This document shows positions 1-64,000 of a DNA stretch of 64,000 bases, piece by piece (the stretch's first letter is position 1; the number at the start of each line of letters is the position of its first letter). The stretch is from positions 62,001 through 126,000 of the forward strand of contig WRIV01000005.1 of the NCBI GenBank assembly GCA_009782555.1. Direction: 5' to 3'. The stretch comes from Treponema sp. Its GTDB lineage: Bacteria > Spirochaetota > Spirochaetia > Treponematales > Breznakiellaceae. Both the position numbers and the translations under genes were made by a program. The notes under the pieces were generated by a model. That model did not search any database, was not told where the DNA came from, and saw nothing but the letters and a program-made list of their open reading frames with translations.

Positions 1-272
1 ATATCTTCGGAACGCAGAGCAAAATATTTTTGCTGATCCACTTTCAAGTCCTGCGTACTTCCTGTTATGTCGTCATAAGTAATTGGTACACCCTTTTCGT
101 AAGTCCTGACACTAACCGGATCGACCGAGGGTATTTTGACAACATTTCCGAATTTCAGATCGCCTTCATAGTCGCGGTTTAGAAGGGAAGCCCAAACAGA
201 GACTTTTTCCAAGTTCCGCAAAATTGACGCGCTCCAAACAGTCGGTATAAAAACTTCTACACTATCAGCCAT
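1..272 (-). CDS. Phage major capsid (coat) protein, P22 gp5-like, N-terminal part
   Basis: The reading frame starts at an ATG at 272 behind the Shine-Dalgarno sequence GAGAGGAG and stays open to the window edge, so about 90 N-terminal residues are visible. The protein begins MADSVEVFIPTVWSASILRN and continues with a NRDYEGDL stretch and a VDQQKY stretch. From memory of the family, this is the usual opening of P22-type coat proteins in siphoviruses and podoviruses: a short arm, then a segment entering the HK97-fold core. Coat subunits build the procapsid shell on a scaffold. The gene lies 10 bp downstream of a scaffold-like gene, the normal order in phage head modules. The remainder lies outside the window, so intactness is unknown. 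Confidence 0.72.
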   Translation of the reverse strand, partial: MADSVEVFIPTVWSASILRNLEKVSVWASLLNRDYEGDLKFGNVVKIPSVDPVSVRTYEKGVPITYDDITGSTQDLKVDQQKYFALRSED

Positions 273-282
273 AATTCTCCTC

Positions 283-882
283 TCATGTTTTTTTTGCAAG
301 TTGCTGTTGACGCGCTGCCGTGAATTCGGCGTCCGACATTCCGGCAAGCTGCCGACCGTCCATATTATTCAATACGGGTAATCTTCGTGTTGATACATTT
401 GAAGAGCCGGGCGCGCCGCCTCCGGTGTTGTTGTTTCTCATAAATTGTTTTGCGCCTTCAGTTTTCGACCAAACGTCAAAAACAATAGCTTGCATATCTG
501 CCTCAGTTTCATTCCCGTCCTTATCCTTATACTTGCCAACCGCTTTTCTGCTATCACCGTTAGCGACAACATTGAAACCGTAAGTTTCTTTCAGCGTTTT
601 GCAAACCATAGGAATATAGTCGGTAAAAACTGTGGTATTCGATAAAAGACGGTTTAATTCATCATCTATCAAAAACTTTGATAGTGCCGCCTTTTCCGCC
701 GATAATTCGTTTTCTGTTTGACTGAAACGCTGTTCCAGTTCTGAAAGTTTCGCGCCGCTAACTTTAATTTCAGAAAGCAAATCATCCCTATTTTTCAACA
801 GGGCAGACTTGAATTCATCGCCCCATTTTTTACCATCATCGGTATTGATCCATTCGTTCAATTCGCTGATTTCAATAGCCAT
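283..882 (-). CDS. Phage scaffold-like protein
   Basis: This encodes 199 residues from an ATG preceded by AAAGGAG. Residues about 25-75 are rich in Lys, Glu, Leu and Ser and look like a coiled coil (SELEQRFSQTENELSAEKAA). The middle is less regular (GKYKDKDGNETEAD), and the tail is Gly/Ser/Arg-rich, ending in a basic AARQQQLAKKT. A helical, charged protein of about 200 residues directly before a coat protein gene is the normal position and shape of a capsid scaffold, which is removed or degraded after shell assembly. No catalytic motif is visible, so it is probably not a protease. The assignment rests mainly on position and composition; a head decoration protein is an alternative. Confidence 0.6.
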   Translation of the reverse strand: MAIEISELNEWINTDDGKKWGDEFKSALLKNRDDLLSEIKVSGAKLSELEQRFSQTENELSAEKAALSKFLIDDELNRLLSNTTVFTDYIPMVCKTLKETYGFNVVANGDSRKAVGKYKDKDGNETEADMQAIVFDVWSKTEGAKQFMRNNNTGGGAPGSSNVSTRRLPVLNNMDGRQLAGMSDAEFTAARQQQLAKKT

Positions 883-976
883 TTTTCATACTCCTTTCTC
901 ATTTCAAAAGACTTGTAACTTATAATTCCTTATAACATAAGGAAAACCTTCGCCCCTTTTGTGCGTTACCTTATGA
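883..976. promoter_or_regulatory. Short intergenic region with a perfect inverted repeat (928-942)
   Basis: The 94-bp gap between the scaffold-like gene and the upstream 140-residue gene holds the palindrome CCTTATAACATAAGG at 928-942, with 6-bp arms and a 3-bp centre. It sits about 45 bp upstream of the scaffold start codon. It could be an operator or a weak stem-loop. It has no U-run, so an intrinsic terminator is unlikely. I see no confident -35/-10 pair. Confidence 0.3.
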
Positions 977-1399
977 TTAAAGCGACTGACACGTTGACAG
1001 CCATTCAATATCAGTCGTACCCGGCCCGAACTTGTAACACGGCGGTATAACTTCATTTATTCCCTCTGGGTACTTATTCCGGACATTCCATTTATCAAGC
1101 TCATAATAAGTATTCAAAATAAAATTGCCGTCCTTTGTTTCTACATGGATAATGTCGCATAACTCTATTGTGTATTTCCGGAGAGCTTTTTTCAGTGTTT
1201 CCATGCCTTCTTCAAAAGTGTCAAAATATCCACTGTCAAAAGTCATACTAAGTCCGCTTACTCTGCCGTGTACCCGATAAGAGCCGCGCCCTGGAGGGAA
1301 CGTGTGCGGATCATGTTCGTGCAATGAGCCAAAATAACTGTCCGCCTTTTCTTTTGGTTCAAGCTTTTTCAAGCGTGTTTTAATGCTTCCTATGTTCAT
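977..1399 (-). CDS. Hypothetical phage-associated protein, 140 residues
   Basis: I do not recognise this protein. It starts at an ATG that overlaps the stop of the upstream 78-residue gene (ATGA type), with GGAGG about 10 bp before it. The N-terminus is basic (KTRLKKLEPKEK). A middle part carries GRGSYRVHGRVSG, then FDTFEEGMETLKKALRKYT, which could be an amphipathic helix, and there is a late Cys at PPCYKFG. No signal peptide or membrane segment is seen. Translational coupling and shared strand place it in the same transcript as the scaffold and coat genes. A role in head assembly or DNA entry is possible but unsupported. Confidence 0.6.
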   Translation of the reverse strand: MNIGSIKTRLKKLEPKEKADSYFGSLHEHDPHTFPPGRGSYRVHGRVSGLSMTFDSGYFDTFEEGMETLKKALRKYTIELCDIIHVETKDGNFILNTYYELDKWNVRNKYPEGINEVIPPCYKFGPGTTDIEWLSTCQSL

Positions 1400-1632
1400 T
1401 TTGCCATTGCCTCCAATGCTACAATTCTTTCCTCAAGCTCGCACTCTTTGAGGTGCTTGTCCAAGGATAAAAGGATATTGAGACCATAAAGTAGATCACG
1501 GTAAACAGTCGCATTGATAGCGTCTGTAAAGCGAAGCCGGATAAGTCGGCAGAGGGTTTGTCTTACGCTCTTTGTCGTTTTAAGTGCTAGTCTTTGAGGG
1601 TATGCAAATTCTTTTTTTGTCGTATCGGTCAT
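1396..1632 (-). CDS. Small hypothetical phage-associated protein, 78 residues
   Basis: This short, mostly helical basic protein starts at an ATG at 1632 with AAAGGAG 9 bp upstream. It has a basic N-terminal half (KEFAYPQRLALKTTKSVRQTLCRLIRLRF) and an acidic C-terminal helix (ECELEERIVALEAMAK). It overlaps the next gene by 4 bp. It is the first gene of the leftward phage transcript, nearest the presumed attachment site. Small basic proteins at such positions are often regulators or excisionases, but no helix-turn-helix is clear. The function is unknown. Confidence 0.5.
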   Translation of the reverse strand: MTDTTKKEFAYPQRLALKTTKSVRQTLCRLIRLRFTDAINATVYRDLLYGLNILLSLDKHLKECELEERIVALEAMAK

Positions 1633-1897
1633 TATTTATTCTCCTTTGGCGAATAACTGCCGATCTCGACTTTATCATTTTGCCAGAATTAAACAATATT
1701 TGTCAATAGTTTGCTGCAAAAATGAAAAAATAAATATAACTTTTTTATGGCTTTTTCAGGTTTTAACTGCATTTAATGTAGAAAAATAATGAGTAAAAAG
1801 AAGTATTGAAAAAATAAAAAGAGAATAAAAAAGAGTTGACAGACCTTGTTTTTTCTATTAAATTGACTACTAAAGAACAATGAAGTCAATGGTGTCC
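1633..1897. other. AT-rich boundary between phage genes and host chromosome
   Basis: This stretch has no convincing gene. It is strikingly A+T-rich, with runs such as AAAAAATAAAAAGAGAATAA, unlike the roughly balanced composition to the right. It contains the promoter described separately at 1836-1864 and leads into the tRNA remnant. A leftward promoter for the phage genes would be expected near 1640-1700, but I could not pick one with confidence. Confidence 0.5.
1836..1864 (+). promoter_or_regulatory. Candidate sigma70-type promoter upstream of the tRNA remnant
   Basis: A perfect -35 box TTGACA lies at 1836-1841. The best-spaced -10 is TAAATT at 1859-1864 (17-bp spacer); TATTAA at 1857-1862 is the alternative. 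Transcription would begin near 1871, run through the tRNA-Lys-like remnant and reach the gene at 1971. The box may once have served an intact tRNA, or it may belong to the element. Confidence 0.5.
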
Positions 1898-1944
1898 ATG
1901 CCCTTTTAAGGCGGTGGTCGGAGGTTCGAATCCTGCACGGCTCA
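1898..1944 (+). tRNA. 3' fragment of a tRNA-Lys(UUU) gene; probable attachment-site remnant
   Basis: The stretch reads as an anticodon arm with loop CTTTTAA (anticodon TTT, Lys), a 5-base variable region, a T-arm GGAGG-TTCGAAT-CCTGC and a 3' acceptor strand ACGGCTC plus discriminator A. The 3' part closely resembles the known E. coli tRNA-Lys end (GGTTCGAATCCTGCACG). No 5' acceptor strand GAGCCGT and no D-arm exist upstream, and the T-stem has one mismatch (GGAGG against CCTGC). It therefore cannot fold as a working tRNA. Such 3' fragments are left where a tRNA gene has served as an integration site. No CCA is encoded. Confidence 0.65.
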
Positions 1945-1970
1945 ATCACTATTATTTACAAGGAGAAAAA

Positions 1971-2231
1971 ATGAGCGTACGAGCGACAGAAAGACTGATA
2001 GGCGATGTGGTAATTGCTTCGGGAGTGCCGAACAGCGCAAAAATGGTTGTCCAATCGGTGAATGAAGAATCAAAACAAGTTTACACAATTTGGTTTTCCG
2101 ATGATCACAGTGCACAGACCGGAGTGTTTCCCTCCAGCGCCATCGATCGGGTAGATTCAAAACAAGCTGCCGCCAAAAAGACTGCGATAAAACCAAAAGC
2201 GACGGCAAAGAAGGCAGTTCGCAGGCGATAA
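1971..2231 (+). CDS. Small protein with a basic Lys/Ala-rich tail, 86 residues
   Basis: I choose the ATG at 1971 because AAGGAG lies 6 bp before it; an upstream in-frame ATG would fall inside the tRNA remnant. Residues 1-60 look like a small beta-rich domain (VVIASGVPNSAKMVVQSVNE, then VYTIWFSDDHSAQTGVFPSSAIDR). The tail from about residue 62 is a histone-H1-like run of Lys, Ala and Arg (KPKATAKKAVRRR). That composition suggests nucleic-acid binding. I do not recognise the family. It sits at the first chromosomal position after the presumed attachment site, so it may be a host gene or cargo. Confidence 0.65.
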   Translation: MSVRATERLIGDVVIASGVPNSAKMVVQSVNEESKQVYTIWFSDDHSAQTGVFPSSAIDRVDSKQAAAKKTAIKPKATAKKAVRRR

Positions 2232-2276
2232 ATCGTCCGTTCTTCTTCTTTCGCCAATACCATCTGCACGGATAGC

Positions 2277-2304
2277 ACGGGTAAAAAAAAACATTTTTCC
2301 CCGT
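2277..2304 (+). terminator. Possible terminator after the small basic-tailed gene
   Basis: An inverted repeat of 10 bp with one mismatch (CGGGTAAAAA against TTTTTCCCCG) and a loop of about 6 bases lies 50 bp after the stop codon. The following sequence is only moderately T-rich, so termination is plausible but not certain. Confidence 0.35.
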
Positions 2305-2392
2305 ATTTCTTCTGCCATCTACGGAAAAATCCGAATAATAACCGGTTCTTTGAGTAATTGCGAAAAGGGGCGGGATGTAATACCCTGTATTT

Positions 2393-3526
2393 ATGGGGGA
2401 AGGCATAAAAAACGGAATCTGCGTTGCTTTTGCCGGAGGCGGTACGGGGGGGCACATCTATCCCGGTCTGGCCGTGGCCTCCGCCCTTAAACAGGCGATT
2501 CCCTGCCGCATCTTCTGGATCGGTTCAGAAAAAAAACTGGATAGATCCATTGTAGAAGATGGGGGGATTGATTTTTTTTCTATCCCCGCAGGAAAACTCC
2601 GGAGAAATTTTTCTTTCCGCAACTTCAGTGATTTTTTTAAAGTTATTGCCGGTTTTTTTGCCGCCCGAAAAATTTTAAGGCGGGAAAAACCGGCGTTGCT
2701 TTTTTCCAAGGGGGGCTTTGTCAGCGTTCCTCCCTGCGCCGCCGCTTCTTCTTTGGGGATTCCCGTCTTTACCCATGAATCGGATTACAGTCCCGGCCTG
2801 GCTACCCGGATAAATGCCCGCTTTGCCGAAAAGAGCGGAGGAAAGATCATCACCGCCTATCCGGAAACGGCGGAACGGTTTTCCCTAAAAATAAAAGAAA
2901 AAGTTGTCGTCCTGGGCAATCCCGTGCGCTCTGTTTTTCGGACCGCCGATCCAGCAAAGGGGAGGGCTTTTCTGGGGGTGGAAAAAACTGACCGGATACT
3001 CCTTGTGCTGGGAGGGAGTCAGGGAGCAAAAGAATTAAACGAACTGGTAGCCGCATCTCTGGAAGCATTGACACAAACCTTTGTGGTAGTTCACCAGCAC
3101 GGAACAGATTGGGGGCCGCCGTCGAATCAAAAAAGTGCTTCCCCCCGGTACAAATCCTATCCTTACATCAAAGAAGAACTTCCCCATGTATTGGCTGCTG
3201 CGGAACTGGTTCTTGCCAGAAGCGGCGCCGGTACGATATGGGAATGTGCCGCGGCGGGAAAACCCATGATACTGCTTCCCCTGGCCGGCACCGGCACCAG
3301 GGGAGATCAGCTGGAAAATGCCCGGTTTTTTGAAACGGCCGGCGCAGCGGCGGTACTGCTCCCGGGTAAACGGGAAGCAGCCGATCTGCGGGGGATCTTA
3401 CAGATGCTTTCGGCAGATAAATTGGAAGCTATGGCCAGCGCTTCCAGACAGATCGGAAATAATGACGGATCCGCAAAAATCATTGATCTCTTGATCAATA
3501 CTCTGCGGCAACGGACGGGAGGCTAA
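2393..3526 (+). CDS. murG: UDP-N-acetylglucosamine transferase MurG
   Basis: MurG adds GlcNAc to undecaprenyl-PP-MurNAc-pentapeptide (lipid I to lipid II) on the inner face of the cytoplasmic membrane. The 377-residue protein has the family's N-terminal glycine loop AGGGTGGHIYPG at about residues 15-26, a second glycine-rich loop LGGSQGAKELN near 205, and the donor-binding segment SGAGTIWECAAAGKP followed by GDQLENA near 305. The length fits the family (about 355-380). No clear Shine-Dalgarno precedes the ATG at 2393. It heads a tight cluster with cvpA (1-bp gap), a clamp-loader gene and a two-component system. Confidence 0.95.
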   Translation: MGEGIKNGICVAFAGGGTGGHIYPGLAVASALKQAIPCRIFWIGSEKKLDRSIVEDGGIDFFSIPAGKLRRNFSFRNFSDFFKVIAGFFAARKILRREKPALLFSKGGFVSVPPCAAASSLGIPVFTHESDYSPGLATRINARFAEKSGGKIITAYPETAERFSLKIKEKVVVLGNPVRSVFRTADPAKGRAFLGVEKTDRILLVLGGSQGAKELNELVAASLEALTQTFVVVHQHGTDWGPPSNQKSASPRYKSYPYIKEELPHVLAAAELVLARSGAGTIWECAAAGKPMILLPLAGTGTRGDQLENARFFETAGAAAVLLPGKREAADLRGILQMLSADKLEAMASASRQIGNNDGSAKIIDLLINTLRQRTGG

Positions 3527-3527
3527 G

Positions 3528-3986
3528 GTGCAGACACTTGACCTGATCTTTGTCATCCTTCTGGGACTGCTTGTCCTGCGGGGTTTTTTAAAGGGATTTA
3601 CCGGAGAATTCTTTTCCATCGCTTCCTTTGCTCTGGCCCTGATAGCGGCGTTTTTCTTTTTTAAAAACGGAGGCGCCTTCCTGCGTGAGCGGTATTTGCA
3701 AATGGCTATTCTTCCGGAGATTCTTGCCTTTTTGGCGGTTTTTATCATTGTGTTTATTGCAGGAAAAATTATCGGCCATATCGTCCATGATATTATTAAC
3801 CGCCTTAATCTTGATACTCTGGATAAAGTTTTAGGTATTTTTCTGGGACTGGCGGAAACCATTGCTATTGTCGTCCTGGTGCTTTTTTTACTGGTAAACC
3901 AACATCTCTTCAATTCTACTTACCTTTTGGAACAAAGTTTCTTTGCCCAGCTTTTTTTACCCCTAATCGGAGTCTTCCATGTTTGA
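3528..3986 (+). CDS. cvpA: CvpA family membrane protein
   Basis: This is a 152-residue protein starting with GTG 1 bp after the murG stop. Residues 1-115 contain four hydrophobic segments: LIFVILLGLLVLRGFLKGF, then FSIASFALALIAAFFFF, ILAFLAVFIIVFIAGKII, and a last one around TIAIVVLVLFLLV. The GFLKGF turn after the first helix is typical of CvpA. CvpA proteins are inner-membrane proteins, named from colicin V production in E. coli; in other bacteria they have been linked to envelope integrity. It overlaps the next gene by 8 bp, which suggests translational coupling. Confidence 0.85.
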   Translation: MQTLDLIFVILLGLLVLRGFLKGFTGEFFSIASFALALIAAFFFFKNGGAFLRERYLQMAILPEILAFLAVFIIVFIAGKIIGHIVHDIINRLNLDTLDKVLGIFLGLAETIAIVVLVLFLLVNQHLFNSTYLLEQSFFAQLFLPLIGVFHV

Positions 3987-5331
3987 TAACATCCTTCACC
4001 AGGCCCAGGTTATTAATCAGCTAAAAACAGATATTGAAAAGGGAACCTTGCCGCCGTCCATTTTGTTTTCCGGCCCTGACTATGCGGGGAAAGGGACGGC
4101 GGCGCTGGAACTGGCCCGGATCCTTTCCTGTGACGAAACAGCAATCATAGGCAGATGGAACTGTTCCTGTCGATCCTGTATGCGGCACCGGAACCTGGTT
4201 TCGCCGGATATGCTCCTCCTGGGAAGGCGGCGTTTTTTTGAAGAAATCTCCGCCGCTTCCGTCTCCTTTCTCCGTCACCCGAAAAATACGGGAAGCAAAA
4301 TGCTCTTTATCCGCTCAATTCGTAAACTTCTGGCCCGGTTTAACAGCATCCTTTGGGAAGATGATCCCAAACTAGGAAAACTGAAATCCCAGATCAGCAT
4401 CATGGAAGAAGACCTGGAAGATCTGGAAGCAGGAAGTGATAAAAACGAAAAATCCGCTTTACATGACAGTCTTGCGAAGCAGTGTGAAAGTATCGTCAAA
4501 AAGGCGGCAAAACTGGAATCGGAAGGACTGGGAGAACTTGTCCCCATTGCCCAGATACGCCGGGCCGCTTACTGGAGCCGCCTTGCTCCCCTGGGAAAAC
4601 ACAAATGTCTGATCATCGAACATGCGGATAATATGCAGGAAGGGGCAAAGAATTCCCTTCTTAAAATCCTGGAAGAACCGCCGCCCCGGCTTTCGATTAT
4701 CATCTCCAGTTCCCGGCCCTTGAGCCTTCTTCCTACTATGCTTTCTCGGCTCAGGGAATACCGTTTTGCAAAACGGAGCGCCGAAGCAGAGGCCGAAGTG
4801 ATCAGCCGGATCTTCAAGGAAAAAGATCCCTATTCTTCAATAGGATCGTACCTGGCTTCGTTTCTTCCGGTAAATAGCGGCACCCTCTTTCCATTGGGAG
4901 CTTTTTTTGCCGCATCCATAACAGCGGAAGCGATCCGGGAACTTCGCTCCCGGCAGCAGACCATTCCGGCGGTACTGGTGGATTTGGGAAAATTTACCGC
5001 CCCCATTGCCGAAGAGGGAGGAATGGGACGGCCAGCGGAAAATCCCAAGGGGGCCCTGGAAAAAATACTTGGCGTGACGGAGGGTTTTGAAATCCCCGGT
5101 CTCTTTACCAGCTTTTTGCAGCAATGCGGCGAGCTTATTTCGTCATGGCTCCGCAGCGGAAAAGGCAAAAGAGATGATTCTTTTGCGGAAGAATCCATTG
5201 TAAAATCATCTATTGCGGATTGTTGGAGGCGGGAACTGGATCGTTCCAGGATGGAAAACGATACCTATAATATCAATCCATTCCTTGCTATGGAACGGCT
5301 TTTTGACGCAGTAAAAACAGGGATCATATGA
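3979..5331 (+). CDS. holB: DNA polymerase III delta'/gamma-tau-like clamp-loader ATPase
   Basis: Clamp-loader subunits open the sliding clamp onto primed DNA. The 450-residue protein has a P-loop-like SGPDYAGKGTAA (residues about 31-42), a zinc-binding cysteine cluster (CSCRSCMRH near 56-64), and the family signature CLIIEHADNMQEGAKNSLLK followed by LEEPP. The sensor motif usually read SRC is here SRLR (TMLSRLREYRF). About 80 helical, charged residues (about 105-185) sit between the cysteines and the Walker B region, longer than in E. coli delta' (334 residues). The P-loop Ser/Thr is replaced by Gly (GKG), which suggests weak or no ATP hydrolysis, as in delta'. It overlaps cvpA and the kinase gene. 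Confidence 0.8.
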   Translation: MFDNILHQAQVINQLKTDIEKGTLPPSILFSGPDYAGKGTAALELARILSCDETAIIGRWNCSCRSCMRHRNLVSPDMLLLGRRRFFEEISAASVSFLRHPKNTGSKMLFIRSIRKLLARFNSILWEDDPKLGKLKSQISIMEEDLEDLEAGSDKNEKSALHDSLAKQCESIVKKAAKLESEGLGELVPIAQIRRAAYWSRLAPLGKHKCLIIEHADNMQEGAKNSLLKILEEPPPRLSIIISSSRPLSLLPTMLSRLREYRFAKRSAEAEAEVISRIFKEKDPYSSIGSYLASFLPVNSGTLFPLGAFFAASITAEAIRELRSRQQTIPAVLVDLGKFTAPIAEEGGMGRPAENPKGALEKILGVTEGFEIPGLFTSFLQQCGELISSWLRSGKGKRDDSFAEESIVKSSIADCWRRELDRSRMENDTYNINPFLAMERLFDAVKTGII

Positions 5332-6593
5332 AACAGATAATAAAAGGGGCGATGCAAAAAACAACAAAACTGACCCCCGAACAAATACAGGATCTATTTC
5401 ATATTATGGCGGGCGAAATTGACCGGTTGGAAACGGTGCTGGAATCCATGGCCGTGGGCATCCTGGTCTGTGATAAAGAACATTCACTTGTTTTGGCAAA
5501 TAAATTTTTGGACCGTCTTCTGGCTTTTTCCAGAAGAGAGGAACCGGCGCGGATCTGGACACTGGTTCGGGAAAAAGAGATCGCCTCTTTTTTTAAGGCG
5601 GCGCTTCTTTCCGGAGACCGGGTGGAGGGCAGAGAATTTGAAACCGAAGTCAAGGGAATAATCCGGCTTTTATCGATCAGCATCCTTCCTCTGGTCAAGA
5701 ACTATACGGTAACCGGATCCCTGATCCATGTGGAGGACATTACCGAAAAACGCCGGAAAGAAGCCCGGATGCGGCAGGCAGAAAATCTGGCAAGCCTTAC
5801 CACTCTGGCCGCCGGGGTAGCCCATGAGATAAAAAATCCCCTGGGCTCCATTTCGATTCACATCCAGCTTTTGCAAAAGGCCTTTGCAAAAAACGAAGAA
5901 CTCTATTTTCTTTCCCACCCGGAAGACAGGCCCGACCCGAATTTCAGCGGAGGAGAGAAGGGGCCCGTTTCCTATTTTGCCATGTTCCACCGCTATATTG
6001 ATGTGATCAACGAAGAGATGGAAAGGCTTAATCATATTGTGGTGGATTTTCTTTTTGCCGTTCGTCCCATGACCTTAAATATCCGGGAAGCGGATTTTAA
6101 TAAATTCATCCGGGAACTTTTTGACTTTACCGCCTATGAGCTGGAACGCTCCAAAGTTACGGTGATATTGGAACTGGATAAAACTCTTCCCTTTCTAGAT
6201 TTTGACATACAGGTGATGAAGCAGGCCCTGCTCAACCTGATCCAGAATGCAGAGGCGGCCATGGAAGAAGGAGGGACCCTTACCATCAGAACGGAACAGA
6301 AAGACAATGAAGCTGTCCTAAGCGTTATTGATACCGGCACGGGAATACCCGGTGAAATTCTTTCAAAAATATTTGAGCCCTACTTTACCACCAAGGAACG
6401 GGGATCGGGACTGGGCTTGACCATGGTTTTTAAAATTGTCCGGGAGCACCGGGGAGAAATAACCGTTTCGTCTACCGAAGGAAAGGGAACCTGCTTTACC
6501 ATTACCCTTCCAATCCCTCAGAAGGACCGGCATTTCCTCCCTTCAGGAGAAGAAGCAAACTGGTTTGCCGTATCAATTCCGGAGGCGCAATGA
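5328..6593 (+). CDS. atoS: PAS-type sensor histidine kinase, NtrB/AtoS-like
   Basis: This 421-residue kinase overlaps the upstream gene by 4 bp. Residues about 30-140 form a PAS-like sensor (MAVGILVCDKEHSLVLANK). The H-box is AAGVAHEIKNPLGS with the phospho-acceptor at His166. The N-box (LLNLIQNAEAAM), G1 box (DTGTGIPGE) and F/G2 boxes (FEPYFTTKERGSGLGL) are intact. No transmembrane segment is seen, so sensing is probably cytoplasmic. Between H-box and N-box a roughly 40-residue polar insert (SHPEDRPDPNFSGGEKG) extends the dimerisation domain. Its partner is the sigma54 activator encoded directly downstream. The ligand is unknown, and the Ato name reflects family likeness only, not acetoacetate sensing. 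Confidence 0.88.
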   Translation: MKQIIKGAMQKTTKLTPEQIQDLFHIMAGEIDRLETVLESMAVGILVCDKEHSLVLANKFLDRLLAFSRREEPARIWTLVREKEIASFFKAALLSGDRVEGREFETEVKGIIRLLSISILPLVKNYTVTGSLIHVEDITEKRRKEARMRQAENLASLTTLAAGVAHEIKNPLGSISIHIQLLQKAFAKNEELYFLSHPEDRPDPNFSGGEKGPVSYFAMFHRYIDVINEEMERLNHIVVDFLFAVRPMTLNIREADFNKFIRELFDFTAYELERSKVTVILELDKTLPFLDFDIQVMKQALLNLIQNAEAAMEEGGTLTIRTEQKDNEAVLSVIDTGTGIPGEILSKIFEPYFTTKERGSGLGLTMVFKIVREHRGEITVSSTEGKGTCFTITLPIPQKDRHFLPSGEEANWFAVSIPEAQ

Positions 6594-7927
6594 AATCCCG
6601 TCTTTTAATCTTGGATGATGAAAAAAATATCAGGGAAGGCCTGGCTACGGCCCTGGAAATGGAAGGTTACGAAGTGGTTACCGCCGGGGACGGCGGCGAA
6701 GGGTGGCGGCGTTTTGAAAAGGGCGACATTGATCTGGTAATTACCGACCTTCGTATGCCCAGCATGGGCGGCGAGGAATTACAGCGGAAGATTAGTGAAG
6801 AAACTCCGGGCCTTCCGGTGATCATCCTTACCGGCCACGGGACGGTGGAAAATGCCGTCGCAGCGATGAGGAACGGCGCCTACGATTTCCTTACCAAGCC
6901 CGTAAATCTGGATCACCTTTCCATGCTGGTCAAGCGGGCTCTGGCAAACCGTGAACTTTCGCTGAAACATAAAAACCTTGAAGCTGAGTTGGCAAAGAAT
7001 AATCAGCTTAAAACCATGATAGGAAAAAGCGCCGAGGTGCATCAGGTTTTTGATATGATAAGCCGGGCCGCTCCTTCCAAGGCGTCGATCCTGATTACCG
7101 GCGAATCCGGTGTGGGGAAAGAACTGGTGGCCGATGCCATCCACGAACTTTCGCCCCGTAAAGGCAAGCCATTGATCAAGGTTCATTGTGCCGCCATCCC
7201 CGACACCCTCATAGAAAGCGAACTCTTCGGCCATGAAAAGGGAGCCTTTACCGGAGCCGTCTCCCTCCGCCGGGGCCGCTTTGAACTTGCCAACGAAGGC
7301 ACCCTCTTTCTTGATGAAATCGGCGAAGTCGATCAAAACATCCAGATAAAATTATTGCGGGTCCTCCAGGAACGTAAATTTGAACGGGTAGGGGGAGAAG
7401 AAACCATCGAAACCGATGTGCGGATCATAGCCGCCACCAACAGGGATCTAAAAACTGAAACAGAAAAAGGTGCTTTTAGAGAGGACCTCTATTTCCGCCT
7501 TAATGTGATTAACATCCGGGTTCCCCCCCTGCGGGAACGGAAGGATGATCTTCCCCTCTTTCTCAGCGCCTTTCTGGAAGAATTTTCCCGGGAAAACGGC
7601 AAGCAAATAGAAGGCTTTGACGAAAAGGCCCGCTCCGCGATGTACGGATATGACTGGCCCGGCAATGTACGGGAGCTGCGGAACTGTGTAGAAAGCGCCG
7701 TGGTCATGGCCAAAGGAAACACCATCACGGAAGCGGATCTGCCCCCCACGATCAGGACCCGAAGTGACGAAGGATGGATCCGTATCCCTCTGGGAACAAC
7801 CATAGATCAATCGGAACAGATCATCATTCGGGATACCCTCAGCTTTTTCAAAGGCAACAAGAGCAAGACCGCCGAAGTCTTGGGAATTGGCAGAAAAACC
7901 CTGCACCGGAAACTAGAAGATCCATGA
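6590..7927 (+). CDS. atoC: Sigma54-dependent response regulator, NtrC/AtoC family
   Basis: The protein (445 residues) has three domains in standard order. The receiver (1-120) carries the phospho-acceptor Asp53 (VITDLRMP). The AAA+ domain (about 140-375) has Walker A GESGVGKE, an intact sigma54-contact loop GAFTGA at residues 218-223 and Walker [11 protein letters not shown] Fis-type helix-turn-helix closes the protein ([20 protein letters not shown]). It would be phosphorylated by the adjacent kinase and open sigma54 promoters. It overlaps the kinase gene and the epimerase gene by 4 bp each, so all three are translated as one unit. No rpoN lies in this window. Confidence 0.93.
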
Positions 7928-9039
7928 CCATTGCTCAAAAAACCTTTGGTGTTCTTCCCTGCGGCCGGGAAGCAACCCTCTACACCCTGGAAGCGGGGGA
8001 AATAAGCCTTTCCATTTCTTCTTTTGGAGCGGCCTGGACTTCCCTTATTATGCCCGGAAAAACCGGAAGAGGTGATGTACTGCTGGGTTTTTCTTCGCTG
8101 GAAAGGTATCTAAACGACACAGCTTTCTTCGGCGCCACCATAGGCCGTTTTGCCAACCGGATCAGGAACGGCACCTTTACCCTGGAAGGGAAGCGGTACG
8201 AGTTGTACCGGAATGACGGCGTTCATTCTCTTCACGGAGGAAAACAGGGCTTTGACAAAAAGCTCTGGAGTGCCTATCCCTACCGCGATTCCCGGGGCGT
8301 TTTTGTCCGTTTTGAACTGGAAAGCCCGGATGGTGAAGAAGGTTATCCGGGAACGCTCCGGGCTGCCGTGACCTATGGTCTTTCCTTTGACAACGAGATA
8401 CTGGCCGAGTACCGGGCGGAGGTGGACGCGTCCTGCCCAGTTAATCTGACTAATCATGCTTATTTCAACCTGGCCGGGGAAGGGAACGGAAATATCCTCT
8501 CCCATCAACTGCTGCTCCATGCTTCTTCCTATGTGAAAAGCGGCGGAGATCTTATTCCAACGGGAAAACTCCTCCCTGTGACGGGAACTCCCTTTGACTT
8601 TACCGCTCCCAAACCCATAGGCCGGGACTATGAGGCGGCCTGCGGGGGCGATAGCATCGCTCCTGGCAAGGGTTACGACCACTGTTTTGTCCTTGATGAT
8701 GTCCAAGAAACGGAACGCCAGCCAATAGGTGATGCTTCGCTTCGGCAGGCCGATGAATCACAACGCCCTCCCATGCTGCGGCCTTGCGCTGAAGTCCGGG
8801 AACCGGCCAGCGGACGAAGGTTTCGGATCAGTACCACCCAGCCGGGGGTTCAGTTCTATTCGGGGAATTTTCTGGATGGGCTGACGGGCAAGGCCGGTTC
8901 CCAATACCGGAAAAATGCCGGTTTTTGCCTGGAAACCCAGCATTTTCCCGATTCGCCGAATCAGGAAAACTTTCCTTCAGCGATTTTTGGTCCAAAAAAG
9001 CCCTATTATGAAAAAACAGCGATGACCTTTATTTGGTGA
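7924..9039 (+). CDS. galM: Aldose 1-epimerase (mutarotase)
   Basis: Mutarotase interconverts alpha and beta anomers of hexoses such as galactose and glucose. I set the start at the ATG at 7924, which overlaps the regulator's stop codon (ATGA); this gives 371 residues. Family landmarks are GATIGRFANRI near residue 75, HSLHGG, the catalytic-His region NLTNHAYFNLAG, the GYDHCFVLD segment and, near the end, FCLETQHFPDSPNQ, which holds the catalytic Glu. A polar insert of about 25 residues (near 265-290) makes it slightly long. Its coupling to a two-component system suggests sugar-linked control, but no transporter or other sugar gene is adjacent. Confidence 0.9.
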   Translation: MTIAQKTFGVLPCGREATLYTLEAGEISLSISSFGAAWTSLIMPGKTGRGDVLLGFSSLERYLNDTAFFGATIGRFANRIRNGTFTLEGKRYELYRNDGVHSLHGGKQGFDKKLWSAYPYRDSRGVFVRFELESPDGEEGYPGTLRAAVTYGLSFDNEILAEYRAEVDASCPVNLTNHAYFNLAGEGNGNILSHQLLLHASSYVKSGGDLIPTGKLLPVTGTPFDFTAPKPIGRDYEAACGGDSIAPGKGYDHCFVLDDVQETERQPIGDASLRQADESQRPPMLRPCAEVREPASGRRFRISTTQPGVQFYSGNFLDGLTGKAGSQYRKNAGFCLETQHFPDSPNQENFPSAIFGPKKPYYEKTAMTFIW

Positions 9040-9066
9040 AATTATGAAAAATACATCAAAAAGGGC

Positions 9067-9095
9067 TTGCACTGTTTATATGGTTTTGGTATACT
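9067..9095 (+). promoter_or_regulatory. Promoter of the V-ATPase operon
   Basis: TTGCAC at 9067-9072 and TATACT at 9090-9095 are separated by exactly 17 bp. Transcription would start near 9102, leaving a leader of about 30 bases with AAAGAGGGAT before the ATG at 9133. This is the best promoter-like match at an operon start in the window. Confidence 0.7.
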
Positions 9096-9132
9096 CTCGA
9101 AATATGCGTATTTTGATCACAAAGAGGGATCT

Positions 9133-9747
9133 ATGGACATTCAACTGCAAGAACTTATCGATAAGATAAAAAAAGAAGGTATTGAGTCCGCTCAAGCTGG
9201 GGCGTCCAAACTCAAGGCCGATGCGGATGCGGAAGCAAAGAAGATAATCGAGGATGCAAAGCGAGAAGCTCAAAACATCATAGATCAAGGCAAAGCCGAT
9301 GCAAAAAGGAGCGAAAAAGCCGGTATTGCCGCCGTAGAACAGGCTTCCCGGAACCTTGTCCTCGCTTTCAAAGGGGAAATTCAGGGGCTTTTGGATAAAC
9401 TATGCGCCGAAGCAGTGTCCTCTTCCTTTTCCACAGATGTGATCAAGGGAATTTTGCCCGATCTGGTCAAAAACTGGGCGGTAAAAAACACCGATTCTCT
9501 TTCTGTAGTGCTTTCAGAGGGCGATTTAAGGAAACTTGACGATGCTTTTAAGACCAGCCTTTCTTCTGCCCTTAAAGGGGGAGTGGAGTTACGGGCGGGA
9601 AAAAACCTGGGAGGTGGTTTCCGAATAGCCGAAAAAGATGGTTCGGCCTTCTACGATTTTTCCGCCGAAGCGGTGGCAAACTTGCTTTCTGCCTATCTAA
9701 ACCCTAAATTGGCGGAAACCCTGAAAAGCGCCGTAAAGGGGAATTAG
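9133..9747 (+). CDS. atpE: V-type ATPase subunit E (peripheral stalk)
   Basis: Subunit E, usually paired with G, forms the peripheral stalk that holds the A3B3 head still against the rotor. The first 110 residues are a long Ala/Lys/Glu-rich coiled coil (KLKADADAEAKKIIEDAKRE), followed by a mixed globular C-terminus (GVELRAGKNLGGGFRIAEKD), as expected. I choose the ATG at 9133 (204 residues) because it has AGAGGG before it; the longer frame begins inside the promoter. It is the first gene of the operon and is followed after 2 bp by the DUF2764 gene. Confidence 0.9.
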   Translation: MDIQLQELIDKIKKEGIESAQAGASKLKADADAEAKKIIEDAKREAQNIIDQGKADAKRSEKAGIAAVEQASRNLVLAFKGEIQGLLDKLCAEAVSSSFSTDVIKGILPDLVKNWAVKNTDSLSVVLSEGDLRKLDDAFKTSLSSALKGGVELRAGKNLGGGFRIAEKDGSAFYDFSAEAVANLLSAYLNPKLAETLKSAVKGN

Positions 9748-9749
9748 GT

Positions 9750-10310
9750 TTGCAAAACCGTAACTACTACTATTTTGCTGCAACGCTGACCCCAATCAGT
9801 TACGGCGATAAACCGCCTATAGCATCCGAAGATTTCAGAAAACTCTGTCATAGTCTTTTGCACCCGGACGATGCAGCTCTTCTTAAATATTGCTGCTACG
9901 ATCCCATTCTGGCGGTGGAAACGGTTAAACCAACAGGCTCAGATTTTATTGATCTACTTATGCTAAGGGAACGGGTACTGATCCTGAACCTGGCCTTTGT
10001 CCGGGCCGCTAAACTAAAGCGGCAATCACCGGAAGACCCGCCCCAGGATGTATCCCATGCCGAAGCGCTGGGCAAGGCCGCTTTTGAGATGGATGATCCC
10101 CTGGAAGCGGCGGTTTACATAGACGAAGGCCGCTGGGGAGCACTCGATGACATGGTGGGCCTAAACCTCTTTGGAGTGAACACCATTTTTGCCTACCTTT
10201 TAAAACTCCAGCTACTGGAGCGGCGGCAGCTTTTTGATGCCGAAATTGGCTCAGGCAACTATCGAGATCTTTACGATTCCATATTGAATGAATACAATGC
10301 CAAGGTTTAA
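9750..10310 (+). CDS. V-ATPase operon protein, DUF2764 family
   Basis: This is a 186-residue protein starting with TTG, 2 bp after atpE. It opens NRNYYYFAATLTPISYGDKP, matching the start I associate with DUF2764 proteins. These occupy the same slot, between E and A, in the V-ATPase operons of Borrelia and Chlamydia. It has no membrane segment or signal peptide and is mostly helical. The operon has no gene for a normal subunit C, which bridges rotor and membrane ring, so this protein may fill that role; this is inference from position. The length fits the family. Confidence 0.75.
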   Translation: MQNRNYYYFAATLTPISYGDKPPIASEDFRKLCHSLLHPDDAALLKYCCYDPILAVETVKPTGSDFIDLLMLRERVLILNLAFVRAAKLKRQSPEDPPQDVSHAEALGKAAFEMDDPLEAAVYIDEGRWGALDDMVGLNLFGVNTIFAYLLKLQLLERRQLFDAEIGSGNYRDLYDSILNEYNAKV

Positions 10311-10322
10311 AGAGGATAGATA

Positions 10323-12086
10323 ATGAAAGGAACCAAGGGAAAAGTAGCCGCTGTAAACGGTAACATGGTAGCCGTTGATTTTAACGGTCCTGTAATGATG
10401 AATGAAGTGGCGTATATCGAAACCGAAGGAAAAAAACTAAAAAGCGAGGTTATCCGCATTAAGGGGAATACCTGCAGCCTTCAGGTCTTTGAAATGACCA
10501 AAGGGATCGTCATTGGAGACAATGTCGAATTTTCCGGAGATATGCTTGCCGTAGAATTGGGGCCTGGACTCCTTACGCAGATATACGACGGCCTCCAGAA
10601 CCCCCTTCCGCAGCTGGCGGAACAGTGCGGTTTTTTTCTGGAAAGAGGAGTGTATTTGAAACCCCTTCCTACGGAAAAAGAATGGGCCTTTACCCCGGCG
10701 GTCAAACCGGGAGATAAAGTTGTCAGGGCGGACGCCCTTGGCACCGTACCCGAAGGTGTTTTTACCCATCGTATTATGGTGCCCTTTAATATGTATAAAG
10801 AATATACGGTAAAATCCGTAAAGCCCGCGGGGAATTATAAGATCCACGACACTGTGGCGGTATTGGCTGACGAAAAGGGAGAGGAAACCAACGTTTGCCT
10901 TTCTTTCTATTGGCCGGTCAAACGGGCCATCAGCTGCTACGAAGAACGATTCAGACCCGATGAGCCCCTGGTTACCCAGATCCGGCTTATTGACACCTTT
11001 TTCCCCGTAGCCCGGGGCGGTACCTTCTGCGTACCCGGGCCCTTCGGCGCTGGAAAAACCGTGCTCCAGCACCAGATGAGCCAGCATGCTTCTGTTGATA
11101 TTGTAATAGTCGCCGCCTGCGGCGAACGGGCCGGCGAGGTGGTGGAAGTGCTTAAAGAATTCCCCGAACTCATCGACCCAAAGACCGGTAAATCCCTGAT
11201 GGAAAGGACCATCATCATATGTAATACATCGTCTATGCCCGTCGCTGCCCGGGAAGCTTCCCTCTATACAGCGGTTACCATGGCTGAATATTACCGTCAG
11301 ATGGGATTGAACATACTTCTCTTGGCAGATTCAACCAGCCGCTGGGCCCAGGCGCTTCGGGAAATGTCCGGCCGTCTAGAGGAAATCCCCGGCGAAGAAG
11401 CCTTCCCCGCGTACTTGGAATCGAATATTGCAGGTTTTTACGAACGAGCGGGCCTTGTACGGCTTAAAGACGGCGCTATGGGGTCGGTAACCATAGGCGG
11501 CACGGTAAGCCCCGCCGGCGGCAATTTTGAAGAACCCGTAACACAGGCGACACTCAAGGTAGTAGGTGCATTCCACGGCCTTTCCCGGGAAAGATCCGAT
11601 GCCCGTAAATTTCCCGCTATTCATCCCCTTGATTCCTGGTCCAAATACCGCGGAATTATTTCAGATGAAAAAGTCGGCTATGCCCGGCGGATACTTTCCC
11701 GTGGCACCGAGGTAGAACAGATGATGAAGGTTGTCGGCGAAGAAGGAACCAGTCAGGATGACTTTATCATCTACCTTAAGGGAGAATTCCTAGATGCGGT
11801 TTACTTCCAGCAAAACTCCTTTGATGAAGTGGATCAGGCTGCAAGTCCGGATCGACAGCAATATGTCTTTAAACATATACTCCGGATTCTGGGAAGCAGC
11901 CTTAGCTTTTCCGGCAAGGAAGATGCCCGGACTTGGTTTAACGGACTTCGACAGAAGTTTATTGACTATAATTATTCGCCCTGGCAAAGCGTGGGGTTCA
12001 AAAAAATCGAAGGGGAACTCTTGGGACTAATCAAAGACAAGGCTGGCGGCATGGATCCAGCGGCGGAAAAATTAATAGCCGGTTAG
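10323..12086 (+). CDS. atpA: V-type ATPase catalytic subunit A
   Basis: Subunit A is the nucleotide-hydrolysing subunit of the A3B3 head. The protein is 587 residues, standard for the family. It shows the N-terminal barrel ([20 protein letters not shown]), the A-specific bulge region, and Walker A GPFGAGKT at residues 239-246 with Lys245. This is followed by the GER segment [13 protein letters not shown] and the [17 protein letters not shown] signature. All key catalytic motifs look intact. The gene lies 12 bp after the DUF2764 gene. Confidence 0.97.
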
Positions 12087-12120
12087 ACGTGGCGGCAATT
12101 TTGATAGAAGGAATGAATCG

Positions 12121-13425
12121 ATGAAAAAGATTTACAGTAAAATAGAGTCGATTACCGGTAACGTTATTACCGTCCGCGCCGAGGGAGTCCGCTACGGAGA
12201 CCTGGCGAGGATCGAAACCGGTTTTGGCCCCTCTTTGGCGGAAGTAAACCGCCTCGCCGGGGACATGGTGTCCCTCCAAGTATTTGCCGGGGGCCGGGGA
12301 ATTTCCAACGGCGATACCATTGAATTCCTTGGCCACCCAATGGAAGTTTCCTTTTCGGAAAACCTTCTGGGCCGGGTCTTTACCGGCTCCGGTGATCCAA
12401 GAGATAAAGGGCCCGCCCTGGCAGAAAATTTAATCCCCATTGGCGGTCCATCGGTCAACCCAAGTCAGCGTATTATTCCCCGGCGGATGATACGGACCGG
12501 TATCCCTATGATCGATTTATTTAACACTCTCGTGGTTTCGCAGAAACTGCCGATTTTTTCCATCTCCGGTGAACCCTATAACCAACTCCTTGCCCGGATC
12601 GCTATGCAGGCCGAAGTTGATGTAATCATCCTGGGAGGCATGGGGCTGAAATTCGACGATTATCTTTATTTTAAAGATACTCTGGAACAAGGCGGTTCCC
12701 TTTCTAAAACCGTCATGTTTATCCATACTGCTTCGGATCCTACGGTGGAATGCCTTATGATCCCCGATATCAGCCTAGCGGTGGCGGAACAATTTGCCCT
12801 TAAAAACAAAGATGTACTGGTACTCCTTACCGATATGACAAGTTTTTCCGATGCAATGAAAGAAATCGCTATTTCCCAGGAACAGGTACCCAGTAACCGC
12901 GGCTACCCCGGGGATCTTTATAGCCAGCTTGCGGCGCGTTATGAAAAAGCCGTCGACTTTGAGACGGCCGGGTCGATCACCGTCCTGGGTGTAACCACCA
13001 TGCCCGGTGATGACGTAACACACCCGGTGCCGGACAACACCGGGTACATCACCGAAGGTCAATACTACCTTCGGGGCGGGCGAATTGAACCCTTTGGTTC
13101 CCTTTCCCGGCTTAAACAGCAGGTAAACGGCAAGACCCGGAAAGATCACAGGGCCCTTATGGACGGCATGATCAAGCTTTATTCAGCTTTCAAGGACACA
13201 CTGGAAAAGAAATCCATGGGTTTTAATATGAGCGCCTGGGATGGAAAACTGCTCCAGTACGGTGAACGTTTTGAAAAAGAAATGATGGACCTGTCGGTAA
13301 ATATTTCCCTGGAAAAAGCCCTGGATTTGGGCTGGGAAATCCTGGCAAGCTGTTTTAAGAGTGAAGAAACAGGACTCCGTTCCGAACTGATAAACGAATT
13401 CTGGCCCGTAAACAGGACGGCATAG
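12121..13425 (+). CDS. atpB: V-type ATPase subunit B (regulatory, non-catalytic)
   Basis: Subunit B alternates with A in the head and binds but does not efficiently hydrolyse ATP. The 434-residue protein has the beta-barrel start ([20 protein letters not shown]) and the [15 protein letters not shown] segment in place of a Walker A, as expected for B. It also has [15 protein letters not shown] and the conserved [20 protein letters not shown]. The gene is 34 bp downstream of atpA with GAAGGAATG before the ATG. Length and motifs are normal for the family. Confidence 0.97.
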
Positions 13426-13428
13426 GGG

Positions 13429-14031
13429 ATGGCAAAAGTAAAACTCACTAAAAATGAGCAGAAAAAGCAAAAAGACAGCCTCAAAATGTTTCAGCGTTAT
13501 CTGCCTACCCTGATGCTGAAAAAGCAGCAGCTTCAAGCAGAGATCCGGACTGTGGATATCCGGGTAACTGAACTGAGAAGAATTAAAGAACAAACGGAAG
13601 AAAGCTTTAAAAAATGGATCGGTGTTTTTGGGGAAAAAGGCGTTTTTACCCCCGACATACTGAGGGTAACCAAATTGCTAGCCGGGGAGGGAAATATCGC
13701 CGGTGTTCCCATTCCGATTTTTGAAGGTGCCGAATTTGAAACGGCCCAATACGATCTTGTGAAAAAACCCCTTTGGCTTGATCTGGCGGTGGATAATATG
13801 AAAAAAGCGCTCCTTCTGGATCTGGAAATGCAGTGTTTGGAAGAACAGCAGCGCCGCCTTCGAAAAGAACTCCAGACTACCAGCCAGAGGGTAAACCTCT
13901 TTGAAAAAATTAAAATCCCCGAGGCTAAGGCAAACATTAAAAAAATTGCCGTTTATCTGGGAGATCAGCAGACCGCTGCGGTGGTTCGGGGGAAAATTTC
14001 CAAGCGGGGCATGGAGAGGGCAAGTTCATGA
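13429..14031 (+). CDS. atpD: V-type ATPase subunit D (rotor shaft)
   Basis: Subunit D is the central coiled-coil shaft turned by the A3B3 head. The 200-residue protein has two long helical stretches. The N-terminal one (about 1-60) includes KVKLTKNEQKKQKDSLKMFQ and LMLKKQQLQAE; the C-terminal one (about 120-190) includes RRLRKELQTTSQRVNLFEKI. A short variable middle lies between them. The LxKxxLxxxxQxLxLLxxKR-type start of the family is recognisable. It begins 3 bp after atpB and overlaps atpI by 4 bp. Confidence 0.92.
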   Translation: MAKVKLTKNEQKKQKDSLKMFQRYLPTLMLKKQQLQAEIRTVDIRVTELRRIKEQTEESFKKWIGVFGEKGVFTPDILRVTKLLAGEGNIAGVPIPIFEGAEFETAQYDLVKKPLWLDLAVDNMKKALLLDLEMQCLEEQQRRLRKELQTTSQRVNLFEKIKIPEAKANIKKIAVYLGDQQTAAVVRGKISKRGMERASS

Positions 14032-15947
14032 TTGTACCTATGAAAAAGGTGTCCCTCCTGGTAATGGACAAAAACAAGGAAACAGCGCTTGAAAAAATCC
14101 GCGAGTTGGGGTTGATTCATCTGGAAAAGAAAACCGCCGTTTCCCCGGTGCTGACCAAACTTCTGAACAGGAGAGCCCATCTGGAGATGGCAGCGGGGGT
14201 ACTCTCCGCCTTTACCCAAAAAAAGAAAAAGAAAACTAACATTGAACCGGCAAAATACGGCGGAGATTTAGCAAACCATGTAGTAGCTCTTTCTGATCGC
14301 CGTAAAAAACTGTTGGATTATATTGTTAATCATCAAAGGGAAAAAAGTAACTTTGAAAAATGGGGGGAGTTTGAACCGGCGGACTTTGCCTATCTTTCCG
14401 ATAACGGAGTAAAAGCATACCTCTATGATGTTTCCCTTGTTTCCTATGAGAAGAATGCGGGGGACGTGCCGGTAATTGTTCTTTCTTCTGATAAAAAAAA
14501 TAATTCTGTCCGTCTTCTAGCTTTTGATACCATCCCCAATGAAAATTCCATCCCAATACCGGAAAGGTCTCTTTCCGTGGTCAACGAAAGAAACCAAATA
14601 CGAAGAGCCGAAATGGCTGAAATTGAAACAGAACTGACCTCGCTTTCTTCTTTGCAAAACATACTTGAGACCGAAAAAAAATCGCTTTTGGCGGATATAG
14701 AATTTGAAACCGCCCGGGCCGGCATGGAGTTGATCGATGAAAATGCTGAAACGCCGGAGCTGGCCGTTTCCTGGATTTCAGGCTATGCGCCCGCTTCAGA
14801 TGTTGGAATATTAAAACGGGCGGCCAGCGAAAACGGCTGGGCATTTTGCGCCGGTGATCCGGCAGAGGATGATGAAGAAGTTCCCACCAAGCTGAAAAAC
14901 AACAAACTTGTAACCCTCCTCAATCCATTAACGGATTTTCTTGAACTGTCTCCTGGCTACCGGGAAATTGATGTTTCCGGCTGGTTTCTGCTTTTCTTTA
15001 CCCTGTTCTTCGGCATGATCTTTGGAGATGCCGCTTATGGAACAATCCTTTTCCTCATCTCCCTTGTCTGTATATCCAGAACCGCAAAAAAACGGGTTCC
15101 CTTGATTTTTAAATTCCTCTTTTTAATGAGCGTTTCCAACATTTTGTGGGGAGTGCTTACCTGTGCATGGTTTGGCTTTGATACATCTTTGGTACCGCAG
15201 GTACTGCAGAACATCAGTCTTCCCCTCCTCGTCAATGTATCTGCCAAACCCGGATGGTTTGAAACCTATATATCAAACAATTACTGGATTCAATACGGAC
15301 TGGTGCCTTCCCATGCAACCGTTGATGCGATGGGGAAGTCAGTTACCAGAAATCTGATGATTTTCTGCTTTTCCATCGCTTTGGCACAGCTCGGCATAGC
15401 CCACCTTAAAGGAATAGCTGCCAATATTAAATCGCCAAAATTTCTGGCGGAGCTCGGGCAGCTGGGCATGGTTGTGGGGATGTACTTTGTTGTTCTTTCC
15501 CTGGTGGCATTCAATACCGGATTCGGCGGTGTTGAGTTATGGCAGTATGGCTGTTTGGGAGGAGGGTTTGTCTTAAGTTTTATCTTTGGAAATTATGAAG
15601 GAAGCGTGCTCAAATCCGTCATCACAAGCTGTGTAAATTTTCTTACCAATGTACTTGGTATAGCCAATGTGTTTTCCGACATTATGTCCTATATCAGACT
15701 TTGGGCGGTAGGGTTGGCAGGAGCTTCTATTGCCAGTACGGTGGATGGGTTTGCCAGTCCCCTGATAACTCATATGCTTTTCTTTATCCTTGGCATAGCA
15801 CTTTTTGTGTTTGGCCATGGTTTTAATATGGTTCTTAACGTTCTGTCGGTTCTGGTCCACGGGGTCCGGCTTAATACTTTGGAGTTTTCGTCTCACTTGG
15901 GACTTGGCTGGTCTGGTTTTGCATATAAACCGTTTGCTAAACGGTAG
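14028..15947 (+). CDS. atpI: V-type ATPase subunit I (membrane stator, a-like)
   Basis: Subunit I provides the ion half-channels next to the proteolipid ring. The 639-residue protein has a soluble N-terminal half (about 1-320) with helical stalk-contact segments, then about seven hydrophobic segments from near residue 325. These include LFFTLFFGMIFGDAAYGTI and MSYIRLWAVGLAGASIAS. The latter holds the conserved Arg that acts on the ring carboxylate in this family. It overlaps atpD by 4 bp. An inner ATG four codons later (ATGAAAAAGG) is an alternative start. Confidence 0.94.
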   Translation: MIVPMKKVSLLVMDKNKETALEKIRELGLIHLEKKTAVSPVLTKLLNRRAHLEMAAGVLSAFTQKKKKKTNIEPAKYGGDLANHVVALSDRRKKLLDYIVNHQREKSNFEKWGEFEPADFAYLSDNGVKAYLYDVSLVSYEKNAGDVPVIVLSSDKKNNSVRLLAFDTIPNENSIPIPERSLSVVNERNQIRRAEMAEIETELTSLSSLQNILETEKKSLLADIEFETARAGMELIDENAETPELAVSWISGYAPASDVGILKRAASENGWAFCAGDPAEDDEEVPTKLKNNKLVTLLNPLTDFLELSPGYREIDVSGWFLLFFTLFFGMIFGDAAYGTILFLISLVCISRTAKKRVPLIFKFLFLMSVSNILWGVLTCAWFGFDTSLVPQVLQNISLPLLVNVSAKPGWFETYISNNYWIQYGLVPSHATVDAMGKSVTRNLMIFCFSIALAQLGIAHLKGIAANIKSPKFLAELGQLGMVVGMYFVVLSLVAFNTGFGGVELWQYGCLGGGFVLSFIFGNYEGSVLKSVITSCVNFLTNVLGIANVFSDIMSYIRLWAVGLAGASIASTVDGFASPLITHMLFFILGIALFVFGHGFNMVLNVLSVLVHGVRLNTLEFSSHLGLGWSGFAYKPFAKR

Positions 15948-15983
15948 AATGATAACGCGATTTTAACGGAATAGGAGTTTTTT

Positions 15984-16424
15984 ATGGATTCAAACCTTTT
16001 GGGATTGATTGGAGCAGGAATTGTGATGGGGATTGCAGCCATCGGTTCTGCGATAGGTATTGGCATTGCCGGATCTGCCGTTATCGGCGCCTGGAAACGC
16101 TGTTATAAGGCCAATAAACCCGCTCCCATGACCATGCTTACCTTTGCAGGTGCCCCACTGACACAGACCTTTTACGGATTTATCCTGATGCAGCAGATGT
16201 TGAATTCGTCGGGAACGGCGAGTCCTGGTCAGCTCCTTGGCATGGGAATCGGTTCGGGGCTAGGTATTTGTTTTTCCGCCATTGCTCAAGGCAAAGCGGG
16301 AGCCGCCGGCGCCGATGCTCTTAGCGACACCGGCAAGGGTTTTGCCAACTTTATAGCCGTTGTTGGTATCTGCGAAACGGTAGCCCTTTTTGCCATGGTT
16401 CTTTCCATGACAACCCTTGGCTGA
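15984..16424 (+). CDS. atpK: V-type ATPase proteolipid subunit K (c-ring)
   Basis: This 146-residue membrane protein has four hydrophobic segments, a tandem duplication of the two-helix c-subunit typical of V-type rings. The ring carboxylate is Glu131 (GICETVALFAMV). Thr60-Gln61 (PLTQTFYGF) and Gln102 (IAQGKAGAAG) match in type and spacing the Na+-coordinating Thr64-Gln65, Gln110 and Glu139 of Enterococcus hirae NtpK. Gln-to-Glu spacing is 29 residues in both. This points to a sodium-coupled ring. The first hairpin (AIGIGIAGSAVIGAW) has no carboxylate, as in NtpK. It is the last gene of the operon, 36 bp after atpI with AATAGGAG before the ATG. Confidence 0.93.
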   Translation: MDSNLLGLIGAGIVMGIAAIGSAIGIGIAGSAVIGAWKRCYKANKPAPMTMLTFAGAPLTQTFYGFILMQQMLNSSGTASPGQLLGMGIGSGLGICFSAIAQGKAGAAGADALSDTGKGFANFIAVVGICETVALFAMVLSMTTLG

Positions 16425-16461
16425 TAAAACGTCTCCGGCAGCCCGGCAACAGTAGCCGCTG

Positions 16462-16478
16462 CAGCAACTTTGTTGTTG
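16462..16478 (+). promoter_or_regulatory. Hairpin directly upstream of the ispG start
   Basis: CAGCAAC and GTTGTTG form a 7-bp stem (one G-T pair) closed by a TTT loop, ending 2 bp before the presumed ATG of ispG. No U-run follows, so it is not an intrinsic terminator. It occupies the place where a Shine-Dalgarno sequence would be, and none is visible there. Confidence 0.3.
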
Positions 16479-16480
16479 GC

Positions 16481-17623
16481 ATGCATTCCCGTATACTCCA
16501 GGTAGGTGGCTTTAACCATGTTAAAGCTTCCTTTATTGGAGGCGGTCATCCTGTGGTTATTCAAACCATGTGGAAAGACCGTCTTTCTTTTAAAAACCTT
16601 CAAAATGACACCGAAGGCTTTTGCAGCGGCGGCAATGCCTTGGTTCACCGCATAGAAGTGTTGGAAAGAATAGGGTGCGGTCTTCTCCGTTTTGCCGTCC
16701 CTTCTCTGGAAGAGGCGGAAATATTGGGAGAGCTGGCAGGCCGGATCACTCTGCCCCTCTGCGCTGATATTCATTTTGATTATAAAATAGCCCTGCGCTG
16801 CCTTGATTTTCCCATTGCCAAATTAAGGATCAATCCCGGAAATATCGGAAACCGTCATAAAGTGGAAGCGGTGGTTTCCAAGGCGGCGTCCCGGAATATT
16901 CCCATCCGCATCGGGGTAAACGCAGGGAGCCTTCCCGGATCTCTGCGGGTAAAAGTGGAACAGGGCCTGGACCGGGCGGAAGCCTTGGTCATGGCCGCCA
17001 TGGAAGAATTAACGATATTTGAAGAACTGGGATTTTCCAATACGGCAGTGTCGATGAAAATATCAGGCATTGCCGACACCGTTAAGGTAAACAGACTTTT
17101 CCGAAACCGAAGCGATGTTCCTCTCCATATTGGCGTAACCGAAGCGGGGCCTTTGGTGGCGGGAACCGTGAAAAATGCTTCTGCCCTGCTGCCTCTTCTT
17201 TTGGAAGGAATAGGGGATACCCTGCGGGTATCCCTTTCTGACAGTGAGGAAAATGAGATCATCGCCGGCAGGGAAATTCTTAACGCTGCCCGGGAAATGA
17301 CAGATACCGATCCTGCCGGGGGACGTTTCGGCGGCGGAGTGATCCTTGTGTCCTGTCCCCGCTGCGGGAGAAACGATTTTGATACCATTGCCTTTACCGA
17401 TCGATGGAAAACCCGCCTTTACAGCCTGAAAAAAAACTGTACCATCGCTGTCATGGGCTGCGCCGTAAACGGCCCGGAAGAAGCAAAACATGCGGATATG
17501 GGAATTACCGGCGCGGGCAACAGTATAATAATTTTCCGAAAGGGAAAAATAATAAAAACATTTCAAACAAAAAAAAATGAGGAAATAGACAAAGCTTTTA
17601 ATGCGGAATTACAAAAACTTTGA
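16481..17623 (+). CDS. ispG: 4-hydroxy-3-methylbut-2-enyl diphosphate synthase IspG
   Basis: IspG converts methylerythritol cyclodiphosphate to HMBPP in the non-mevalonate isoprenoid pathway, using a [4Fe-4S] cluster. The protein is 380 residues. The N-terminal TIM-barrel part includes ADIHFDYKIALR, KLRINPGNIGNRHK and IRIGVNAGSL. The C-terminal part has the cluster ligands in CPRCGRNDF and later MGCAVNGPEEAKHADMGI. All family landmarks are present. The opening (LQVGGFNHVKASFIGGGHPVVIQTM) is more divergent than usual. The start codon lacks a visible ribosome-binding site. The gene follows atpK after 56 bp and may be read through from it. Confidence 0.93.
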   Translation: MHSRILQVGGFNHVKASFIGGGHPVVIQTMWKDRLSFKNLQNDTEGFCSGGNALVHRIEVLERIGCGLLRFAVPSLEEAEILGELAGRITLPLCADIHFDYKIALRCLDFPIAKLRINPGNIGNRHKVEAVVSKAASRNIPIRIGVNAGSLPGSLRVKVEQGLDRAEALVMAAMEELTIFEELGFSNTAVSMKISGIADTVKVNRLFRNRSDVPLHIGVTEAGPLVAGTVKNASALLPLLLEGIGDTLRVSLSDSEENEIIAGREILNAAREMTDTDPAGGRFGGGVILVSCPRCGRNDFDTIAFTDRWKTRLYSLKKNCTIAVMGCAVNGPEEAKHADMGITGAGNSIIIFRKGKIIKTFQTKKNEEIDKAFNAELQKL

Positions 17624-17649
17624 CTTGTCGAACTGAGCAGGTCATATAA

Positions 17650-18558
17650 TTAACTGAACAAGTCCAGTTGTTTGGCGGCATATCCGCGTTTATAATCAAT
17701 GATAATATCTTTCATATTACAGCGCAGACCAAGACGGCTGCATTCTTCGCTAAAAATGGAAAATAGGGTTTTTGCTTTTGGCGATGAACAGCTATAGCGT
17801 TCGCCGAACCGTTTTATATACTTTTCTTTTATGCCGGGAAAAAGAACATCCAGTTTTTTATAATAATATTCCCGGTTTCCTGCCCGCAGCGTCATTCCAA
17901 TGGCAGGATATACAAAACGGGCTCCGTTTTCTTTTGCTTTCCTTACAATACTAATGATGTTTTCTTCCGTATCTTCGATAAATGGCAGTATGGGCATCAT
18001 TAAAACACCGGCGTAAATATTGCTGCCGCATAGTGTTTTAAGTGCCTCAAAGCGTTCACTGGAAGGGGGCGCCCGGGGTTCCACCATGGCAGACAATTTG
18101 TCGTCCCCCGTGGTTATAGTTATTTTGATGATCACAGGAGAATGCGCCTGTATATCTTTTAATATAGCCAGGTCCCTTGCAATCAATGTACTTTTTGTAG
18201 CAACGGCCACTCCGAACCGGTACGCGTTTAGCAGTTCAAGGGCGTTTCTTGTCAGTTTTAATTCTTTTTCATAAGGATTGTAGGGATCACTCATGGAACC
18301 GGTGGCTACGATGCCCCGGCGGCGTTTTTTTAAAATATCGTCCCGGATAATGTGCAGCGCCCCCTGCTTTACCCGGATTGAATTAAAATTTTTTATGCGG
18401 TAACAAAGACTCCGGCTGTCACAGTAAATACACCCATGGGAACATCCCCGGTATATATTCATATTATAATCGGCGCCAAACCAAGAATGGTTTTTTGTTT
18501 TTGTTACAATGGTTTTAGCGGGAATGTATTCAATATTCACTATTTGGAATTGTATCAA
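17650..18558 (-). CDS. SPL-family radical SAM protein
   Basis: This protein has the radical SAM cluster motif CSHGCIYC (Cys39, Cys43, Cys46 when counted from the TTG at 18558). The neighbouring text NMNIYRGC and the later GIVATGSMSDPYNPYEKELK are typical of spore-photoproduct-lyase-like proteins often annotated as DNA repair photolyase. Length is 302 residues. An inner GTG at 18540 (start of NIEYIPAKTI) is an equally likely start; neither has a clear Shine-Dalgarno. Spirochaetes do not make spores, so the substrate is unknown. It lies alone on the minus strand, convergent with ispG. Confidence 0.82.
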   Translation of the reverse strand: MIQFQIVNIEYIPAKTIVTKTKNHSWFGADYNMNIYRGCSHGCIYCDSRSLCYRIKNFNSIRVKQGALHIIRDDILKKRRRGIVATGSMSDPYNPYEKELKLTRNALELLNAYRFGVAVATKSTLIARDLAILKDIQAHSPVIIKITITTGDDKLSAMVEPRAPPSSERFEALKTLCGSNIYAGVLMMPILPFIEDTEENIISIVRKAKENGARFVYPAIGMTLRAGNREYYYKKLDVLFPGIKEKYIKRFGERYSCSSPKAKTLFSIFSEECSRLGLRCNMKDIIIDYKRGYAAKQLDLFS

Positions 18559-18580
18559 AAAATACGCCTATATCAAGGGC

Positions 18581-18608
18581 TTGCAAAAAATGGCCGATAA
18601 TCTATAAA
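18581..18608 (+). promoter_or_regulatory. Possible promoter close to the TPR gene start
   Basis: TTGCAA at 18581-18586 and TATAAA at 18603-18608 are 16 bp apart. The -10 box ends only 7 bp before the ATG at 18616, so a transcript from it would be nearly leaderless. It also lies just upstream of the divergent radical SAM gene. Confidence 0.35.
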
Positions 18609-18615
18609 TAAAGGT

Positions 18616-19764
18616 ATGTACAAAAAATGCTTTTGCCGCAGTAATATTTGCTATCCCTTTGTCCTCTTGTGCTGTCTTATCCTTGTTCCCGCCGCCGCCC
18701 AGCAGCGAAGAATCGATCCCTGGTGGATTACACTGGAAGAAGGAAAGCGGCATTTCCGGAACGGCGCTTACGGTAATGCGCTGCTTTGTTTTGAAAATGC
18801 CCGGGAAAACAGAAAAAACTACTATGCCAAAATGGAACGGGACTTGATTACAGTTCTTTCGATCCACGAAGTGCGAAGATTGGGAGACGATCTGAGTTTC
18901 CTGGAAATTTATATAGAAAGGGAATTTCGTACCGATGCGGCAGATGCCCTTAAAGAATTGTACTACCGGGTGCCAAAAGGAAATCTTCATAATTCTTCCA
19001 AAGCGGCTCTTTCCGAGATTGGCCGCCTTAAAAACTATCCCGAAGCAGAGTACTGGATAGGAGAGGTATACCGCATGGAAGGCGAGTTCAGCATCGCTCT
19101 TAATCAATACCAAAAGGCCTACAATGAACGATCCCTGATGGAAAATCCTGAATTTGGAAGAGAAATTCTCTATAAGATGGCGGATTTACGGAAACTGCGC
19201 CGTGAATATACCGAAATGGAAAAAATCCTTCTGGATATCCTCAGATCCGATGAACTTTGGAGCCGTGAATCTTTTAACCGGTCCAATCTTCAGAAAAGCC
19301 TGGAAACCAACGGTATTAACCGTTTTTTGCTGCTCTTCCGTCACCATGAGCCTTCTGTGGAAAAAGCTCATCGGACCTTGGGTTTTTATTATTACAATAA
19401 TGGACGGCACAATCTGGCAGCGGATCATCTGCTTTTTGCATTCCTTATTCAGAATTCGATGGTCATCGATGCCGTACTGCAATCCCAGTACAACTATACC
19501 TTTACGGGCCTCCCTGTTCTTCTTAGCGACATTGCCAAGCGGCGGGACCTAATTGCTTATCTGGAAGAAACAGAATACTACAAAACCCTGTATTACCTGG
19601 CCAATTCTCTCTACGGAGTGGGACGTCGTTCTCCAGCCCGGGAAATCTGGATATTCCTTAGGGATTATGCGGGCGGAGAGTGGCGGGGAAGGGCGGCGGC
19701 TCAACTCCGCAATCCCCAGATGGACCAGGCCACTGAAACTATTGGCAGATCCGGCGCACCATAA
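18616..19764 (+). CDS. Exported TPR-like protein
   Basis: This 382-residue protein has an N-terminal hydrophobic segment (CYPFVLLCCLILVPAAA) that looks like a signal peptide with cleavage after AAA-Q. The rest is helical with TPR-like helix pairs, for example ALLCFENARENRKNYYAKM, EYWIGEVYRMEGEFSIALNQYQKAY and TLGFYYYNNGRHNLAADHLL. TPR arrays usually mediate protein-protein contacts. It is the first of three plus-strand genes, with a UPRT-like protein and a second TPR lipoprotein behind it (12-bp gap, then a 4-bp overlap). This suggests periplasmic scaffolding, but the partner is unknown. Confidence 0.72.
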   Translation: MYKKCFCRSNICYPFVLLCCLILVPAAAQQRRIDPWWITLEEGKRHFRNGAYGNALLCFENARENRKNYYAKMERDLITVLSIHEVRRLGDDLSFLEIYIEREFRTDAADALKELYYRVPKGNLHNSSKAALSEIGRLKNYPEAEYWIGEVYRMEGEFSIALNQYQKAYNERSLMENPEFGREILYKMADLRKLRREYTEMEKILLDILRSDELWSRESFNRSNLQKSLETNGINRFLLLFRHHEPSVEKAHRTLGFYYYNNGRHNLAADHLLFAFLIQNSMVIDAVLQSQYNYTFTGLPVLLSDIAKRRDLIAYLEETEYYKTLYYLANSLYGVGRRSPAREIWIFLRDYAGGEWRGRAAAQLRNPQMDQATETIGRSGAP

Positions 19765-19776
19765 TACACTTGTAAT

Positions 19777-20853
19777 ATGAATAAAATTGTTCTAAAAGCC
19801 GAAGACCTGGACGGTTTTTTAACCGCCGGAGACAAGGCAAATCTTTCCCGCATTCATGATCTCTACTACCGTAAAGCGCTTGCTTCCTTTAGCATTCTTG
19901 CTAGTACCCAGGATAAATCAGAGCAAAAACAGGAAGAAAAAAAACTCATTATGCTTTATAACGAAATGGGGAACCTAATGCAGGATCTTTGCAGTAATGA
20001 ACCTAGAATTTCTGTGTATTCATTTTTAACCCCCCAGGAAAGCCGTCCGGAAGCGTCCAGGGTAATTGCCAAACTTCGGGATTACCGTACGGGAAACGAA
20101 GAATTTATCTATTATATACAGCGAGCCTATGAAATGCTTTTTAAACTGGCCTATGGGGGAACGCCGGCATCCAATAAAAATTACCTTTTTGTGCAGACCC
20201 CGGTTAATGTGCCGGTACAGAATTTTGCGGTCCACAAGATCAACAATATCGATGAAAAAATCGAAAATACCGTAATGTGCGTCATGCTCCGCGGGGCTCT
20301 GCTTCCTTCAATGATTCTTTCTAAGGAAATTGAAGAATACTCTTCCAACGGGTATGTTACTCCCTTCGCTCTTTTTAAGATCACCCGCAACGATTCAAAA
20401 CACGAAAATGATATGGAATATATTTTGGATTTGGAAAAATCCTATTTTACACTGGAAACGCTCCACGGCAAAGACCTGATCTTTGCAGACCCCATGAATG
20501 CCACCGGTGGGAGTTTGGTTACGGTGATCAAATATCTTATGAGAGAAGGAGTAAACCCCCGGTCGGTAACGTTTATCAATGTGATTGCCGCCCTCAAAGG
20601 AGCCATCCGGGTAGTCAGAGCCCTGGAACACTGCACCGTTTTTACCCTGTGGATGGATCCTGTATTGAATGAACTGGCCTATATATTGCCCGGCCTAGGT
20701 GATGCAGGAGACCGGATCAACGGGAAGGATCTGCCGGATCAACCCCGGAACATCATTCAGCTTGCAGCAGGTTATGGCGCCAATATTGCCAGGTTGTACC
20801 GGGAACAACTGCGGGAAATAGAAAACACCGTTTTGGGAACAATAAAAAAATGA
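19777..20853 (+). CDS. Uracil phosphoribosyltransferase-like protein with N-terminal extension
   Basis: The C-terminal 200 residues read as a uracil phosphoribosyltransferase. They contain a PRPP-binding loop [10 protein letters not shown] (family form DPMLATGGS) and the uracil-binding segment [12 protein letters not shown]. This enzyme makes UMP from uracil and PRPP. The protein is 358 residues against about 208 in the family. The additional 140 N-terminal residues are charged and helical ([20 protein letters not shown]). An intact active site suggests a working enzyme or a nucleotide sensor. No signal peptide is seen, unlike both of its neighbours. It overlaps the following TPR lipoprotein gene by 4 bp. 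Confidence 0.8.
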
Positions 20854-21602
20854 AACGCTTTTTATCAGTTCTGACGATTTCTTCAGTTCTTTTTGTTTCC
20901 TGTATTACTCCTGCCGTCAAGGCGGAAGAATACTATGCCCTGGGAATGGCTTATTTTAAACTGCAAAGGTATGCCGAAGCAGAAACATGGTTCACCAAGG
21001 CAAAATTCAACAGGACAACAAAAATCGCATCGGAATACTACCTGGGCCGTATCGCCTATGAAACAGGCCGTTTTCGGGAAGCAAAAAATTGCTTTGAGCG
21101 GATCATAGTTCAGGACGCAGATAATATAACCGCCCTTAAAGCGGCGGCATATACCTGTATTAAGCTCGAAGATTATAACCTGGCGGAAAATTATTACCGG
21201 CGGGTTCTTGAACTGGTGCCGGAAAGCTATGACGAAGGATACAATTATGCCCTGGTTCTTATGGCCATGGGAAAGGCCGAAGAAGCCGAAGGAGTTCTGA
21301 TAAGGCACAGTAATACAGAAAATCCCATGGCACTACTCATCCTGGCCCGTTCACAAAGACAACGGGGCAGGCCTGAAGCGGCGGATGCATACAACGCCAG
21401 CCTCTTAAAAGAAGATGATCCGCTTGTTCGTTCCGAATACGCAGCATATCTGGCAGAAATGGGACTGTATGAAAAAGCCTTGGAAGAATACCGGCGGACA
21501 CTAAAAAATGAAAAATTATCCGAAGAAAAAAGAAAAACTGTTCAGGAAGCTATGGGCAGACTAGAAACTGATGGTAAGGGTGGTACCGAAGCTCAGCATT
21601 AG
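20850..21602 (+). CDS. TPR lipoprotein
   Basis: The protein starts [18 protein letters not shown], a lipoprotein signal with a probable lipobox ending at Cys18. At least four TPR-like helix pairs follow: [61 protein letters not shown] and [20 protein letters not shown]. Length is 250 residues. Such proteins usually sit on the periplasmic face of a membrane and hold complexes together. The gene overlaps the UPRT-like gene by 4 bp at its start and runs 42 bp into the convergent giant outer-membrane protein gene at its end. Confidence 0.78.
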
Positions 21603-24600
21603 GCTGAATTCATCATAATAGACATCCCGCTGAAGCCCCAGTTTTGCAAAACTTGTAAAGGTAAGTTTTCCAATAATTCGTATTACTGATTCATGACAGA
21701 AAGAAAAATAATAAAATCCATGTTCACCGGAATTGTCCAGCGCCAATTCCAGAGTTTCCCTGCTTAACCGTTCGTAGTCGTTTTGAGCAAGCTCCAAAAG
21801 GACCGGAAAATTACTGCGGCCTTGAATTTTTTCCATGCCGGCACTGTAAATTGCCGAAAGGAGGGTTTTTTCCCTGGGTATAGTCCATATTAAATTAAAA
21901 CTTTCTATCCAGCCTGAATTATTGCCGCCTATCGCTGTATAGGTATTTTGAAGACCCAATTCCGATCCCTTAAAACCATAGGCTCTTAAGTTTTGTTCTG
22001 CCTGAATCCTCCACAGGGGATCTTCGCTTCGGGGAAAAGAGATGATCCCCGTCAGAGAATGGCGGAATTCATCGTTACGATAAATGTTGAATACCGGACG
22101 GCTTCCCATGGCGCCAAAAAGATTGATAGAAGAAAAACCAAGGCCGGAACTAAGGGTAAGTACATCCAGCCGCGTATCCATGCGCTGTTCCATGGTCCGT
22201 TCCAGGCGGGTAAAACCGCTTGCCGGAATGATTAGTGAAAGGACATTGTAACGTTCCGGAAAGAGCAGGTTAAGCCCCATGACTTCATGGAACCGGGTAT
22301 TTTCCATTTCTTGGTAACGGGTTTTATCCATCGCAGAATCAAGGTTTGGATCGAAAAATGAATAAATAGGTATTTCCCGCCAAAGCGGCGCCGTATCGGA
22401 AAGACTTTCTCCATACCGATGTAAATCGCTGCCTATATCATTTCCGGCGTCCGGAAGGGTCTGGAAAATATCCCGTTGGAACCGGAGATTCCCCCGGACA
22501 ACACCAAATTTAAAGGACGTATCAATATGTGCCATGGAACCAGTACGGCTTGTGGCCAGGGGAGCAGATACAGCACTGTTTCCCTCAAAGGAAAGGTCCA
22601 CCCCTACAAGCTGACGGTTAAAGGAAAATCCGGCCCGTCCCTGGGCTTCGCGGTTCTGCATACCCAGGGAACTTTCCCCTTTATCGGGAATCATAATGAT
22701 CCAGCTCTGTGTCCATGTTTCAGCATAACTGTCCAGCCATGACCGTATCCTTTCGGTCTTTTCAAGATAGTTTAACGAGCCATTCAGAGAAAAACCCGGA
22801 CGGCCGTTTTGTTCCGGACGCATCCCAATGGAAGCCGACCAGAACCGGCGGAGCCGCTGATTCTGATATGATATAAAGGACAGCCAATTTCCAAAAACAG
22901 GTGTGTCTAGCCCCAAAGAAAGGGAATGATTCATGGTTTCGTCGCCTGCAGAAGGAGAGGTGTTGAATACTTCAGAGATCGACAGGGGGCCGAAGGAACG
23001 TCCAACGCCGTGACCCGCACTCCAATAGGAAGTATCATCGAAAACCATAAAATTCAAATTTCCCGAAAGCCGGGTATCCAGGATCGTAATTTTTCCCCAG
23101 GAACGGGATTGCGCTCCGGTGAATGATTCTCCGCCATTGTTAAAGGGATCGCCCTGGACTGCGCTTTCCAGCGCAGTATTAAAGGCAGCCCCGGAAACTA
23201 TCTCCTTGTTTCCGATGGTGAGCAGCGCTTCCGGATGCTGCCAGTCCATGGCTGCTCCGCCGTTTACCCTGTATGATGGGGCTGGTTTTTCCAGACATAT
23301 TTCGTCAACATAAAATGAACCATCGGGAATCGAAGCTGTGTCAGAAATAAAGACAGCGATATATCCTGATTGTCCTTCTCCGGGAAATTCCCCGTTTTCA
23401 AAATTTCGGCGTAATATCCCGGGATTGTATTTGATGATTCCGGGACGCTCAACGCCGTCGATCAAAACCCTGCCTTCCCGATAGTGAATTTCCACACTCT
23501 GCCAGCCACCGGTAAAATAGCTGCTATCCATGACAAGTTCCAGGGCAGTTTCCCCTAAATAGTAAGCATCCGGTCCCTGGGCAACCAGGAAATGAAATTT
23601 TGTACCCGTCGGAAGAGGGCCTCTAAAATAAAAACTTAAGACCCGGTAATCGGAAAGAGGTATATATGCCGTCCTGCCGTCCGATCCGGCGGCATAATTT
23701 ATCCCTTTCCAGTCAACTTGCAGTACATGGTTGCTCCCGGCTAGATGGAGGCGGTCAATCTTGCTGTTTTTCAGAGGCAAAGTTGGTATCACTTCCGCTA
23801 TTGAGACGCCGCTGAGGGCAGTATCCAAAGCGGCCTTTATCCTGGCATTTCCCGGCGGAATGGGGGGGGAATCCAGCGTTATGGCCCGCCAGGAAGCTCC
23901 ATAAATAACCGGTTTTGCTACTAATAACCGGTTCCTGCCGGAAAAAGCAATTGACTGGATGATGATCCGCATCTGGCCGGCATTCCGTAATTTGCGCCTT
24001 AAGTCATCGGTAAGGGTAATCATTATTTCATCCCATGATGAAGATGACGGTACAAAAACAGGAAAATTCTCCACCACAAGATCAGGGTTTTCACCTCCGC
24101 CATAACCTTCTTCTGCCAGGGAACCAAATTGGACAATTACCCGGATATTAGGATCAAAGTCAAAAAGCCGGACGGGAATAACAATAGCTTTGGCTTGTTC
24201 CAGGAGATCTCCGTCCCTGCCCAGAGGTGCCTGAAAGCCCGTCCATTCACTGGTATTGAGATTCTCAAATTCTGCGACAAAAATATCGATATCTCCATCC
24301 TTGGCAGGATAGGGTCCCTGCAGTCCGGCAACCACCGGAGCATTCCATTCAATGGATTGAAGTTCCGATCCTCCCAGCCAGTTGCTTTTTCGGTAATTCC
24401 GGTACACCAGAGGAACTCTGTTGTTAAGTAAAAAAGAACCGGTTTTTTCGGAAATAAACCCCGCAGAAGTTGATACACCTAAGACAATTCCGGAATTTCC
24501 TTCCATGCCGGCAATGCGGTACAGTCCCGTCGTATCAGGCTGTTCAAAACCAAGACCTAACGAAAGACTCACTTTTAGCCTTTCGTAATCCCAGGAAGTT

Positions 24601-26414
24601 CTTGCTCCAAAACCTACCGTTCCAGGACTGGCCGCTCCTTCTTCGGTATAGGCTTCCTGGGAAACATTCCAGCGCATGCCCAGGGCAGCTTCTGCACTAA
24701 AAGGACTGTCTTCCGGTTTATAAACCAATCCCACCCCAGCGGCGAGGCTTCCCAGCCTCCTTTCCTGGCTTCGTTTTAGATAACTGATTCGGATCACTTC
24801 GTTAAACCCCGCGGGATTTGCCAGACTGACGATCCCGCTGGACGGATCATAGCTTACTTGTGAATCAAGGATTCCTCCCCGGTAAACCTGCACCGAACCG
24901 GGAATTGCATCGCTTCCAATGCTATAGACCCCTGGGGCTCCATAATTGGTAAAGCGGAGTCGTATATCTTCGTTAAAAATGGGAGAGCCCGGGAGATATA
25001 ATTCGGGGTAAAGTGGATTGAGGGTGGCGGGATCTTTTGACAGGGGCCAGCGGGCATGAGGGGTTCGCCTGTCTCGTCCCCCGCCGTTGACCGTAATGAT
25101 TTCAAAAATGCTCCTGCTGGTATCGTCTCCGGTCAGGGTGTACATTGTCAGATCCAGGGAAAGGGTATTGGCAGGAAGAACATCATATTCCTTGAGCCGC
25201 TCCCCTGTGGAAAAACGGATCAGGGCGGCATCTTCGGTTGTATTCGACGGCGACAGGTATCTGCTCATTCGTTCAAAGGGAGAAAAAGTTCCCGGTTCGT
25301 AGATCACCAGGGCGGAACCAATTCCGGGGATAGTTACGGTTCCAGGAGCATTTGTACCTGAACCCGGCTGAGGATAGTTTGATAGAACAATACCGGGACC
25401 AAAATGATCCTGAACATCACCCAAAAAACTGGTTCCCGGAGCGTCGGTATAAAGGCCCATGCCAAGAGTCCCTGTGGAGGTAACTTCGGCATATCGTACC
25501 GCTGCCATTCCTGGATGTTCTCTAACCAGTTCAACCAGGCCGTCCCGGGCACTGACGGCATATTCACTGGGGCCGGCAATTCTCCACCGGCGGCCGTTCG
25601 TATCTAAAAGACTGCCGTTCTTGTCTTCAAGGTAAACAGCAATATCTGAAGTAATTCCAAAATCAGGAAGTACAAAGGATCGCCCCCGCAGAGGACGGTC
25701 GGGAACAATGTTGGAAAAACTCCGCTCCCTGTTTCCGACAAAGATCCGTTCTTCCCTGGCGGCGGCGTCATAACGAAACAGGGTATGGAAAACCAGATCA
25801 TGGGAGCCAAACCGTCCATAAAGACCGAAGGATGCGGGGGAATCCCCTCCCAGATCCAGGTAGGGAAAAACAGGAAAATCGAGACCCGTATTACCCACCC
25901 CCACATACTGTATCGTTTCTCCAGGGAACCCCTGGTATCCGGCCCGGTAAGTGTTCAAATCATAATCGTCGATAAAGCTCACTTCCAAAAACCATTTCTG
26001 CCAGATCCACAGGGACAAGGTCAGATCCGCTTCCTGAGTAAAAAGCAGGGGAGGGTCCTTTGAATCCGGGCTGGTTCCCAGGGGAGAATTGGAAAGCCCC
26101 CAGTTCACGCTCAGGGATCCTTTCCAGTAGCCATTCAAAAAGAGGGAAACATTGGCATCCCATAGATCCATGTTAAAAAGAGTGGAACTGGCTTCTTCGG
26201 CAATTTCCCGGCGGTGTTTTTCGGCAGAGGTTTCCGATGTTTCCATGATTCTGCTGACATTCCGCTCCTGTGGATCAGCCGGCAGATCTTCGGCGGCAGG
26301 AGTTTCCCCCGGTATAGGGAGGTTCTCAGTTTGGGCGGGAAGATCCTGAACAAAGACCAGAAACCCCAAAAAAGCTGCTGCCGCCAGTTTTTGTACCGCA
26401 TTTAGGCGCTTCAT
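21561..26414 (-). CDS. Very large predicted outer-membrane beta-barrel protein, 1617 residues
   Basis: I choose the ATG at 26414, which gives MKRLNAVQKLAAAAFLGFLV, a signal peptide ending near LPAQ. The body is rich in alternating hydrophobic/aromatic beta segments (for example VSLFLNGYWKGSLSVNW and FWSASIGMRPEQNGRPGFSL), and the last residue is Phe in GTTLTISF, the usual outer-membrane insertion signal. A middle part (about 700-1090) has several lectin- or jelly-roll-like pieces, such as DGSFYVDEICLEKPAP. I do not recognise a named family. The layout recalls the long-barrel SprA protein of Bacteroidetes type IX secretion, but that is only an impression. It is convergent with the TPR trio and divergent from the DUF503 gene. 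Confidence 0.7.
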   Translation of the reverse strand: MKRLNAVQKLAAAAFLGFLVFVQDLPAQTENLPIPGETPAAEDLPADPQERNVSRIMETSETSAEKHRREIAEEASSTLFNMDLWDANVSLFLNGYWKGSLSVNWGLSNSPLGTSPDSKDPPLLFTQEADLTLSLWIWQKWFLEVSFIDDYDLNTYRAGYQGFPGETIQYVGVGNTGLDFPVFPYLDLGGDSPASFGLYGRFGSHDLVFHTLFRYDAAAREERIFVGNRERSFSNIVPDRPLRGRSFVLPDFGITSDIAVYLEDKNGSLLDTNGRRWRIAGPSEYAVSARDGLVELVREHPGMAAVRYAEVTSTGTLGMGLYTDAPGTSFLGDVQDHFGPGIVLSNYPQPGSGTNAPGTVTIPGIGSALVIYEPGTFSPFERMSRYLSPSNTTEDAALIRFSTGERLKEYDVLPANTLSLDLTMYTLTGDDTSRSIFEIITVNGGGRDRRTPHARWPLSKDPATLNPLYPELYLPGSPIFNEDIRLRFTNYGAPGVYSIGSDAIPGSVQVYRGGILDSQVSYDPSSGIVSLANPAGFNEVIRISYLKRSQERRLGSLAAGVGLVYKPEDSPFSAEAALGMRWNVSQEAYTEEGAASPGTVGFGARTSWDYERLKVSLSLGLGFEQPDTTGLYRIAGMEGNSGIVLGVSTSAGFISEKTGSFLLNNRVPLVYRNYRKSNWLGGSELQSIEWNAPVVAGLQGPYPAKDGDIDIFVAEFENLNTSEWTGFQAPLGRDGDLLEQAKAIVIPVRLFDFDPNIRVIVQFGSLAEEGYGGGENPDLVVENFPVFVPSSSSWDEIMITLTDDLRRKLRNAGQMRIIIQSIAFSGRNRLLVAKPVIYGASWRAITLDSPPIPPGNARIKAALDTALSGVSIAEVIPTLPLKNSKIDRLHLAGSNHVLQVDWKGINYAAGSDGRTAYIPLSDYRVLSFYFRGPLPTGTKFHFLVAQGPDAYYLGETALELVMDSSYFTGGWQSVEIHYREGRVLIDGVERPGIIKYNPGILRRNFENGEFPGEGQSGYIAVFISDTASIPDGSFYVDEICLEKPAPSYRVNGGAAMDWQHPEALLTIGNKEIVSGAAFNTALESAVQGDPFNNGGESFTGAQSRSWGKITILDTRLSGNLNFMVFDDTSYWSAGHGVGRSFGPLSISEVFNTSPSAGDETMNHSLSLGLDTPVFGNWLSFISYQNQRLRRFWSASIGMRPEQNGRPGFSLNGSLNYLEKTERIRSWLDSYAETWTQSWIIMIPDKGESSLGMQNREAQGRAGFSFNRQLVGVDLSFEGNSAVSAPLATSRTGSMAHIDTSFKFGVVRGNLRFQRDIFQTLPDAGNDIGSDLHRYGESLSDTAPLWREIPIYSFFDPNLDSAMDKTRYQEMENTRFHEVMGLNLLFPERYNVLSLIIPASGFTRLERTMEQRMDTRLDVLTLSSGLGFSSINLFGAMGSRPVFNIYRNDEFRHSLTGIISFPRSEDPLWRIQAEQNLRAYGFKGSELGLQNTYTAIGGNNSGWIESFNLIWTIPREKTLLSAIYSAGMEKIQGRSNFPVLLELAQNDYERLSRETLELALDNSGEHGFYYFSFCHESVIRIIGKLTFTSFAKLGLQRDVYYDEFSLMLSFGTTLTISF

Positions 26415-26439
26415 GCTGAGCAAAACCCCATTTCTGGAT

Positions 26440-26445
26440 TATAAT
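26440..26445 (+). promoter_or_regulatory. Possible -10 box before the DUF503 gene
   Basis: A perfect TATAAT lies 12 bp before the ATG at 26458. No good -35 box is found 16-18 bp upstream. If used, it would give a leaderless or nearly leaderless transcript for the downstream operon. Confidence 0.3.
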
Positions 26446-26457
26446 GAAATGCATAAT

Positions 26458-26745
26458 ATGATTGTATCCATGATTCAGCTTCTTTTTGAAATCCCCGAAA
26501 CTGGGAGTATTAAGGACAAACGGCGAATTGTCAAATCCGTTGTTGAAAAGCTTAAAAACCGCTTTCATTTGAGCGCCGCCGAGGTGGATCTTCATGATTC
26601 CCTTTCTTTTGCCCAAATTGGCGGCGCCATGGTGTCAAATTCATGCGTTTTTGGAGAATCGGTATTGAACAAGGCCCTTAAAATGATCGAAAATGAAACA
26701 TCAATCCGTATTCAAGATGTGAAAATTCATTCCGAGGAGTTTTAG
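26458..26745 (+). CDS. DUF503 family protein
   Basis: The protein matches the DUF503 pattern: MIVSMIQLLFEIPETGSIKD, then KRRIVKSVVEKLKNRFHLSAAEVD and, later, GAMVSNSCVFGESVLNKALKMIE. It is a small ferredoxin-like fold of about 95 residues, often found beside translation or ribosome-maturation genes. I set the start at 26458, where family homology begins; in-frame ATGs at 26449 and 26413 would give longer forms, the longest overlapping the divergent gene. Its biochemical role is unknown. It is the first gene of an apparent operon ending in trmB and ligA. Confidence 0.82.
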   Translation: MIVSMIQLLFEIPETGSIKDKRRIVKSVVEKLKNRFHLSAAEVDLHDSLSFAQIGGAMVSNSCVFGESVLNKALKMIENETSIRIQDVKIHSEEF

Positions 26746-26747
26746 CC

Positions 26748-27404
26748 ATGGCCTGTGTTTTTTTACGGCGAATTTGCCCTGCAGTTTTTGCATTCCTTTT
26801 CGTTCTTCTTACTTCCTGCATAGGGGTTTCCTCCCAGATCAAACTTAACTCCGACGGGTCAGGGACAATGGTTCTGGAATACCGAATATCGCTGGAACTG
26901 GATGACTTTGGAAGACTGGACGAAAATGAAATGCATCTCCCCGTTCCTACCGCAAGGGAGGATATTGAAAGGAGCATTGTCAGAGTCCCCGGACTGAGCC
27001 TGGTTTCCTTTACGCTGGGGCAGGATGGCAAAGATATGGTTTACAGGGCAGAAATTGCCTTTGCTTCGCCGGAAGCGCTGGAGACTTTTTTGGGCGGAGA
27101 AGATCAGCAGTTCAAAATTGATTTTCCCGGAAGACGTATTACGCTGCTCATATCCAGAGGAGAAGACAAAGAAACCGATGATTCATTCCGGGATTTGTTT
27201 GCCGGCGCCTTGGAGGGCTATGTTTTTTCTTTTTCTTTTGTCGTTCCCGGAATGGCAAAAATATCATGGTTTGACGGAAACGGAAGAACAACACAGCAGT
27301 TTCCAGGAACCTGTTCCGCTAAGGACGCAAAGGCGGATTATACCGTATCCATGAAAGATATTCTTTATCTGAATGCTCCTCTAACTCTGGAAATAAGCTG
27401 GTAA
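26748..27404 (+). CDS. Predicted lipoprotein, 218 residues
   Basis: The first 24 residues form a lipoprotein signal (PAVFAFLFVLLTSC, lipobox Cys near residue 24). The mature part looks beta-rich and begins IGVSSQIKLNSDGSGTMVLE, followed by YRISLELDDFG. The opening strand pattern, with a Gly/Ser-Gly turn, is seen in many spirochaete lipoproteins of unknown function. I cannot name a family. It begins 2 bp after the DUF503 stop and its stop overlaps the next start by 1 bp, so co-expression with the 391-residue protein is near certain. Confidence 0.7.
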   Translation: MACVFLRRICPAVFAFLFVLLTSCIGVSSQIKLNSDGSGTMVLEYRISLELDDFGRLDENEMHLPVPTAREDIERSIVRVPGLSLVSFTLGQDGKDMVYRAEIAFASPEALETFLGGEDQQFKIDFPGRRITLLISRGEDKETDDSFRDLFAGALEGYVFSFSFVVPGMAKISWFDGNGRTTQQFPGTCSAKDAKADYTVSMKDILYLNAPLTLEISW

Positions 27405-28579
27405 TGGCTGTAACTGAACGGAAACAATTTATTTCCCTTCCCCTGAAATTTGTTTTTACCGAAGAGGGGGCTTCTGCCCTGATTCGCCAAAATGTAAAGA
27501 TCAACCGCCTAAAAATGGGAGATCAGACCGAAAACTACGGAGTGTTTTTGGAAAAAATAACCCCCGATTTTTTACAGCGCATGGTGCTGATGAATTACAT
27601 TTCAAAAATAGAAGTTTCCGGAGTGGAGCCGGTAGAAAGCCGTTCTGACATCATTGAACTTTCCAAACTGATTGTATTCAGCATCCTCTATCGTACCTAT
27701 GCCGAAGTTTCCCGGGAACAACTTCTGGCTTCAGAACCGGTAAAACAATGGAATCATTCTAATCCTTCCCTGGTGATTGACGGAAAAACCCAGTTTAAGG
27801 AAGGTCAGCTCCAATCTTTTATTGAACAACATCCGGAAGAACTGACGGAGATACAGCAGGATATTTTAAATCCTATTTACAAAAACATTGAGAACGACAG
27901 TTCACTGCAGCCGGACGAAAAAGAAAGCCGCAGAGAGATACTCCAAGGCTTTCTTACTGCGTCTTTTCCCTTGTCGTGGTTTGTACTCTTGAAATTTTAT
28001 AAATCCTTTGAGTTTCAAAAACTGGCCAATAGTTCCCGGTCATGTCTGGTGGAATACCTAAAAAAATCAAATATTGCCGAATATTCATCACTGATGCTGA
28101 TGGAACTTGCTACCAATATAGAAAACCTTAATATCCAGAAAGAAGCCAAACTGCTCTATGGAACCAGCCATGTAGATACAAAACGGGTGGTCCTGGATCC
28201 CAATCTGCGGCTTCCGGTAATTGATTCTCTGCGAAAAAAAAACAGTCTTCTTACCTTTTCCTGGAAATTAGGCGGAACAAGCGTGGCCATAGGGACCAGG
28301 GGCCGTTTTCAGGTTGTTCTTTACGATCAGGATATTCACTATGCGGTCACCAGTGAAAATGTGGCCCAATCAAAGACCGCCGATGTACGGCGTTTTAACC
28401 TTTCCGAGTTTTATAACAAATTGAACAAAAGCGGAAACGATTTGGATCTGGGAATGTTTTATCTTTCTTTTTTAGACGAAGCATGCAAAAATATGGGGAT
28501 CAAGTTTGAATCCATGGTCAATCAATCCCAGCTTTCAGGAATGGGGCAGACCATTACTACTTTAACCTATTCCCTTTAG
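27404..28579 (+). CDS. Unknown protein, 391 residues
   Basis: I do not recognise this protein. It has no signal peptide and no membrane segment. The first 120 residues are mixed (FISLPLKFVFTEEGASALIR, then LKMGDQTENYGVFLEKI). A helical charged middle follows (EELTEIQQDILNPIYKNIEN), and the C-terminal part has a beta-rich segment (LLTFSWKLGGTSVAIGTRGR) and FQVVLYDQDIHYAV. Length and composition suggest a cytoplasmic multi-domain protein. It is flanked closely by two lipoprotein genes (1-bp overlap before, 9-bp gap after), so it may act with them even though it appears cytoplasmic. Confidence 0.65.
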   Translation: MAVTERKQFISLPLKFVFTEEGASALIRQNVKINRLKMGDQTENYGVFLEKITPDFLQRMVLMNYISKIEVSGVEPVESRSDIIELSKLIVFSILYRTYAEVSREQLLASEPVKQWNHSNPSLVIDGKTQFKEGQLQSFIEQHPEELTEIQQDILNPIYKNIENDSSLQPDEKESRREILQGFLTASFPLSWFVLLKFYKSFEFQKLANSSRSCLVEYLKKSNIAEYSSLMLMELATNIENLNIQKEAKLLYGTSHVDTKRVVLDPNLRLPVIDSLRKKNSLLTFSWKLGGTSVAIGTRGRFQVVLYDQDIHYAVTSENVAQSKTADVRRFNLSEFYNKLNKSGNDLDLGMFYLSFLDEACKNMGIKFESMVNQSQLSGMGQTITTLTYSL

Positions 28580-28588
28580 GAGAAAACA

Positions 28589-29251
28589 GTGGTTTTTTCA
28601 AGGCCCGCCATCAGGCATCTGTACCTTTTTTTTCTGTTTTTAATAGCACTGTTTTCCTGTTCTCAGGGAACGCCGGAGATAATTCACGGCTCCCTGGAAC
28701 TGGTATACTATGAAAACGGCGGCAATCCCATGGAGCGGTTTACTTTTTTTATCCTTCCCCGGGATGATGATGGCCTGGAAGACTTGGAGGAACTATGGCT
28801 TTTTCATGATTGGGAAGGTCTTTCCTGGTGTTTTACCAGCAAAAATTGGACTATGGAAACTGCGGACGGAGAGAACTGGATAGGGACAAGAGCTATCGCC
28901 GTCGAAGACGGCACGCTTCCCCGGGGGCAGTTCAGGGCGGTGCTGATTGATAAAGGAGGAAATCGGACTGAACGGCTTTTTAGTTTTGATGCCCCGCCGG
29001 AACAGAGACCCTTTCCCTATCTTGCCATAACCGGAGATCAATATCGTATTTATTCACAATATCCCGAACAAAACCTTCTTGTTTATGATAATGAAGGAAA
29101 TTACCTTCTTACCATTACGCCGCCGGCAGCCGAAGGAAATCTTTCGGCCCTGGGACTTCCTTCTCAGGCGGAATCCATTGCCCTTTGGGCCCGGGATCCT
29201 TCCCGTTTGGTTTCTGCCTTTACCGATATTGTTCCCCTGCACGATTTATAG
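28589..29251 (+). CDS. Predicted lipoprotein, 220 residues
   Basis: It starts with GTG behind AGGAGAAAACA. Residues 1-23 form a lipoprotein signal (LYLFFLFLIALFSCSQG, lipobox Cys near 23). The mature protein is beta-rich (GSLELVYYENGGNPMERFTF) and contains a DRDD-like acidic stretch DDDGLEDLEELW and a YNEGNYLL-type strand region near the end. It may fold as an immunoglobulin- or lipocalin-like domain, but no family is recognised. It lies between the 391-residue unknown protein and trmB. Confidence 0.7.
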   Translation: MVFSRPAIRHLYLFFLFLIALFSCSQGTPEIIHGSLELVYYENGGNPMERFTFFILPRDDDGLEDLEELWLFHDWEGLSWCFTSKNWTMETADGENWIGTRAIAVEDGTLPRGQFRAVLIDKGGNRTERLFSFDAPPEQRPFPYLAITGDQYRIYSQYPEQNLLVYDNEGNYLLTITPPAAEGNLSALGLPSQAESIALWARDPSRLVSAFTDIVPLHDL

Positions 29252-29257
29252 TACCCC

Positions 29258-30013
29258 ATGCCGTCAGGTCGCATAAAAAGCTATGTTCTCCGGTCCGGCA
29301 GGATGAGCCGGGCCCAGGAAAGATCCTACGAAATGGATAAACAATTCCTTATCCCCTATTCTGAAGGATTTACCGGTTTCTACCGGTACTTCGGCAATAC
29401 CAACCCCCTAACAATAGAAATTGGCTTTGGCATGGGGAAGGCTACCGCAGAAATTGCCGCCGCCAATCCGGATCAAAACTATCTAGGCATCGAAGTGTTC
29501 AGGGCGGGGATTGGAAAACTTCTGTGGGAAATTAAAGATCGTTCCCTTTCCAACATCCGGATCATAGAACATGATGCTGTTGAGGTTGTTGAAAAAATGA
29601 TCGCTCCCGGATCCGCGGCAGCGTTTCATCTCTTTTTTCCCGATCCTTGGCCTAAAAAACGGCATCATAAAAGACGGCTTGTTCAGCAGCCTTTTGCGGA
29701 ACTCATTGCTTCCAGGATACAGGATGGAGGATACTTCTACATGACCAGTGACTGGGAAAACTATGCGGAAGAAGCCCTGACGGTTCTTTCCGCCATACCG
29801 GACTTTTTTAACCCCTATGCTAACACCGCATCTAACGGCGAACTAAAATCACTTTCTCTGCATTCGCTGCCCGCAGGGACGATTGGCGGATTTGCGCCAA
29901 AAATTCCCTGGCGTCCGGCAACCAAATTTGAAAAGAAGGGGATTGATAAAAACCACCCCATAAAGGAAATTTATCTTATTAAAAAAGAGGGCATCTCTTA
30001 TGGCGCGGAATAA
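29258..30013 (+). CDS. trmB: tRNA (guanine-N7-)-methyltransferase TrmB
   Basis: TrmB methylates G46 in the variable loop of many tRNAs with S-adenosylmethionine. The 251-residue protein shows the SAM-binding motif IEIGFGMGKATAEIA, the acidic ribose contact GIEVFRAG, and the family signature FPDPWPKKRHHKRRL. The C-terminal ATKFEKKGI segment is also typical. The length is slightly above the usual 220-240 because of a short N-terminal extension (RIKSYVLRSGRMSRAQ). It overlaps ligA by 14 bp. Confidence 0.95.
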   Translation: MPSGRIKSYVLRSGRMSRAQERSYEMDKQFLIPYSEGFTGFYRYFGNTNPLTIEIGFGMGKATAEIAAANPDQNYLGIEVFRAGIGKLLWEIKDRSLSNIRIIEHDAVEVVEKMIAPGSAAAFHLFFPDPWPKKRHHKRRLVQQPFAELIASRIQDGGYFYMTSDWENYAEEALTVLSAIPDFFNPYANTASNGELKSLSLHSLPAGTIGGFAPKIPWRPATKFEKKGIDKNHPIKEIYLIKKEGISYGAE

Positions 30014-31970
30014 AGAACGGATTGAAGCCCTGGAACGGATCATTGTTAAATACCAGGAATCGTATTACAACGGTGAAGCGGAAATAACGGACGCAGAATT
30101 CGACCTCCTCTGGGATGAATTAAAATCCCTTAGTCCAAAAAGTTCCGTTCTAAAAACAGTCGGATCCGGCAGCACCGATGGTTTCCCCAAGGCAAAACAC
30201 CTTATCCCCATGGGAAGCCAGGAAAAAGCCGCCAATCCGGAGGAATTCAGCGTCTGGGCGGAAAAGATGATTAAGAACGGTGACTTCGGCGGCTTTTTGG
30301 TCCAGTACAAATTGGACGGCGCCAGTCTGGAATTGCAGTACGAAAAGGGCAAGCTGGCAAAAGCGATAACCAGGGGAGACGGAATCACGGGAGACGAAAT
30401 CACCGCCAATGCCCGGCGAATGCAGGGAGTACTGACGGAACTGGGAACTCCTTTTTCCGGAGGTGTCCGCGGCGAAGTAGTAATGAGCCGCGAGGTATGG
30501 CAAAAAAAATACCGGGACAAAGCAAATTGCCGGAATGCCGCCAACGGTCTGATGCGCCGCAAAGATGGAACGGGGAGCGAAAACCTAGTGTTTATCACCT
30601 ATGATGTTTCCGTCATTGGAGATGACGGTTTTTTTAAGAACGAAGATAAAAAAATTGCCTGGTTAGCGAAGCAGGGATTTACCGTTACCGAATCAAAAGA
30701 TTTTCCTGATGTGCCGTCGATCATCGCCTACCGGGAAACTGTGGCTGCCCGCCGGGAAAAACTTTCCTTTGACATTGACGGGCTGGTGATTAAGGATAAA
30801 ACTACCGACCCGGCGGACCTGCGCCGTTCCCGGCCTGAGCGGCAAATTGCCTTCAAATTTGAACTGGAAACGGCCTTCAGTACCCTCTGGGAAGTGGAAT
30901 GGAGTGAATCCGGCGCCACCTATACTCCTATTGGGGTGATCGAGCCGGTACGTCTGGCAGGTACCACAGTACAGCGGGTAAACCTTAACAATCCCGATAT
31001 GATCCGGGCCATGGGGCTGCAAATCGGTTCCGCCGTTTCAGTGGTAAAACGGGGAGAAATTATTCCCAAAATAGAAGGACTTGCCCCGCCGGGAGCACTT
31101 AAAACAGGGGCGCTCAGCGAAATTAAATTCCCTGAGATCTGCGGGAGCTGCGGCGCAGCCCTCCAGGACGAAGGAACCCGGCTCTTCTGTCCCAATACGG
31201 CATGTCCCAAGCGGCTCCATCATCGGCTGGAAAAATGGGTTTCCACCCTGGACATTCGGGAACTGGGGGACAAACTCCTGCGGCAGTTGTTTGATTCGGG
31301 CCGGGTCAGGAATATTTCCGGCCTCTATACCCTCGCGGCGGAAGAATTGGCCGGTTATGAACGAATGGGCGAAGCTTCCGCCGCCAAAGTAATCCGCCAT
31401 ATCAGGACAAAACGGGAGCTGCCCCTTCAGGTTTTTATTGCCGGCTTGGACCTGGAAGGGGTGGGGGAGCTGATCATGGAACGGGCCGTTTCCGCCGGTT
31501 ACAATACCCTGGAGAAACTTACAAACGCTTCCATGGCGGACCTTTCCAATGTCTGGGGAATAGGGGAAATTACCGCTGCTACCATCGTTCAGGGTATGAC
31601 GGAATTGAAGGGGGAAATACAGGATATCCTCGATGGAAAAATTGTCAGTATCGCCCCCCCCCTCCGGGAAGAGGATCAACCCCTGCGGAATTTTTCATTT
31701 TGTTTTACCGGGGAATTGCTGACCATAAAACGGAGTATCGCAGAAGAAAAAGTAAAGGCAATGGGAGGCTCCATAAAATCATCGGTGGCAAAGGGCCTTT
31801 CATACCTTGTTACCAACGATACCTGGTCGGGATCGGCAAAAAACAAAAAGGCCAAAGAACTTGGTATTCTCGTTATTGATGAGGAGATTTTTCTTGCTCT
31901 TCTGGAAAAGACTCCGGGCGGAACAAAAACTGCAAAATCCGGCACGGGGGGACAGGGAGAACTGTTTTAG
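30000..31970 (+). CDS. ligA: NAD-dependent DNA ligase LigA
   Basis: LigA seals nicks using NAD+. The 656-residue protein has all domains in order. These are the Ia domain, the adenylation domain with catalytic Lys104 (YKLDGASLE), and the OB-fold around TYTPIGVIEPVRLAGTTV. They are followed by a four-Cys zinc finger (CGSCGAAL and CPNTACPKR), helix-hairpin-helix repeats (LEGVGELIMERAVSAGYNTL), and a C-terminal BRCT domain (about 580-640, FCFTGELLTIKR). No key residue is missing. It overlaps trmB by 14 bp at its start and the convergent 206-residue gene by 4 bp at its end. Confidence 0.96.
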   Translation: MARNKERIEALERIIVKYQESYYNGEAEITDAEFDLLWDELKSLSPKSSVLKTVGSGSTDGFPKAKHLIPMGSQEKAANPEEFSVWAEKMIKNGDFGGFLVQYKLDGASLELQYEKGKLAKAITRGDGITGDEITANARRMQGVLTELGTPFSGGVRGEVVMSREVWQKKYRDKANCRNAANGLMRRKDGTGSENLVFITYDVSVIGDDGFFKNEDKKIAWLAKQGFTVTESKDFPDVPSIIAYRETVAARREKLSFDIDGLVIKDKTTDPADLRRSRPERQIAFKFELETAFSTLWEVEWSESGATYTPIGVIEPVRLAGTTVQRVNLNNPDMIRAMGLQIGSAVSVVKRGEIIPKIEGLAPPGALKTGALSEIKFPEICGSCGAALQDEGTRLFCPNTACPKRLHHRLEKWVSTLDIRELGDKLLRQLFDSGRVRNISGLYTLAAEELAGYERMGEASAAKVIRHIRTKRELPLQVFIAGLDLEGVGELIMERAVSAGYNTLEKLTNASMADLSNVWGIGEITAATIVQGMTELKGEIQDILDGKIVSIAPPLREEDQPLRNFSFCFTGELLTIKRSIAEEKVKAMGGSIKSSVAKGLSYLVTNDTWSGSAKNKKAKELGILVIDEEIFLALLEKTPGGTKTAKSGTGGQGELF

Positions 31971-32587
31971 TCTTCCGGCCCTTCCATGGCCTGAAACTGT
32001 TCCCGTACCGAATAGAGCATGCCAAGTTCCCGGTTAATAGTTTTGCCGTAATCCAGCGTTTTTAACTCGATAATCCGGTAGGCCTCGTCTTCCCAAAACT
32101 CAATCTTTGATAACCGCATGAACCGGAATCGCCTGTCCCGGGCCTTTTCCGCCCAGGATGCCGCTTCGATCCAGTAGTACCGGGCAGCTTCAAAGAACTT
32201 TTCCGCTATATCAAGGCTTTTTAGATTTTCTTCTTTCCATGGGGCATTGTAAAAATAAGCGTGTCTTTTGTTGAATTTATTGGCCAGATACAGGTACTGC
32301 TCTATCATTTTTATATTTAAGTGCATCATGAAAAGACAGCAATATTTTTCGTACTGTAGCTCTGTTTCAATTGGAGCCAGGGCATAAAGGGGATTGGCAA
32401 AATTGGCCTTCAGCGCCTGTTCAAGCCAAAAGATGTTTTCATAGGTATCGTCCGGGTATTGGTTATAGTGGACATGGAACAGCCTGTAATACTGCTCTTT
32501 GTACATGACGAGGTAGGCATCCAGAACCGGCGGGACGCAAAGGCTCGATGCCATAACAAGAAGTAAAACCAGCGCTGTCTTCTTCAT
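31967..32587 (-). CDS. Exported helical protein, 206 residues
   Basis: The start MKKTALVLLLVMASSLCVPPVLDA is a signal peptide, either cleaved after LDA or, less likely, a lipoprotein signal at Cys17. The mature part is almost all helix and rich in Tyr, Glu and Lys (EQALKANFANPLYALAPIET, then KFFEAARYYWIEAASWAEKA), resembling TPR-like or helical-bundle periplasmic proteins. No family is recognised. It is divergent from tamB with a 44-bp gap, so both may share regulatory DNA. That position beside tamB-bamA-skp suggests a link to outer-membrane biogenesis, but this is inference only. Confidence 0.68.
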   Translation of the reverse strand: MKKTALVLLLVMASSLCVPPVLDAYLVMYKEQYYRLFHVHYNQYPDDTYENIFWLEQALKANFANPLYALAPIETELQYEKYCCLFMMHLNIKMIEQYLYLANKFNKRHAYFYNAPWKEENLKSLDIAEKFFEAARYYWIEAASWAEKARDRRFRFMRLSKIEFWEDEAYRIIELKTLDYGKTINRELGMLYSVREQFQAMEGPED

Positions 32588-32631
32588 CTTTTCTATTTAT
32601 CGGCAATTTCTAAAAAATACCGATACTGATA

Positions 32632-35600
32632 ATGGTAATTACTGTCCAAAGCAGTTATGATCATAGCATAGGAAAAAAGGTGGATACCGCTAGCACCAAG
32701 CGTATAATGCTTGCAGAATTGTTTATTTTTTTGACCCTGGCGGGAAGCACCGCCCTCCTGTTTCAGCCCCTTATGACGTTAATTAACAGGCATATCACGG
32801 TGGTCAGGGAAAGGTTTATCAAGGTTGGAGAAGTTATTTTGGATCGGCCCATCCGTTATGGGTCCATGGGTCCTTCCCTTATTGGATCGGTAGAAATTCG
32901 GGATATTGTCATCGGTGCTGAACCTGATCCCCTGGCTGCGGTTCAAAGTCTTTACTTTGAATATTCCCTATGGGATCTCCTTAGGGGAAAGGGGCTGGGG
33001 GCCATTCGATATCTGGTTTTGGAAGGGCCCCAATTTTCTTTTGATTCCAAAAGGGATGGGGATCTAAAAAACCTTGCCGGAAAAGGCCAACTTGTTCTGC
33101 CGGCTAAATGCCTGTTTGTTGTCAAGGATGGCGCCATTTCTTTTTCCACGGGAAGAACCACCCTGTCCGCCTCTGATATTTTTCTATCAGGAGAAATCCG
33201 GGATCATCTAATCAGCCTGGATGGGTCGTGGCAGAAAAACCAATATAGGGATGGGGAAATAACCCTGGCAGGAAATGTTACCGGTTCATTTTCACAGAAG
33301 CTGGACCGGGGAAATATGGCCATAACCATTGATACTATCGAAGGCAAGGGGTTTACAGTAAACAGAATTGACCTGGGCCTTTCTTTTTTTGAAGACCGGA
33401 TTGTTTTTAAACGGTCAGACGACGGCCTTCCCCTGACGCTTTCAGCGGAGTATTTTCACAAAACCGGCGGATTTTCGGGATCCTTTTCGGCGGATCGTTT
33501 TTCACCTGGCAGTATGGTTCGTTTTTTTGGACCCCTGGAAAATTTTGCGCCGGTCCTGGCACTGTACATCTCGGGCACTGCCGGTTTTTCCTTCGAAAAA
33601 GGCAGGAATGAACGCGACACAACAGGTCTAACAGATCTGGCGTACCGCTTTTTACTTTCTGCGGAGGGTCCGCCGGATCTAGAAAATAGTCCCATACGGA
33701 ATTTTATCTTTGAAGGAGAAGGCAGCGATCGCCAGATCAATTTTTATCAGTTTGTAATCGGCGCCCGGCGCGGTTCGGCCCGGTATACGGGGGACATCCT
33801 GTTTGATCCGCTGCTTCCGGAAGGTTCTTTGTCTTTTTCTGGGTTCAGCCTTACCGGAAACGGCAGTGCCAATGGAACCATTTCCTTTTCCCGCACCGGA
33901 ATGGGGGCTGTCCTGGCTTCTCCTTCCCTTTACCTGGGGGAGACGGTTCTTACTTCTCTTAGCGGAGAATTTATCCGCCACAACGGTGGAGGAAACTACA
34001 CTTTATTTTTTAACCGCGGCCAGGGCTTAAAAAATTCCTTTGAAAGCCGGGGATCCCTTACCGGAACCCCCGGTTATTTGGAAGGGACCGTCGAAGTACG
34101 GGATTTTTATATCTCCGATCTTGTTAATATGGTCCGGCCCTTTATTATGCTGGAATCTTCCTATGACGGCATGATGCAAAAAACCCGCCTCAGTTCATTA
34201 GTTTTTTTTGATACCGATTTTTACACAGTGAATTATCACAGTAATAATTTTGAGATATCTTACGGATCAGAAACCGCTCTTATTGCCTCTATCGAAGGCA
34301 GCGAAAAGCACCTGGAATTACATGGCGATCTGGGACAGCTTTTCTTTGGTATTAATGCCGATTTTTTAGACCTCCGGAATATTAATTTCAACTGCTGGAT
34401 CGATTATCTCGATTTTGCCTACAATTTTGAAGGAAGGATACAAAACCAAAACTATTTTACGATTCAGGACGATCATGGTCTTTCGGCATGGGCTTTAAAT
34501 GACGAAGGACACTGGACCGGATCCGTATCCGGCAGGGTAATTCCTATACCGTACCGGGGCCGCCGAGCCTACCTGAACCTTGATGCGTCGCTGGTTTACC
34601 ATAATTCCGCCGCCTGGAATGTCGGCATGGAACGTCTTGAAATCCGGGAATACCATGGACCCACAGAAATCTCTATCCGGGGACAAGCCAACCAGCACGG
34701 GCTCAACTTGGATAGGGTGTACTATACCGATAAGGCCGGCCCCCTTTTCGGTTCCGGAGCGGCAGTCTGGAACAGCAATTTTTCAATCATAGACGGTTCC
34801 TTGGTCCTTGCAGATCTGGAGGAAGCGGAAATGCTGGCGGGGGATCTTTTTTATGAATCTGGAAGGCTGGATTTCCGGGGGAAACTAACCGGTTTTAAGA
34901 GTGAACGAATTGTACCGGGGGGGAAATTCCTAGTTTCAGGGGAAGCCCACGGCGGCATTTCCAAAGACGGATACTATCTGGTAAGCCTTTCTCTGGATTC
35001 TCTTGCCGGCAAAATAGGGGAAAATACTCTTCTTCTTTCCGGTATGGCTCTGTTGGATCCGGAAAGGATACTTCTTTCCCAGACTTTTAGTACCCTAGGA
35101 AACATACAGTCCGCAATTTCCTATGCTTCCCTGGATAAAAATGCGGGCCGTCTGGAAACGGAATTACAGCTTTCCGGAACGGTAAATGAACAAGACCTGG
35201 GAATACTTTTATCTCTGGGCGTTAATTTCCTGCCCATGAAAACCTGGCTGGATATGGAAAGCCTGTCCTCTCTTTCGGGAATTCTGGATATCAAGTATGC
35301 CTATGTCAATGAAAAGCAAACAAAGTCCCCCGCTAGTTTTGCTTTTACCAGGACTCCTCACGAAACGGAAAAATCCGGGGCTCTATACCGCCTGTCCGGC
35401 GGCCCTCAGAATATGATAAATGCGGAATTCAACGAAACCAGTCCCGGCGGCGGTGTTTTTTACCTTTCTCTGGGTAGTCCTTTTCCTGTTCATGGAATAA
35501 TAACCGGTGTTTTGGAGGGAAAAACCTTCGATGCATTTGTTTCAGAAATTTTTGTGGATTTAAAGGAGCTTTGGGATATCATCCCTATCAAAAAAACCGT

Positions 35601-36963
35601 CGATTTTACCGGCGGGGTTATTACCGGAGAAAGCCGCATGTTCGGCTCGATTTTTGATCCCGAATTTGAAGGGATCGCCTGGGCTTCAGGGATCACCCTT
35701 ACGGTACCCGAATATCTTTCCGCCGAAATTGGTCCCGGCTCAGGTGCCGTTACCCTGGCAGGGAGCGGTTTTTCCTTTGGTCCCGTGGATGGCGTCTGTG
35801 GAAATGGCCACGGCGTTGTCAGTGGGGAGATCACCTTTAGCCGCTGGCTTCCGGGTTTTTATTTGGATATTGAAGCGGACCGGAAAGTCCCCTTTAATTT
35901 TAACCTTTCTGGGATTAGGGCCGCCGGGAATGCCACGGGAAAACTCCAACTGTTTTTGGAAGAAAAGGTTGAATTCAACATAATTGGCGATATTTATGCA
36001 GATGATACAGAAATTACGATAAACAAAGAAGAAATTGAAAGGGCCATGACCGGATGGAACCTTTCCATGCAGACAGATATTATTGCCGATGTACACATTA
36101 CCGCCGGTCAGCGGGTAGAATTCTTCTGGCCCGATTCCAGAACTCCTGTTCTGCGAGCCTATGGGGAAGCAGGAACCGGAGTACGGATTATGGGAGATTC
36201 CCGGATCCCCAGGATCAGCATGGATGGGGATGTGGTTCTCAGGGGTGGAGAACTGTTCCAACTCCAGAGGAGTTTCTTTATCCGGGAAGGCCTTCTTCAG
36301 TTTAACGGTAATGATCCGCAGGTGGACCCCCGGATCAGCGTCAAGGCTGAATTTCGGGACCGAAACGACGACGGGCCGGTAACCATTGCTATGATACTGG
36401 ACAGAGTAGCGTTAAGCGAGTTGGAAAAGACCATGCCCCGGTTCGAAACCACTCCTTCCCTTTCGCAACTGGAAATTTACAGTATCCTGGGCCAGGCACC
36501 TTCTCTGGATGCCGCTGAATCGAATACCCTCGATCCCATTATCAAAACATCCATTGACATGATTCTTCAGACGGTGGTGTTTCGCAGGGCGGAACGGACA
36601 ATAAGAAATGCTCTTGGATTGGATATGTTCTCTTTCAGGACACAAATCCTTCAAAACGCCCTTTTTGAGGCCGTCAGAAACCGTGATCCGGAAGAACAAC
36701 CCTCCACAATGGGTAACTATTTGGATAATACCGCTGTTTTTATGGGTAAGTACATTGGCCGGGACCTCTTTTTCCAGACCATCCTTTCTTTTCGGTATGA
36801 TCAATACCAAAGGGAATTTGGGGGAATGAAACTGGAACCGGAAATAGGGTTTGATCTTCGGACACCGTTGTTCGACGTGCGATGGAACCTGCGGCCCTTA
36901 TACGGAGAGAATCTTTTTGTAAGCGATCAGTCCATTTCCCTGATTTGGCGCTGGTCCCTTTAA
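32632..36963 (+). CDS. tamB: TamB-like translocation and assembly module protein
   Basis: TamB-type (DUF490) proteins span the periplasm and help move lipids or proteins to the outer membrane. This 1443-residue protein has one N-terminal membrane anchor (LAELFIFLTLAGSTALLF) and a very long beta-rich body with repeated short strands, as in the beta-groove of the AsmA/TamB superfamily. The C-terminal DUF490-like segment includes RISVKAEFRDRNDDGPV, LSQLEIYSILGQ and a barrel-contacting end with LGLDMFSFRTQILQ. It directly precedes bamA, a context that supports the call. An ATG at 32707 is an alternative start that keeps the anchor. Confidence 0.85.
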   Translation: MVITVQSSYDHSIGKKVDTASTKRIMLAELFIFLTLAGSTALLFQPLMTLINRHITVVRERFIKVGEVILDRPIRYGSMGPSLIGSVEIRDIVIGAEPDPLAAVQSLYFEYSLWDLLRGKGLGAIRYLVLEGPQFSFDSKRDGDLKNLAGKGQLVLPAKCLFVVKDGAISFSTGRTTLSASDIFLSGEIRDHLISLDGSWQKNQYRDGEITLAGNVTGSFSQKLDRGNMAITIDTIEGKGFTVNRIDLGLSFFEDRIVFKRSDDGLPLTLSAEYFHKTGGFSGSFSADRFSPGSMVRFFGPLENFAPVLALYISGTAGFSFEKGRNERDTTGLTDLAYRFLLSAEGPPDLENSPIRNFIFEGEGSDRQINFYQFVIGARRGSARYTGDILFDPLLPEGSLSFSGFSLTGNGSANGTISFSRTGMGAVLASPSLYLGETVLTSLSGEFIRHNGGGNYTLFFNRGQGLKNSFESRGSLTGTPGYLEGTVEVRDFYISDLVNMVRPFIMLESSYDGMMQKTRLSSLVFFDTDFYTVNYHSNNFEISYGSETALIASIEGSEKHLELHGDLGQLFFGINADFLDLRNINFNCWIDYLDFAYNFEGRIQNQNYFTIQDDHGLSAWALNDEGHWTGSVSGRVIPIPYRGRRAYLNLDASLVYHNSAAWNVGMERLEIREYHGPTEISIRGQANQHGLNLDRVYYTDKAGPLFGSGAAVWNSNFSIIDGSLVLADLEEAEMLAGDLFYESGRLDFRGKLTGFKSERIVPGGKFLVSGEAHGGISKDGYYLVSLSLDSLAGKIGENTLLLSGMALLDPERILLSQTFSTLGNIQSAISYASLDKNAGRLETELQLSGTVNEQDLGILLSLGVNFLPMKTWLDMESLSSLSGILDIKYAYVNEKQTKSPASFAFTRTPHETEKSGALYRLSGGPQNMINAEFNETSPGGGVFYLSLGSPFPVHGIITGVLEGKTFDAFVSEIFVDLKELWDIIPIKKTVDFTGGVITGESRMFGSIFDPEFEGIAWASGITLTVPEYLSAEIGPGSGAVTLAGSGFSFGPVDGVCGNGHGVVSGEITFSRWLPGFYLDIEADRKVPFNFNLSGIRAAGNATGKLQLFLEEKVEFNIIGDIYADDTEITINKEEIERAMTGWNLSMQTDIIADVHITAGQRVEFFWPDSRTPVLRAYGEAGTGVRIMGDSRIPRISMDGDVVLRGGELFQLQRSFFIREGLLQFNGNDPQVDPRISVKAEFRDRNDDGPVTIAMILDRVALSELEKTMPRFETTPSLSQLEIYSILGQAPSLDAAESNTLDPIIKTSIDMILQTVVFRRAERTIRNALGLDMFSFRTQILQNALFEAVRNRDPEEQPSTMGNYLDNTAVFMGKYIGRDLFFQTILSFRYDQYQREFGGMKLEPEIGFDLRTPLFDVRWNLRPLYGENLFVSDQSISLIWRWSL

Positions 36964-36987
36964 CTTTTTTGTTTTTTTTAGTATACT
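36959..36987 (+). promoter_or_regulatory. Possible promoter before bamA
   Basis: TATACT at 36982-36987 lies 17 bp after a weak -35 match TTTAAC (36959-36964), which overlaps the tamB stop region. AGGAG at 36994-36998 lies 6 bp before the TTG start of bamA at 37005. It could give bamA-skp expression independent of tamB. Confidence 0.4.
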
Positions 36988-37004
36988 AGCAACAGGAGTT
37001 TTTC

Positions 37005-39542
37005 TTGAAACGTTCTTTTTTTGCAGCGCTACTGTTGTTAATCAGCGGTTTTTGCTTTACCCAAGGGGAAATTTCACCGGACTGGTACCAGGGTAAACCC
37101 ATCAGGGATATTCAATTTGAAGGCCTAAAAAATATCCGGCGGACGGAACTGGAAGGGGCCATAGAATCCTTCCGGGGCAGGCTGTTTACTGATAATCTGT
37201 TTATGGAACTCCAGGGAAGACTCTATGCTCTGGAATACTTTGAATTAATAACCCCCACCGCCGTACCGGCAGATCAGGCCCGGAGTGAAGTTGTTCTGAT
37301 TTTTAAGGTGATAGAACGCCCCAATGTGACAAGAATTACCTTTGTTGGCAATTCGGGGATCAGGCGCCGGGATCTAATGGACGCCATTAACAGCAAGGTA
37401 AACGAAGTGGCCAACGGCATGGTCATTCGTTCCGACGAAGCAGCAATCCGCACATATTATATTGAAAAGGGCTTCCCCGATGTTCAGGTGAGATCGGAAA
37501 CTAGGGCGATAAGAAACGATGCTGTGGAATTGGTTTTTTATATCACCGAGGGAACACAAATCGTTATTGCCAATATTTACTTTGAAGGGAACACCCTTTT
37601 TTCCAGCAGCACCCTTCAAGGACGGCTTTCCATGAAAGCCAGGGGGTTGGGCCGGACCGGCGCCTACCAGGATACCAAACTTATTACTGATCGCGACGCC
37701 TTGGCCCAATACTACCACAACAAAGGGTATCTGGATGCTGAAGTGACCGATGTTGTCCAGGAGATAGCCAAAGACAGTAAGGGCAATAACATTATGACCA
37801 TCACTTACCGTCTTTATGAAGGGCGTATATATACTTTCGCCGGCATTTCCTTTATCGGCAACGAGGTCTTTACCGATGAACAACTCCAGGGCCTTATCCG
37901 ATCTGAACCGGGAAAAACTGTAAGTGCAGAACGCCTGGAGATGGACCTTCAACGGGTGGCAAATTTGTACTATGAAAACGGCTACATTTACAATGATATT
38001 CGGCCGGCAGAAATACGAAATCAGGAAGAAGGGACCGTTGCCTATACCATATCCATCACCGAACGGGGCAGAGCTCATATCGAAAATGTCATTATCCGTG
38101 GAAACAAAAAAACCAAGGATTATGTGATCCTTCGGGAAATACCAATGGAAACGGGGGATGTTTATTCCCTCTCAAAAATGAGATCCGGCTTTCGAAGTTT
38201 GATGAACCTTCAATACTTTGCCAGTGTGTATCCCGAACCGGTTCCAGGCAGTGAAGACGGCCTGCTGGATCTGATCGTTAATGTCGAAGAAGGGCAGACC
38301 ACGGATATTCAATTCGGCCTTACCTTTTCCGGTTCTTCCGATCCCGATGCTTTTCCAATTTCGGGCCTTTTGAATTTTACCGACAGGAACTTTCTGGGTT
38401 ATGGAAGCCAGGTAAGGGCCGAAGTGAACGCTTCCACCACCAATCAAAGCGTTTCTCTTTCTTATTCTGAACGCTGGATGGGGGATTTGCCCCTGAACTG
38501 GAGCGTGGATTTAACCTTTAGTCATGCCAAGCGTTATTCCCCCATGAATAACGGCCCCGGCCCCATTTTTAATGGCGATGAACCCTATGCCTTTCCTGAT
38601 GGATATTCAAATTATCAAGACTATTGGGATGACAACAAAATACCTCCCGACGAATATATGATGGCCTACCAACAGTGGTTTATATCACTGGGATATTCTA
38701 CTGTCTATCGATGGATTACCCAGATGGGTGTCCTGGGGACCGGCGGCGGGGTTCGTACAGGAATTATTAACAACAGCTATGATGATTCCCTGCGTCCCTT
38801 TGATCCGGTTGTCAGGGAACGCAACGGTCAATGGACTCCGGTTAATTCACTGTGGACCATCGCTTATCTTGACAATCGGAATTTGTCTTATGATCCTTCC
38901 TCCGGCTATTATGTAAGCCAGCGTTTTTCCTTTCATGGGTTATTCCCGATAGAGAGGGAACACTATATCCGCAGCGATACCAAGGCGGAGATTTTCTTTA
39001 CCCTCTTTGATTTTGACATTTTTAACAATGAGAAATGGCACTTTAAAATGATCCTAGCTTTCCACACGGGTCTTTCCTTTATTTTTCCCCAGTTTGGAAA
39101 AGAAAAACCCGAGGTAGAGGAAGTAAGCAAGCTCTTTATCGATGGTATGTTTATTGGCCGGGGCTGGTACGAAGCCAGAATTCCCAGCCGGGGTTTTGCC
39201 CTTTGGGAAAATACGGCGGAACTGCGCGTTCCCCTGGTTCCGGGTTTACTGGCTTTTGATATGTTTTTTGATGCGGTTCTGGCATCCGGAATTTTTTATC
39301 AAAGCCGCCAGATTACTCCTGTGGAATTTTTTCAGCATCTGGATGCGGAAAACTGGCGTTTTAGCTATGGCGGAGGAATACGCTTTACCATTGCTCAATT
39401 TCCGTTCCGTTTTCTTCTGGCAAAAAGATTTGTGGTTGAAGACGGACAAATCAGGAGAATGCCGGGGGGGATCTTCAAGCAGGCCAGCGATCCTGATTCA
39501 GGAGTTGATTTTGTTATTTCATTTGCAATACCTACAAACTAG
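37005..39542 (+). CDS. bamA: Outer-membrane protein assembly factor BamA (Omp85)
   Basis: BamA inserts beta-barrel proteins into the outer membrane; the T. pallidum form is Tp92 (TP0326). The 845-residue protein starts with TTG and has a signal peptide (FFAALLLLISGFCF). Five POTRA-like repeats follow over about residues 25-430 (IRDIQFEGLKNIRRTELEGA, VTRITFVGNSGIRRRDLMDA, IVIANIYFEGNTLFSSSTL). Then comes the barrel with FGLTFSGSSDP and NFTDRNFLGYGSQV. Long loops include a Pro/Asn/Tyr-rich region near 515-550. The C-terminus is VDFVISFAIPTN, without a final Phe. Confidence 0.95.
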   Translation: MKRSFFAALLLLISGFCFTQGEISPDWYQGKPIRDIQFEGLKNIRRTELEGAIESFRGRLFTDNLFMELQGRLYALEYFELITPTAVPADQARSEVVLIFKVIERPNVTRITFVGNSGIRRRDLMDAINSKVNEVANGMVIRSDEAAIRTYYIEKGFPDVQVRSETRAIRNDAVELVFYITEGTQIVIANIYFEGNTLFSSSTLQGRLSMKARGLGRTGAYQDTKLITDRDALAQYYHNKGYLDAEVTDVVQEIAKDSKGNNIMTITYRLYEGRIYTFAGISFIGNEVFTDEQLQGLIRSEPGKTVSAERLEMDLQRVANLYYENGYIYNDIRPAEIRNQEEGTVAYTISITERGRAHIENVIIRGNKKTKDYVILREIPMETGDVYSLSKMRSGFRSLMNLQYFASVYPEPVPGSEDGLLDLIVNVEEGQTTDIQFGLTFSGSSDPDAFPISGLLNFTDRNFLGYGSQVRAEVNASTTNQSVSLSYSERWMGDLPLNWSVDLTFSHAKRYSPMNNGPGPIFNGDEPYAFPDGYSNYQDYWDDNKIPPDEYMMAYQQWFISLGYSTVYRWITQMGVLGTGGGVRTGIINNSYDDSLRPFDPVVRERNGQWTPVNSLWTIAYLDNRNLSYDPSSGYYVSQRFSFHGLFPIEREHYIRSDTKAEIFFTLFDFDIFNNEKWHFKMILAFHTGLSFIFPQFGKEKPEVEEVSKLFIDGMFIGRGWYEARIPSRGFALWENTAELRVPLVPGLLAFDMFFDAVLASGIFYQSRQITPVEFFQHLDAENWRFSYGGGIRFTIAQFPFRFLLAKRFVVEDGQIRRMPGGIFKQASDPDSGVDFVISFAIPTN

Positions 39543-39551
39543 GGAGGTCCT

Positions 39552-40067
39552 ATGAAGCGTTTTATTATTACAACACTACTTATGGGGGGAATCCTTATTT
39601 CCCTTTCCGCCCAGGCAGCCATAACCCGCTTTGCCGTTGTTGACATGAACAGGGTTATGGCTGCCTTTGCCGAACAATCGACGGAGTTCAAAGCCTTTAG
39701 TGATAAGCGGAACACTGTTCAGGCAGAAATCGAAAAACAAGCCAAGGAACTGCAGGAACTTAACACTAAACTGGCCGAAGCCCAGGAAGAGGGAAAAAAA
39801 GATCAGATCCGTACCCTGGAAAATCAGATACGGACAAAAACCCAGGCTGCTAAAAACTACTATGACAGAATGATTGCTGAACTGGAAAAAGATCGACAGC
39901 AGCTTCAAAAAAACAATACCTTTATGGCCCGGGTGAACAATGCCATTCGTGTCGTGGCAGAAAGTGAAGGATTTAGCATGGTCTTAAGCAGGGAAACGGC
40001 GGGGATACTTTGGTACAGTCCTTCAGTGGATATTACCAATAAGGTTATTGCCCGGATTCGTTCCTGA
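39552..40067 (+). CDS. skp: Skp/OmpH-family periplasmic chaperone
   Basis: The 171-residue protein opens with a signal peptide (IITTLLMGGILISLSAQA), followed by the OmpH-type start AITRFAVVDMNRVMAAFAE. A long coiled-coil arm follows (AEIEKQAKELQELNTKLAEA and EEGKKDQIRTLENQIRT). Such trimers cage unfolded outer-membrane proteins on the way to BamA, whose gene is 9 bp upstream. GGGAGG stands 5 bp before the ATG. Length is normal for the family (about 160-180). Confidence 0.9.
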   Translation: MKRFIITTLLMGGILISLSAQAAITRFAVVDMNRVMAAFAEQSTEFKAFSDKRNTVQAEIEKQAKELQELNTKLAEAQEEGKKDQIRTLENQIRTKTQAAKNYYDRMIAELEKDRQQLQKNNTFMARVNNAIRVVAESEGFSMVLSRETAGILWYSPSVDITNKVIARIRS

Positions 40068-40097
40068 CGCAAAACAACTTTTTAGAAAGGATCCCCG

Positions 40098-42815
40098 GTG
40101 AGTGCAGGCGAAAGCCCCATGCTGGATCAGTATCGCCGGATTAAACGGGAACACCAAGGAAGCGTTTTATTCTTCCGGCTGGGGGATTTTTATGAAATGT
40201 TTGCCGAAGACGCCATGGAGGTTTCTTCGCTCCTCAATTTGACCCTTACCAGCCGTGCCGGGGTTCCCATGTGCGGTGTGCCTTACCATGCCTGTCAAAA
40301 TTACATATCCCGGCTTTTAAATCTCGGAAAAAAAATTGCCGTCTGTGAACAGATTTCCGAACCGGGAAAAACCAAATTAATTGACCGTCAAGTGGTGGAA
40401 ATTATTACCCCAGGCACTACCGTCGATGAAAACTATCTGGAAAAAGGGAGCGCCAACTACTTGGCATGCCTGGCTGCGGCGGGTCCCTTCCTTTCATTTG
40501 CATATATTGATCTTTCCGTCGGCAGTTTTTTTGCCTCCTCCTTTCCTGTTGAACAATCGGGTTTTTTTGCCGGCCTGGAACTGGAACGGCTTGAAATCAG
40601 GGAAATCATCGCCGCCGAATCTCTCCTGGAAGAAAAGCCGGAACTTTCCCTGCGATTACAGGAAAAGGCGGGCCTGGTAATTAACCGCTGGGCAGATTGG
40701 CTATTTGACCGGAAAAAATCTTTTGACCGGCTGTGCAGACAGTTTGGAACCGCCAGTCTTAAGGGATTCGGCCTTGAAGAAAACTCTCCGGAGATTATTG
40801 CCGCCGGAGCATTGCTGGACTATCTGGACGATACCGCCAAAAGCCTTATCCCCCATGTTCATTCTATCAGTATTTACGGAGATAACGATTATACGGCCAT
40901 CGATGAGTCAACCCAATGCAACCTGGAACTGGTACGGAACCTCAGGGATGGGACGGAACAGTATTCTCTCTTTGAAGTACTGAATGAAACAAAGACTGCC
41001 ATGGGCCGGAGATTTCTCAGGCGCCGGCTGCTTCACCCTCTTAAGGATGTATCATTAATTCACCGCAGGCTCAGCATGGTAGAACAATTCTACCGGGATC
41101 AGGATAAGTTGGGAGCAATGCGGAGTCTTTTGTCCAAAACTCCGGATCTGGAACGGCTTTCTTCCCGGCTTGCCATGGACAAAGCCAACGGAAAGGACAT
41201 GGCTTCAATAATGAACGCCCTGGTCTGCCTGGAAAAGGTTAAGCAAACGATTCTGGAAAAAATGACCGGCCTTTTTGAAGCCCCTGAAGTTTCCGCCTTT
41301 AATGAAAAAGATTTTTTGGAACTGGAAAAGGTTTGTTCCCTTCTTGAACGGGGCCTCTGCGAAAATCCTTCCGTACTTTTTAGCGAAGGTAACTTGATTC
41401 GGGAAGGCTATAATCAAGAACTGGATGAACTGAATAAGCTGAAAAAACATGGCCGGAATATGCTGGAAAAATACCTTGAAACAGAAAAAATCAATACCGG
41501 CATTCCCAATCTGAAAATCAATTATAACCGTCTTATCGGATACTATTTTGAGGTAACCAAAATAAATCTGTCCAAGGTTCCGTCTTATTTTATCCGCCGC
41601 CAGGGTATCGCTGCTGGAGAACGATTCAGTACCGAACAACTGGCAAAATTGGAATCGGATATTAACGGCGCTTCCGGCCGTATCATCGAACTGGAAAAAA
41701 AACTCTTTCTGGAACTCCGGGAAAAAATCAAACCCCATCTGGGCCGAATCTCTGCCGCCGCCGGGCTAATCGCAGAATTGGATGCGGGTCAATCCCTTGC
41801 CTGGGCCGCCACCATCCGGGGCTGGGTGCTCCCGGCAGTTGTCGACGAACCCAGGACGATCATCATCGAAGGCCGTCATCCGGTGGTGGAGGTCCATCTG
41901 CCCGGCGGCGAGTTTATTCCTAACGATATCCGTCTGGAAGGGGAGGGAATCTTTTTTGCCCTTATCACCGGTCCCAATATGGCCGGCAAATCAACCTACC
42001 TCAGGCAGGCGGCGCTTATTACCATTATGGCTCAGATCGGCAGCTTTGTTCCGGCCCGGGAAGCCCTTATCGGCATTACCGACCGGATATACTGCAGGGT
42101 AGGGGCCTCGGATAATCTGGCCCGGGGAGAATCTACTTTCCTTGTAGAAATGACTGAAACCGCCCACATACTCCATACCGCCACGGAACGGAGCCTGGTG
42201 ATTATGGACGAAGTGGGACGGGGCACAGGTACTTCCGACGGCCTGGCCATTGCCTGGGCGGTCTGCGAAGACCTGCTGCACCGGGTAAAATGCAGAACTC
42301 TCTTTGCCACACACTTTCATGAGCTTTCCCGGCTGGAACACCCGGGACTTGCCAACCGTTCCATGGAAGTCCTGGAACAAAAGGAAACTATTGTTTTTTT
42401 AAGGAAATTAAAAGAAGGTCCCAGTGCCGAATCCTATGGCCTGTACGCCGCGGGCCTGGCAGGAATACCCGCCGCCGTGCTGGGACGGGCCGGAACAATC
42501 CTGAATATGATCCGGAAGAAGGACAATTCCTTAATGCCCGCCGCTGCAGAAAATCCCTGTTCCACAGACAAGCCATGGGAAGATTTACCAGGGACTCTCG
42601 AAAAACAGTGCTGCAAAACTGGCGATACAGAAAACCAGTTAATGATGGAGCTTTCAGCTTTGGAAATTGACAGCATTACTCCTCTGGAGGCGTTTAACTT
42701 AATTCATTGCTGGAAAGATCAGCTAAAAAAAATCACCCCGGAAGAAGACCGTAAACCCCGGATTAAACCGGCAAAACAAAACAACCAAGCCGCCGGGCTG
42801 TCCCTTTTTGATTAG
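40098..42815 (+). CDS. mutS: DNA mismatch repair protein MutS
   Basis: MutS recognises mismatches and starts repair. The 905-residue protein starts with GTG and has the mismatch-binding Phe-x-Glu region (FFRLGDFYEMF). The connector, lever and clamp domains follow (about 130-570). The ATPase has Walker A GPNMAGKSTYLRQ near residue 625, Walker B LVIMDEVGRGTGT and the signature TLFATHFHELSRLE. A C-terminal extension of about 90 residues beyond the ATPase is polar and ends in a Lys/Gln-rich tail before LSLFD, possibly a clamp-binding peptide. mutL is not in the window. Confidence 0.96.
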   Translation: MSAGESPMLDQYRRIKREHQGSVLFFRLGDFYEMFAEDAMEVSSLLNLTLTSRAGVPMCGVPYHACQNYISRLLNLGKKIAVCEQISEPGKTKLIDRQVVEIITPGTTVDENYLEKGSANYLACLAAAGPFLSFAYIDLSVGSFFASSFPVEQSGFFAGLELERLEIREIIAAESLLEEKPELSLRLQEKAGLVINRWADWLFDRKKSFDRLCRQFGTASLKGFGLEENSPEIIAAGALLDYLDDTAKSLIPHVHSISIYGDNDYTAIDESTQCNLELVRNLRDGTEQYSLFEVLNETKTAMGRRFLRRRLLHPLKDVSLIHRRLSMVEQFYRDQDKLGAMRSLLSKTPDLERLSSRLAMDKANGKDMASIMNALVCLEKVKQTILEKMTGLFEAPEVSAFNEKDFLELEKVCSLLERGLCENPSVLFSEGNLIREGYNQELDELNKLKKHGRNMLEKYLETEKINTGIPNLKINYNRLIGYYFEVTKINLSKVPSYFIRRQGIAAGERFSTEQLAKLESDINGASGRIIELEKKLFLELREKIKPHLGRISAAAGLIAELDAGQSLAWAATIRGWVLPAVVDEPRTIIIEGRHPVVEVHLPGGEFIPNDIRLEGEGIFFALITGPNMAGKSTYLRQAALITIMAQIGSFVPAREALIGITDRIYCRVGASDNLARGESTFLVEMTETAHILHTATERSLVIMDEVGRGTGTSDGLAIAWAVCEDLLHRVKCRTLFATHFHELSRLEHPGLANRSMEVLEQKETIVFLRKLKEGPSAESYGLYAAGLAGIPAAVLGRAGTILNMIRKKDNSLMPAAAENPCSTDKPWEDLPGTLEKQCCKTGDTENQLMMELSALEIDSITPLEAFNLIHCWKDQLKKITPEEDRKPRIKPAKQNNQAAGLSLFD

Positions 42816-42899
42816 CGGCCAAGGATAATACGGAATAGACTGATACACCATGCGAAATAATCCAGAAGCGCTGCTCTTCCAAAAATAACTGTAACCCGG

Positions 42900-42905
42900 T
42901 ATACT
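42900..42905 (+). promoter_or_regulatory. Possible -10 box before scpA
   Basis: TATACT lies 8 bp before the ATG at 42914. A -35 match (TTCCAA at 42877-42882, 17-bp spacing) is poor. There is no Shine-Dalgarno before the ATG, so a leaderless transcript is conceivable. Confidence 0.3.
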
Positions 42906-42913
42906 ATTCCGGT

Positions 42914-43741
42914 ATGGACAGTCCCGTCTTTTTTCAAGACAGTGCTGCAGAATTCAGGGAGACTGCGGCAAACCGAACCTTTAAACTAAAAGAATTTGAA
43001 GGCCCCCTGGACCTGCTCCTCTTCTTGGTTAAAAAAAACGAAGTAAACATTTATGACATCCCCATAGCGGAAATAACGGAACAGTACATTGCCTACTTAA
43101 AATATATTACCACCCTTGACCTGGAAGACATTACCGAATTCCATACCCTGGCGGCGACGCTGCTTTATATTAAAAGCAGGATGCTCCTGCCGGTAGAAAT
43201 CGATTTGGATGAAATCGAAGACCCCCGGCAGGAACTGGTGGAAACCTTAATCGAATACCAGCGATTAAAAAAACTTACGGGTCTTATGGAGGAACGGAGC
43301 AGAGAAGCAGAATGGGTGATCGAACGGAAAAAAATCCAGCGATCCCTGCCTTTTAAAGAGGACGAGCTTTGGAAAGAGATGGATGTCTGGGAACTGGTTA
43401 AAACCTTTTCTTCCTTGATGAATGGTCTCCAGGGTGGCCAGACACTTATAGACCTTTACGAAGAAGTATCTATCAACGAAAAGATCACACTCCTTTCTGA
43501 ATTGATGGAAACCCGAGGCGAATGCAGTTTTGCCGACCTCCTGGCCCGGCGGGGCTCGCTGATGGAAGTGATCTGTGCCTTCCTAGCTCTGCTGGAAGCG
43601 GTAAAGGCCAGGATGGTAACGGTATTCCAGAACCGTATGTTCGGTGATATTCTGATCCGGTCCATGGATAAGCACAGCGATGAAACCGGGGAAAACAGCA
43701 AAAAAGACGAGGACGAAGATGGCGGAAAAACAGGGAGTTAA
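42914..43741 (+). CDS. scpA: Segregation and condensation protein A
   Basis: ScpA is the kleisin that bridges SMC heads with ScpB. The 275-residue protein shows the family opening KLKEFEGPLDLLLFLVKKNE, followed by IYDIPIAEITEQYIAYL and ATLLYIKSRMLLP. A charged middle leads to a winged-helix end (FADLLARRGSLMEVICAFLA). Length is normal (about 250-280). The gene overlaps scpB by 23 bp, so ScpA and ScpB are coupled. It heads a cluster that includes rRNA modification, cmk and rpsA genes. Confidence 0.93.
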   Translation: MDSPVFFQDSAAEFRETAANRTFKLKEFEGPLDLLLFLVKKNEVNIYDIPIAEITEQYIAYLKYITTLDLEDITEFHTLAATLLYIKSRMLLPVEIDLDEIEDPRQELVETLIEYQRLKKLTGLMEERSREAEWVIERKKIQRSLPFKEDELWKEMDVWELVKTFSSLMNGLQGGQTLIDLYEEVSINEKITLLSELMETRGECSFADLLARRGSLMEVICAFLALLEAVKARMVTVFQNRMFGDILIRSMDKHSDETGENSKKDEDEDGGKTGS

Positions 43742-44288
43742 AAAAAATTCGGCTCATAAAGAAGCGGCTCTGATCGAAGCAATCCTTTATCTGGAAACAG
43801 ACCCCATGGATTTCAATGTACTTTCCCGTATTTCCGGCCTTTCCAGAGATACCGTAAAAAAAGCGGTTGACAATCTGGAAGAAAAATACAAGAACGGGGA
43901 TTCTGGGGTGGAGCTTTCCCGCATTGGCGGAGGGCTCATGCTGTCTCCAAAACAGGAATACTGGGAAACGCTGAAACCTCATTACGGAAAAAAAAGTGAA
44001 ATCCGTTTTTCCCGGGCGGCATTGGAAACCTTGTCGATCATCGCCTATTCCCAGCCCGTTACCCGCAGTGAAATCGAATCGATTCGGGGAGTGCAGGCGG
44101 TAGATACGGTTATTCGACTCCTTCTGGAGAAATCCCTCATCCGGGAGATGGGAAAAAAGGACGTTCCCGGCAAACCTGCCCAATACGGCACTACCAGGGA
44201 ATTCCTCCGTTTCTTCCGGCTGGAAAGCATCGCCGATTTGCCAAAACTGAATGAAAGCGAGGCCGCCCGGTTTGAGCAGGAACGTTAA
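43719..44288 (+). CDS. scpB: Segregation and condensation protein B
   Basis: ScpB forms winged-helix dimers that bind ScpA in the SMC complex. I use the ATG at 43719 (189 residues), inside the end of scpA. Family motifs are ALIEAILYLETDPMDFNVLS, GLSRDTVKKAVDNLEEKY, LSIIAYSQPVTRSEIESIRG and LIREMGKKDVPGKPAQYGTT. The last is the classic second winged-helix signature. Upstream in-frame starts would lengthen the overlap without adding homology. Confidence 0.93.
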   Translation: MAEKQGVKKNSAHKEAALIEAILYLETDPMDFNVLSRISGLSRDTVKKAVDNLEEKYKNGDSGVELSRIGGGLMLSPKQEYWETLKPHYGKKSEIRFSRAALETLSIIAYSQPVTRSEIESIRGVQAVDTVIRLLLEKSLIREMGKKDVPGKPAQYGTTREFLRFFRLESIADLPKLNESEAARFEQER

Positions 44289-45015
44289 AAAAAAATCACC
44301 TCAGGATATCAGGCTTCAGGTGTTTCTAGCCCATGCGGGGGTTGCTTCCCGGCGGACCTCTGAATCCATGATTCAGGAGGGAAGGGTAACAGTCAACGGC
44401 TTAATCGTTAGTAAAATGGGGATAAAGGTACAAAACGACGACAAAATTTGCCTGGATGGTATGCCGGTTGTGGCAGAGCAAAAACTCCACTACCTGGCTT
44501 TGAACAAACCGCCGGGATACCTCTGTAGTTCCCGTGATCCTCAGGGGCGGCCATTGGCTTTGGAACTCCTCCCCAAAACCATTAAGGAACGGCTTTACAA
44601 TGTGGGCCGTCTGGACTATCAATCGTCGGGGCTGATCTTTTTTACCAACGATGGGCATTTTACCGCCCGGCTCAGTCATCCCGGCTCACAAATAGAAAAG
44701 GAATATCTGGTAGAATCTACGGTCCCCATCCCCAATCAAGTTATAGATGAATTTCTTGCCGGACTGACCATAGCGGACGAGCAATACCGGGCCCTGCGTA
44801 TTGAACGGCTTGGCCAGAAGCGCCTCATCATTATCCTCCTGGAAGGAAAAAACCGTGAAATCAGGAAGGTATTTTCCCATTTCCACCTCCATCCTTCCAT
44901 GCTCCGCCGGGTCCGCATTGGGACGATTAAACTGGGAGAACTTCCAGAAGGAGAATGCCGCCTTCTCTCAGCAAAGGAAAAGGCCTCTTTGATGAGCGTG
45001 GAGGAAAAAAAATGA
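44272..45015 (+). CDS. rluB: Pseudouridine synthase, RluB/RsuA family
   Basis: The enzyme isomerises a uridine in rRNA. An S4-like N-terminal domain (RLQVFLAHAGVASRRTSESM and EGRVTVNGLIVSKMG) precedes the catalytic domain with NVGRLDYQSSGLIFFTNDG, where the family nucleophile is the Asp in GRLD. The sequence around ALNKPPGYLCSSRDPQGR is also typical. I use TTG at 44272 because GCGAGG lies 9 bp upstream; an in-frame ATG at 44251 would give 254 residues. The final TGA overlaps the cmk ATG. RluB versus RluE/RsuA cannot be settled from the sequence alone. Confidence 0.85.
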   Translation: MSRNVKKKSPQDIRLQVFLAHAGVASRRTSESMIQEGRVTVNGLIVSKMGIKVQNDDKICLDGMPVVAEQKLHYLALNKPPGYLCSSRDPQGRPLALELLPKTIKERLYNVGRLDYQSSGLIFFTNDGHFTARLSHPGSQIEKEYLVESTVPIPNQVIDEFLAGLTIADEQYRALRIERLGQKRLIIILLEGKNREIRKVFSHFHLHPSMLRRVRIGTIKLGELPEGECRLLSAKEKASLMSVEEKK

Positions 45016-45662
45016 TCATCGCCATCGACGGTCCGGCGGGAACCGGAAAAAGTACCATCGCAGTAATGCTGGCGAAAAACCTAAAGGGAAAGGATGGCCA
45101 GCCTTTTACCTATATCAATTCGGGCAATCTGTACCGGGCCATCACCCTGGTCTGCCTTAGAGAGGGCGTGGATCCGGCGGACAGCAAAAAGGCACTGGAA
45201 TATGCCAGGGGGGCTCCCTTGGCGTACCGGGAAGGCAAACTTTACCTTGGGGACGATATGGTAGAAGACCTCCTTCACAGCGACGAAGTGGACCGCCATG
45301 TTTCCCCCCTTTCGGCCATTGTTCCCATCCGCCATGTGGTAAATGATCTGATCCGGGAAATTGCAGCGGGGCTCAATGCGGTGGTAGAAGGGAGAGATAT
45401 GACCACCGTGGTGTTTCCCCATGCGGAACACCGTTTTTTTCTGGATGCATCGATAAAGGAACGGGCCAGAAGGCGTTTTGAACAGGGGGTTTCCAATCTC
45501 GGGCTGGAAGAAATTGAAGAGGCCCTTATCAAGCGTGATTCTATGGATAGAAACAAAATAGAGGGGAGCCTTTTTTTAGGGGAAGGAGTGTATTATCTGG
45601 ACACATCGGGCTTGACCTTAATGCAAGTTTATGACACTCTACATATGAAACTAAATATGTGA
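45012..45662 (+). CDS. cmk: Cytidylate kinase
   Basis: Cmk phosphorylates CMP and dCMP. The 216-residue protein starts at the ATG at 45012, overlapping the upstream stop (ATGA). It has the P-loop IAIDGPAGTGKSTIA, the CMP-binding region FTYINSGNLYRAIT and the lid segment VVEGRDMTTVVFPHAEHRFF followed by RARRRFEQG. The length is in the usual range. The cmk-rpsA order (10-bp gap) is common in bacteria. Confidence 0.95.
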   Translation: MIIAIDGPAGTGKSTIAVMLAKNLKGKDGQPFTYINSGNLYRAITLVCLREGVDPADSKKALEYARGAPLAYREGKLYLGDDMVEDLLHSDEVDRHVSPLSAIVPIRHVVNDLIREIAAGLNAVVEGRDMTTVVFPHAEHRFFLDASIKERARRRFEQGVSNLGLEEIEEALIKRDSMDRNKIEGSLFLGEGVYYLDTSGLTLMQVYDTLHMKLNM

Positions 45663-45672
45663 AGGATAAACC

Positions 45673-47433
45673 ATGACTCAGATGGAAGTGGAAACGGACA
45701 CTAATTCCGGCGACATTCAATCTCAATTACAGGAAGAATACCTTAAATCTCTGGAACAACTTGAAGAAGGCCAGTTAATAGACGGCCATGTTATTCAAGT
45801 TACCCCCGATCAGGTCTTTATCGACGTGGGATACAAGTCGGAAGGGAAGATCCCCATCTCTGAATTTGCCGCCCCCCCAAAAATTGGAGACCCCGTTTCG
45901 GTAATACTGGTAAACAAAGAAAACAAACATGGCGAAGTTATTGTTTCCAAACAGAAGGCCGATGTTAAGCTCTTCTGGAAAAATCTCCGCCAGGCCTTTC
46001 AGGATCACACCCCGGTGGAAGGAATCATAGAAAAGCAGGTCAAGGGAGGTTTTGACATAAACCTTGGCGCCCAGGTACACGCCTTTCTTCCCATCAGCCA
46101 GTCCGACACACAAAAGGTAGATAAGCCCGAAGGCCTTATCGGCCTAAAGACAAAAATGTTTGTGGAACGGATCTATTCCGACGGTAAAGTAAATATTGTG
46201 GTGAACCGCCGCAAGTACATGGAAGAGGAAATCGGCAGCAAGCAAAAAGATTTTTTTGAAAATACTCCTATAGGTTCTGAAATAACCGGCGTGGTCAAAA
46301 GCTTTACCTCTTTCGGTGCCTTTATAGATCTGGGGGGATTTGACGGGCTTCTCCACATCAACGATATGAGCTGGGGCCATGTAACCAGGCCTAAGGATTT
46401 CGTAAAAAAGGGACAGGAAATTACCGTCAAGGTAATCCGCATCGATCCGGAGGAAAAAAGGATAAATCTCTCCCTTAAGCACTTTACGGACGATCCCTGG
46501 ATTCATTTCGAAGACAAATACCAAGTAAACAGTATCGTCAAGGGCAGAGTGACAAAACTTACCGATTTCGGCGCCTTTATTGAACTGGAAGAGGGGATCG
46601 AAGGGCTGGCCCATATTTCGGAATTTTCCTGGGTCAAAAAAATCCAATCTCCGGGACAGTTCCTTTCTATCGGCGATGAAGTGGAATGTATGATCCTAGG
46701 CTACGATCTCCAGGCAGGCCGTGTTTCCCTTGGCCTTAAGCAGGTTACCGCCAATCCCTGGACCTCCATCATGGAAAAGTATCCCGTTGGAACCCGCCTT
46801 ATCCGAAAAGTGGTCAAGATCACCAGCGCCGGGGCCTTTATCGAACTGGAGGAGGGTATCGACGGTTTCCTCCACAACGACGATATTTCCTGGACCAAAA
46901 AAATAAAACACCCCGACAGGGAGATCACAGTTGGGCAGGAACTGGAAATAATGGTACTTACGGTGGACAAAGGGAGCCGGAATATCAAGCTGGGAATCAA
47001 ACAGCTTTCTGAAGATCCCTGGCGTACCTTTGCAGCGGTCTACAAAACAGGTTCCCATGTAGAGGGCGAAGTCTCCAATGTTACAGACTTTGGGGTATTT
47101 GTTAAAGTCCCCGGAGGAATAGAAGGACTGATCCACAAAACCAACCTGAGCGAAAACCGGGAAGAAAGCCCTGAAGAAGCCCTGACCCGCTTTCATGTGG
47201 GAGACAAAATAACCGCAGTTGTATTGGAATTACAGCCGGAAAAACAAAAGGCCTCTTTCTCCATTAAAGATTACCGAAAAAAAGTTCAACGGGACGAAAT
47301 TTCCCGGTACATGGCGGAAGAAGAAACCGGCGATTCGTTTACCCTTGGTGATGTCCTAAAATCTAAAGGGGAAAGCGGCAGGGAAACAGAGACGGACCGA
47401 AAGGAACAGGATCCCGGTTCAGCCTCCGAATAG
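45673..47433 (+). CDS. rpsA: 30S ribosomal protein S1
   Basis: S1 binds mRNA at the ribosome and helps initiation. The 586-residue protein has six S1 (OB-fold) repeats at about residues 33-100, 118-185, 200-268, 287-355, 372-442 and 460-530. Repeated motifs include FGAFIDLGGFDGLLHINDMS, FGAFIELEEGIEGLAHISEF and AGAFIELEEGIDGFLHNDDI. The N-terminal 30 residues are acidic (ribosome docking) and the tail is charged (GESGRETETDRKEQD). In a spirochaete where several starts lack Shine-Dalgarno sequences, S1 may matter for initiation; that is inference. Confidence 0.95.
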   Translation: MTQMEVETDTNSGDIQSQLQEEYLKSLEQLEEGQLIDGHVIQVTPDQVFIDVGYKSEGKIPISEFAAPPKIGDPVSVILVNKENKHGEVIVSKQKADVKLFWKNLRQAFQDHTPVEGIIEKQVKGGFDINLGAQVHAFLPISQSDTQKVDKPEGLIGLKTKMFVERIYSDGKVNIVVNRRKYMEEEIGSKQKDFFENTPIGSEITGVVKSFTSFGAFIDLGGFDGLLHINDMSWGHVTRPKDFVKKGQEITVKVIRIDPEEKRINLSLKHFTDDPWIHFEDKYQVNSIVKGRVTKLTDFGAFIELEEGIEGLAHISEFSWVKKIQSPGQFLSIGDEVECMILGYDLQAGRVSLGLKQVTANPWTSIMEKYPVGTRLIRKVVKITSAGAFIELEEGIDGFLHNDDISWTKKIKHPDREITVGQELEIMVLTVDKGSRNIKLGIKQLSEDPWRTFAAVYKTGSHVEGEVSNVTDFGVFVKVPGGIEGLIHKTNLSENREESPEEALTRFHVGDKITAVVLELQPEKQKASFSIKDYRKKVQRDEISRYMAEEETGDSFTLGDVLKSKGESGRETETDRKEQDPGSASE

Positions 47434-47449
47434 AGCCGTCACGGCTTTT
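47434..47449 (+). terminator. Possible short terminator after rpsA
   Basis: A 5-bp stem AGCCG/CGGCT with a 3-base loop begins right after the rpsA stop and is followed by TTT. It is weak, so partial read-through into the downstream regulator is likely. Confidence 0.35.
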
Positions 47450-47457
47450 CGCATGGT

Positions 47458-48969
47458 ATGCTGTCAAAAGTAGATATCAATAAATTCAATACCCTCATTG
47501 AATTAAATACCCTTATAAATTCGGATAACACCGATCTTCATTCCCTTTTGGCCCAAATTCTTGATTCAGCCACCAAGCTTTGCCAGAGCGAAGCTTCCAG
47601 TCTTATGCTGGTAAACAAAGAAACACAGGATTTGTACTTTGAAGCCGCCACGGGAGTTAAGGGAGAAGATGCAGCAAAATTCACCGTTAAGCTGGGCGAA
47701 GGTATTGCCGGCTGGGTAGCGGCCCACAACAAATCCCTCATCGTTAATGATGTGGAACATGACAAACGGCATTCAAAAAAAATTTCGGACCAGATTGATT
47801 ACCCTTCCAAAACGATGATGGCCGCTCCTCTGCGGATCAAAGATGAGTGTATCGGCGTTATTGAACTGCTCAATAAAAAAGGAGACAGCGGATATACCCA
47901 GGAAGATCTTGAATGGCTTGAAATCTTTGCCAATCAGGCCGCCATGGCGGTACGGAACACCCAAAACATAGAAAGGGCGGCGGTAGAAATCAACCAGCTT
48001 CAAAAAGAGCTTTCCCGTAATAAAGGTTATCATAGCCTTATCGCCAAAAGTCCGGCGATCCTGGAAAAATTGGAAATCATCCAGCGGGTGGCCCAAACCG
48101 ATTCGTCGGTGCTGATTCTGGGAGAAAGCGGAGTCGGAAAAGAACTTTTTGCGGAAAGGATACATTTTCTCAGCTCCCGCAGTGCAGCCCCTTTTGTACG
48201 AATTAACTGTGCGGCCCTGCCGGAGGGCCTCTTGGAAAGCGAACTATTCGGCCATATCAAAGGAGCCTTTACCAGCGCCTTTCAGAACCGGCAGGGCCGT
48301 TTTGAACTGGCCGACAAGGGGACAATTTTTCTTGACGAAATTGGAGATATTCCCCTATCTCTCCAGGCAAAACTCCTGCGGGTAATTCAACAAAAAACCT
48401 TTGAGAAGGTTGGCTCCGACATTGAACAAACCGTGGATGTCCGTATATTAGCCGCCACGAACCGTGACATAGAGGCCATGGTAGAGAAGGGTGAATTCCG
48501 AAACGACCTCTACTACCGGATCAATGTCCTTCCTCTTTATATCCCCCCCCTACGGCAGCGGCCCGAAGATATCCCCGAATTGGCGGCGGCATTTCTGAAA
48601 AAATACCAGGCGGAAACAAAAAAACAGTTTTCAGGTTTTTCCGGCGATGCTATGGAATTTATGCTTTCCTATTCCTGGCCCGGTAATGTCAGGGAACTGG
48701 AAAACAGCATTGAACGCGCCTGTGTAATCGGCAAGGGCAGTCTTATTCAAAAAGACGATCTTTTCATGCGGACCGCTGCTGAAATTGTCCATCCAGACGG
48801 GGAGGGTAGCCGGAACCTCAAAAATGCGGTAAATACTTTTAAGGTGCATTTTATCCAGAAGGTGCTGGAAGAAAACAACTGGAATCAGACTGAAACGGCA
48901 AAGGCCCTGGACATCCAGCGGACCTATCTTTCCAGGCTAATTAAAGAACTGGCTATTAAGGAGCATTAA
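47458..48969 (+). CDS. GAF-domain sigma54 transcription activator (NtrC type) with GAFTSA loop
   Basis: The 503-residue protein has an N-terminal GAF sensor (about 20-175, SEASSLMLVNKETQDLYFEA and GEGIAGWVAAHN) instead of a receiver domain. The AAA+ domain has Walker A GESGVGKE, Walker B TIFLDEIGD and arginine-finger region NVLPLYIPPLRQR. A C-terminal Fis-type helix-turn-helix (NWNQTETAKALDIQRTYLSR) ends the protein. The sigma54-contact loop is GAFTSA (residues 269-274), with Ser273 where most activators have Gly. A small molecule rather than phosphorylation would control it. The target promoter is unknown. Confidence 0.88.
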   Translation: MLSKVDINKFNTLIELNTLINSDNTDLHSLLAQILDSATKLCQSEASSLMLVNKETQDLYFEAATGVKGEDAAKFTVKLGEGIAGWVAAHNKSLIVNDVEHDKRHSKKISDQIDYPSKTMMAAPLRIKDECIGVIELLNKKGDSGYTQEDLEWLEIFANQAAMAVRNTQNIERAAVEINQLQKELSRNKGYHSLIAKSPAILEKLEIIQRVAQTDSSVLILGESGVGKELFAERIHFLSSRSAAPFVRINCAALPEGLLESELFGHIKGAFTSAFQNRQGRFELADKGTIFLDEIGDIPLSLQAKLLRVIQQKTFEKVGSDIEQTVDVRILAATNRDIEAMVEKGEFRNDLYYRINVLPLYIPPLRQRPEDIPELAAAFLKKYQAETKKQFSGFSGDAMEFMLSYSWPGNVRELENSIERACVIGKGSLIQKDDLFMRTAAEIVHPDGEGSRNLKNAVNTFKVHFIQKVLEENNWNQTETAKALDIQRTYLSRLIKELAIKEH

Positions 48970-48971
48970 CC

Positions 48972-49646
48972 ATGGGAAATGAAAAAATCGAACAGCAAAT
49001 GAATACCGGTGATAAAATAGCCCTGTTTATGCAAAGGCACCGCAAAACAATTTTAATTTTACTGGTATTCATCGCCGCCGGCATTGCCATTTCGACGGCC
49101 TTTTTTTTGATCCGCGGCACCATGGAAAAAAAAGCCATAGCGGCAGTAGAAATTCTTGAACGGCGGAAAACCGAATTGGAAAATACCGCCGATAACCCCA
49201 ATTCCGCAGAAACATCGGCCCTGTTGGATGAAATTAACGATTTTACTTCCTCCACATTCGGTTATGCCGCAGCCCGGGGCTATTCTTTGGCGGCGGGTAT
49301 TTATTTTTCCCGGAGTGAATGGAGCAGGGCGGAAGAAACCTGGACTCTGGCGGTCAGGAAAGCCCCAAAGACATACCTGGCCTCCTTTTCCTTTTTTAAT
49401 GCGGGGGCGGCGGCTGAAGAACAGGGAAAACTGGAAGTGGCCATCGGCTACTACCGGCAAAGCCTTGAATACACCGGCATTTTTCCTGCCGCCGCCAGGG
49501 CCCGTTTTAATATAGGCAGAATCAGCGAGGCGCTCGATGATAAAATAGGAGCCGCCGAAGCGTACCGGGATCTAATTAATGAAAATCCTGATTCACGTTG
49601 GGCCAACCTTGCCCAAAGCAGGATCATTTTTCTTGAAAAAAATTAA
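48972..49646 (+). CDS. Membrane-anchored TPR protein
   Basis: One transmembrane segment lies at about residues 27-47 (TILILLVFIAAGIAISTAFF) after a short cytoplasmic start, so the bulk faces the periplasm. TPR-like helices follow: EWSRAEETWTLAVRKAP, FNAGAAAEEQGKLEVAIGYY, and RFNIGRISEALDDKIGAAEA with YRDLINENPDSRWANLAQS at the end. The layout resembles YfgM-type periplasmic TPR proteins, but the likeness is general. It starts 2 bp after the regulator gene. Confidence 0.72.
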   Translation: MGNEKIEQQMNTGDKIALFMQRHRKTILILLVFIAAGIAISTAFFLIRGTMEKKAIAAVEILERRKTELENTADNPNSAETSALLDEINDFTSSTFGYAAARGYSLAAGIYFSRSEWSRAEETWTLAVRKAPKTYLASFSFFNAGAAAEEQGKLEVAIGYYRQSLEYTGIFPAAARARFNIGRISEALDDKIGAAEAYRDLINENPDSRWANLAQSRIIFLEKN

Positions 49647-50370
49647 ATTCCTTTTCCTAATTAAGATATTTTTGCTTATCTCCTGCGGTCTTGAGAACTA
49701 TGTGTACCTTGAACCGGTAGAGAGAATAACCATCCACGGTACCAATAGTATTTCTGCATGGCTGCCTTCCGGACAGCCTTCTGAATTCCGTAGCTATACG
49801 GTATTTTACCGGATCTATATCAGTGATTTTTCTATAAATGCCATTCCCAGCGATATCCAGAGGGTACAGATAAATCCAGCCCTTGCTTCTCATTTTAATA
49901 CCATTGATCCCTATACAACCAACGACTCCGTATCCCCCAATGCCATATCATCGGTTTTTTCTAATCTTCGCTATTATCCCCTGTATATCAGCAAGGATAG
50001 AATAAATGAATACCATCTTTCTCTAGTTTTAGACCGCACCGCCAATACTCTAGATATAGATTTTACCAGTTCATCCATGGGGCCTCAAATGATTGTTAAC
50101 AGCAACACAAGCGACATCAATTATTTATTCAGAACAGGGGGCAGCTTTTCCCTTCATCCTGATCGCTTGTTTTTTCATTCCAGTGATTTAATCGATGAAA
50201 ATAACCTTACCGGCGAAAGAAATACCGATGTGGAAAGAAATGGTAATCTTTCCGGTGCATCATCTTTATTCACTTATGTATCCATGTATATTCTTGCATC
50301 CGGTATTGATGGAAACTATTCCCCCATTTATTCCCGGCCCAAACATATAGGCATATTCCGGCTGCCCTAA
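49633..50370 (+). CDS. Predicted lipoprotein, 245 residues
   Basis: I set the start at TTG 49633, giving a signal peptide with basic start KKIKFLFLIKIFLLISC and a lipobox ending at Cys18. An AGGA lies 9 bp upstream. The in-frame ATG at 49579 would put the signal peptide far inside. The mature protein is Ser/Tyr/Asn-rich and probably beta-rich (NSISAWLPSGQPSEFRSYTV, VFYRIYISDFSINAIPSD). It overlaps the upstream TPR gene by 14 bp. No family is recognised. The composition is more A+T-rich than the neighbours, as often in variable surface proteins. Confidence 0.65.
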   Translation: MKKIKFLFLIKIFLLISCGLENYVYLEPVERITIHGTNSISAWLPSGQPSEFRSYTVFYRIYISDFSINAIPSDIQRVQINPALASHFNTIDPYTTNDSVSPNAISSVFSNLRYYPLYISKDRINEYHLSLVLDRTANTLDIDFTSSSMGPQMIVNSNTSDINYLFRTGGSFSLHPDRLFFHSSDLIDENNLTGERNTDVERNGNLSGASSLFTYVSMYILASGIDGNYSPIYSRPKHIGIFRLP

Positions 50371-50421
50371 AGCAAAGGCAGGCATTTTACTATCCATAAT
50401 GTAGATTCTGTCTACTAAACC
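50371..50421. other. Short convergent gap with a small inverted repeat
   Basis: The 51-bp gap separates convergent genes. GTAGA-TTCTG-TCTAC at 50401-50415 forms a 5-bp stem-loop with no clear T-run. It might act as a weak bidirectional stop. Confidence 0.3.
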
Positions 50422-52785
50422 CTATGCCGGCGGGTACAATGCACGGTAAACATCAAAATAGTCTTCAGCTTTTCCGGTCTGTGGATTTGCTGCCATCATC
50501 CCATCCCTGGTAAGCTCAAAAAGAGTTTTTTCTTTGCATGCCGCAAGACGGAAATTTTTTTCTTCTTTAAAAGGAACGATTGACTCACCATAGCGGAACC
50601 CCCATAAAAGTGATGCCGGTGAATGTTTCTTTGTTCCTTCTGCAATGATAAATGCCTCGGCATTGATTATAAGAAAACCTTTGGGTAAAACGCCGTTGAT
50701 TTTTTCTGTAAAATCCCGCGGTTCCAGAGGTTCTTCCAAATCAATGCAAGCCACCTCAGCACAGCAATGCAAACCAAGAGGCGCGGGTGATGCAAAATCA
50801 ATTTTTAGCAGCGGGTTAAACCCCTGTGTATAACATGCGGGTATGGTTGAGCGGATTACCGCAGCGGAAAATACTTCAATTACCCCCAGATGCGAAATGA
50901 ATACAGCGGAATCATTCTTGGAGAACAAAAATAACATCCGGCAGGTATTTTTTTGAAGACGAAAAAGTTTTTTATCCGGGTAATCAACAAACTCGTCCCC
51001 CGATACTGCTTTGCATTGTATATTATTATAGACAATGCTTATTTCGCCCTTGCAGACTCCGCATGTCTCATTGCAGTTTTTTATACATGCTGAAGTGATT
51101 ACTTTTCTTTTGGATCGTCCCTGTTCTCGTTCCAGGCAACCCTCCCCCACTCTGCTCTTTATTACATCCCAGGGAAGTTTTTCTTCTTTTTCCCTGGCCC
51201 CGATGCATGATCCAACTAGCGCTGTGTTTTTATGAAGAATGCACTTCCAGGCGTCTATTTGAACATAATCCGTCCAGGCATCAAGACGGCATCCTTTTTT
51301 GTAGGCTTCTTCGGCCAATATTCCGGCCTCTTCGGTTCCTCGGGAAAAGATACCCTCCAGAATGCTTATAAATGGATTATGCGTGCTGACCTTGTGCCCT
51401 CGGGGTTTCAGTTTGTCCTGAATATAATGTATTTTTTGCCATGCCTTTTCTTCGTCCATCTGAGAAGAGCGCTGGTAAGGGGTGTGCGGTTTGGGTACAA
51501 AGGCGCCGATATTTATGTGAAAATGTGATCCGGCAGCTTTTCCTGCTTCAAGAATAAAATCAACAATTAAGGTTTCTTCTAAGATTTCTCCGGCGGATCC
51601 AGTCAAGGGCATCCCCAGCATAAAATAGAATTTGATCCCACGCCACCCGTATTTTTTCGCCTCCCTAATAATGGCAATTACTTCGTCCAGAGAAACCTGT
51701 TTATTAATGGCAAGTTGAGCCGCTTCGGAAGGAGTTTCTACCGCAAAGGTAAGGCCGCTTTTCCTTACCTTGGAAACCATGGCCAGGATGGGGAGCGAAA
51801 AACCGGTAACCCGCAGGGATGGAAGCTGGAAAGAAATATGACGGGTGCTATAGCGGTTGTTCAGGGAAGCGATCAACCCGTCAATATGACGATAATCGCC
51901 GCTGGAAAGGGAAGAAAGACTTATTTCCCTGTAGCCCCCCAGTTTGACAAGGGTATCGACTTCTTCAAGGATCAAGTCCGCTTGTTTTTGCCGCATGGGC
52001 CGGTACCAGATGCCGGCGTGGCAAAAACGGCAGCCGTTGGGGCAGCCCCGCATGATCTCCACTGCGCCATGATGCTGCACGGTCCTGATACCGGCGATGG
52101 GGAACACCGCAGGAGGCCGGAAAGCGCTGCCAAAAGCGGCATCCACTGCCCTCTTTACGCCGGTTTTTCCCGGTACCCAGATATGGGGATGACTTTTGAT
52201 CCGGTCAAGCAAATCGGATCGGTCCGCTCCGGACTTTTTCATTTCTAAAAGAACGGCGGCCAGATCAAAAAAACCTGCCTCCGCTTCACCTATCCAAAAG
52301 GCGTCAATAAAAAGGCTGTAAGGCAGCGGATTGGATACGCAGGGTCCCCCCATGATCACGATGGGATATCCCGATCCCCGATCCGCGGAACGGAGGGCAA
52401 TCCCGGAATTATCCAGCACCGAGAGAATCCCTGTTATGCCCAGTTCATAGCCCAGAGTAAAAAGCAGCAGGTCCGTGTTGGCGAGGGCTATTCCCGTATC
52501 TAGACCGTAAAGGGGCAGTCCTTCTTCCCGGAGAAGTTTTTCAAAATCAGGGGCGGGCGCAAAGGCCCGGTCGCAGGAAATATCATCCATGCGGTTAAGG
52601 CCATTGTAAATGATCCTAAAGGCCTGATTGGACATACCTAGCTCATAGAGATCGGGAAATACAATGGCTGTCCGTAATATTCCTTGTTTTGCATAAATGC
52701 CGTATTCCCCTCCCGTATATCTGGCAGGTTTTTCTACTTCCAAAAGACGGGAACCAAGGCGGATCAGCGGATCAATAAACATCAT
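50422..52785 (-). CDS. Radical SAM protein fused to a DUF2344 domain (TIGR03960/TIGR03936 type)
   Basis: The protein is 787 residues. A B12-binding-like N-terminus (about 30-200, IVFPDLYELGMSNQAFRIIY) precedes a radical SAM core with the cluster motif RGCPNGCRFCHAG near residue 245, then GIKFYFMLGMPLTGS. From about residue 600 a DUF2344 domain follows (FISHLGVIEVFSAAVIRSTI and GFNPLLKIDFASPAPLG). Fusions of these two families are known. They are often beside genes for ribosome or rRNA functions and are of unsettled function. Here the gene follows rodA after 9 bp and is probably co-transcribed with it. A CNETCGVC cysteine cluster near 575 may hold a second metal centre. Confidence 0.85.
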   Translation of the reverse strand: MMFIDPLIRLGSRLLEVEKPARYTGGEYGIYAKQGILRTAIVFPDLYELGMSNQAFRIIYNGLNRMDDISCDRAFAPAPDFEKLLREEGLPLYGLDTGIALANTDLLLFTLGYELGITGILSVLDNSGIALRSADRGSGYPIVIMGGPCVSNPLPYSLFIDAFWIGEAEAGFFDLAAVLLEMKKSGADRSDLLDRIKSHPHIWVPGKTGVKRAVDAAFGSAFRPPAVFPIAGIRTVQHHGAVEIMRGCPNGCRFCHAGIWYRPMRQKQADLILEEVDTLVKLGGYREISLSSLSSGDYRHIDGLIASLNNRYSTRHISFQLPSLRVTGFSLPILAMVSKVRKSGLTFAVETPSEAAQLAINKQVSLDEVIAIIREAKKYGWRGIKFYFMLGMPLTGSAGEILEETLIVDFILEAGKAAGSHFHINIGAFVPKPHTPYQRSSQMDEEKAWQKIHYIQDKLKPRGHKVSTHNPFISILEGIFSRGTEEAGILAEEAYKKGCRLDAWTDYVQIDAWKCILHKNTALVGSCIGAREKEEKLPWDVIKSRVGEGCLEREQGRSKRKVITSACIKNCNETCGVCKGEISIVYNNIQCKAVSGDEFVDYPDKKLFRLQKNTCRMLFLFSKNDSAVFISHLGVIEVFSAAVIRSTIPACYTQGFNPLLKIDFASPAPLGLHCCAEVACIDLEEPLEPRDFTEKINGVLPKGFLIINAEAFIIAEGTKKHSPASLLWGFRYGESIVPFKEEKNFRLAACKEKTLFELTRDGMMAANPQTGKAEDYFDVYRALYPPA

Positions 52786-52794
52786 GGGAGGAGA

Positions 52795-54135
52795 TCAAAG
52801 TGACAATCCGCTGTCAAACCTGCGGACATGGATGCTCATGGCCAGCCCAACACCAGCCATGGCGGAAATAAGGGCCGAACCGCCGTAGGACATAAAGAGC
52901 AGGGGAATCCCTGTAATAGGCATGATCCCCATGGCCATGCCGGTATTGATGATAAAATGGAATGAATACATGGCCGCAAGACCCGCTGCTATGTAGGCCC
53001 CAAAAGTATCAGAGGTGGTTCGTATCAGCCTGATAAGACGGAGACAAATCAAAAGAAAGAGGGCCATGATCAAAAGACCTCCCATGAACCCCCATTCTTC
53101 GGTAAAAATGGAAAAAATAAAGTCCGTACTCTGGGTAGGGAGAAAACGGTAATGGCTTTGCGTTCCCTGGAGGAAACCTTTTCCCGTAAAACCGCCGGAA
53201 CCAATAGCTGTCATGGATTGGATAATGTGCCAGCCAGAACCCCGGGGATCCACATTGGGATCGAGGAACACGATAAGCCGCATCATTTGATATCCCTTAA
53301 GCACTTTGTGGGAAGCAAATGAAGCGGTCAGGGAAAAGATCACCATTACCGCAAAATAGCATATCCAGTAAAAGTACCGTTTATTGAATCTTCGGTAGCC
53401 GAAATAAGAAATTCCGCCAATCATGGTTAGCATCAATACGCCGGTCAGGATAAAACGGTAATTCATAAGGATCATTAGTACCGGATACTCCCCTTTTGTT
53501 ATTATTTCCTGCCAGAGGGGAAGAAGGGTCATTAGACCGGTGAGCGTTACGCACCCTCCCAAGAATAATATATAGCGGGTAGTTATGCCGCCGATAAAAC
53601 ACATAACCAGAAGAATGGGAATAAAAACTAGGGCTGTTCCCAGGTCTGGCTGAATCACGATAAATAACAAGGGAATAAACACAATAATGCAGGAAAAGGC
53701 AAAACGAATAATTCCGTTCCGGCTGTGTTTGGTGGAATCCAGATACCGGGCGAGAAAAAGAATTGTGGTTATCTTGGCAAATTCCGAAGGTTGGATGCCG
53801 AATCCCCCAATGTTTATCCACCTTCCCATGCCCACCATGGAACTGTCGCCGGTGACACGCCGTCCCAAAGTACAAGTATAAATAAGGAGGAGTACCGAAA
53901 ATCCATAAAGGTAAAGGGAAAAATCGTAAATCCTTTTATAGTTGAGCAGCGATATTATCAAGGCAATTAGTAATCCCGCCACAGCCCAAATTATCTGTTT
54001 TTGGTATTCGTTGGATACCACCACTCCCGAAGAGGTTACCCCGGAAGAATAAATAAATAAAATACCAAAGACGGTAAGTACTAGGGAAGCAAAAAAGAAT
54101 GCATAGTCTATTTCCAGAAAATCCCTGATTTTCAT
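52795..54135 (-). CDS. rodA: Rod-shape peptidoglycan glycosyltransferase RodA
   Basis: RodA (SEDS family) polymerises lipid II for side-wall growth together with PBP2. I use the ATG at 54135 (446 residues), which overlaps the PBP2 stop by 4 bp. About ten membrane helices are visible, for example YAFFFASLVLTVFGILFIY and FLARYLDSTK at the second loop. Family motifs include GRWINIGGFGIQPSEFAKI, IVIQPDLGTALVFIP and GIMPITGIPLLFMSYGGSAL. The protein is somewhat longer than E. coli RodA (370), mainly through an insert of about 60 residues in the middle loops. Confidence 0.93.
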   Translation of the reverse strand: MKIRDFLEIDYAFFFASLVLTVFGILFIYSSGVTSSGVVVSNEYQKQIIWAVAGLLIALIISLLNYKRIYDFSLYLYGFSVLLLIYTCTLGRRVTGDSSMVGMGRWINIGGFGIQPSEFAKITTILFLARYLDSTKHSRNGIIRFAFSCIIVFIPLLFIVIQPDLGTALVFIPILLVMCFIGGITTRYILFLGGCVTLTGLMTLLPLWQEIITKGEYPVLMILMNYRFILTGVLMLTMIGGISYFGYRRFNKRYFYWICYFAVMVIFSLTASFASHKVLKGYQMMRLIVFLDPNVDPRGSGWHIIQSMTAIGSGGFTGKGFLQGTQSHYRFLPTQSTDFIFSIFTEEWGFMGGLLIMALFLLICLRLIRLIRTTSDTFGAYIAAGLAAMYSFHFIINTGMAMGIMPITGIPLLFMSYGGSALISAMAGVGLAMSIHVRRFDSGLSL

Positions 54136-56012
54136 TCGCGGCGTCCCTGTACCGGTGCAAGATACTGCCATCCCAGAGCAGTTATTGCTTCTTCATAGGT
54201 TTGACTGGCAAAGATCCCCTGGAATATTATCGCCGTCGCATAGGGAGACCACCAATCCCAGGGATTCGATGCTTCCACCAAGACCGTTACAATAACCTGC
54301 TCGTCGTGATTTGTTGTATTGTAGGGGCCGTAGGCGGTGAACCAACAGTGCCAGCGGTCGGGAAGTCCCACTTCGGCGGTTCCTGTTTTACCCGCCAGTT
54401 CCACCGCCCTGATATTGTCAACCCTGGCGGAACCCTGGGTTACGACGGATCGCATATTGTACCGGACGGTTTCAAAAACCTGTGCAGGAACTTCGCCCTG
54501 CATATTGTGGATAATCTCCGGTACGATGGTTTGTTCAACAACTCCGGAAACAGGATCCCTGATCTCCTTAAGAACATGGGGCCTATATCCAATGCCATCG
54601 TTGATCACCGTGGCGACCATGTTGGTAATCTGCAGGGGGGTAACCAGGGTAAACCCCTGGCCGATGGATATATTCATCGTATCCCCCGCAAGCCACCGTT
54701 CGTGGTATCGCAATTCTTTCCATTGGGAACTGGGAACAAGCCCATCAATTTCACCGGGAAGATCAATACCGGTTAATGCACCATAACCGAATGATCTGGC
54801 ATAACGGTTTATCCGGTCCACTCCAACATGATCTCTCCCGGTGAGCCAAAAATAAATGTCGCAGGAAACCGCTAGACCCTGCTGGAGGTTTACCCAGCCG
54901 TGGCCTCCCCTGGCCCAGCAGCGCCAAAGCCTGCCGCCATAGTTAATGCCGCCGGTACAGTTGATCCGTACTTCGGGGTTAATCAGGTTTTCCGACAAAA
55001 GGGCGGTGGACATAAGTATCTTAAAAGTCGAAGCCGGCGGATACATGGACTGAATGGCCCGGTTCAGGAAAGGATTATTAAGATTCCGGCTTAAGGCGGA
55101 ATATTCGGCAACCATGGTACTCCGGTTAAAAAGATTTGGATCGTACCAGGGGTAGGATACCATGGCCAGGGTTTCGCCGTTGGGCTTCATCACCACCACC
55201 GCCCCCATTCTAGTTCCCAGGGCTTTTTCCGCCAAAAGCTGGATAGACTTGTCAATGGTAAGGATTAAGTTTTTCCCCATTACCGGAGATTCCCGTTGTA
55301 AATCCCGGGAAATATGCCGGCCCCGGACATCTACGGTCCTTGTTTCTAATCCATCCCGGCCCCGTAAAATGGAATCATACTGGCGTTCTATTCCCAGCTT
55401 CCCTATGGTATCGCCCTGTTGATATCCCTCGTTATAGAGGAGGATCAGTTCTTCCCTGGTGATATTGCCAACATAACCGATGATATGAGAAAGGCTGCCT
55501 ATATCGCCGTAGTTCCGCACCGGTTTGGCCTGCCAGGTAAGGCCCGGCAGAGTATCCAGGTTTTCTGCCAACACTGCCACAATTTCAAAGGGCACATTGG
55601 CGGCGATTTCCAGGGGCTGGTAGAGGCGGTAATACTGGGGGGGTATCTTTTCGTCCACTTCCCGCCTGGGCACTCCCAGGAGTTGGGCCGTCCTGGTAAT
55701 TAAATCCCCCATGGCTCCTTCCGGTACTTCCGCTGGAGTTATGGTTACAGCGAAGGTATCATTATTTACCACCAACGGGTCGATAAAATTCCGGTCATAA
55801 ATTTCTCCCCTCCGGGCTGGAAGAACCGTTGTCCGTTTTGCGATGTCCAGCGACATCTGGCGGTATGATTCTCCGCTTAGTACCTGCATGGTAAAAAGCC
55901 TGACCCCATAGATCAAAAAAATACCCGCCAGGAACCACTGAAACAGCCGCAGCCTTCTTCGGGGACGCTCATCATTTAATGATGAATCAAAAACAAAAAT
56001 GGATGTCATCAC
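54132..56012 (-). CDS. mrdA: Penicillin-binding protein 2 (transpeptidase, elongation)
   Basis: PBP2 cross-links side-wall peptidoglycan with RodA. The 626-residue protein has one N-terminal membrane segment (LFQWFLAGIFLIYGVRLFTM), a pedestal domain with the family stretch LPARRGEIYDRNF, and a transpeptidase domain. The active-site Ser is about residue 328 in ASTFKI (SxxK), followed by SCD (SxN position) and KTGTAE (KTG). Motifs are intact. It overlaps mreD and rodA by 4 bp each. Confidence 0.94.
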   Translation of the reverse strand: MMTSIFVFDSSLNDERPRRRLRLFQWFLAGIFLIYGVRLFTMQVLSGESYRQMSLDIAKRTTVLPARRGEIYDRNFIDPLVVNNDTFAVTITPAEVPEGAMGDLITRTAQLLGVPRREVDEKIPPQYYRLYQPLEIAANVPFEIVAVLAENLDTLPGLTWQAKPVRNYGDIGSLSHIIGYVGNITREELILLYNEGYQQGDTIGKLGIERQYDSILRGRDGLETRTVDVRGRHISRDLQRESPVMGKNLILTIDKSIQLLAEKALGTRMGAVVVMKPNGETLAMVSYPWYDPNLFNRSTMVAEYSALSRNLNNPFLNRAIQSMYPPASTFKILMSTALLSENLINPEVRINCTGGINYGGRLWRCWARGGHGWVNLQQGLAVSCDIYFWLTGRDHVGVDRINRYARSFGYGALTGIDLPGEIDGLVPSSQWKELRYHERWLAGDTMNISIGQGFTLVTPLQITNMVATVINDGIGYRPHVLKEIRDPVSGVVEQTIVPEIIHNMQGEVPAQVFETVRYNMRSVVTQGSARVDNIRAVELAGKTGTAEVGLPDRWHCWFTAYGPYNTTNHDEQVIVTVLVEASNPWDWWSPYATAIIFQGIFASQTYEEAITALGWQYLAPVQGRRE

Positions 56013-56518
56013 CTTCTCTCCTCGGATATGAGCAAGGGCCCAAAAAGTTTAAGAAAACCGAAGAGAAACGGTGCCGTAATGGTATTAAGGAGCAGCTCCA
56101 TCCAAAAAACAGGAGAAGAAAGAGACGGATAGGGCGGAACAATCTCTGTAAAAAGAAAATGCAGCCCAAAGAGCAGCAGGGCTTTGGCAACGGTAGCGGA
56201 GGCGCAAAGAAGCATGGGAAGTACTACTTTGTCCAGAAAAAACATTCCCCGCAAAAGCCCTCCTAAGGCGCCGATGATGGTTCTCACAAAGGTAAAAAGA
56301 CCCATGGGAGAAGCAGAAAGAAAATCATAAAAGAGACCGGAAAAAAACCCGGTGATCTGGCCGCTCATAGTTCCGTTTAAATAGGCGCTAAATACCATCA
56401 CCCCCAGGGAAAGATCCGGTACAGCTCCGTAGATCTTTAAGCGGTAGAGGAGGACGGATTGCAGAAGCGCCGCAACAATAGAAAAAACAACAGTCCAGAT
56501 GCTATTTTTAACCATCAC
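56009..56518 (-). CDS. mreD: Rod-shape protein MreD
   Basis: MreD is an integral membrane protein of the elongasome. The 169-residue product has about five hydrophobic segments, starting with WTVVFSIVAALLQSVLLYRL, then AVPDLSLGVMVFSAYLNG. The sequence GTMSGQITGFFSGLFYDFLSASPMG resembles the conserved MreD loop, including its Gly-x-x-x-Gly and Asp positions. Four-base overlaps on both sides with mreC and mrdA support the call. Confidence 0.88.
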   Translation of the reverse strand: MMVKNSIWTVVFSIVAALLQSVLLYRLKIYGAVPDLSLGVMVFSAYLNGTMSGQITGFFSGLFYDFLSASPMGLFTFVRTIIGALGGLLRGMFFLDKVVLPMLLCASATVAKALLLFGLHFLFTEIVPPYPSLSSPVFWMELLLNTITAPFLFGFLKLFGPLLISEERR

Positions 56519-57453
56519 AGATCCCCATTCACTTGGTTTTGGCCTTCACCATTTTCTGCCGCCGGGTGTACAGAGCGGGGATCGATAACAAATACATATT
56601 CAAGCCGGGAAAAATCAACGCTGCTTTCCAGTTCAATTTCTATAGAGGTGTCCATATCCTGGTACAGTATCCGGCTTACCCTGCCCGTGAGGATGCCTGG
56701 GGGAAATACTCCGCCCAGGCCGCTGGTAAGGATCTGTTCGCCAATACTGATTTCTCCCCGGGCCGGGCGGCGTATAAAACGCAGAAGCAGGGGGGCGTCG
56801 GGGCTGCCTTGTCCTTCGACAATTCCTTCGATCCTTGATTCCCCAAGCCGGGCGGAAATATATGAAGTGGAATCGTAGAGGGGCATCACAAGGCTTTCAA
56901 AATGGGCGGTCTGAACTACCTTGCCAACCAGGACCGTACCGGTTGGGACCGTATCGGAGCTATGGCTTCTTTCGTTCTGCTGATATGCAATGACCGGCAT
57001 ATTAGCGGTAATGCCGTCTTTTTTCCCTTTGTTGATTACCAGGGCGGAAAAAAGATTATCCGGATCACTTCCGATAATTTCCGCCGCTATATACCGGTAC
57101 GAAATAGTTTCAGAAAAACCGAGTTGTTCCCGAAGCCGGTTGTTTTCCCTCCGAATGCCGGCGGCAGTCTGCTCCATCTGTTCATACCGGTTTATCCGGG
57201 CGGCCAATTCATCGTACTGTTCTTTCAGTACCGCCAGTTCCTGGACGGCAAGAACCGTACCTGTGACAAAACTCCGCAGCCTGTATACGCTTGATCTAAG
57301 ACCCGAATACATGGAAAGACCAGTATCCCTAAAATCCCCCGTAAAGGTACGAGAGGAGAAAAAAAGCATTGATAACGAAACAAGACAAAGAGCGATGAAC
57401 ACATAAGCTTCAGCATGAATACGCCGTTTTTGTCTTGTGCCTTCCTGCGTCAT
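56515..57453 (-). CDS. mreC: Rod-shape protein MreC
   Basis: MreC links cytoplasmic MreB to periplasmic PBP2. I use the ATG at 57453 (312 residues), which has GGAG 5 bp upstream; a GTG at 57474 would add seven residues. One membrane segment (AYVFIALCLVSLSMLFFS) is followed by a coiled coil (about 70-110, VLKEQYDELAARINRYEQME). Two beta-barrel-like domains end the protein, including PVIAYQQNERSHSSDT, GTVLVGKVVQTAHFESLVMP and ILTSGLGGVFPPGILTGRV. The last is the typical MreC signature. Confidence 0.92.
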   Translation of the reverse strand: MTQEGTRQKRRIHAEAYVFIALCLVSLSMLFFSSRTFTGDFRDTGLSMYSGLRSSVYRLRSFVTGTVLAVQELAVLKEQYDELAARINRYEQMEQTAAGIRRENNRLREQLGFSETISYRYIAAEIIGSDPDNLFSALVINKGKKDGITANMPVIAYQQNERSHSSDTVPTGTVLVGKVVQTAHFESLVMPLYDSTSYISARLGESRIEGIVEGQGSPDAPLLLRFIRRPARGEISIGEQILTSGLGGVFPPGILTGRVSRILYQDMDTSIEIELESSVDFSRLEYVFVIDPRSVHPAAENGEGQNQVNGDL

Positions 57454-57473
57454 CCCTACTCCATCAACCGGCA

Positions 57474-58502
57474 CTAGCTGTTAAGGCTGTCGTAAATACC
57501 CCGGGTGCTGTCAAAGTCCTTTGCATTTTCAAAGTATTTGCCCGCCCCCAGAGCTACACAGTCTAGGGGTCGTTCCGCTAGGATTACCGGCACTCCCGTT
57601 TCCTTGGAGATAAGTTTTGGCAGACCCTTAAGCAGAGATCCGCCGCCGGTCATCACAATACCCCGCTCTACAATGTCGGCGGCCAGCTCTGGCGGAGTTT
57701 GCCCCAGGGTAACTTTGATTTCGTCGATGATCTGGGTGATGGGATCCTTAAGGGCTTCCCGGACTTCTACCGAATCAATTTCCAGCCGCCTGGGAAGGCC
57801 TGTAATCGCATCGGTTCCCTTAATCTCCACTTTTTCGATGGTTTTATCCGGCGATGCATTACCGATTTCTATTTTTAGACGCTCCGCTGTTTGCTCCCCG
57901 ATAATCAGGTTATGGACACTCCGTACGTGTTTAATGATCGCTTCGTCAAATTCATCCCCACCGAGACGTATGGCATTGGTTACTACCATGCCTCCCAGGG
58001 ATATGACGGAAATTTCCGTGGTTCCCCCGCCAATGTCACAGACCATATGGCCCGCAGGTTCATAAATTGGTATATCCGCCCCTATGGCTGCCGCCAGACT
58101 TTCTTCGATAACCCGGACTTCCCGGGCACCGGCTTTATAGGCGCTTTCTTCCACCGCCCTTCTTTCCACTTCGGTAATGCAGGAAGGGATTCCAATAACC
58201 ATCCGGGGCTTGATAAACCGGTACCGCGGAAGGATCTTAATGATAAAATAACGGATCATTTTTTCGGTGGATTCTAAATCGGCAATTACCCCATCCCTAA
58301 GGGGCCGGATAGCTTGAAAGTTTCCCGGTGTCCTTAAATACATCCGCTTGGCAGCTTCTCCCACCGCAATAACTTTCCTTGTACCCCGTTCAACGGCCAC
58401 CACCGAAGGTTCGTTGATCACAATACCCTTGCCCCGGATATATATAAGGGTATTACAGGTCCCCAAATCAATCCCGATATCCGATGATTCTATTCCGAAC
58501 AT
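57474..58502 (-). CDS. mreB: Rod-shape determining actin homologue MreB
   Basis: MreB forms membrane-bound actin-like filaments that direct side-wall synthesis. The 342-residue protein has the actin-fold motifs [20 protein letters not shown] (phosphate 1), [18 protein letters not shown]-like phosphate 2, and [18 protein letters not shown] near the adenosine site. Family stretches [11 protein letters not shown] and EEPLAA-like [13 protein letters not shown] are present. GGAGG lies 6 bp before the ATG. Length matches the family (about 335-350). Confidence 0.97.
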
Positions 58503-58534
58503 AATTCCTCCAAGCTTTCCATAACAAAGGTAAT

Positions 58535-59473
58535 TTACATGGCATTTAGCCGGACGCGAGCCGGTTCAAAATTGAGATCGGCCCGGATAGCTCTGCGCCA
58601 GGCAGCCCGGGCCCGGATGAAATCTCCCCGAGAAGCATAAATTTCTCCAAGTTCAAAGGATGCTTCGGCATTTTCTCCGCCAATCTCCAAAACTGATTCA
58701 AAAATTGCAATGGCACCGTCCTCATTTCCTGATTGAACCAGTGTTTTACCCAGAAGAAGCCGGGCTTTAAGGGCCAGATCCACATCCAAGGAAGTATCAG
58801 CGCATTGTTGGAGATAAGCTCTGGCAGTTTCCCATTCTTCCATACCCATATAGGACCGGGCAATGTACAAAAGAAGAGGGGCCCCTTCTTCTTCCAGCGG
58901 GGCCAGGGAATCTGAAAAAGCTTCTATGCTCTTCCGGTAATCTTTAATCGCCGCATAGGAGAGTCCAAGGTATTCGTTAAGATCCCCTGCCGCAAAGGAA
59001 GCAGCCTTTGCCTCTTCCAGATATTTTACCGCCAGGTCGGCATAACCCGGCCCCTTAGCATAATAAGCTTTACCCAGCACATACCGTATCCGGCCATCTC
59101 TATCGGCGTTTTTTTCCAAAAGGGCCTTTCTAAGGGATTGGATACTCTCATCAATGTAGTCCAGCGATTCCGCATTGTTCACCTGGGCTAATGCTGCCTG
59201 GTAGGCAGAGAACCCATTCATGATCAAAAAAAAAGAATCCATGGGTTTTGAGGCCAAACCATCCCTGCTTTTTTCATAGGCCGTCTCCCATGAACCGCTC
59301 TCCCAGTTCGCTAAAAGTGTCTTTTTTACTCCCGATCCGCGGATCCTCGCAATAAAAAGAAAAACAAGAACCATCCCCAGAGCCGCCAGGGCTAAAATAA
59401 GCGTTAGGCCTTGAAAAACCCGCTTTTTCATAGCTTCAGCACTGATTTCGGACCTGTTTTGGGCTTTTTTCAT
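58535..59473 (-). CDS. Membrane-anchored TPR protein upstream of mreB
   Basis: A membrane segment lies at about residues 17-40 ([20 protein letters not shown]). The remaining 270 residues are TPR-like helix pairs such as [40 protein letters not shown] and [18 protein letters not shown]. The end, [20 protein letters not shown], is the last helix pair. The protein probably faces the periplasm and holds partners together. Its position 32 bp before mreB suggests it belongs to the elongation machinery in these bacteria, but that is inference from context. Confidence 0.72.
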
Positions 59474-59482
59474 ACTTCTACG

Positions 59483-59511
59483 ATTTAATACTTTTTGCCA
59501 TAAAAAGTCAA
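59483..59511 (-). promoter_or_regulatory. Possible promoter of the TPR-mreB operon
   Basis: Read on the minus strand, TTGACT (59511-59506) and TTAAAT (59488-59483) are 17 bp apart; TATTAA with a 15-bp spacer is an alternative. The gene start at 59473 lies only about 10 bp after the -10, with AGAAG just before the ATG, so the leader would be very short. Confidence 0.4.
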
Positions 59512-59541
59512 TGAATCCAAAAAATGCCGGAAATAAAAAAA

Positions 59542-59973
<432 letters not shown>

Positions 59974-60816
59974 TTATTCTTCGTACTCAAGGCCGGCGCT
60001 TTCTTCGTCCTCTTCTTCATCATCATATTCATCTTCGTCCATATCATCAAGATCCGAAAGGCTCCCCGCATCTTCACTGTCAAAATAATCTTCGCCGTCT
60101 TCGCCGCTTTCCTCGTAAAAGAGGATTCGGGAACAGTAGGGACAAAAAACAATTTCTTCGCCCTGATGAACCATATTGGAAAACTGTACCGGCAGTACCA
60201 TGTGGCAGCCCATACAAACACCGCCCTTGATGGCCACAATACCCCGGCCCATCTTGTTCCGGATGATCCGTTCGAACTTAAAAAGCACCTCCGGATCAAG
60301 ATCAGGGATCAGGTTTCTTTCTTCATCTTCCAGTTGTTTTATTTTGTCCCGTATGGTAGAGACATCCGTCTCTATGCCCCGGCGGCGTTCTTCCAGATCC
60401 TTTTCCTGCAGTTCAATCATGGCGGTATTTTGTTTTATCTGCTCATCCAAATCGGCGAGCATCCTCTCTTCCTTTTGAAGTTCTTTCCGGTACTGTTGCT
60501 CCCTTTCCGCTGCATCCCGGATTTCCTTGTCCAGCGCTTCGTATTCCCGCTGGGTATTGATAACATCCATATTTTTTTCGGATTTTTCCCGGCTTGCCGC
60601 CGCTTCTTCCAGCAGATTCCGGTATTCCGCCTCGGCGGCCCGGCATTTTTCAAATTCCAGGTTTTTATCAATAAAGGTTTTTTTAAGCCGGGCCAGAAGC
60701 TCTTCCTGAGTTACCAGTATTTTAGGAATTTCTCCCACTTCATGCTCCAGTTTTATCTTTTGAGAAAGAATTTCCTGGAGCGTCCTGAGTTTTTCAAACA
60801 CTTCATCCATTACCAT
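59974..60816 (-). CDS. Coiled-coil C4-type zinc-ribbon protein (zf-RING_7/DUF164 type)
   Basis: The 280-residue protein has a long coiled coil over about residues 10-170 (LLEEAAASREKSEKNMDVIN and REQQYRKELQKEERMLADLD). A zinc ribbon follows with ligand pairs CMGC and CPYC around residues 200-230 (IKGGVCMGCHMVLPVQ and EIVFCPYCSRILF). The tail is extremely acidic (Asp/Glu runs). The coiled coil plus C4 ribbon is the architecture of a conserved bacterial family with poorly known function, possibly nucleic-acid related. It lies between rpoD (15-bp gap) and rnpB. The Asp/Glu tail resembles those of chaperone-like or RNA polymerase-binding proteins, but that is a loose analogy. Confidence 0.82.
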   Translation of the reverse strand: MVMDEVFEKLRTLQEILSQKIKLEHEVGEIPKILVTQEELLARLKKTFIDKNLEFEKCRAAEAEYRNLLEEAAASREKSEKNMDVINTQREYEALDKEIRDAAEREQQYRKELQKEERMLADLDEQIKQNTAMIELQEKDLEERRRGIETDVSTIRDKIKQLEDEERNLIPDLDPEVLFKFERIIRNKMGRGIVAIKGGVCMGCHMVLPVQFSNMVHQGEEIVFCPYCSRILFYEESGEDGEDYFDSEDAGSLSDLDDMDEDEYDDEEEDEESAGLEYEE

Positions 60817-60831
60817 GAGAAATCCCCCTGT

Positions 60832-62664
60832 TTAGTGGTCTAAATAATCTTTGAGTTTCCGGCTCCTCTTGGGATGCCGCAGGCGGCGCAGGGCCTTAGC
60901 CTCAATCTGCCTGATTCGTTCTCTAGTAACATTAAAGTAAAGCCCCACCTCTTCCAGGGTAAGCGAATAACCATCGTCCAGGCCGAAACGCATTTTCAGT
61001 ACTTCCTGTTCCCTGGCGGGAAGAGTGGAAAGCACTCCGGAAAGCTGTTCCTGGAGCAGGGTAAAAGCGGTTTGACTGGCGGGGTTTTCAACATCCTTGT
61101 CTTCGATAAAATCCCCAAGAAGAGAGTCCTCTTCTTCGCCAATGGGGGTTTCCAGGCTGATAGGTTCCCGGGCTACATTTTTTACGGTTTTAACCCGGGG
61201 GGCCGTCCAGCCCAGCCGGTCGGCAATTTCTTCGTCTGTAGGTTCCCTGCCCAGAAACTGCATAAGCTGCCGGGATTCCCGAACTACTTTGTTGATTTGT
61301 TCGATCATGTGGACCGGTACCCGGATGGTTCTGGCCTGATCCGAAATGGAACGGGTTATGGCCTGCCTGATCCACCAGGTGGCGTAGGTAGAAAACTTAT
61401 AGCCCTTGCGGTATTCAAATTTTTCCACCGCCTTGATAAGTCCTATGTTTCCTTCCTGGACCAAATCAAAGAAATGCAGTCCCCGATTGGTATATTTTTT
61501 GGCGATGGATACCACCAGGCGTAGATTTGCCTTAATGAGTTTGTCCTTGGCGTTTTTCATCATCACCCGGCCCCGGTTAATCTCCTTGGCCATAAGATTG
61601 ATGTTTTCAATGGATTCTTCAAATTCCATTTCCATCTGGCGGAGTTTTTTTTCTGTTACCTGGATATGGCGGATCAATTCTTTGATCTCATCGGAAGAAA
61701 GTCCCAGTTCTTCTTCCAAAACTTCCCGTTCTTCCTTGATGGTAAGGGCCCGTCCCAGGGTCCGCAGTTCTTTTAATGCGTGTACCCGAAGGCGCTTTTC
61801 TATCTTTTCCTGTTCTTTCTTGTAACGCTTGATTTTTTTGGCGGCATGAACAAATTTTTCGGAAAAACTGCTGATTTCTTCAGGGTGAATTTCACTTTGC
61901 ACAACCACGTTGAGGATTTTTTTTCTAAGGGAGGCCAGTTCCTTGTCCTCATAAATATCCACTCCCCTGATAATTAGCTGCCGCTTAATTTCCATGTAAT
62001 TTTTTAGTTCCGTCCCGGCAACCCGCAGGGTATCCTTATAAAATTGATTAAGCCTCCGCCGTTCGGTCATATATTCGGTAATTTCTTTTTTGGAAAGGGA
62101 AAGTTCCCGGGGGTCCTTTTTTGAAAAAGCCCGCTGGGCAATGTGGTAGAATTCAGGAATGACCATTCCTGAATTCTTAATCACCCCCTTAATGATATTT
62201 TCTCCTTCTTCCATCTGTTTGGAAAGCTCCACTTCCTGTTCCGCATTTAACAGGTTTTCCCTGCCAATTTCCCTTAAATAGAGCCGGATAGGATCATCGG
62301 CGGAGGATTCTTTTTCGTTGTAAACCAGTCTTTTTTTACCCGTTTCGGCCTTGCGGGGTTCAATTTCGGCTTCACCCTCGTCCAGTGTATCTTCTTCAAT
62401 AAGCTGCACATTGTTTGCTTCAAGGAGGATTAGGACTTGTTCAATTTTATCGCTGGAGGCGATATGTTCGGGCAGAAAATCCTGCAGCTCATCATAGGAA
62501 AGTATCTTTTTTTCTCGGGCATATTCCAGTAGTTTCAGCACCGCAGGATCAGCAGACACATCCGTGACGGCGGTTTCCGCCAGAGACCGAAGGTTCGGGC
62601 TTTTTTCAGGCCGTTTTGCCCTGCCCCCCCGCGTTTTATGTAAGGCAGCGGTTTTTTCGCTCAT
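60832..62664 (-). CDS. rpoD: RNA polymerase primary sigma factor RpoD (sigma70)
   Basis: RpoD directs most housekeeping transcription. The 610-residue protein contains region 1.1-like acidic sequence and regions 1.2-2 ([20 protein letters not shown]), then the core region 2 [20 protein letters not shown]. Region 3 holds [20 protein letters not shown]. Region 4 ends with [20 protein letters not shown] and [20 protein letters not shown], the -35-binding helix-turn-helix. It overlaps the dnaG stop by 4 bp, giving the common dnaG-rpoD macromolecular synthesis order. Confidence 0.97.
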
Positions 62665-64000
62665 GACCCCTCGCTTGGCTGCAGATGCCGGCCTTTTAGT
62701 TTGGTCAATTCGGCGTCAATGTGGATTTTTTCGGCCAGCAAATCAGCCTGTTTTGGAATTCCGGCTTGTGAAATTCCGTTATTATATGTTTCACCTGCAG
62801 CATTCCGCAATTCCCGAATAATCTTCCTCCGTTTCTTTTCCAGAACCTTTTCCGTTATCCGCTTCATTCCGTCTTCGACAAGTTTATCCGGATTGGCAAA
62901 AGATCCCAGCGCCTCATGCCGCAGAATAAAATCCCGTAAATTTTCGTCTTCTAAACGGTCCAGCAGTTCACCGGGAAGAAGCGCCGTTTCTGAGGTGCCC
63001 GTTTCCCGGTACCATTCTTCCAGAATGATGAACAGCTCCCGGGCATTGACATCCTCCAAATCTTCCATCTCAAGACCGGAACGGAGTACCTTGAAGAAAC
63101 CGGGGTTTACAAAAACCGTTCCCATAAGATACAATTCATATCCACTTCGAATAGGTTTTGCCGATCCGGAGTTCACTTTTTGTTCTGAGCCGCCGGATGG
63201 CTCCCCTGCTTTTTTCCGCCGATAATCCTCCCAAACAGCCCGGCGTTCTACCCCAAAGGCATCGGCTATGGCTCCAATGGCTTCATCCCTGGCAACTTCT
63301 GAATCCAAGGCATCCAAATAGGAAAACAAAAAAACCACCGATTGTGGTCCCTTTGTAAGCGCCCTGCTGCGGGAAATTACAAAATTTATATCCAATATAT
63401 TACATTTTACACTATTTTTCAATGCTTCGGGGCCAAATTTCTGTAAAATTTCCGCCGGATCCTTGGGAATTGTTCCTTTTTCCTTAAAAAACCCGGAAGT
63501 ATCCACCACAGCACAGTTCAAACCGTTCCTTCGACAGCAAAGAATTGCCTTATAGGCGGCATTCTGTCCTGCCTCATCATTGTCCATCATAAAAAAAACT
63601 TTTTCCGCCCATCTTTTAAGGAGTTTTGCCTGGTCATCGGTAAAGGAGGTTCCTAAGGGGGCGACGGCATTAGTTATTCCTCCCTGATGGAGAGCAAGAA
63701 CATCCATGTAACCTTCCGCCAAAAACACTTCTTTGGTCTGCCGTATCTCCGGCAGGGCAAGGTCCAGAGCAAAGAGGGTTCGGCCCTTTTTAAATATTTC
63801 CGAATCGGCGGAATTAATGTACTTTGGGCCCTCCCCTTCCAGAATCCGGCCTCCAAAAGCCAAGGTTCGCCCATCTTTGTCCCTAATGGGAAAGATCAGC
63901 CGGTTGGAAAAAAAAGCGCTTTGGGGATAGCGGCGGGAAAAAAGGCCCGAGGCCGCCAAAAAATCCGGAGAAAAACCCTTACCGATTAAAAATCGATGGA
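62661..64000 (-). CDS. dnaG: DNA primase DnaG, C-terminal part
   Basis: The frame is open to the window's right edge, so the N-terminal zinc-binding domain and part of the catalytic core are outside. Visible are the core end ([18 protein letters not shown]), the TOPRIM region ([20 protein letters not shown], then [12 protein letters not shown] with its acidic residues), and a C-terminal helical helicase-binding domain from about 63300 downwards (RREDEAIGAI-type helices through [13 protein letters not shown]). About 446 residues are present. Primase lays RNA primers at the fork. It overlaps rpoD by 4 bp and is probably the first gene of that transcript. Confidence 0.95.

Follow-up and report, generated by a model that had tools for sequence, protein, structure and literature searches.

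Genome comparison confirmed at the sequence level that positions 1900-1944 of the window, the whole 64,000-nucleotide stretch of the Treponema sp. genome that was analysed (G000:C5:62001-126000), are the right-hand attachment site, attR, of a 7,583-bp element integrated in a spirochaete tRNA-Lys(UUU) gene. With a probability of roughly two in three, this element is a phage satellite that makes its own shell and would use the portal, terminase and tail of a helper.

The tRNA-Lys fragment and its intact partner

The first-pass annotation had described a tRNA-Lys(UUU) 3' remnant without a 5' half at 1898-1944, and had predicted that it was the right-hand attachment site of an element whose intact tRNA-Lys lay farther left, outside the window. 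The remnant was found (GCCCTTTTAAGGCGGTGGTCGGAGGTTCGAATCCTGCACGGCTCA), two bases shorter than claimed: bases 1898-1899 fell outside the match and the block truly starts at 1900. No intact tRNA was detected within the window by ARAGORN, which placed an intact 73-nt tRNA-Lys(TTT) to the left of it on the same contig, at G000:C5:56289-56361 (L011:9289-9361; an L011 coordinate minus 15000 gives the window coordinate). In alignment, the fragment was identical to nt 29-73 of this gene at 45 of 45 positions. A search of the whole of G000 returned a second copy of the 45-base block at C5:56317-56361 (E = 3.4e-17) and no third copy with up to three mismatches allowed (control, 0), while an Rfam scan of the remnant gave chance-level matches and no tRNA. 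The intact gene is about 7.6 kb left of the fragment. The check proposed earlier, a genome search for an intact tRNA-Lys with an integrase nearby, found both on the same contig, with the integrase ORF (L011:9480-10772) beginning 118 bp past the tRNA. The right end of the element and its host flank are as follows.

1900..1944, plus strand: attR core, the displaced 3' part of tRNA-Lys(UUU) from the anticodon-stem 5' strand to the discriminator base (45/45 identity and empty sites)
1971..2231, plus strand: host gene, 86 aa, directly after tRNA-Lys in relatives with an empty site (orthologues in G003, G004 and G002)
2393..3526, plus strand: host murG, which flanks the integration locus on the right (Glyco_transf_28 E = 7e-38; synteny)

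The site was empty in two genomes of the same genus, G003 and G004, where the gene order was lipA, tRNA-Lys, the orthologue of the 1971-2231 gene, and murG; in G002, tRNA-Lys was likewise followed by this orthologue and then murG. In G001 an identical tRNA-Lys was adjoined by an integrase 62% identical to that of the element, and therefore insertion at this tRNA-Lys gene has happened more than once. The GC content of the element was 40.8%, compared with 48.2% in the host flanks. The paired intact tRNA, the adjoining integrase and the empty sites in two same-genus genomes thus identified 1900-1944 as attR, and the ends of the element showed that it was integrated by its own tyrosine integrase. 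All that is expected of a tRNA-integrated genomic island was found, namely an intact tRNA with an identical 3' fragment, a tyrosine integrase beside the tRNA, and unoccupied relatives. That the fragment instead resembles a tRNA by chance, or is a decayed tRNA pseudogene, is extremely improbable: no support for this was found, and the 45/45 identity, the integrase position, the empty sites and the synteny are all against it. The empty sites, together with the paired tRNA, ruled out a chance origin.

One part of the initial account did not survive. The T-stem mismatch (GGAGG/CCTGC) had been taken as a product of recombination within the T-loop. This T-stem, with its G:G mismatch, was shared by the fragment, its intact counterpart and the unoccupied tRNA-Lys genes of G003 and G004; because it is common to the intact gene and the same-genus unoccupied genes, it says nothing about recombination, and its reading as a recombination scar was ruled out. 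A T-loop crossover is also disfavoured by the duplicated block, which begins in the anticodon stem. The crossover was probably in the anticodon loop, at a point finer than sequence can resolve: the 45 shared bases here correspond to tRNA nt 29-73 and so reach its 3' end, and the identity blocks of six further islands with integrases of this wide family (G003 Met, G059 Met, G077 Glu, G023 Tyr, G014 Ala, and G534 Asp) begin at nt 31-33. Anticodon-centred sites are one of two common classes of tRNA sites (the anticodon-loop 'A' sites of Islander, PMC4383910; also PMC8371274). On insertion, the element supplied a replacement tRNA 3' end (attL, the intact gene), and the original one came to lie at the opposite end of the element (attR). 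This is no different from Islander-type tRNA islands (PMC4383910), which also have a regenerated intact tRNA beside the integrase and a displaced 3' fragment at the other end; it is the cargo that is unusual.

A second integrase in the same genome, 44% identical to the first, was encoded beside a tRNA-Tyr at G000:C6:503-1789 (L085) and was cut by the contig end; it probably belongs to another island.

Gene content of the element

From the tRNA rightwards, the plus strand of the element encodes the integrase, a 54-aa ORF, a 236-aa ORF, an excisionase-like HTH protein (TIGR01764 E = 5e-8), a 121-aa ORF, a 71-aa ORF, a RepA-like AAA_25 helicase (E = 2.8e-26, with partial matches to phage RepA proteins in 89 phage records), and a 99-aa ORF. 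These are followed by a minus-strand operon in the order orf78, orf140, scaffold, and major capsid protein (MCP).

L011:9480-10772, plus strand: integrase (phrog_1 E = 1e-44; Pfam Phage_integrase E = 1.5e-17)
1396..1632, minus strand: orf78, first gene of the capsid operon (G534 homologue in the same position at L101:14940-15308, BLASTP pair E = 8e-11)
977..1399, minus strand: orf140, second gene of the capsid operon (from the ORF list)
283..882, minus strand: head scaffolding protein, 199 aa (phrog_206 E = 1.2e-4; pair with the G534 scaffold E = 4e-18)
1..272, minus strand, continuing left of the window (L011:14418-15272): MCP (phrog_267, Phage_capsid_4 and solved-MCP profile match)

The expected catalytic motifs of the integrase (R, HxxR, H, and Y) were seen by eye. 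The MCP matched the phrog_267 major head protein (E = 7.1e-50) and Pfam Phage_capsid_4 (E = 6.8e-9), and a profile built from it and three relatives matched solved MCPs (8e16 at E = 5e-46); the assignment rests on these profiles, the AlphaFold model of the MCP being poor (pLDDT 41). Orf78 was predicted to be a two-helix protein (AF2 pLDDT 81) and had no PHROG match and no significant Pfam match. For orf140, no family match was found in PHROGs, Pfam or further profile searches.

The head genes that had been noticed immediately left of the remnant are the MCP and scaffold genes, and they lie inside the element. The word 'phage' that was applied to the element does not suit it: these two are the only recognisable virion genes in 7.6 kb, and known tailed phages go down only to about 11.5 kb (PMC11144348). 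Comparison of the element's ORFs with PHROGs and Pfam revealed no recognisable gene for a terminase (including TerS), portal, protease, connector, tail or lysis protein, so the element is not recognisable as a complete tailed prophage, which would carry terminase, portal, tail and lysis genes. It does have what is expected of a phage satellite, in that it is integrative, carries replication genes and has an incomplete virion gene set. Judging from the functions of the families, the integrase and the excisionase-like protein would excise the element, the RepA-like helicase would replicate it, and the MCP and scaffold, which share their operon with two small ORFs, would form the shell. The portal, terminase and tail would come from a co-infecting or induced helper phage.

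A different use for the capsid operon would be interference or defence, in which the capsid and scaffold poison or redirect the capsid assembly of a helper or competitor and the tRNA island moves by other means. The lack of recognisable packaging genes would fit such a role, and scaffold-type proteins with which satellites redirect the capsids of their helpers are known (P4 Sid and SaPI scaffolds, PMC10690885). Nevertheless, this is very unlikely, as a complete MCP with its scaffold exceeds what is needed, the redirectors described in PMC10690885 are scaffold-type proteins rather than MCPs, and no conjugation genes that might explain movement were recognised among the ORFs (PHROGs, Pfam).

The large terminase subunit (TerL, phrog_2) was searched for as a sign of a helper. 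None was found in G000, which is 85% complete, or in G534, while G003 gave clear matches. No resident helper of G000 is therefore known, and any helper would come from outside or be encoded in the missing 15% of the assembly.

Similar elements in two other spirochaetes

In a search of several hundred spirochaete genomes the MCP was found in only three, G000, G289 and G534. A profile scan of genome contigs with the MCP alignment returned the G289 record only, a MAG named 'uncultured Spirochaetes bacterium'. In both of the other genomes the gene was within a small integrated element.

L101 (G534:C1:342000-361900) 12559-19138: G534 element, 6,533 bp, at tRNA-Asp (intact tRNA at one end, 47-bp tRNA repeat at the other)
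L047 (G289:C4:57000-76900) 9054-12815: G289 element, 3,744 bp, at a dif-like site (two copies of the 18-bp AATGTATATTCTGTCGAC)

The G534 element has the layout of the window element, with an intact tRNA, integrase, DnaD/O-like initiator, orf122, scaffold, and MCP, and three of its proteins paired with those of G000 (orf122/orf78 E = 8e-11, scaffold E = 4e-18, and MCP E = 2e-49). The G289 element encodes an HUH Rep (PF23343 E = 1.6e-11), the MCP, a scaffold (phrog_206, 7e-7) and two small ORFs, one of which, in the place of orf78, weakly resembles it (22% in alignment). No integrase was recognised within its 3,744 bp. With one mismatch or none, the AATGTATATTCTGTCGAC motif was present in 21 of 31 genomes in the set of relatives, as a single copy in most of them (reversed control, 0). 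This distribution suggests that the motif may be the chromosome-dimer site dif, with host XerCD integrating the element. The G289 element is remarkably short for one that is integrated and encodes a capsid protein.

In the MCP tree, G000 and G289 grouped together (97/86) with G534 nearby, all on long branches, and identity between the MCPs of the elements was low, at about 32%. A single origin of the three elements is neither shown nor excluded, the tree being compatible with either answer. The order of an orf78-like gene, scaffold and capsid recurs in other elements.

Outside these elements, the MCP family belongs to tailed phages. It was found in 366 named phage records, with a range of 36-274 kb among the matches listed, and was amid terminase, portal or tail genes in the two plasmid-collection contexts that were inspected (plasmid or prophage). 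Fifty-one IMG/VR contigs also encoded it, and a recognisable portal was present in 19 of the 39 that had at least 3.5 kb upstream; most of the remaining contigs had large ORFs without assigned identity in the portal's place. Thus, among the contexts inspected, the three spirochaete elements were the only ones in which a capsid gene was positively observed without a portal gene, and the IMG/VR contigs with unassigned ORFs could hide others. No close relatives of the integrase, the helicase, the G534 MCP or the G289 Rep were found in IMG/VR, where the G289 MCP matched over 28 residues only. RepA-like helicases were also present in the short fecal contigs MT836902, MT837414 and MT836267, whose ORFs were read by eye.

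The occurrence of the family in full tailed phages (phage records, plasmid or prophage contexts, and IMG/VR contigs with a portal) is the basis of the main rival explanation, that an ordinary tailed prophage at tRNA-Lys underwent deletion of its terminase, portal, tail and lysis genes, so that the capsid and scaffold are what remains of it. Deletion remnants are common, yet decay of this kind is unlikely here. The element has intact, compactly arranged ORFs and a perfect att sequence at either end. Furthermore, the scaffold, MCP and small upstream ORFs, with no other recognisable virion gene, also occur in two elements with different sites and replication genes; because the three elements differ in their replication and integration modules, independent decay to the same gene set is improbable.

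The best reading is instead a sparse family of satellites that supply their own shell and borrow the packaging and tail proteins of a helper, a dependence that we infer. A more specific proposal, for and against which the balance is about even, is that these elements form a distinct spirochaete satellite class of 3.7-7.6 kb. Its conserved core would be the capsid operon only (small upstream ORFs, scaffold, and MCP), alongside which the replication module (RepA-like helicase, DnaD/O-like initiator, or HUH Rep) and the mode of integration (a tRNA integrase, or host XerCD at dif) would be exchangeable, and its members would build their own small shell on the helper's portal and use the helper's terminase and tail. 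If this were true, shells of one lineage would be assembled on the portal of another phage.

Comparison with known satellites and neighbouring islands

The terminase small subunit is the classic satellite tool for redirecting packaging. It was encoded in sister islands of the same integrase family in G059 (phrog_51 E = 6e-27) and G077 (phrog_57 E = 2e-13), so the satellite lifestyle was probably already at home in this lineage.

Several neighbouring islands were observed in addition. The G059 and G077 islands, which share the element's integrase family and carry the terminase small subunits, are a 10.1-kb island at tRNA-Met (L082) and an 11.5-kb island at tRNA-Glu (L083), respectively; each has a second recombinase-like ORF near its far end, and they are PICI-like satellites in relatives of treponemes. 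A 14-kb tRNA-Met island in G003 (L081, G003:C31, 3908-17985) also has another recombinase-like ORF, and one ORF of 724 aa was judged by eye to resemble a tape-measure protein.

Each of the described satellite types that was compared shares some features with the element. Like PICIs and P4-like satellites, which use TerS or a capsid-redirecting scaffold, it is a small integrated element with integrase, xis-like and replication genes, but it has no recognisable TerS, and so is not a PICI by that test, and it encodes a complete MCP, not just a protein that redirects capsid size. The likeness to PICIs includes the TerS of its integrase family's sister islands. The cf-PICIs also have an integrase and their own MCP, with tails presumably borrowed; however, they encode a protease, portal, connectors, both terminase subunits and an HNH protein as well (PMC10690885), none of which was recognised in the element, which has only 7.6 kb. 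The Streptomyces satellites MulchRoom and MiniFlayer have an MCP and scaffold and form small capsids. Unlike the element, with its RepA-like helicase and its lack of any recognisable packaging gene, they encode terminases, a portal and an adapter, and no primase (PMC10690885). PICMI are without capsid genes and are integrated next to fis (PMC10803314), unlike the element, with its MCP and its location in tRNA-Lys. Tycheposons and VEIMEs, which comprise tRNA-associated elements and encapsidated satellites, are integrase elements too; they travel in phage particles, and differ in having marine hosts. Some tycheposons are reported to carry capsid-related genes, and an unrecognised precedent for the element among the tycheposons or VEIMEs is possible.

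No description of satellites in treponemes was found in the literature searched, and in a survey of 38 Treponema prophages the elements were 12.4-75.1 kb and the word 'satellite' was absent. The attachment site itself is textbook. What is unusual is that the MCP and scaffold are the only recognisable virion genes; the known shell-making satellites bring a portal and terminase too. Such elements were found in three spirochaetes, each with its own replication module, and use two routes of integration between them. If these elements move in particles, they would set a lower limit for a shell-making satellite and would offer a direct test of a capsid built on a foreign portal.
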